Below, piece by piece: positions 1-64,000 of a stretch of DNA of 64,000 bases. Numbering within the stretch: position 1 is the first letter of the stretch; every line of letters begins with the position of its first letter. A program made the translations under genes and the position numbers. The notes beneath the pieces were generated by a model. The model ran no database searches and had not been told where the DNA came from. It saw only the letters and a list, made by a program, of their open reading frames with translations. The DNA comes from Metridium senile (taxonomy: Eukaryota > Cnidaria > Anthozoa > Actiniaria > Metridiidae): assembly GCA_949775045.1 (NCBI GenBank), contig OX459107.1, positions 11,931,250-11,995,249 of the forward strand. Direction: 5' to 3'.

Positions 1-257
1 AAAAAAAAACCCATCGTGTATAAATAATTATCTTAAAAAATTGCTACTGTGTAATAGTAGCGCCGAATACTAGTCAGTGATCACGTTAAATTGTAAAGTA
101 TTGTTTCCTTGGTGTTTCTAATTGAGTTATACTGACTTATTTGGAGTTATACTGACTGAATAGTCCCTAAAAAAACTATTAGTTAGTAACTATTTAAGTG
201 TCATATAAGCCATGGTTGTTATGACGTCCTCTATTGACATACATGTATTGTTTGAAG

Positions 258-22623
<22,366 letters not shown>

Positions 22624-23962
22624 GATGACATCCGCTTTATTTATTTTCAAATAATTTATTGGAATATTTACACAAATACAAGTGTGTTACTGAATTGTAT
22701 ATTTATAGTATAGCATTAGATATAGTGTACAGTATATAAAAGAGAAACTAAAATAATTAGCTAAAGAGTTTATTATACGTACAAGTCCTATTGGCTGTCA
22801 AGTAGCTCGTTGTAATGCTTGTATTTCTTTGTCAGTTATTGTTTACCACAAATTTCAATTTAAATAAATTTCTTCACAGCATTTTGGTCTTTTTCAGTTT
22901 AGAGGGGGAGGGGGAGGGTGGGGGGATACGGGAATCTCCTGATTCACGACACACCGAAACATGTGCAAAATAAAAGTCGATGGGCGTAGCCGATCAAGTT
23001 ATAAAATGGGCTTATTTCTTGTTTTTCTTTGCTGTTTCATACGATGAAACGTCTTAGGGGATTACCGCTGGATGGATTGATTGCGGGCTTATATCTCCGA
23101 CTGCACGAACAATTAACGAATTTGGCCGAACATAAACCGAACAAGAAATTCTTCTCAGAGCATCCTCTGAGCATTGAATTGAAATGCGTTCGGTGTATAA
23201 GTGAGACAAGTTAATATTCACTCACGTGTAATAATAGCCTGCGTTACATCCGGTTTATTCCCCGTAATAATCGTCTGCGAAATAACGAACATATTCGTGT
23301 TCTGAGACCCCTAGTGAATAGCAGGAAAATATATAATAGATGCTGATTGGCTGTTGACCTTTCAAATTCTAACGAGTCCTCCCATTGGTTCGATTACTCG
23401 CCTCAGTCTTTCCCGTTTGCAAATCTAACATGGCGTCGAACGAAAAGAATGTTTGTGAAATGAATGTTAGATAGAACGGTGTTTGTAATAAAGGAATATT
23501 TTTCAGGTTTGTCGTCGACTTCACTTCAAATTTGATGCATTTTCTACTAAAATACACACATGCAGTTAGGCACGCGCCTCGCCGAGAAATGCACAGTTTT
23601 TAAAACACCATTTTGTAAAACAACAATATTTTTGCGAAAACAACATAGCTCAAATCAGCCAAGATTGCTGATGAAATATTACAGTGTCCCGAAAGCAAAT
23701 ACAACAGTGATGGATATTTTCGCTAAAGATATATTAAAACAAACAACAGTCGGTATTCCATAGAACTAAACAAAAAACCTTATTTTCACATTCATATTTA
23801 ATACAAGTTGAGAATTCATTCTAAAGATGACTAACTTCAATTAGATACAAGTTAAGAGAGTCTAACAGGGTCTAGCACTTTTAGCCATGATTTTTAAAAT
23901 GAAAAACAGTTCAAGATCAGTTCGGCATTTGACGACAGCTAGGAATGCATTTATCCACGATC
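22624..23962. other. RIM-BP 3' flank, no further gene recognised
   Basis: Polyadenylation signal AATAAA at 22863-22868. A G-rich stretch at 22901-22927 could form a quadruplex. Short open frames at 23029 and 23560 show no family features. Nothing else was recognised. Confidence 0.5.
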
Positions 23963-24257
23963 CATCCTCGGGAACCCAGGGGTATTCTTCTGTCGCTCGT
24001 TTCTCGCTTCCACAACATATACCCCTGGGAACGTAGTCTGTTGGAGCTTGTTCCGGAAGTCAAAATTCAAACTTATTTAACGACTTTCTTTGAATGGTTA
24101 TCTTGATTTTCATTGGTCGACCTAATAAGGTCGACCAATCAGGAAAGAGCTGAATTTTGACTTCCGGAACAAGCTCCAACAGACTACGTTCCCAGGGGTA
24201 TATGTTGTGGAAGCGAGAAACGAGCGACAGAAGAATACCCCTGGGTTCCCGAGGATG
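23963..24257. mobile_element. 295-bp hairpin MITE with 9-bp target duplication
   Basis: Arms of about 135 bp (CATCCTCGGGAACCCAGGGG and complement) around a ~20-bp loop region. It is flanked by perfect TCCACGATC at 23954-23962 and 24258-24266. Nine-bp duplications fit Mutator-like elements; the family is otherwise unassigned. Confidence 0.9.
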
Positions 24258-24297
24258 TCCACGATCGCGATTTACAATACTCTTTTATTACTTCAGA

Positions 24298-24617
24298 CAC
24301 AGGTAGCCCAAGCTTACAATGAGAGGCTACCTTTGGACGATTCAATCAAAAAACGAAATCTTGAAAATAAATGACTAATTAAACTTTAATAAAATCAATT
24401 AAAACTTACGGTGTGTATTGGTGGTATTTTTTTCAATCCCTCTTCCGAGTTACAGCTGATTTCAGAAATTTTCAGGGTTGCATTCTTTCTCTTATATAAA
24501 GTTTAAGTAGTAAAATTTTAATTGATTTTATTAAAGTTTAGTCATTTTATTCAAGATTTCGTTTTTTGAATGAATCGTCCAAAGGTAGCCTCTCATTGTA
24601 AGCTTGGGCTACCTGTG
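24298..24617. mobile_element. 320-bp hairpin MITE with 7-bp target duplication
   Basis: Arms of ~120 bp (CACAGGTAGCCCAAGCTTAC and complement) around an ~80-bp centre, flanked by CTTCAGA at 24291-24297 and 24618-24624. It lies 40 bp from the previous MITE. Confidence 0.87.
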
Positions 24618-25847
24618 CTTCAGATAGACAATACTATGATTTTTAATAATCGAAAAAACTTTTCAAAACATGATTTGAGTCCGGCAAAGAAACAACATAG
24701 CAAACGAGTTCACAATCGAGTTGAAATAAGCTAAATTAAAGTGAGTTAATTTGACTTACCTAACGGCAAACTTTACAATACAAATGATAAACTTTACTGA
24801 TACAAAAGTCCTTGTTATCGTAAAAGTCTGTTAAATTTCAGCATCAGTTTGGCCACTTGTCAATCTCGAGCCCAGCGTCACGTCTGGCTTTTTGTCAGCG
24901 GTCTTATGGCGCCCGACATTAGACTCTGGGGGAACGGAATTTTCAGCTCCGATTTTGGAGTTCCGGTTTCTATTGCGCATGCTTAGTTAATATTATAATG
25001 ATCTGTGGGTTTGGGCATCCTGTGCATTCTCGTACCCAGGCTAACTCGGTCGTTCATCTCTCCCGTCATTACCTCTCACGGCTGTTTCGTTTGCGACATT
25101 AGGTTCCAGGACTCATCTGGTCATCTTCGCGCGGTTGTAACATAGAAACGAGGTTTTGCAATGGCGGCGTGGATGATTAGATCAGATGTACTATAGCGGC
25201 TGACAAATACTCGTATTTTTTTATCTGTTATCGTGATATAATAGTAATTTTATATCTCCTGCAGTGTTAAGAGTAATATTTAAGTCTTTTTGAGAATCTT
25301 TTAATCCACCAAGTTGGCAATCAAGATATGTTTTTGAGCTTTCATTGCCCTCGATGCGAAATGTCAACGGCAGAGATGATTTCAAACCTATGGTATTTTC
25401 AAGGATTATTTCTCGACACTGGAACATTTGATTAATCAGGTAAGCAATAAATACGATAGAGAAATTGATAATTTATTGTTAGAATTTGATTTATTTCAAT
25501 GAACTTTTTTTTTTGATGATAAATGAACAATATTGGTCTACATAGAATTTACGATCATGTCCTTCGAAATCAATGTCCTGTCGAACGAGTTGATTTCCCG
25601 CTCATTTTTTGCACGGCGCGTCTACACTTTTCTCGCTTAAAAAGTTTGTTCCCCGGCCTGGCTATACATTGCATGTACTTGGCTTTTGGCTGGAGGTTTT
25701 TTAACGCAAACAAAGAAGGTAAGCTGTAACTTTTTTTTATTTTTATTTTTTTTAAAAAAGCAAAAAACTCTTATTTATTTGAGATTTCAAGTGACTCTAT
25801 CAATAAACTGGTTCATGACAATTTTATCTCTTTTAGGGAATTGAATA

Positions 25848-26126
25848 ATGCCCAAAATAAGATTTAAAAAGCCAAGAGGGGTGATTTTTCCAGTAGAGAA
25901 GGATCAGTAAGTACACAAATGTGTTTTGTTCACTTGGATGATGCTGGTTTTATCTTGTTATTGGAGTTCTTGTAAATTTACACAAATGTTTTTATATTTT
26001 AGGACAGAGGAAGAGAAGAGGGAAGAGGAAGAGAAATGCTTAAAAAGAAGGAAGGAGTTAGAGGAAAAGCTTGAGGAAGAGGGCAAGAAAAAGAAAAACA
26101 ACAAATTACAAAAAAATCCATTTTAA
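25848..26126 (+). CDS. Small charged protein encoded at the far end of the RAG1-like transposon
   Basis: Exons 25848-25906 and 26003-26126 join in frame (donor CA|GTAAGT, acceptor TTTTAG) to give 60 residues: a basic start (MPKIRFKKPRG), then a Glu/Lys-rich likely helix. It converges on the transposase gene, whose stop is 363 bp away. Possible upstream exons are hinted at by donors at 25439 and 25719 and an acceptor at 25836; one frame before 25439 contains HCPRC. No family is recognised. It may be an accessory protein of the element or a chance ORF. Confidence 0.4.
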
Positions 26127-26488
26127 AATTCCTACTATTTTTTATTTTATGTAATTCTTACTTGTATTTTATTTGTATACCAGTCCTAAATATGTACAAA
26201 AATATGTATTGTCAGTTTTGAAAATTAAATTATTTACATGCCGTCCTATGTACAAAGCGTCACATTTATGTTCAATATTCTATTTCACATATTTTTTTTA
26301 AGAAACTCAATATTATATATGTCTAAATACAATCCTATATGTACATTGCATTATTTATATCCATGCTATTTCTCCTACTAGTCAAATGTTTTTTAGTGCT
26401 TCCAAAAACAGTCCTATATAATTGCACTAAATAGCACTGATGAAACAATACAAAATAAACGACTTAAATCAATACAGCTCTAGAACAA

Positions 26489-28818
26489 TTATTCTTCATG
26501 GATTTTCCTTTTCTTCAATTGTGGTGCTCTGATTATATTTGATGGATGGCATCGCCTGTGGTGTTCTTCCATGACTTTTTCTAGCCGTTCAGATCCTCTT
26601 CTTATACAAGCATAAGATCGTAAAAGGTCATTAACTTCATGGTGGATACTTTTGACTCCTTGCTCACCTAGCAATCCCATGCCAGTTCCATATCTATATA
26701 TTTAAAAATATGTATGTGAATATGAATAGAAATAACACAAAAAATAAAAAAATTAGATTAAATTTATATTTTTTAAAAGATCAAAAATCATCATCAGTTT
26801 CAACTCTAAAAATTATGGTAAAATATATGATGTGTTAAAAATTGATACCTCTTAACCCATGTAATCATGTGATCTTCTAAAAAATGCATCTTTGGCAGGA
26901 CAGTGGCATGTGGAAAGTTTTGTCTGTATATTTTCATGAAACTTTCGATTTCTATCTCTGAAATGAGAAACAGATATTTAAGTACATGATAATTGGTAAA
27001 CGTCAATTTATGATATTGATAACTATTACCCACCTAGCTTTACAATTTCTCCATGAGACAACTTGTCTTTCCTTGTATACATCCTGTGGCATTTTCCAAA
27101 GGATTCCAAAGTCTCATGGAATTTTTGGCTAATACTGTTTGCATCTTGGATCAAAGTTGGCGCTATTTTTACACACACAGCAACTGGTATTTGAGTTAAT
27201 TGCTTGATGTTTTTAACCTAATACAATAAAATGTTTGAAAAGAACAAAGTGAAAAAAAAACAACAGTTTTTGAATAACACATGACATGATAAATGTGATT
27301 AAATACATTGATGTACCTTAAGACATTTATGTGTGTGATTGCCATTGAATGTCCCCCCATGGTAAGCTTGGCGCTCAGCACCAATTTGTTTCAATATTTT
27401 TGTTATTTCCTCTTGACATGGTCCATTTCTGCATGATTTTGACCGTTTAGCTAAGATTTCTTTTTCCTGGCACCAACAAAATGCATATCATTAATATTAA
27501 TTTTCAATGTTATGCCTTTCAAGGTTAGATTTACCATCTCAGCAACTGCATGTCTCAACTGCGCCGCTTGTGTCTGCAAATCTCTTCCTTGTTTTTCATT
27601 CTGGGTGTTTAATAAAATGTATGTTGCAATTCTTTCTAGTTCGTCTGCTTTCTGTTTTTCAAAGTTGGCATGTAGCTCTAGTTCATTTGCTTTTTGTAGA
27701 TCTTGTACATGTGCTTGGAAATCTTGGCTTCCATGCTATGAGATAGATAAATAATGTAAGACCAAAATGCATTTAATTTTTTAGAAAAGTATAGATTTAA
27801 ACTTTATGATAATGCTACCTTATCTTCTTTTCCAGCCAAAGAAGGTGCAATGTTGACATCCAACAGTTTCAGAGATTGCTCTAACAGGTCAAAAAGGCGA
27901 TTGAAAATCCCTATACTTATATGTAAAGCTGGTGGACACACCTGCAACACAAAGAAAACAATTTTCCAAGGTAAGTACTAAATAGTTGATTAAAACAAAA
28001 CATACTTACATACTTAGTACATGTACCTGATCAAGTTCTATTTGGAACATAGGCTTTCTGATAGCATTGTTGTATTCCTTTGCTTTTTTAAGGATTGAAC
28101 CTGCTTCTTGAAATCTTTTGTTGTCATCAACAATCCCTTAAGTAAAATACATAGATTTACACAATATATCTTGATAATTATCATTTATATTATTAAATTC
28201 AGTACCTTGTACAGTTCTTGATTCCTTTCGACCTCTTTTACTCAATGGTACTGCGATGTCCTCCTGTGTAATCAAACACCATAGACAAAAATGCCTTCCT
28301 AGAAGTAAAGCAGAATATGATTTATATAATGATATTAATTAATTCAATTAATATTTTATACAAAAAAGAAAAACTTAGATATTGAAGAATATTTTGTTAC
28401 AAAGAAATACTTGTCTGCACTACAAAGCAATTATTAATGCAATATACATACATGTACATGTATTTGAACTCATTTGATTTAGCTGTGCTCTTACCACTTG
28501 CTCCTGAAATACCATATATAGTACACAGGAAAGCATAATCTCCAAACAGGAATACCTTTATTCTCCATTCCCTATGGAAATGGAAATTAGATACAGTTTT
28601 CTCTAGGAAAAATTAGCAAGTTTCTAAATTTTATGATGCTGTCTTATAAACTTGCACATTTATATAACGGCAGAGGCTAAACTTAGCATGATAAAAATGA
28701 ACTATATTGTGTAAAATGAAAAATGTTAAGTGTAAAATGTAAAGTCAGTGAGAGAGTGAATACAAAACACGACCACATCAGCCATGCTGTAAAATATATA
28801 TAGTGTATAAATAAATAC

Positions 28819-28879
<61 letters not shown>

Positions 28880-31800
28880 TATATCATGTTTTAACAAGGC
28901 CCAAGACCCTTTTGAACCTCATAAAACACTGAGCACTGTTCATTTATTAGACTATAATCAACAAATGTTTTACATTTTGTACTTTGAAAAGGACTTTTTA
29001 TATGTTACCTCCATTGATGTCTATTAAGGTCTTCAATCACATTATTGTAGCCTAGTAGTCCAAGAGTCAGATTATAGGGTGTGTCCCCTGCTTCAAACAT
29101 TGCAAAAGTTACTGTGTTTTTTGTTGAGTTTGGGTTTTTCAAGTCCCTATTTCGAACGCCATTTTGAAACTCCCACCACCTTTATCTCCTCCAAACTTCA
29201 GCCATATTTCATTGGATGGAATTAAGCCATTGTGCCAAATTAAATCTCCATTTCTGTAAGCAATATATCAGTTGTCATGAAGTTAAATCAAACTGTATAA
29301 TATTTGTATACAATGTATTGTGAAATTTAGGACATCTATTTTTATACTAAAAGTGAAAATGCCATTGTTTTAACCTTTTATGTTCTTCCAAATGATTGAT
29401 AATCATTTCTTTTAGACGCTTAACCCTTGCACACGGTGCCATGCGAATTTCATTAGAACTGCTCTTTTTAGTGAACTCAAATGGCATGTCCTCAGAATGA
29501 ACGTCTCCTAGTTTCTGTTTCAAACATGAAAATAATGTGATAGTTAAATATGATAATTTTCTTCAATGGAGTTAACTTTAATTAACTTTAATTTAAAAGT
29601 TCTAATTGCCTGTTTATCTGCTACAATTCTTTGCTTTTTCTCACTTGCAAGTTGGACTCCCCATGATGACAACCACCTGCACATATTAATGAGAGCATTG
29701 TCAGTATTTTTGGTCTGAGCACTTGTTTGAGGCTTTCTTCTACAAACCAACTATACCCTATTTTGTATGTAAAGTTTAATAAACAAGCAGGAGTGTTTTA
29801 TCAGGATTTAAAACCACGAGGCGAAGCCAAGTGGTTTTAAACCTGAAAAAACACGATCTGCGAGTTTATTGAACTTCAAAAACTCTAACCTATATTTTGT
29901 GTTTTTGTAAAAAAGAAATCAAGGATTTATGAAAGTTTATTAGAGAAAGTTAAGGTTTAAGTTTATGTAAATTAGGGTGAATCTATAACTTCAGTTAAAA
30001 CACTCGTCACGGTTACGATTTCTTTTGAAAATTTCTCATGAATTAATGAGTTTTTGAATGTTTTGATGCAAAATTCTATAAATTGTGGATTGTTATTAGT
30101 GATTTGTCAAATAAATCAAAAGTGGGCAGCGAAGTTCAATTATTATTAACATGCCATTGACATTTCTGTTTTTCTTTTTTGACATATGGAAAAAAACACT
30201 TTTCAACTCACAACAATGTCCAATTAATATGAAATTAACAGCAGTATCTATATCATACCAGACCTTCTAATATGTCTTATTTTATTCCAGGGTATTCCCA
30301 ACTCAGCTTTCATGGCAAGGGCATCTTCAGCGGAGACATCCACAGAAACCCCTGCATCTCTTAGAATAACTTGACGCTGCTCCTTGTTTATCATTTGTAT
30401 TTCTTTTTGATGTTGTATTGCAGTATTTTTCATCCCTCCTCCACTGATAGTATCTCTGCAGTGTGCAATGGTAGCAGCTCGTCGTTGTACAGTTCTGTTT
30501 GAAGCAGTGCTGCTTTCCACTTTAGTTTTATTGATAACACATAGTTGTATGGGCTGCAATTGTACACAATGTTTTAACAAGATATTTGAGTTTCTGCAAA
30601 ACCCTGTCTCGTGGTTATTTAATACTCATTTTACCTTTTTATTTTAGAACATAAAATTTATTTCATGAAATTAGCTATATATATCTTATTAAACAGTTTG
30701 ATGTGTAATATGGCTGGATATTTTACCAGTGAAATGCTGTATTTTGATGAGCCTCCGGGCGAGTCAAAATGCAAGTTAGCGAGTAAAATATCCAGCCATA
30801 TAACACATCAAACTGTTTAATAAGTTATTTATTATCCAATCAAAAAGTTTTTGTTCTTTTATAATGCAAAATATTGTTTTACTAGATAGACGAGTAAAAA
30901 TATCTCTGGATATTTTTACTTGTCTACTACTAGTTGGAAAATAAGTGTCCTTATTGTATTTTTATAACACAAGGGATGGCATATCTAATCATTAAGGTTT
31001 CAAATGTCCAATGTGTGTGCCATAGACGACTTTCATAAATGGCCGCCACTAATTATCATAATTTTTAGAATTGATGTTTTAAGAAAGCTATCATATGATA
31101 GACATTCATCATGACAATAACTTGTGAAAGTTTGAGAAAAAACGATTGAATTTTCAAGAAGCAATAAAAGTTTGAAAAATCAGAAATACACCAAAACGAG
31201 GCATCAAAGGCTTCGGCAGAAAATTACATATAAATCTCTACATTTTTCATTGAGCATAGCTTCTTTGGTATTTTAGCCTGAGCATCAAAACCTTAAAACA
31301 AATTATTTCAGGTGGTTCTTTCATATGACAGTGCTAAAATATTAAAATATCTGTTAACATATGGTGTTTATGAAAATGGTCTATAGCAGTCGGTTATTTG
31401 AAATTACTTTTAATACATATGGTACTTACAGTTCCGCCAGTTCTCAAAATAACGTTCGGAGATGAACACGAGGATAATTTTCTTTTCATAAGGTGAGTGG
31501 TCAAAAGTTCTTCTGTACTTGATAATGGATCCTTTGTTGAAGTTTTCAGTATAGTTTCTATTGTCTGGTCACGGCGTTCGAGGACATAGTGTTTACAAAA
31601 TAATTCATGTTCTTGAAGTTGTTCAAGTTTCAGTACTGTTTTGCATATCCTGCATGAGGCACACGAAGTTGCTATCAAGTTTAGTAGAAGGCGTGGAGCT
31701 GTTTTTAAATGTGTTACTGTCAGAGCTGTCTTGCACACAGGGCATGTAGAGTTATTCGTGTTGGAAAATTGTAGCCATTTCTCAATACAGCTGGCACAAA

Positions 31801-32347
31801 AAAAGTGATCACAAATTCCGGCTTGTACTGGTCTATCAAGTACTTCTTTACAAATTGGGCAAAGTAATTCCTCACTTATGCTGACAAACCTTTCAATGGG
31901 AGGCATATTCAAAATTATTGGCTGTGGTATTATGCTTGGTTGTATCTTTAATTGCGAGGCACTAATGTTTAAAGTCGATGTTTCAGTTTTATTACTTGGC
32001 CTCCCCCTTCCCTTCCTCTCTCTAGGCTTTTTACCACCACAGTTTCTCTTTTCAAACATTGCACACACTTCACAACCATCGATCTCGTGGGCTTTCCACT
32101 CTACTGGCTCCACCGTACTTTGGCAAGTTTTATTTTTGGCAAGTTTCGTTGTTTTCACGAAGCAATTTATACAGACATCTTTGGGGTGAATTTCAGTTTT
32201 ATCATTGGCAACATCTATTCTGAACCCAGTTAACAGCTTTTCTGCTACATGATACTTTTCGGTTGAATAAGAGTATTTTTGTTTCCCCTCAAGACCACCA
32301 CAGACACGACAAGACTTCTTCAATTCACGTTGATGATATTCGTCCAT
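26489..32347 (-). CDS. RAG1-like transposase, 14 exons, one frameshift
   Basis: Exons in transcript order: 32347-31430, 30553-30264, 29676-29577, 29514-29375, 29253-29009, 28571-28495, 28298-28206, 28136-28027, 27941-27819, 27735-27535, 27466-27317, 27217-27034, 26957-26849, 26693-26489. They give about 981 residues (human RAG1 has 1,043). The N-terminus matches RAG1 motif by motif: CRVCGG, FRIDV, IHPKDVCINC, VEW..H....CEVC. Then a C3HC4 RING (CPICKEVL ... CPVCK, residues 163-205) and a RAG1-type second finger (CRICK...HELFCKH, 232-253). The C-terminal part aligns by eye with the RAG1 core: IWLKFGGDKGGG (first Asp region), CLWC, PPALHISIG, GTFNGNH, KMHFLEDH and GMGLLGEQG (Glu region). The position of RAG1 Asp708 appears as Ser. 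Exon 5 is one base short, closing the frame after FEIGT. Several donors are weak (GTTAAC, GTTAAA, GTCTGG). Probably a recently inactivated transposase, unless the missing base is an assembly error. Confidence 0.8.
28820..28879. repeat. (ATT)n microsatellite
   Basis: About 20 ATT units in an intron of the RAG1-like gene. Confidence 0.92.
29786..29876. repeat. Hairpin of ~90 bp in RAG1-like intron
   Basis: Arms GTTTAATAAAC...TTTAAAACCAC and complement around GAGGCGAAGCC. Small non-autonomous element relic. Confidence 0.7.
30692..30823. repeat. Hairpin of ~130 bp in RAG1-like intron
   Basis: Arms AAACAGTTTGATGTGTAATA and complement flank a GATGAGCCTCCGGGCGAGTC centre, so another short MITE. 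Flanks are AT-rich and the target duplication is not resolved. Confidence 0.75.
31025..31382. mobile_element. 358-bp MITE, ATA target duplication, copy 1
   Basis: Ends GACGACTTTCATAAA and TTTATGAAAATGGTCT, with ATA on both sides. It is the same family as 58037-58423 in the opposite orientation, and lies within the first intron of the RAG1-like gene. Confidence 0.8.
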
Positions 32348-32847
32348 ATTTATTCGCGTTGAAACCTTTCAAATTGCAACAAAATAAAAAGTTTCAAAAC
32401 CAACCACAAAAAAAAGTTCATTAGCCACAATTCACATTTTCAAGCAGACAATGAATTAAAAATTGAAAAAAAATAGTTTGCTTTATCTGAGTTTGCTTGA
32501 AAAGGTGATTAACACACTGTGTTTTATTTCTATTTTGATACTTTTGCATTGTTACGCGAAAAAAGACTCGCGACTACGAGTTGGTTTTTCGTCAAATAAA
32601 ATCTTCTTTAAATCGCAATGAAGTATTCAAAGGAAGAAAAATAGTTCGACTTACCTACATGTTGTTATTTTTGCCGTTAATACGTTAAGAAAAACAATGT
32701 ATTACTATTTTTCGGCACTTTCAATTATTTTCAAAATCGCCGCCATTTTGTTGCTAGGGAAAAAAACCATCCTAGCGACGAGTTTTGACCGCGCGCGGTC
32801 CTGGAACCTAATGTCGCGAAAAACAAAGAATGAAACAGCCGTGCTCT

Positions 32848-34000
32848 GGTAACAACGGATTTGAGACCCTCTCAGCCCGATGCTGATTGGCCAGTAAAAT
32901 CGCGCATGCGCGAGTTTCGACGTACATTGACCCTAGAGTTCTCGTTCGTGATTGGTGGAATTTCTACGATGCTCGGAGCTTTTTAAAATGTGTTTTCTGC
33001 GCATAAAGTAAAGTACACAAAGCTGACTCATTTTGTAACGGGCTCAGGAAGAATTCAAAATGGCGGGTAAACGGAGTAGATATGAAAACATCCAAAAAAC
33101 GTTAGGGAATTGTGTTCTAACTCCACCTTGAACTGCTATAACTTATTTTATGCATATTTAGGACTATGAGGAATGTATGAAGGTATGTTTTGGTTTTCGT
33201 GAAGCGCATTTTGAGACGATTACAGGCATTGTTTGTTATCGATAAATTCAGTACCAGAATTGAATTGCTGTATTAAAGCTTTCTTCTCGAATTCTGTACT
33301 TCTTTCCTGCTGTTGAGGCAAGTAAAACTTTACTGACGTTGAAATTTTAATGAAGTGTATCTGATCTGTTGTTTGAAGCAAGGAATCTCAACATATGATT
33401 GAAACTAAGGTTTATAACTTATTGTAAATCATTCCCACATTTATATCATGAATATATGATTGTAAAACATTCATATAGCCTTATCAGTAATAAAAATGAT
33501 TTCAATGCATTCTGTAGTGGATATTATGAACTTTTACACTGTAATTTTAACTCTATTATAAAGCTATTGTATTTGCCTTGGCTTTTCAAAATAATCTAAT
33601 TATTATTAAATGTGAGGTGTTTATAATTTCACAGGCTATAATGTACATGATGAACAAGGGGTCAATTAGTATTTTTGTATTGGTGTGTTAGATTTTGAAA
33701 TGAAAAATTTAGCCAATTTACTGATATAAAATTACAATTCCAAATGCTATTATTGCAACCAGTGAACAGTCACTTCATATTTATAGTAGATACATGTAGT
33801 ACTTATTTATATATTTTGTCATTGATATATTGATTTGTATTATTCTTGATATAAACAGAGTTAACTCTACTAACTCTGATATAAAACATAACTATGCAGA
33901 AACACTATTTGTAGATATGCCAACATGTTGTGATAATAATAACAATGGCAATCAGATACACTACACTTACAATAGTTGAAGTGGTCTTATTTCAGTTGTA
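32848..34000. repeat. Left long inverted arm (distal 1,153 bp)
   Basis: Inverted partner of 35694-36846. A short frame MAGKRSRYEN... (23 codons from 33058) lies in each arm, followed by an acceptor-like TTTAG, a 21-nt frame (DYEECMK) and a GTATGT donor. This could be a captured promoter and first exons; speculative. Confidence 0.9.
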
Positions 34001-35693
34001 TATCAAGTAAATTTTATTCTGGTTAGATATCAAAAATCAATTCTGCAATTCATTTGTCATCTCACTTTTCTCATATTGACCTGTTTTAGATGATTTAAGT
34101 CTATTTTAGGGATATAAAAACTGTTCAAAATATCATTTCTGCATCATAAAAATCATATTTTATCGAAATATTCATGATAATTATTGCAATGCAGACCAAA
34201 TGTCAATAACTTAAATTTTGTTTTCTATTTTTTTTATTTATGTATTGGTCACAATAGAGTACAAACATTAAAAGCGTGAAAAATAAATAGTACTAAATAG
34301 TGATATTTTATGCTAATTCTATTGTTTTCAATTGTTTAATTAGTACTACTTAGTACTAATTATTACTACTTGTTTCATGGGTATAATGTTTGTACACTAA
34401 ATGAATAAAATGAAACGAGAAGTTAATGATAAAATTTCTAAAACTAATTTTGTGACAGGTAGAAGCCTATTGATAAACTTCCCCTATAAATTAAAAATAT
34501 ATATATATTAATAAGTCTAAGTTTATGGTCTATAAAATAGGGTTCAATTGTCAAGTAAAGAGTTAATGAGGTTTGTACTGTGACAGTTGATTGTGATAGT
34601 AGTATAAAAGAAATTTGCAATCTTCTTTATGTTCCTCTCATATATAATACTATGTGTTTGTGTGAATACCCGACTGTAACCTGTTGTCAGCTAGTAGTAC
34701 CTAGTTATGTCCTTTTAATTAAAATTGTTATTTTTGCAAAACAATGATATAATCTAAATATTTATTGTTATTTCAAGCAATTGAACAATCTCATTATCTG
34801 CCATCTAATCAGTTTTGCCTATCCAAGTACCAGCATAGTTATGTATGTATGTATGCTATTTAATTATTATCATTTAGGGACTAGATGAAAATAACATCTG
34901 TAATTCTAGTTATCCTATTAAAATAAAGTGCTTTATTGTTATTATGATAATTATAATTAAATGTCAAGTTTGTAATTCTCAGACTTAGACCTTGATCAGT
35001 AGGTAAAAAGAAGAGGGAAAACACCTGTGGTATTCTTATTGTTTTTTGAAATGCGCATTCCTTATTGGTTTGGTACTACTAAAATTATACAAACTATTAC
35101 TTCACATTCTATTGTGGCTGCATGAAGCCAGTGCAATTAAGAACTCAAATATTCAGTTCAAATTTTAATTTGTAAAAACTGTAATGTAAAAACAAGATGT
35201 CATGGAACATGATGTAATATTTTACCCTTATTGATATCATCACTAGATAGTGCAATAATTTTATTCAACACAGCAAATATATCAACAGTACTGCTAATTA
35301 GAAAGATGCTGTGGGTTTGTGATAATAGTTTAGTTAAATACACATGAAATGAGGAATGGAAATGAGACGTTGAATAGACTTTTACTGCGTTCCTTTCATC
35401 CTATTTTTTTATTTGAATACTGCAGAGCTCCATTTCATGTATATTCTGATGTGATATGCTTACCTAAAAAGATATTTTGACTGTGAAATATAAAGTTAAG
35501 TGCATATAGTATGTCTGTGAGATATTTGAATATTTTATGGAACTTCTGGCAGTATTTATTAGTATTTAGTAATTTGTATTTCATGAATATACTATTTGCA
35601 CTCTATTGAGTATAGAACAAAAAGTATATAAACTTATATATAAAGATTTGTACCAAATAAGGAAACTACTGGTATACACATTTACAATGATAT
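34001..35693. other. Centre of the long-TIR element, no gene recognised
   Basis: Very AT-rich; no frame of interest on either strand and no tandem array. Confidence 0.65.
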
Positions 35694-36900
35694 TACAACT
35701 GAAATAAGACCACTTCAACTATTGTAAGTGTAGTGTATCTGATTGCCATTGTTATTATTATCACAACATGTTGGCATATCTACAAATAGTGTTTCTGCAT
35801 AGTTATGTTTTATATCAGAGTTAGTAGAGTTAACTCTGTTTATATCAAGAATAATACAAATCAATATATCAATGACAAAATATATAAATAAGTACTACAT
35901 GTATCTACTATAAATATGAAGTGACTGTTCACTGGTTGCAATAATAGCATTTGGAATTGTAATTTTATATCAGTAAATTGGCTAAATTTTTCATTTCAAA
36001 ATCTAACACACCAATACAAAAATACTAATTGACCCCTTGTTCATCATGTACATTATAGCCTGTGAAATTATAAACACCTCACATTTAATAATAATTAGAT
36101 TATTTTGAAAAGCCAAGGCAAATACAATAGCTTTATAATAGAGTTAAAATTACAGTGTAAAAGTTCATAATATCCACTACAGAATGCATTGAAATCATTT
36201 TTATTACTGATAAGGCTATATGAATGTTTTACAATCATATATTCATGATATAAATGTGGGAATGATTTACAATAAGTTATAAACCTTAGTTTCAATCATA
36301 TGTTGAGATTCCTTGCTTCAAACAACAGATCAGATACACTTCATTAAAATTTCAACGTCAGTAAAGTTTTACTTGCCTCAACAGCAGGAAAGAAGTACAG
36401 AATTCGAGAAGAAAGCTTTAATACAGCAATTCAATTCTGGTACTGAATTTATCGATAACAAACAATGCCTGTAATCGTCTCAAAATGCGCTTCACGAAAA
36501 CCAAAACATACCTTCATACATTCCTCATAGTCCTAAATATGCATAAAATAAGTTATAGCAGTTCAAGGTGGAGTTAGAACACAATTCCCTAACGTTTTTT
36601 GGATGTTTTCATATCTACTCCGTTTACCCGCCATTTTGAATTCTTCCTGAGCCCGTTACAAAATGAGTCAGCTTTGTGTACTTTACTTTATGCGCAGAAA
36701 ACACATTTTAAAAAGCTCCGAGCATCGTAGAAATTCCACCAATCACGAACGAGAACTCTAGGGTCAATGTACGTCGAAACTCGCGCATGCGCGATTTTAC
36801 TGGCCAATCAGCATCGGGCTGAGAGGGTCTCAAATCCGTTGTTACCAGAGGTAATGACGGGAGAGATGAACGACCGAGTTAGCCTGGGTACGAGAATGCA
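35694..36900. repeat. Right long inverted arm, 1,207 bp
   Basis: Uninterrupted partner of the split left arm. Arm identity ends sharply at GTTGTA (34000 / 35694). Confidence 0.92.
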
Positions 36901-37747
36901 TCCTGTGTTACTTAGTACGTTAATGACATTCAAAATATTATTGACCTAGTAGCATTTTAAATATTTTCTAAGCCAAAATATAAACATTTTCCTCACTAAT
37001 GAAACATTTAAAGTTTAGGAAGGTTTTTTAACGGCCATCAGGGTTTATATAATGATATAAAAACGCGTCTAAATCTCCTTCAATTCAGATCACTTTAGCC
37101 GTCGATTTATTTATAGTTTCCAACGGTTATTAGTTTGCTTTCGTGGTACGATTGACCTTTAGTAAATAACTGGATGTCAGAGGAGTATTTTGTGTGTATT
37201 GGTGTATTCTAATTTGCTTCGCGACTCGATAATCATCGCTTAACTTAGGATAACTTAGCGGCGATACAATATCTCTTCGCTTCGCGACTCGTATATTTCA
37301 TAAACAACGATATTTAATATTCTATCTAGTATTAAAGAACCGTTGACGTCGTATTACATGTAATCGCAAAATTTACATTTTGAATGTACATTTGTTTACA
37401 TGATGGACCAATCAGAGCTTTTACTTCGTCTGTTTCCGGTCTGACCATTGTATTTTCAAGGGCCAATCAGCATAAGCAGAGAATTCCGGTCCCCCAGAGT
37501 CTTACGTTACTCGGCTGGCCAAGAGGAACGAAGGCTCGGGGTTCGAGATTGGCCACTTGTTGACTATCTTCAACGATATACCGCTGTACCAGTCGCCGCC
37601 GTCGCGTCGATTAAGAGGTTATTCGCCGGTATGAGCCTTTACATTAATAGTTATTTGGTAAAATAATTGAAAAAATTGCTCTCTCACGGAAAAGCATTCT
37701 TTATTGACACGAAAATTACAAAAAAAAAGAAAGGGAAAAAAAGTACG

Positions 37748-37820
37748 TGCCCCGTGTGAGGATCGAACTCACGACCTTCAGATTATGAGACTGACGCGCT
37801 GCCTACTGCGCTAACGAGGC
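37748..37820 (-). tRNA. tRNA-Met (anticodon CAT), elongator type
   Basis: The complement gives a 73-nt cloverleaf: acceptor GCCTCGT with ACGGGGC plus discriminator A, A box TTAGCGCAGTAGG, anticodon loop CTCATAA, and a T arm with GTTCGATCC matching the B box. The acceptor stem pairs fully with one G-U. It has no intron, is clearly intact, and lies just outside the nested transposon block. Confidence 0.93.
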
Positions 37821-38645
37821 GCACGTTGGTGTAACAAGTGATGTGTTTTTATATAAAGCATAGCAATATACAACTGTGGATTTTTCTTGCTTCTTTCGCC
37901 AAAGGCGCATAGCCCTATCATTGTGAAGTTTAGATCTTGAGTCGTGTCGGTCTTTTGTCTCGAGTCATGCCTGAAGGAGGCTACAGGTTAACCAATTTCG
38001 GTCCCAGTCCTTGGACGTCGGTTTGTTTTGCCACTTGGAACACAGCGGGGAAACGGCTATCACGCGTGGCAAAATTTTGGCTGTCATTGTAAAAATTAGA
38101 AATTTCGGACTAAATGAATATATAAGCTTGATGTTTCGTGTACAAAGCCTTTGTTATTTTGTGAAAATCTCAATCTTTTAATGACGTATGAAAGCGAACG
38201 GTTTGATCACTTTTATAAGAGAGATCGTGCGACTATTCTCATGTCAAGTTACAATATTTTACTGACATTTTGTTGTGTGATACATGGCTATGCGTGAACT
38301 GATAAATACACACACTCTGCAAGATTTCTAATCGTTTAGAGACTGGTCATAAAGTATGGGGGGGTGCAGGAAAAAAGGAGGGGTGGGCCATAATTTTTGA
38401 GCATGAAAAAAGGGGTGAAAAATTAAGCAATACGCAGCAATATTTGGGTGTAATTGTTGTGCATTGTATAGGGGTGGGCTACTTGTAACTATGCATAGAC
38501 TAAAGGGTGGGCCAATAAAAGTCATTCATTCGAATTCTGAATTTTCCAGTCTAAATATCTCTGTATTATTTCGGTCATTCTCTTTTACGGACTCTCATTC
38601 AAAATCGAGCAAAATGGAGCTATGTTTTCCGATGTATACTAGTTA
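37821..38645. other. Intergenic, no gene recognised
   Basis: Contains GGGGTGGGCC-type short repeats near 38350-38520. Open frames here overlap on both strands and look non-coding. Confidence 0.5.
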
Positions 38646-38915
38646 CACCTAATTCAAAAAAGGTTGACGGGGCGAACGGCGATTGGTGATTGGCGATTGC
38701 GGGACTGTGGATAATACGAATTTCTTCTTATTCTATTCTAAATTACCCAAACATCGTTAAGCAATGACCTTAGATGGATGTCTCGAAGGTTTCGCTGAAC
38801 GGTGGAGGCATTGTTTGGGTAATTTAGAAACGAATAAGAAGGAATTCATATTACCCATCGCCAATCACCAACCGCCAATCGCCATTCGCCCCGTCAACCT
38901 TTTTTGAATTAGGTG
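38646..38915. mobile_element. 270-bp hairpin MITE with TA target duplication
   Basis: Arms CACCTAATTCAAAAAAGGTT and complement, internal arms GAACGGCGATTGGTGATTGG, flanked by TA at 38644-38645 and 38916-38917. Tc1/mariner-like TSD. Confidence 0.82.
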
Positions 38916-38926
38916 TATACATGGTT

Positions 38927-39015
38927 TTGAGTGGCATACGGTGGAATATCCCACGAGTCACTTGTATTTTCTAGAAAACACACGAGCCTTTAGGCGACGA
39001 GTGGGATATTCCTTG
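38927..39015. repeat. Dispersed hairpin repeat (GCCTTTAGGCGA family), copy 2
   Basis: Very close to the copy at 8563 over GGAATATCCCAC, CACTTGTATTTTCTAG and GCCTTTAGGCGA. Confidence 0.65.
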
Positions 39016-39132
39016 TCACGCTTTGAAATATTACGCAATATTTTTTTATTTTATACAATAATTTTCATTTCTCTATTTTTTGTACGGTTGTGAATTGTGT
39101 ATATACTAAAAAAATTATTCACCTCAGGCTAA

Positions 39133-39315
39133 AGCCTGGTTCACACGGCATCATAATCATAGTCATAATCATAAGCACAGTCATAAGAAATGGAGTAGTT
39201 TCCATTTTCTTATGACTATGACTATGATTATGCCGTTATGTCGCACGTGTGAACCGTACAATCTTAGTCGTAAACGTGGTTATGATTATGATTGCGACGC
39301 CGTGTGAACCAGGCT
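39133..39315. mobile_element. 183-bp MITE with TAA target duplication (Harbinger type)
   Basis: Ends AGCCTGGTTCACACGGC and complement, TAA on both sides (39130-39132, 39316-39318), interior of TCATAATCA-type repeats. The 3-bp TWA duplication fits PIF/Harbinger. Confidence 0.85.
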
Positions 39316-39544
39316 TAAGTGGTTATCGGGCGAATATTTACCGAGCCGCGAGTCTTCGAGCGAATAATTGTTAAATGCGCTAATGAGCAAATAATTGTTA
39401 AATGTCACTCAATACCAGAAGAATTTATTTAACAGGCTAGCTTTTGATTTTGCCTTTCACACCAGCCATAGAAACTCATCTATAAAAAGTTGAAATGCGA
39501 TTATCTGAATAAAATTTATCGTGATAGTGACACTATAAACGGGT

Positions 39545-39740
39545 CATCAACCTGACATCGACCTGACATCGACTGACATCGACCTGACAAAGACTGACAT
39601 CAGGCGACCTGACAACGACCTGACATAGACTGACATCGACCTCACATCGACCTCACATCGAACTGACAGACTGACATCAGGCGACCTGACAACGACCTGG
39701 CATCGACCTGACATCGACATTACATCGACCTGACATCTGA
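39545..39740. repeat. Imperfect tandem repeat of ACCTGACATCG
   Basis: About 16 irregular units of CGACCTGACAT/CGACTGACAT, including a longer duplicated block with CAGGCGACCTGACAACGACC. Confidence 0.85.
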
Positions 39741-39936
39741 CATAAGCTTTCCAAAAAAATTTACATATTTTGAAGATTAAATATTGTTTAGGGCAAGCTG
39801 GAATTGTACTGATCTTCTATCTACATTAATCGACACTAATATTACACTAATCCAAGAGAGGATAATAATCCAATATTGCGCAATTGATCATAACCAACTA
39901 CATGGTAAAATATATAGCGCTTTATAAGTGATTAAA

Positions 39937-41455
39937 TACTAATAGTTACTATTCACCACCCTACCCCATTGTTCTCTCTCTGCACTAAATCACTGATTGC
40001 TGAGTACCCGCGTCTGAAAGCAAAGATATTTAGTTATGTTGCAGTTCGCACTCTGCAATATCAAACATATTGCAGTTCGCACTCTGCAATATCAAACATA
40101 TTGCAGTGTGTTTTGTTAAGTGTGTATAACTAATAATTTCCATTCTAGTAAGCATCATCAGACTTATAATTCATTAAATAATTTACTAGATAGCGATTTT
40201 TGGTGAAAAAAGACTTTGAGTACCAATGCCAGGATTCGAACCGAGACCTTCTGCATTGCTGTATCCGCGCTTTAAGCCATTATGCTACCCAGGCAACCGA
40301 TGGAAAACTTGCAACAAAAACACGTTTAATGTCATCAAGTTCATTAGCATTCCTCTAAATAGAATTGATGAAATTATAACTAATTAGAGTTTGGTAAGCC
40401 TATTGTTATTATATTCAAAGAGACAAGAAACCGCTGATTATTATGCAACAAAGAGAACAATAATGGGACAGGCTATTGAATGATTATTACATTTTCATTG
40501 GCTGATAATATTATAACTAATTAAGCGGCGTTGACACGAGCAATTTTTCCTTGACAAGTATCCTTGACAATTTTCATTGCTCGTGTAGACGATCAGCAAG
40601 ATTTCCTTGACAATTTTATATTGACAAGGTTTCCTTGCTCGTGTAGATGATGAACAAGTTTTCCTTGACAAGTTTAAGTTGTGCCCACAATGCCTTGCAT
40701 TCAGCAGAGTACTAACATAATATTGGTTCCAGTCCCTTGTCGAGTAAAAAACAAAATGATTTATAGTTAAGTCCGATCAACTTGAAGTTTTACATGTGAA
40801 AAGTAAACACCAAAAGAAAAATTTTCTTCTTTTCACTTTTACAAATGTTACGATTTTTGGCGGGAAAATGACGTCACCAATTTTAGTGGGAAATTGAAAT
40901 AGAGGGTTATGCAAAATTTTAAAATGCGCATTTGAAAGAACTCATTGAGATATGTTCAAAACCGAAGAGATAACAGTCAAAGTCAAATTTAATCAAAATA
41001 TATGATTTTTGAAGTTTAGAAATGTTTTCTATTTTACATTCAAAAAATTATAACTTTAGATTAAATTTGACTTTGACTATTATCTCTTCGGTTTTGAACG
41101 TATCTCAATGAGTTCTTTCAAATGCGCATTTTAAAATTTTGCATTACCCTCATTTTAGATTTTCCTCTCAAATTGATGACGTTATTTTCCCGCCAAAAAT
41201 CGTAACATTTGTAAAAGTGAAAAGAAGAATTATTTTCTTTGGGTGTGTACTCTTCACATATAAAATTTGAAGTTGATCGGACCTAACTATAAAAAGTTAT
41301 TCAAAATCACGCTTAAAAACGCCGATTTCAGTACACTGCCAGCCCAGCGTGAAAGTTTGGTAAGCCTATTTTTATTATATTCAAAAACACAAGAAACCGC
41401 CGATTACTGTGCAAGAGAGAAAACAATGGGGCAGGGTGGTGAATAGTAACTATAT
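39937..41455. mobile_element. ~1.5-kb composite repeat with inverted ends and an internal hairpin
   Basis: Ends TTACTATTCACCACCCTACC and complement near 41430-41455. A ~95-bp direct repeat occurs at 40388-40490 and 41356-41455 (GTTTGGTAAGCCTAT...). Within lies a ~570-bp inverted repeat (40744-41315) with diverged arms, and CCTTGACAA-rich sequence at 40530-40680. It looks like several small elements inserted in one another. Confidence 0.6.
40222..40297 (-). pseudogene. tRNA-like sequence (pseudogene or SINE head)
   Basis: The complement has an A-box-like TAGCATAATGG and a perfect B box GGTTCGAATCC at tRNA spacing, but the acceptor stem does not pair. Lies within the composite repeat. Confidence 0.5.
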
Positions 41456-41928
41456 ACGATAGTCACTTCGGCCGGCTAGCAATATATCTAATATTGCTGC
41501 CGGCCTCAGTAACTATCTAATACTTAGTCACTCCAACGCTCCCCTCTTACTTTCGGCCATTTTTAATAAATAGCACCGTCTAAAATAATCAATTCCACCA
41601 CTCCTACCCTCTTATCAGTGTGCTAATACCTCATCTAGAATTAATTCCTCCGCATATTTCCTCCGCAAAAAGGGGCTCGTTTCATCCCTTACATACTACT
41701 TGCAAAAATCAGCATCAGTTTTGTGTGATAGTTGTGTTGATAATTTATAGGCTTACCGAACAGCTAAAACATTAATTAATGCATGTACAATTAAATGAGT
41801 GATCGAGTGAGGCCGTGCATATCTACAAGTCTAGCGTCTTTCAGCATAACTTTAAAATGTTTTAGAAGCATTTTCCTCTGCAGAGAAATCTTATTATTAC
41901 GATCGCCGTCTCTCGACCCCAGGGGGGG

Positions 41929-42172
41929 TGGGGGACTCCCTCCAAAAATTGATAGGGGTGCTCGACGGACGGTTTTGAAAATGGCCTAAAAGGTACGCAT
42001 AAATTAACTCAGATAGTGATTGCAGACCCTAAAAGGTACGACCCCATTAAAAACATTTTCAATATGTATAATCTTAAGTTCGAAAACTGACCCTAAAAGG
42101 TTATGGTGCCAGTTCGAGACCCTAAATGGTACGCGAGGGTCTTATTCCCCCCCCCCCCCCCCCCCCCCCGGG
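41929..42172. repeat. Poly-C-ended repeat with ACCCTAAAAGGTACG motif, copy 1
   Basis: Four spaced CCTAAAAGGTACG-type motifs between a G-rich start (GGGGGGGTGGGGG) and a 24-base C run. It is an inverted relative of 63385-63702; a third partial copy lies at 61308-61388. Confidence 0.8.
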
Positions 42173-42437
42173 CTCACGACACGACAAGTACGTATCGGTG
42201 TCCGACCGCTCTATCACTAAATGGACGCGGCGATATCTCTGTGATAACACATCCCAAGCAATGTATTTGTCTCTAAAATAAAAAGAACACTTGAAATCAT
42301 AAAAAATGTGTTCTTTGTGAACTTACTTTTATGTTAACTAATTGTTATTTGAAGTCTTTGAAGGTTAATTTGATCGCATTTTGAAGATATTTAGACGTGT
42401 TTTAGCTAAGTGAAGCATCACCGCAAATCATACCAAA

Positions 42438-42803
42438 ATGCCATCGGAATTTTGCCGAACACCCAATACAGTAAGCTTGACAATAAAAAATTGTAAATGT
42501 TTGCAAATTCACACGAATTTGTCTTTTTTGATTGACAAAAACGACTTTTAAAGGACTTTAAAAAGCTTCGTAACAGACTCAAAACCTGTGTAAAACTCGG
42601 GAAATCAAAACATTTATTTCAAAAATTAAATTGGAATATCTAAAACTTGATACACGCCATCACATATGAAATAACAATAATGTTTTAAAAGGTTGGCAAG
42701 GGTGAGAATGCAACCTGCATCATCAACACATCAGTTTCGAGTCAGTCTTCCTTGCGCAGCCTCGATAGCATGTGCATGATATATTCTTCAAACATCAAGA
42801 AAG
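42438..42803 (+). CDS. Two candidate exons of an unrecognised gene
   Basis: ATG at 42438 starts an 11-codon exon ending at a GTAAGC donor (42470). A second exon at 42692-42803 (acceptor TTTAAAAG, donor GTAACA) continues in phase with a Ser-rich stretch (NTSVSSQSSLRSLDS). No downstream exon was found before the minus-strand ankyrin gene. Could be the start of a gene spanning that locus or chance; low confidence. Confidence 0.25.
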
Positions 42804-42896
42804 GTAACAATAGGAATACCACGGGTTTTGTTTATACTCTTTGACTAATTAACCTACATTAAATAAACTGACTATAAATTTTCTTTATAAAATATA

Positions 42897-44330
42897 TTAG
42901 TTTTTCAATTTCGTGGCTGTAAATGCTTTTTTACTGGCAATAGACAACGCTACTGCTCGAGTTAGACTAGAAAACTTATTCCGACCAACACCCGAAATAG
43001 ACCGAACACTACCGCTAGAAGAACGACGTCCATCCGAACGCTTATCGGGATCATGTTCCACAATAACTGGGGCATGCACATTCGAGTCATCAGTTTTTCT
43101 TGGCTTTACGCCCTTTCTATAAGATGACTCAGGCGAACACTGTTCACCATATAGATTCATAATCCTAGTGAGAGAGTTAACCGTTGGTGAATTGCGTACT
43201 GTAAAATGAGAATGCCAACTTGCGTCACTAGACTGTGTCTTGATTGATGGTGGTCGCCGGTGGGCTGGAGCTGTTTTACTTCTATGGTGTCTTGGTATAA
43301 GTTGACTGGGTATTGGTGTGGCATCAGTAAGGAATATTCTGCTTGGGACGTCACATTCTAGATTTTTTCTCACAAATGCGGAATGAGGCCTGGGCCGAAT
43401 AATCGGTTTTTCATTTGCGACATCTTCCTCGAGTGTTTTTTTATCTGTTGCTAAGCAACTGTTAATCAAATGTGTTCTTGTTAGGTCAACAGCTACTCCA
43501 ATGTTTTGATCACAACTCACTTCTTCAAGTACTTCTAATAAAGGTTGTTCTTTAGTTTCCGTAGCTTTCTTCTTAAAAACTTGAAAAGAATCGTGTTTTC
43601 TCTTCAAAAGTTTTTTGTGTTCAGATGGCGTGATGTTTTGTTGAGTCAGTTTAACAGCTTTTATTTCACGATGATAGATGTCGTTAGAAACACGATGTTG
43701 ACGACCAGCTTTGATCCTTTCCCAACCTTTGTCATAGTACTGTTTCTTTGTTGTTGTAGCTTTTGAACTACGATGATCAACGAGAAACGGGTTTACTTGT
43801 ACATTTGTGGATGCGTGACCTTCCTCTAACAAAACCTTAGCACATTCGGCCATGCCCAGTCGTACCGCCTCAAGGTATGGTGTCCTATCAACATTGTTTC
43901 TAGTATGCATGTGAATATGGAATTTGTTCATACAATCAACAAGTAATTTGACAATATATATGTTACCGTTCCTAACAGCATGAATTAGAGCAGTGTTCCC
44001 TTCCACATCTTGTTGATTCAGGTCAATATCATGTAGTGATGTTTCTAACACAAGGCTTACAATATCATCTTTGGAATGAATGCATGAGTATGCCAACGCG
44101 TGGTGACCTTCTGGGTCTGTAGTATTCACATCCGCACCATATTCAATAAGCAGCTTGATTAAAATAGTTCTTGTTCTTTGTTTCTTGTCGTCTATCTGAC
44201 ATGCTCGTAATAAAGGACTATAGCCATACTCATCTACAAACTCAGCTCTTGCCCCTAACTGCAGTAGTATTCTCGTTTGATATATCCTACAATCCGTGAT
44301 TGCTGCCATTAATCTCTGCTCGGTATTCAT
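42897..44330 (-). CDS. Intronless ankyrin-repeat protein, 477 residues
   Basis: Residues 1-185 form about five ankyrin repeats, with recognisable GADVNTTDPEGHHALAYSC, DVEGNTALIHAVRNG and DRTPYLEAVRLGMAECAKVL cores. The rest is low-complexity, basic and Ser-rich with likely disorder, ending TRAVALSIASKKAF. The start ATG at 44330 opens directly on the first repeat. The layout (N-terminal ankyrins, long disordered basic tail, single exon) recalls ANKRD34-type proteins, but the match is not strong enough to name it. Function probably protein binding; partner unknown. Confidence 0.75.
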   Translation of the reverse strand: MNTEQRLMAAITDCRIYQTRILLQLGARAEFVDEYGYSPLLRACQIDDKKQRTRTILIKLLIEYGADVNTTDPEGHHALAYSCIHSKDDIVSLVLETSLHDIDLNQQDVEGNTALIHAVRNGNIYIVKLLVDCMNKFHIHMHTRNNVDRTPYLEAVRLGMAECAKVLLEEGHASTNVQVNPFLVDHRSSKATTTKKQYYDKGWERIKAGRQHRVSNDIYHREIKAVKLTQQNITPSEHKKLLKRKHDSFQVFKKKATETKEQPLLEVLEEVSCDQNIGVAVDLTRTHLINSCLATDKKTLEEDVANEKPIIRPRPHSAFVRKNLECDVPSRIFLTDATPIPSQLIPRHHRSKTAPAHRRPPSIKTQSSDASWHSHFTVRNSPTVNSLTRIMNLYGEQCSPESSYRKGVKPRKTDDSNVHAPVIVEHDPDKRSDGRRSSSGSVRSISGVGRNKFSSLTRAVALSIASKKAFTATKLKN

Positions 44331-44575
44331 CTTTGAAGATCACAAATGCTATCAACAGTTTTGTAGAGCAGGTTTAACTGGTAAAACAGTGAGCTGCTTT
44401 TTCTTTTGTTACCGTTCGTTAAAGTGAATTGCTTTAGCAGACAGTCAATTATGCCTCTAATGTTTCATGGTTGCTACGCACTGTCAAAATACTATTATGT
44501 TTGTTCAAGTTGATGCGTGATGGTTAATCTGTCGAGATTAACGCCAATCAGCAAACACGTCATTTTTTTAATAAC

Positions 44576-44940
44576 AATAATAATTTATTCACTTATAAAG
44601 CGCAAATCAGATATCCATAGGTGAATTTTCAAATGCGCTTGTAAAAGAAAGAATAAAATAAAATAATATAAATATAAGTATAAAAAGAGCCTATCTAGAT
44701 TAAAATATTATAAAAAAAAATAATGATCTACAAATTGTAGAATGTATTAAAATATTCTCATTATAAAAATTGCTATAAATGAAATAAAGAATCAAAAAAA
44801 GAATTAAAAAATGCTTGCCTAAATAAGAATGACTTTAGTGCCCCTTTAAAATGATCAATTTCAGTCAACATCCTAATAGCATAAGGTAAGTTTTTATTAG
44901 TGGAAAGCCCGCGATGATCGTTCGATTGACAATTGTAGGT
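44576..44940 (-). mobile_element. 3' fragment of an L2/CR1-like LINE
   Basis: Read on the minus strand, it translates to the usual LINE C-terminal pattern (NLPYAIRMLTEIDHFKGALK SFLF) and ends in GCGCTTTATAAGTGAATAAA followed by AAT-type repeats. 5'-truncated; not functional. Confidence 0.6.
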
Positions 44941-44990
44941 CTTTGTCCTTTGGTATGGCTCATGTTCGGTTACTCCATAGTTAACTATGG

Positions 44991-48346
<3,356 letters not shown>

Positions 48347-48499
48347 ACACGCATCAACTTGCTGAATATTCGGCATTTCGCATTGCGAGTTTTTAAAGTT
48401 GAATCAAAAACTCCCAACGTGTTGCCGTATCCGAAAATCTGCGTACGTGGCATGCATGTCACAGGCATTATTTTTTTGCGCAACGGCGTATAGCTGTGT

Positions 48500-50344
48500 A
48501 TGAACACAACTGACAATGAGGACTGCCATCGCTATGATAAACAACCTCAGCCACCTTGTGAATTGAGAACTTTTGATCCCGTAACATCTGAAGCTGTTAA
48601 AGCCGTCATAATGTCCTCTCGCACTAAATCTTGCTCGTTGGACCCGATACCTACAGTCCTTCTAAAGAAATGCATTGATGTCTACTTCGATCATTAACTC
48701 ATCACTTACGACTGGTGTATTTCCCATTGCAATTTAAGCATGGATTGGTCACTCCTATCATCAAAAAGAAAGACTCTGATCCTGAACACCTCAAGAATTA
48801 TCGTCCTATTACCAACTTATCCTTCTTGTCGAAGACAACAGAACGCATCGTATCTAAACAGCTACATCATTACTTGCAAGAAAACGGACTCTATGCCCGA
48901 ATGCAGTCTGCTTATATATAGACCAAACCACAGCACGGAGACAGCACTTTTGAGTGTACAAAATGACATAAGTATAGCATTGGATAACAATGACGTCATC
49001 CTGGTCTTGCTGGACTTGAGTTCAGCTTTCGACATGATTGATCATCAAATTCTTCTCAAGCGACTCCAGGTACGGTACGGTATTCATTGTTTGGTTCTGG
49101 CATGGATCAACTCCTACTTTTAAGTGAAAGAAAACAATCAGTAAAGATTGGTCAAACAACATCTGTACCACACTCTTTATCTCGAAGTGTACCACAAGGC
49201 TCGGTTCTTGGACCATCCCTTTTCTCACTCTATATTGCACCTATTGAAGATATCATAGAAAGTTACGGTCTCAATTGTGCTGTTTATGCTGATGATACAC
49301 AACTGTATGTAACATTAGAGAAGTCTCAATACCTAGATAGTGACATTGCTAACCTTCAGCATTGCATCGCATCTAGCCTCCATTGGATGGCAGCTAACAA
49401 ATTAGTGTGTAACGAATCCAAGACTGATGTTATTCAGTTTTCGTCACGATTTCAGAAACATGACTTTTTACCACACATCAACATTGGTGAATCTGAAGTA
49501 GCACTCACGTCTTCAGTGCATGACCTTGGTGTTACTCTTGACAGTCATCTCACAATGAACTCGCATGTAAACCAACTCTGTAAATCGGCATCTTTCTCAC
49601 TTAGACGTGTAGGTCAAGTCAGGCGGTATCTTGATGATGTGAGCACCGAGAAACTTATCCACGCTTTAATAACGTCAAAACTTGACCAGTGTAATAGCAT
49701 GCTCTATGGGTTTCCTAATAATTAAAGAGTTGTCCAAGATTCAAAGAATTCAAAACTTTGCTGCGAGAATAGTATCTTGAACCAAAAGATGTGAACATAT
49801 TACGCCAGTTCTAAGAAAACTCCATTGGCTCCCCATCAAGAAGAGAATTATCTACAAGATCATTTTACTCGTCTACAAATCTCTTCATGGTCTTGCTCCG
49901 GACTATCTCACTAAATTATTGAAACCATACAAGCCAACGAGAGTCCTAAGATCAGCATCCAAGCAACAACTCAAAGTACCTACATCCAGAACAAAGTACT
50001 ACGGTGGACGTGCGTTCTCAATCTACGCACCAAAGCATTGGAACACCTTACCACTGCACATCAAGCAATCTGCTACTCTGGACTCCTTTAAGAAGGAACT
50101 TAAGACTTTTCATTTTTGCAACGAAATAAATTTTCTTAATTGACATGATATTTAACACGATATATTTTTTCTTTTAGTTATTATTTATATTTTTATATCT
50201 TTTAGCTATTATATTTTTATACGTTATATCTTGAGATTTTTACTAATATATATATACACATGATTATTTATTTTTTAGCTACTTTTTCACTTTAAGTATT
50301 TGTAAAGACCATTGAGGCTAGTGTAATGGGCTATATAAGAATTA
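48500..50344 (+). mobile_element. Degenerate L2/CR1-like LINE
   Basis: Fragments in shifting frames give a LINE reverse transcriptase: LKNYRPITNLSFLSK, LLDLSSAFDMIDHQILL, SVPQGSVLGPSLF, the catalytic YADDTQLYV, and a typical C-terminus (PKHWNTLPLHIKQSATLDSF). Frame breaks near 48697, 48920, 49122 and 49725 make it a pseudogene. The 3' end is AT-rich and runs into an ATT/ATC microsatellite. Confidence 0.85.
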
Positions 50345-50358
50345 AAGTTATTATTATT

Positions 50359-50405
<47 letters not shown>

Positions 50406-50418
50406 TATTATTATTATC
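50345..50418. repeat. (ATT/ATC)n microsatellite tail of the LINE
   Basis: TTATTATTATTA then about 17 ATC units then ATTATTATTATT, directly after the LINE 3' end. Confidence 0.93.
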
Positions 50419-51035
50419 GCGAAAAATAGTCGCTGGAAATCGTTTCGTGTAACATCACCTTAAGCATGAATATCGTTTGGTGTTCTGTTTTGGACAATTC
50501 CTAGAATCCTAAGGTTGCTAACTATAGGAAGCACATTCTAATAACGCAAGAGAACATAAGTATTATGTCTTGAATGACTCTAATTGTTATTAATCACAGC
50601 TAATTATTTCAATGTCGTTGGTTTGTTTATTAGTGTTTTTGCTTTGTATTTTGATCTAGCCTGTCATGCCATCCTCAGAATGTGATAGCAAAATGGTATT
50701 TACCCATAATCCATCTCCGTTCGATATCACGTGGTACTTAGGGTAAAGTACGCAGATCCCTCGCGGTTTTTAGAGTCTGATAAAAGTCTGGTACTTCGTC
50801 TAATTGTCACTGTTTGGGGAGTAGTCTGATCTTTATGGCGACCGCTAATAATCAAATAAATTCTTGTTAATATGTATTTCAATAACACTAGCAACAATAG
50901 CTTCATTCAGATTGATAGATTTTATCAAGTAAGACATTTATTTATCTACTTGAGAAACAATTCACATTGATTGATTGACATTTATTTATCTATTTATAGA
51001 ACAGTGGAAGTGGTCTTTTTGTTTTATGTGGTTTC
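50419..51035. other. Intergenic between LINE and DBF4-like gene
   Basis: No gene recognised. If the donor overlapping the DBF4 stop is used, a further minus-strand exon would be sought here or in the LINE; none was seen. Confidence 0.45.
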
Positions 51036-53275
51036 TTACCTGGCCGTAGTTTTTCTTCTTTTGGCTACCTTGTGAATAAATGATTGTATCGAGTCTCCAC
51101 CATGGATCAGCTCATCTATGTGACAATACTTGCCTACTGATCGAGATTTAGCTTTGTGTCCTTGAGAGTTAAGATGTTTTGCTATACCATGATAGGTCGT
51201 ACAACATACCTCACAGTACCCTGCAACAGTATATATATTCACAGTAACAGTAAAAACAATATCTCAAATGATCTGTAGACACCACTAACGGCCATGTGTG
51301 AAATGTATTACTCATGCAGTTGTCCTGTTTTCCCTAAACTGATCAGTCATAAAATTATTAAAATCAGCGAAGATCAGCCAGAGAATCTTGTGACATAAAT
51401 TTGCCTTCACGACAACGTTGAATGATGACATTGCCCATATATAGCATGATGTACATACAGATACACATTCATACCTGTTTTGGCTGGTGATGATTGACTT
51501 AGACGACGTTTTCTAGGTGATCGTCTTTTTGGAACAGGCGGCCGCTTAGGCCTAGGCTTGACGTCATCAAAGGGACTGTTTCCAGGTGATGCGTCCAGGT
51601 TAGGTCGTGGCCATGATTTCATTTCTTTTAATAACGGCCTGTATTTACTGTTTATCAGAAATCACCACGAGACATGTTAACAATCAAGACATACATATGT
51701 ATATTATTGAAGAGTTATTAAGATATTGAAACATTAGATTTGTTAGGTGAAATGGAAAACTGCAGTGATTGTTGTAATGGTAAAGACAAAAATACAGTGA
51801 TGACTGTTGTTGTTGTGCTAATAAGCTAGCTTTGTTCCCAAGGCTCAGTTTCCCTTTGCTTGTGGGTTAAGCGGGATAACGAAGAAGAATATTATTTGCA
51901 AATGAGCATTAGATTCGGCACAGAATACAGAATACAGAATACAGAAAAGATGTGAGATGAACATGGGAGATGCGACGTTTAAAGCTACTCAGGATAAAAG
52001 GATAAAGTTAGTTATATATATAGAGAGAGAGTAGAGAACGATTTCCCCAATCGTCGAGTAAAAAGACCTGCCAGTGACCACTGTACCTACCGGCTGCGAT
52101 CTTCCACCTTTAGATATGATTCTCTGAGCTTACGAATTCTAGTCGTTGGTTTTCTTACTTCGGCCGTGTTACCAGTGACCAATCCATCGAATTCATCATA
52201 GGGTTTGATTGCGATGTTCCATATTTGTGCATTTCTGACGACGTCACTACAACTGACTGGAAGAGGAGTGACCTTCTGAAGTATGGCATGAGCACGTGAC
52301 TAGGCAAAGACATAACATGAACATATCATCGGTATACCAAAACGCTACAGTTATTTCAAGGTCTTCTTACCATAAACGGGGGCGTAACAGCATTGTCAAG
52401 TCGAGGTGAAGTTCTGCGCATGTCCGTAGGCCTGTCCGTTACAAGACATGTCACATCCTTACTGAGGAACCTCTCTACAGACTATAAGACAGTGATGTCA
52501 TCATCAAATTGTTTAATTGTTCACTGTGGTAATTTTGTACACACAAACAAACAAACAACAACAACAACAAAAGGCAAGGACAAACAGGCAGACAGACAGA
52601 AAAACAAATAAACAAGCAAAAAAAACACAGACAGACAGACACTAACAATAAAACAAACAATTAACTCGGCAACGTGCTCTATACTATGGATGTGAAACAG
52701 CCCCAGAAATAAACTGGCTAGACATGCAAGTTTTGCTGTACAGTAAAGGTATGCACTAGCTAGTTTTCAGCATTCGATTATACTTACCCCACCCAGTGAT
52801 GTAATGTGTCTTTCAAGGTTGTTGTACTTGTATCTGTTATTAACATCAAGATAAAAGCACTGGCCGTCGAGAGGCAGCTTGATGCCTAAATCACAGAAAT
52901 ATATCAACCGAAACGCTTTTCCAGGCATGTACTTTAAAACACAATTATATTGTAAACTGTAAAATAGCCCAAAGAGCAATAAAGTCTATTCTATTCTTTA
53001 TTCTATTCCAGATGTACCGCCTTAGTCAGTTACTCTTCCCACCAGCGTTCGTGCACTCAGACTGGAGTTACAAATATTTCAAGAGAAAAAGGCTGAAGAT
53101 TTGGACAGAATGGTCAACGACAAAAGCAGATCACTTTAAAAAAAAGTTGTTTAGCATGCTTCAAATAGTTCTAGCGTGTTTTCCTGTTTTTTCTTCTCCA
53201 TGTTTGGATGTTCTAATTTTCACCAGAGACAACTGAAACCCATATTCAAACAATGCGGACATACTTACGCGGCAT
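51036..53275 (-). CDS. DBF4: DBF4-like regulatory subunit of Cdc7 kinase, 6 exons
   Basis: DBF4 activates Cdc7 to fire replication origins. Exons in transcript order: 53275-53269 (7 nt, MPR start), 52885-52788, 52481-52371, 52299-52091, 51647-51475, 51220-51036; all phases agree, 260 residues. A BRCT-like motif N lies at residues 3-50 (LDGQCFYLDV...LGGSVERFLSKDVTCLVTD). Motif M follows (LKVEDRSRKYRPLLKEM, about 135-150), the Cdc7-binding segment. The C-terminal motif C is a DBF4 zinc finger (YCEVCCTTYHGIAKHLNSQG, then HKA). The protein is short beside human DBF4 (674 residues), ending soon after the finger. The stop TAA overlaps a good donor (CCAG|GTAAGA), so a longer isoform is possible. Confidence 0.85.
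52538..52660. repeat. CAAA/CAGA-rich low-complexity tract
   Basis: ACAAACAAACAAACAAC and CAGACAGACAGACA runs in a DBF4 intron, just upstream (on the minus strand) of the third exon. Confidence 0.85.
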
Positions 53276-53411
53276 AGTGATGACAAAGCACGCGGTGACG
53301 GCATCCAATGACGATATTGTGACGTCAGTAGATTTGAACACGCGCGCTTCCCAGTCTTCTCCGCGCTCGGCCAGATTGCGCACTTTGTCTCGACAGTATT
53401 AAAATGAAGTA

Positions 53412-53629
53412 GAGCGAAAGTACTAGAACCATGAAATAAAAAACAAAATAGTTATTAACTAATAGTTTCTATTTAGTCAGTATCACTCAACCAGAAACAT
53501 CAAATACAAAAGGAAACAATACCTCATTACAACTTTACTTGTCTTTTATAGTAACTAACAGTCGCTAAATAAGAACTATTAGTTAGTAACTATTTTGTTT
53601 TTATTTCATGGTTCTAGTGCTTTCGCTCT
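53412..53629. mobile_element. ~218-bp hairpin MITE
   Basis: Arms TAGAGCGAAAGTACTAGAAC and complement, with an inner inverted stretch AACTATTAGTTAGTAACTAT that also occurs singly at 174-195. Ends in TA, so a Tc1/mariner-like duplication is possible. It lies ~140 bp upstream of the DBF4-like start codon. Confidence 0.8.
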
Positions 53630-53714
53630 ATGCCGGGCCTCCTAATCACAGTTATCTATTTAGTTTTACCAACATGAATATATCTTGTTATTAAATTAAA
53701 TCGATAATTCTGAG

Positions 53715-53900
53715 TTCATGGGTGTCATGGAGCATAAAAGAGCGCTGGCCTCTCACCACTGTGGTCCATGTAGGTTCGAGTTCGAGTTCCGGCTGGCAAA
53801 GTAAAAATTCGCTCGACCAAGCATAGAAATTCGCCTAGTGTGTCGTCGGCATTAAGTGCGCAATCAGAAAGATTTTTTGGTAAACTATGTAAAGCGCGCA
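53715..53900 (+). repeat. SINE-like sequence with tRNA-type box
   Basis: An A-box-like segment near 53727 and a GGTTCGAGTTC B-box-like segment near 53773, followed by a non-tRNA body with TGTAAAGCGCGCACTGTAAACG. Single copy here; tentative. Confidence 0.4.
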
Positions 53901-53923
53901 CTGTAAACGTTTATCATATATTC

Positions 53924-53945
53924 GGGGGGGGGGGGGGGGGGGGGG
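53924..53945. repeat. Poly-G tract
   Basis: 22 consecutive G, a quadruplex candidate on the plus strand. Confidence 0.95.
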
Positions 53946-53989
53946 AGTAAGCAAAATCACCTGATGGATTGTCCAAATATTACCCAGCC

Positions 53990-54560
53990 ACCTAACTTAT
54001 GTATAGTGGCAAATTATCATAACCCCCCTATATTTCGTCCAGTTTTTACTAAACAGCATACAATTAGTAACAACCCCCCATATTTCAGCCAGTTTTTACT
54101 AAACTACATACAATTAGTAACAACCCCCCATATTTCAGCCAGTTTTTACTAAACAGCAGACAATTAGTAACAACCCCCTATTTCATCCAGTTTTTACTAA
54201 ACAGCATACAATTAGTAACAGCCCCCTATATTTCATCCAGTTTTTACTAAACTACATACAATTAGTAACCCCCCATATTTCATCCAGTTTTTACTAAACT
54301 ACATACAATTAGTAACAACCCCCCATATTTCATCGTTTTTACTAAACAGCATACAATTAGTAACAACCCCCTATATTTCGTCCAGTTTTTATTAAACTAC
54401 ATACAATTAGTAACAACCCCCTATATTTCGTCGTTTTTATTAAACTACATACAATTAGTAACAACCCCCTATTTCATCCAGTTTTTATTAAACTACATAC
54501 AATTAGTAACCCCCCCTATATTTCATCCAGTTTTTACTAAACCCCTATAAAACTGTATAG
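53990..54560. repeat. ~48-bp minisatellite, about 11 copies
   Basis: Variable units of CATACAATTAGTAACAACCC, CCCTATATTTC(G/A)TCCAG and TTTTTACTAAAC; length variants arise by loss of CCAG or AACA. Confidence 0.93.
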
Positions 54561-54564
54561 TTAG

Positions 54565-55035
54565 TATCCACCCCCTGTATAGCTTCCAAAAATAACGTGA
54601 CACCCCATACACTAATAAATGAAAGACCCCTTACAGCCAGAGATCAGGCCTTCTGCGGGGAACCACCCGATACTCAGGCTATGATCAGTTAACCATGGGA
54701 AGTCTTATCAAACAAACTAGACAAGATACTTTTCTTTATTTTAGCAATTATTTACAAAATAATGTGATCATAATATATTTACAAATGTTTCCCAAAGCCT
54801 TACTATGAGAATATAACAAACAAGCATTTACAAGTTAGACGGAAATGCTATCAACAAAACACTGATCAAGGCAGCTTGAATAGCCTTTATGCCCATTAAT
54901 TTGCTACAGAGTTCAAATAAGAATAGTAGTTGCCTGCAAATGAATCAAATCATGTACCTTTTGTGATAACAACCACGTTTGCTGAATGCTAACGGTTTAC
55001 AGTGCTGATGGCTGTTTATCAATACAGGGTATATG
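54565..55035. other. Intergenic / RNF4-like 3' flank
   Basis: Presumably contains the minus-strand 3' UTR; no further gene recognised. Confidence 0.45.
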
Positions 55036-58000
55036 CTATAAAAACAAAGGGTGGATTTGGTTTAATCTTAATTTCTTTCTACATGTCGGACACTTATTTT
55101 GACTCTTTATAGCACTCTTTATACATTTATCACAGAACACATGACCACACACAGTAGAACTTAATTGTCTTTTTCTTCTTTTTAACTGTTGAATTAAAAT
55201 AAAACAGATGATTACAAACTCAAGCACAATATAAATTGTTTGATTGTGATGATAACGATATACAATTAATATGAATTTTTGTTTGAAATATGTTGAATAT
55301 GCTTTACCATTTTTTGTATTTTTTTTGTGAGTGAAGTATTTGTAACATACATTGTAAAATTCATTAATAATTCATAAGTTTTCCAGCCAATTCAATATGA
55401 GAAATCAGATCACATGAACACCCTTGTAAAACATGTAAATTAGATACAACCACTAGTGACTTGTATCTGAAATGTAAATTTGATACAATCACTACTGCTA
55501 GTATCTAGCCAACAGTAAAAGTGTAAAATATATCAAGTAAACTCAAATTTAATTCACAATTATGGTTCACGTTATGTAAAGTTAATTACTCATCCAAAAT
55601 TTGAAACGTAAGGCGCACTTAATTCAGGAAAATCTATAGTGGCTAGCAGTTTATCTGATATTTAATCAAATATAGGATCACACATTTCCTCGGCCGATTT
55701 TTCTGTGTTTTCTACCAAAGAATCAGATGCAGAAATCTAGGGTGTTGCTAAAACATATTGCTTACAAATTGTTCCTGTTCTTTACTTTGCATGGAAAAAT
55801 TTCGGAAATTTATCTGCTCTTCTCCTTTGCCAGTCCTCAAAAATCTTAACAGCCCACTTAGGTTTGTTTTGGGTGTTTTAAGAAACAACTACCTTTCACT
55901 AAACTGTACTCTTGCTCCTCACTCATATCCTCGGCTACCGGAATCTGCTCCCAGCATTACATTCATTCATCTTGCACAAAAGTCAAAAGCGAATTGAACA
56001 CTCCAAGCATTCGAAGCTCAAACTTTGCATAAGCTTACAGTGAAAACAGAACAAAGCGTGCAAAAATTAGATAGTATTGTTCTACTCTATACATTGAAAG
56101 ACTTAAAGTGCATTCCAGTCATCCACATAAATTTCAATGCATGTACATTTTGTTTGTTACCGGGATAAGAGAATAAGGAGCACAGCAATTAGAGCATTGT
56201 ATTCACTGGCATAACAAAGGACTTATGGATTTCACACGTAATTTACAACATTCGTGTCCATGTTGTATCGGCTATACAATCACACGCCTTTGGGGTGTGA
56301 TTGAATATGCCGATACAACACGGCTGCTCATGTTGTAAACATTACATACTGCTCATGTGTTGATTTGATGTGTTGACAGGAGAACCCTTACACCCTTCTG
56401 ACATTGGAGAGAACATCACATTAAACAAATTAACATAGGACTTGTACCTGGACCTGTCATCCAAATATACCATAATATGATATATAAAACATGAATATGA
56501 TATACTTACCACGTTTATGTCATCAAAACAAATAGGACAGTTTATTACACTGCTATTGGTATTGACATCTTGTTTATTACTGCTTCTTTCAATATTACTA
56601 ATAAAACAATAACAATATATTAACCAAAGATAGAGGATATATACACACAGCTATACACAGCAATTTCTGGAGCATTTCAGACAGCGTTTCACTTGTAAAA
56701 TATCCATATTACACACCAAACTGTCTAATAAGATGTATGGGCAATTCCATGATCATGGACGTTACATTTGAAGGCTTTTTTTTTTTACTTCAATTCCATA
56801 TAAAATTTAGAAAAAGGCATGAATTTGCTAATTGTCCTTTTGATAAGATACTTTGGGTTGAGCCTTATTGCTCTACCTCAAATCTATAAGAAAATATGAA
56901 TTAATAAATAATTGTCATGGATGTTACAAAAAAAAAACCCACACTTTTCAGTAAACAATTTCAATATAAAAATGCGCAGAATTTTTTCACCAGAGAAAAC
57001 CAATAAGGGTATATAGATATAGCAGTGGGATTATATTTATGTTGAATATTGTTATTTTGACATCTTATCCTTTTTGCTCCTGTTAACAGGTTACATTGTA
57101 TGAAATATTCACCTCTTTTAACCTCTTTATTACCCTATCCATCTGCAATCTACACATATCACACTTTAAATGGTTGCTTTTACCTGGAATTTTGCAGTTT
57201 TGACTGAGTGGGGAGGGGTGGGGAGGAGCAAATTGGGATTTGTACTGAAAACTAAAAAATCAGTTAAAACAGCCCTGCTATAGCTAATGAAGCTTTTTAG
57301 GGTAAATTATGGATAAATAGTTAAGAAAGAACAATGCAAGGTGCCAGATCTACCTTAAATACGTCTGAAATATGCCGAAGACCCCCCTAAAAGTTAACGT
57401 AGTGCCGATTTCTACTTGAGTCATATATTTTCCAATCACTCAACTATTACTCTATTCAAACATGGTATAGCTGGCCTCAGATTATTTGTTTTCATTTTGA
57501 TGAATTTTTGCTCTCTCATATGGAATTGCCCGTATATATATATATTCACCTCTCTTCAGCAAATATTTGTTAGCTATTCCTTTTTGATTGTTACAATAGT
57601 TAAGAAGTGAGAAAAGATATTTTGTCAATAAATGCATGGAAGGAACCTATTAGATATTTGTGCATCATTTGTGTACTATAGCCTTTCTGTAATCAAGTGT
57701 ACACAAAGGAAAAATGATAGTGTAAGGTATTGTAACCAAAATTAAGTTAAGGATTGTGTTAGTAGATGCAAAGAGGTATGTTTGATTGTTACTTTATTAA
57801 AATACCAGTACTTACCTAGGATTCAAGGACAATCCATCATTTATTTGCTCAATTTCAATACTTTCACTAGATGCTGACCCTGATGGTCTTTCAAATATTT
57901 TGTTCACTCTCTGAAAAAAAGAAGATCCCATAAACAAAGATGCTCTATGCCCCATAACAATAAGTGATTTGGTACACTGATGCTCTATGCCCCATAACAA

Positions 58001-60589
58001 TAAGTGATTTGGTACACTGATGCTCTATGCCCCATAGACCACTTTCATAAATACCATAATATGTACCGGAAAATGATTTATCAAGTAAACAGATATTTTA
58101 ATATTATAGCACTGTCATATGAAAGAACTACCTGAAATAGGTATGTTTGGAAGGTTTTGATGCTCTGGCTAAAATACCAAAGAAGTTATGCTCAATGAAA
58201 AATGTAGAGATTTGCATGTAATTTTCTGCTGAGGCCTTTGATGCCTTGTTTTTTTTCTGATTTTTCAAACTCTTATAGATTCTTGCAAATTTAATCGTTT
58301 TTTCTCAAATGTTCACAAGTTATTGTAATGGTGAATGTCTATCATATAATAGCTTTCTTTTTCTTAAAACATCAATTCTAAAAATTATGATAATTAGTGG
58401 TGGCCACTTATGAAAGTCTTCTATAACAATAAATTATTTGGTACCCTGATAAAATTGGAAACTAATTCAAGGTCCATGCTCCAGTTAGAGTCAGAATTGT
58501 TGTGACACTACAAGCACAAGCTGTTTAAAACAATAACTGGGTAGGCAACATGTATAGAAAGATTATTGTTGATTTTCAAACAAAATACCAAGTATCACAG
58601 GACTGTTACTTACTATTATAACAGGACTTGCATCACCATGATCTCTAGTAAGATCCACTACATCATTGCTATGTGTTGGTGTACTTGGTTCTGTGGTAAG
58701 GTCAACTACATCAGATCGACCTGCATGATAGTTGTACAAGCAAAATAAATACATGGTGAACTGGTAAAATCATCTTTGAATTCTAGATCACAGCATACAA
58801 TCAAGATGCGAGTTGTGTTGCATGAAAGTATTTATGTAGAGGAGGTGAGTGTGTGTCAACAGATGAAGATATATATGCTACTACTACTAAACTATCGGCT
58901 TTACTATATTCACATCCACTGAATATGAGCAATCACTCGCTCTGATTGGTTCCTCTACTACTAGACTATCGGCTAAATCTCTTCAGACTTTTAAAGTTAA
59001 ACTGTCAGAACACTTAGAGATTAACTAATGTGCTATTTTATATTTAAATATTCAAATTATGACTAATATTATTATTTATAAGTTTTTATATACATTATGT
59101 ACAAATTTTATCCAATCTGTTAGTTTATTATCATTATTGTTATTTCATATATATATATTTTTATTTTCCATAGTTAGCGTGATAACGGTTATATAGTTTT
59201 TGCTGAATTAATAAAATGTAGATGTAGATGTAGATACAGCATTAATTGTACTCAATTTGATCTACTAGGCTTATGGCATGACTCAGCACGGTCTAAACTA
59301 AAACAATTTGTTTGGTGTAATTTGGGATGATTTGTGCAATGTTTGAAAATTAGCTAAAAAATAGTGACTTGGGTTGTTTTCATTTTGTCCCCTTGCTAGA
59401 TGTATTAGCATATAACACTGATATACCATACCTTGAAGAGAAGGAGTACTTAAATCAATAACTTCTGGAATATTTGATAGAATTGTAAATGAGTCATTGA
59501 TATCTGCTACATGACTGTGGTCACTATCATTTGATTGGATAGATGAAGGTGATGTATCCCTATTGTCGGATATATCAAAACTACTACATGGACTTTCCAC
59601 GGAATCATCCAAACTGATTCTTGGACGTTTTGACATCTGAAATCATAATCAATATTAACTTATAAGTCAATCTGGCATTATTTATGTGTAACTTTAATAC
59701 ATTGCCTTATAATTCCGTTTTTGGAGGGAAAAGATAGACAACCAACTCTCAATTCTTGTTTAGCATTGACCTGGATTACAGTTACTATTACTAAATCATT
59801 GAAATCTCACATTCACATCGATGGAGCGATATTTTGATACATAATATACTTATATCTTATTTGTGATTTTCCCCGTAATACGGGCAGACATTTTACTCGT
59901 TATTCACATTCACAACTCGTAAAATATACGCCCGTATTATATAAGTAATTTATTATACGACTCTATGATATGGCTTTTTAGAGTCAATTTTATGAGTTTT
60001 TCCAAAGTTCTTATTTTGTCGAGTTCAAAACCAGTTTAACCGGGACAGAACTCGATAAATACGGCTTCTAATTTTTTTAGTTCTCTTCTCCTTATAAAGT
60101 AAAATTACGTAATAGTCGTATAATAAAAGGTATTAAACAACACAATAAAATGGAAAGGCAGTTGGAAAAATAACACAATCCCATACAACATCATAAGAAA
60201 CTAACACTCATTGTTGTTTATACCTTGGGCGAGTCAGGGTTTTCCTCACAACTTAATGAATCAACATATAAATTGGATGGTTTCACGTAGTTGTGGTCAA
60301 GCTCAATAGTTTCATTTTCAAGTCTCTCCTCAGTAAATTCTGCAAGACATTCATCTTTCTCTGCCTCTGCCTCTGATAGTAGAGATTCGTGTTTTCTCTT
60401 CTGCTACGACAAATGCACAATTGAAACTATTAACCACAAATAATAAAAGTATGTCAGGCAAAGGAATACAAAAAATTGACAAAGAAGTCTAAAAGTGGAT
60501 AACATGGCTTCGTGAGCGCGCGTTTTATTGCTAGTCTTTGTAAAAAAGTACAGTGTTTACAACATCGTAGTTACACTTACCCGAGGCAT
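55036..60589 (-). CDS. RNF4: RNF4-like SUMO-targeted E3 ubiquitin ligase, 7 exons, complete
   Basis: RNF4 binds poly-SUMO chains and ubiquitinates the modified proteins in the nucleus. Exons in transcript order: 60589-60581, 60403-60224, 59636-59432, 58720-58614, 57910-57816, 56597-56510, 55185-55036; all join in phase, 277 residues. SUMO-interacting motifs are clear: PEVIDLS (exon 3), DVVDLTTE, DVVDLTRD and PVIIVS-like (PVII at the end of exon 4). The RING is split between exons 6 and 7: CPIC, then CGHVFCDKC and CPTCRKK, ending IHPLFL at the C-terminus as in vertebrate RNF4 (HPIYI). Human RNF4 is 190 residues; the extra length is in the acidic N-terminal part. The start MPRQKRKHES is basic, like a nuclear signal. 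Intact; head-to-head with HOGA1. Confidence 0.9.
56225..56348. repeat. Hairpin element ~120 bp
   Basis: Arms TTTACAAC...TGTTGTATCGGC and complement around CACACGCCTTTGGGGTGTG, in the last RNF4-like intron. Confidence 0.75.
57940..58036. repeat. 40-bp tandem duplication
   Basis: GATGCTCTATGCCCCATAAC plus AATAAGTGATTTGGTACACT occurs twice, and a third partial unit is interrupted by the MITE at 58037; the interrupted unit resumes at 58427 (ACAATAAATTATTTGGTACC). Confidence 0.9.
58037..58423. mobile_element. 387-bp MITE, ATA target duplication, copy 2
   Basis: Inverted relative of 31025-31382, with ends GACCACTTTCATAAA and TTATGAAAGTCTTCT. The empty site is visible in the neighbouring tandem units (CCCCATAACAATAA), which proves the insertion point and the ATA duplication. 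Confidence 0.88.
59838..59962. repeat. Hairpin element ~120 bp
   Basis: ATATAC...TTATAT ends with inner arms CCGTAATACGGGC and GCCCGTATTAT in an RNF4-like intron; a short MITE relic. Confidence 0.6.
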
Positions 60590-60787
60590 TAGACGACTGC
60601 TTGTAAATCACTGCATTATCTTGAAAACAAGAGCAAATTAACTTTCGCAAACCAACTGTTTGAATGATCCAGTTAATTTTTACTGCTGAGTCAAAGCATG
60701 CGCATTGAGATTTCATTTAACAACCGCTGGATAGCAATACTACAGGCTCTGAGAACAATAATATTCCAGGTTTCCTGTGTCGAATAT
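60590..60787. promoter_or_regulatory. Shared divergent promoter of RNF4-like and HOGA1 genes
   Basis: Only 197 bp separate the two start codons. The stretch has no TATA box at a sensible place and contains GCATGCGCA at 60696-60705, resembling a half-site of the NRF1 motif, common in bidirectional housekeeping promoters. The factor is inference. Confidence 0.55.
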
Positions 60788-62466
60788 ATGATGGCTGTTT
60801 TGGCGGGATTAATAAGAAACACATCAAAAAATCTTCAATTAAGCTCTCAACTTAGGCCTCTGATTGTACGCAACAACTCTGTACTCAATAAACTGAGGAA
60901 GACTTACTTGAATACTTTTAAAATGGCTGCTTTTTCGACGTCGTGTGGCAGGAGGGGAACAATGGATTTGTCTGGTATATACCCCCCCATTGTAACGCCT
61001 TTTGACCAAAATGAAGAAATCAACAATGACGCATTACAAGAGAACTTTCAAAAGTGGAATAGTATTCCTTTCAGAGGTAATATTTTTATAGGAAATCGCA
61101 CGATCTTGAGTACAATTTGTAATTAATAGGTACGATAGAGTAATATATGTTTTGAAAGTTTTAAAAGTCCAATTGATAACTTTCAATAAATCACGAGTAT
61201 CTTTTAATTACAACTTGTACGATAAGATCGTGAGATTTTTTATGTTTAATATATATGAAAAACTAATTGGTGCTCTGCAGAGTACAATTTACGATTTAAT
61301 TGTACTCCCCCGGGGGGAGATATTTTAACCCTAAAAGGTACGCCGATCACCCTACCACTTGGATAAAGGGAACCCCCCCCCCCCCCCTGGGTTTACTCCT
61401 CTCATCCAATCAGAATCAAGTAATTTTGTACAGTGTATTAAAACTAGTCTTATGATTATATCTGAACAAGTTACATAGCAGCGAGCGCATTTACCGACAC
61501 AAACTGAGACTGTACAATTAATACTAAGGTAGTCATACCTATATAAATAATACCTTAACTAATATAATAATACCTTAACTATGCTTATATATAGTAGCAC
61601 AAGTAACTGCATGCACTTCAGTTGATATTCTGTGCATGCCAGAAGTGCCACCCAAAGTATGAACCAACTACGACACCAGCAAAAGTGTAATTTCCTCCAG
61701 TCCTAGCCCAAGGACACTTGTTTCTATGGTAACACAGGAACTCCAACATAAGATTAGTGAAATATGACTTGATTATATTTACCATCACCTATTATCTCAT
61801 ACTAGTTATACAATGGTTCCGAGTTGGATACTATGATATAATCCATGAGGCATTTGTATTTTCTAGTATTTACACACAAGCCTTTAGGCGAATAAGCTAG
61901 GGCCGCATTTGAAACGCAGAAAAATAATAAGTGCCTGTAAATACGTACTGTATCTGAAAAAAAAAGAAAACATAAAACCTGCACTGTCAATTTTGAAATC
62001 TCATTGAAAGCTGGTGATGTATTTGGTTTTCATGTATTTTATATATAATTATATATTATTCATGGTTTATACATTCTCTAAAGGTCTACTTTGAGAATAT
62101 CTATTATTAATTACCAGTGTTTGTGATTGGTCTGTAGGATATGTTGTGCAAGGTTCCAATGGTGAATATGCATACATGAGACCAGAGGAAAAGGTTGATC
62201 TTGTAAGGAAAGTGAGGCAACTTGCAACTGCTGATAAATTAATACTTGCTGGATCAGGCTGTGAAGGTTTGCATTGATTCTATATGATTCTTTTGATGTT
62301 AATATAATAATTGGACCTTGTAGCACTCTTATCTCTCCTTGTCTTGTCATCATGCTGGGGTGGCACATAAGACTGCAACCACAGCACTATTGTAATCATT
62401 TATCATTAGTGTGTAATTACAGCGATTTCCACTTGAATGAGCCATGTGCCAAGAATGTTGATTTCC

Positions 62467-62503
<37 letters not shown>

Positions 62504-63264
62504 GATTTCTAACTAGTTGGCACATTTGAACTGGCAAACAGTCTGGGTCTAGGCCAGCCAAATATTAGATAGTTGTATAGTGAACATTACTTTGATTGTG
62601 TGAATGATTTGTTTCAGTTGAAGTTGAAAGTTTTTTCCACAAAAGATTGTCAAGTCTTACTAAAATGTTGATACATTATCAATGGACTAGTGCAAAACTT
62701 GTAGAAGAAATATCTAGCCATTTTCCAAGTGTTTTACATCTTAGTACTCCACATGACTGAGCAACATTTGGCCTACCTAGACAGACTGTTTGACATTTCA
62801 AATGCTCTAGTTAGTGAACATCTGGAAATCAACAGAATTCAGCATGCAGCTACCTTGCTCAAGTGCAAATTGATGCAGTGTATGAGTCAAACATGTAGAC
62901 TGTATAGATCTTTAAAAAATATACTTCCCAAAAATAATTGATATTGTGTGGGCTGTTCATGCAACTATTTGTTTACTGTACCATATAGATTCACATTTCT
63001 ACAGCAAAAAAATTATATTATGTATTTATGTTGTTAGGTATAAGTTCCATTGCTGATGAAAATAGTTTCGCTGTAGTTTTGTGCTGTTTGCTTTCCTTTC
63101 ATCACTTTAAACCATTATTTTGGCCTGTTTCCATAGCAACAAGAGATACAATTGAAATGACAAGTAAGATGGCAGAAGCAGGAGCTGATGCAGCACTTGT
63201 TGTAACACCATGCTTTTACAAAGGAAGCATGACTGCAGACGCATTGGAAAAACATTACATTAAA
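60788..63264 (+). CDS. HOGA1: 4-hydroxy-2-oxoglutarate aldolase, mitochondrial, exons 1-3 (runs off the window)
   Basis: HOGA1 cleaves 4-hydroxy-2-oxoglutarate to pyruvate and glyoxylate, the last step of hydroxyproline breakdown in mitochondria (DHDPS/NAL aldolase family). Exons 60788-61076, 62138-62266 and 63137-63264 join in phase. Exon 1 gives a basic, Ser/Leu-rich presequence of about 55 residues, then [13 protein letters not shown]. Exon 2 has [14 protein letters not shown], the family GSxGE active-site loop. Exon 3 has [18 protein letters not shown]. The catalytic Lys and its KDSS-type motif would be in later exons beyond the window. The ATG at 60788 (followed by another ATG) is preferred over 60698, which lies in the promoter. 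Confidence 0.9.
61308..61388. repeat. Poly-C-ended repeat with CCCTAAAAGGTACG, partial copy
   Basis: CCCCCGGGGGG start, one CCTAAAAGGTACG motif and a 16-base C run; related to 41929 and 63385. Confidence 0.65.
61805..61905. repeat. Dispersed hairpin repeat (GCCTTTAGGCGA family), diverged copy 3
   Basis: Shares TTGTATTTTCTAGTAT, ACACA(C)AAGCCTTTAGGCGA with 8563 and 38927, in a HOGA1 intron. Confidence 0.5.
62267..63136 (+). other. HOGA1 intron 2, no extra exon found
   Basis: Contains a short (GTTA)n run near 62470-62501. Open frames at 62729 and 63028 overlap no family motif. Confidence 0.5.
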
Positions 63265-64000
63265 GTAAGAACAATGATCACATTGATCCATTTAGTATGT
63301 TACTGAATACAGGGAAATAATACTAACAATGAAAATGAAATGTATTTAACTAGCTGGTTCAGTTGGTAGATCGACAGCCCGTGGGGGGGGGGGGGGGGGG
63401 TAATCCCTTACAAAATTGATAGGGGTGCTCGACATACCTTTTAGGGTCGAAAATAAGACCCTCGCGTACCTTTTAGGGTTTCAAACTGGCACCGTACCTT
63501 TTAGGGTCAGTTTTCGAACTTAAGATTATATATATTTGTATACATCAATTTTAAATTTAAACAAATGCTAAATGTGGTTGTATCTTTTAGGGTCTGAAAT
63601 CAGTATTTGAGTTAATTTATGCATACCTTTTAGGGTCATTTTCAAAACCGTTCGTGGAGCACCCCTATCCATTTTTTAAGGGAGAACCCCCCCCCCCCCC
63701 CCGGGATCGACAGCAATGTACAGTTGGCTTTCTATGAATGACCACACTTGAAAGCAATCTCCTATATGTGACCACTTTTCAATTTCCTGTTTTGTTTCCC
63801 ATATATACTCTGTGAAAATTCTCTCTCATTAGCCATCACTATTGTATGTGACCTCAAACACCTTTAAGGTTCAAGGTTTGGACTTTTTCAATGTGTTTTC
63901 CTCTTTAGTGCTTGACTACTCCATGATACTGATCCCTTTTGGAAAATACTAAATCAACAGGTCAATTAAAGGGCTTCGGGTGTTAAGGTTCTCATAGCCA
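63265..64000 (+). other. HOGA1 intron 3 to window end
   Basis: Apart from the repeat at 63385-63702, nothing recognised; no acceptor followed by family sequence occurs before the window ends. Confidence 0.5.
63385..63702. repeat. Poly-G/poly-C-ended repeat with CGTACCTTTTAGGGT motifs, copy 3
   Basis: About 318 bp between an 18-base G run and a 16-base C run, with five TACCTTTTAGGGT-type motifs; an inverted, more complete relative of 41929-42172. Confidence 0.82.

Follow-up and report, generated by a model that had tools for sequence, protein, structure and literature searches.

The stretch of DNA analysed here (the window) comprises 64,000 nucleotides of the Metridium senile genome and holds, at positions 25077-32843, an element of 7,767 bp with CTCT on either flank. 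Most of the element is occupied by a minus-strand gene of 14 exons, the transposase gene, and two joined plus-strand exons, convergent with it, encode a protein of 60 amino acids. The features are as follows.

25073..25076, no strand: left target duplication, CTCT, 4 bp
25077..25088, plus: outer terminal element CACGGCTGTTTC, transposase 3′ side
25089..25094, plus: short spacer, 6 bp
25095..25109, plus: inner terminal element GACATTAGGTTCCAG, transposase 3′ side
25848..25906, plus: small convergent gene, coding exon 1
26003..26126, plus: small convergent gene, coding exon 2 with stop
26489..26693, minus: transposase exon 14, stop at 26489
26651..26653, minus: Lys codon, Glu in 10 of 12 copies, aligned to RAG1 E962
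26849..26957, minus: exon 13, Hx4H motif
27034..27217, minus: exon 12
27317..27466, minus: exon 11
27535..27735, minus: exon 10
27819..27941, minus: exon 9
28027..28136, minus: exon 8
28206..28298, minus: exon 7, CxxC motif
28495..28571, minus: exon 6, second catalytic Asp
29009..29253, minus: exon 5, first catalytic Asp; one-base frameshift in the window copy
29375..29514, minus: exon 4
29610..29676, minus: exon 3, followed by a GC-AG intron
30264..30553, minus: exon 2
31430..32347, minus: exon 1, with start, Chapa/RAG1 N-terminal domain, RING and second finger
31721..31870, minus: RING finger, about residues 160-209
32054..32311, minus: Chapa domain, about residues 13-98 (PF12560 match at 39-106)
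32801..32815, minus: inner terminal element GACATTAGGTTCCAG, transposase 5′ side
32816..32831, minus: long spacer, 16 bp
32832..32843, minus: outer terminal element CACGGCTGTTTC, transposase 5′ side
32844..32847, no strand: right target duplication, CTCT, 4 bp

An earlier reading made from this sequence only had described 14 phase-consistent exons. The phases do fit, as judged from the open frames of other copies, but the description has to be qualified at two places: exon 3 terminates in a GC donor (29610), which is found in 12 of 12 copies, and exon 5 of the window copy carries a one-base frameshift that is not present in 10 of 12 copies, so that the window copy's reading frame is not open throughout.

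Outside the element, SH3 exons at about 9192-22164 on the plus strand (recognised by Pfam at 9192-9533 and by eye for the rest), with many long minisatellites between them, make up an apparent RIM-binding-protein gene. A 541-aa open frame at 14951-16576 (minus) has THAP, HTH_Tnp_4 and DDE_Tnp_4 domains (Pfam) and is a PIF/Harbinger-like transposase; a 601-aa ORF at 11818-13623 (plus) has a YqaJ-like recombinase domain (Pfam), YqaJ-like recombinases being a frequent cargo of mobile elements. On the other side of the element lie a 480-aa ankyrin-repeat open frame (42897-44339, minus; Pfam) and, at 46420-50143 (plus), pieces resembling by eye the reverse transcriptase of non-LTR retrotransposons, which adjoin an (AAT)50 run.

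Ends and copies of the element

The 12-mer CACGGCTGTTTC is present without mismatch at both ends, on opposite strands (25077-25088, plus; 32832-32843, minus). Alone it is weak evidence, since at up to two mismatches the window contains four matches to it against 2.30 expected from shuffles. The 20-bp inner repeat GCGACATTAGGTTCCAGGAC has an exact copy at each end of the element, and at up to three mismatches its matches in the window are these two ends only (shuffles, 0.00). The termini read CAC..GTG and the target duplication is of 4 bp (CTCT/CTCT), a duplication of 3 or 5 bp having been considered for this copy and rejected. The element had been claimed to be bounded by inverted repeats and a 4-bp duplication, and CACGGCTGTTTC and GCGACATTAGGTTCCAGGAC at both ends together with CTCT/CTCT confirm it; the same reading was silent on the defect of the window copy, on the bipartite asymmetric ends and on the small convergent second gene.

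A genome-wide search for the same ends and for 4-bp duplications, which that reading had suggested, did reveal further copies. In the 389-Mb genome there are 48 exact occurrences of the 12-mer (10 for a reversed control), 36 of the inner 15-mer GACATTAGGTTCCAG (control, 0) and 29 of the pattern that pairs the 12-mer with the inner element (control, 0). Since an exact inner element is missing within 30 bp of 19 of these 12-mers, the 12-mer by itself is no marker of the element; among nine solo 12-mers that were read, five lack an inner element, and a different repeat sequence is common to four of the five. The 12 complete copies of what we call family A diverge from the window copy by 0-0.46%, gaps uncounted; one of them carries a 3.3-kb insertion, and a further copy, on C6, is damaged. 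A second family, B, with a transposase about 45% identical to that of A (tblastn segments), is represented by one complete copy, L009. Exact 4-bp duplications flank nine of these 13 complete copies (12 of family A and one of family B) and a 5-bp duplication flanks none. Of the four others, one is clean-ended with unlike flanks, one agrees in three of the four bases, and in two the termini are damaged.

In 8 of the 12 family A copies the frame runs for 970 codons until its first stop. Another copy, L015, situated about 6.6 Mb from the window copy on the same contig, is identical to it over 7,767 bases, within a different flank and with its own duplication, CCTG. The exon 5 frameshift is common to these two, which also share a Lys at the position aligned to RAG1 E962, occupied by Glu in 10 of the 12 copies; two further copies have different frameshifts. 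The window copy is defective, on account of both its frameshift and its Lys. Since a defective copy is identical to another one, transposition in trans is the simplest explanation, and both were probably moved by intact copies. The family is multi-copy and very recently amplified.

The small convergent gene is intact in 11 of the 12 family A copies. L009 has, at the expected place, a relative with the same two-exon order for which BLAST gave no significant match (E 1.5 and 5.6); a clearer match (E 0.005), with a second exon that is similar by eye, occurs in L032. The 60-aa protein has no Pfam match, and no statement about such a gene in Chapaev transposons was found in the portions of the literature searched, most subscription papers and Repbase reports aside. 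Our guess would be an accessory DNA-binding or regulatory peptide.

Three matches of the transposase search (C1:25556015, C4:5042344 and C9:9199045) are other repeats, with frames that read GQGVEK and ND by eye; at C9:9199045 no CAC..GTG ends with 4-bp duplications were found, and all three were excluded from all spacer counts. Further weak matches from this search lie at C3:6185821, C3:19347978, C13:12596547, C14:4684050 and C15:7298794. L066 and L067 (C1:25552500 and C4:5038800) are near-identical copies of a different repeat (99.6% over 4,955 bases), which has an open frame of 848-900 aa (GGDYKF..CAWC) and a downstream array of tandem units of about 160 bp.

The two halves of the transposase

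The RAG1-like landmarks that had been noticed in the N-terminal half are borne out by profiles. Exon 1 matches RAG1_imp_bd (Pfam PF12560; E 6.6e-6, 26.3 bits for a cut-off of 23.3) and RING (Pfam; E 8.4e-10), and a profile built from 27 relatives, picked mostly by length from 105 proteins, matches residues 100-403 of mouse RAG1 with an E-value of 1.7e-23. It is through PF12560 and this profile match that the Chapa domain is recognised here. The same domain (exon 1, 31430-32347, minus) shows a weak similarity to zf-AD, the insect ZAD, in 2 of 25 relatives at E <= 0.01, and a PDB profile search gave a match at E 0.55 to 7po9 (LD30467p), which we take to be a Drosophila ZAD; such similarities suggest that Chapa and ZAD may be of common origin.

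The parallel drawn by eye between the C-terminal part and the RAG1 core stands for fold and motifs and fails for sequence. No significant sequence match was found between the core and RAG1, two PDB profile searches matching RAG1 significantly in its N-terminal half only, and a viral structure library gave no match at E <= 0.001. The RAG1 core fold is seen in the predicted structures of two relatives, P0004 and P0066, which stand in for the window protein in this comparison (P0004 is 33% identical to the query); the structure-comparison Z is slightly higher with RAG1 than with HzTransib. A D, D, CxxC, Hx4H series is found in the family. Numbered as in the protein used as search query, Asp 506, Asp 577, CxxC 596/599 and Hx4H 903/908 are kept in 11 or 12 of 12 aligned relatives; larger sets show gaps and some substitutions, the second Asp being found, for example, in 22 of 25 (the others being two Ile and one gap) and the first Cys in 20 of 27 (two Asp, one Gly and four gaps). 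The spacings D-19-C, CxxC and Hx4H are the same in RAG1, whereas the two Asp are 71 residues apart here against 108 in RAG1, and 304 residues separate CxxC from Hx4H against 207. The likeness of the core to RAG1 is one of predicted fold and motif order only.

Two Glu residues lie downstream of Hx4H, the second of which is the likelier counterpart of E962: the profile places it there, although the score of that segment (-4.0) falls short of significance, and the P0004 model has it at the start of a helix. Glu is present at the aligned position in 47 of 47 relatives in which the motif was found (among 105), and in one relative the alignment column contains Asp. DUF1280 is found in the remainder of the protein in 25 of 25 relatives chosen from 28 and in 26 of 27 in an overlapping set, and PF12560 at E 0.01 in 14 of 27. 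That RAG1-like N-terminal and core halves are united in one protein, encoded by a transposon with 4-bp duplications, is supported.

Protein searches brought 105 relatives altogether; residues 1-430 used as query gave a single match, from Ptychodera. PF12560 and the transposase domain PF06918 are annotated together in a lancelet protein (Branchiostoma, P0007) and in eukprot entries labelled Em, taken to be the sponge Ephydatia. The Antedon protein P0067 has DUF1280 alone at E 0.01, and cysteines resembling those of Chapa and RING can be made out by eye in its N-terminus. No relative was confirmed in viral contigs or in prokaryote genome contigs.

Placement among known transposons

We are confident that the element, a cut-and-paste DNA transposon, belongs to the Chapaev group (CMC/CMCT clade), combines Chapa and RING with a RAG1/Transib-type DDE core, was very recently amplified and is defective in the window copy. 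The placement is made by domains, motifs, ends and target duplication as these are described in print, the relatives carrying no transposon name. According to passages of Kapitonov & Koonin (2015, PMC4411706), the RAG1 N-terminal 'Chapa' domain is present in Chapaev transposons, two subgroups of which have a RING finger in addition, and the Chapaev transposase is a distant relative of the other Transibs. The sequence-only reading had proposed a third, new lineage; this lineage is the Chapaev group, since those passages already describe the same architecture, in which a single protein unites Chapa and RING with a transposase distantly related to RAG1/Transib. For the wider clade, excerpts of a 2025 paper on TET transposons (PMC12730594) list C(2)C and H(3-4)H as common motifs, together with duplications of 2-5 bp and, for the most part, CA..TG ends. 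In the family studied here, C(2)C and H(3-4)H lie between the second D and the E of a D-D-E core, the termini are CAC..GTG, 4-bp duplications occur in the proportion given above, and an N-terminal Chapa is followed by RING. Chapaev elements have CAC termini and 4-bp duplications.

The closest comparisons are instructive. ProtoRAG/RAGL elements resemble this one in N-terminal zinc motifs, RAG1-type core, CAC ends and asymmetric bipartite inverted repeats, but they have 5-bp duplications, a RAG2-like partner gene and a core closer to RAG1, recognisable as such by sequence, which was not the case here in the two PDB profile searches. The earlier reading had seen no RAG2 partner, and no RAG2-like gene was found among six chosen non-transposase ORFs (Pfam, unspliced). 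Vertebrate RAG1 shows the same order of N-terminal domain, RING, finger and core, perhaps with NBD-like helices, and its 12/23 RSSs are two-part signals with spacers differing by about one helical turn, as do the 6 and 16 bp here; however, it is domesticated, works with RAG2 and acts on RSSs that are not the inverted repeats of one element, and the heptamer-nonamer sequences differ from the element's ends. Transib has neither Chapa nor RING and makes 5-bp duplications. N-RAG-TP of Aplysia, likewise a transposon with RAG1 N-terminal-like sequence inside, consists wholly of such sequence in the account consulted in part (PMC8355894), and may belong to the same group as the window element.

Another origin to be considered is a RAG-like transposon of the ProtoRAG/TransibSU type that lost its RAG2L gene and shifted to 4-bp duplications. 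The joining of Chapa and RING to a RAG1-type core would fit, as would the slightly higher Z to RAG1 and the existence of a convergent second gene, but the duplications are of 4 bp and of 5 bp in 0 of 13 complete copies, and the core lies beyond the reach of the profiles employed, whereas TransibSU cores are, in the passages cited, more than 30% identical to RAG1 (PMC4411706). In addition, the six chosen ORFs have no Pfam match, nor has the second gene, of 60 aa. We regard such an origin as very improbable. Still less credit can be given to a host gene, i.e. a domesticated transposase lying between chance repeats. The length of the gene and its many exons might suggest it, yet the reading is refuted by the copies: at least 12 near-identical complete ones occupy different sites, and nine of the 13 complete copies of A and B have exact 4-bp duplications of their own.

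Bipartite ends with unequal spacers

The spacer is taken as the bases between the 12-mer and GACATTAGGTTCCAG. In family A it measures 16 bp at the transposase 5′ end and 6 bp at the 3′ end in 12 of 12 complete copies, which are too young to count as independent for this purpose. In the complete family B copy, L009, the arrangement is reversed, with 6 bp at the 5′ side and 16 bp at the 3′ side; thus, one spacer of each length is present per element in 13 of 13 complete copies (12 A, 1 B). The sides have not been confused between the families: in both, the gene is oriented alike with respect to subterminal sequences, and in all complete copies of A and B the motif CGCGCGG lies beyond the inner element at a distance of 5 bp (5′ side) or 18 bp (3′ side), so that this spacing keeps its side. 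Partial B copies have 6 bp at the 5′ end (L029) and 13 bp at the 3′ end (L030). A third lineage, L031, about 40% identical to both A and B in exon 1, has 6 bp at its preserved 5′ end; its second end was not found. Overall, the 36 inner elements are preceded by 20 spacers of 6 bp, 14 of 16 bp and one of 13 bp (an A-tract, in a damaged copy); the one remaining end is truncated. Seven of the 36 fall outside the 29 paired patterns; in the six untruncated ones the outer 12-mer is mutated or lost and the spacer was counted from the remaining letters, by eye for L071, L072 and L073.

How these lengths came to be kept may be explained in two ways. One is an inherited accident, in which a single ancestral 10-bp indel was followed by recombination between the inverted inner elements, flipping the body of the element in one family, with no pairing rule at all. 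The other is a 12/23-type rule in Chapaev transposases, by which an end with a 6-bp spacer would be paired with an end with a 16-bp spacer; asymmetric two-part signals would then be old in RAG1-type transposases and not an invention of RAG/ProtoRAG. Under the latter, the exchange of long and short between A and B would mean that what is kept is one of each, and not the side. Both ends are available for two families only, and for B from one complete copy; furthermore, the first six bases of the long spacer are common to A and B, as would be expected if one long end had switched sides, and the subterminal CGCGCGG spacing stays on its own side, all of which favours an accident. Against it, both lengths are exact in A and B although the spacer sequences are identical at just 6 of 16 and 1 of 6 bases and the transposases at about 45%, the single preserved end of L031 again has 6 bp, and 34 of the 36 inner elements have 6 or 16 bp (20 and 14). 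On these sequence comparisons, we would give the accident an even chance and rank it somewhat above the pairing rule, which we put forward tentatively and with rather more doubt than belief.

For ProtoRAG, whose inverted repeats have spacers of 27 and 31 bp, asymmetric pairs are more efficient according to part of one report (PMC8289069), whereas invertebrate RAGL is relatively insensitive to asymmetry in the portion seen of another (PMC7204232), which gives the opposite expectation. No statement on unequal bipartite Chapaev ends was found in the parts of the literature searched, most subscription papers and Repbase reports aside, and the string 'asymmetr' has no occurrence in the main text, as far as consulted, of PMC4411706. 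The unequal ends seem to be new, while the architecture was already known.

As to mechanism, the D-D-E site of the transposase would cut at the CAC termini and the ends would be joined with a 4-bp stagger. Each end would be read twice, the terminus by the core and the inner element by a helical region resembling the RAG1 NBD. The 10-bp spacer difference, corresponding to one helical turn, would leave the inner element on the same face of the DNA and yet make the ends unlike, and it may matter for function. The origin of complete RAG1 and of the 12/23 rule in V(D)J recombination is a long-standing question. The family combines recent activity, both RAG1 halves, several open copies, RSS-like unequal ends and no RAG2-like gene found, and would allow RAG1-type cutting without RAG2, and the governing of pairing by spacer asymmetry outside the RAG lineage, to be tested in one system.

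Finally, a variant of family A is represented by four solo 3′ ends (L032, L033, L071 and L073) with a similar outside flank, ATGATCGT; it seems that such an end was captured into another dispersed repeat.
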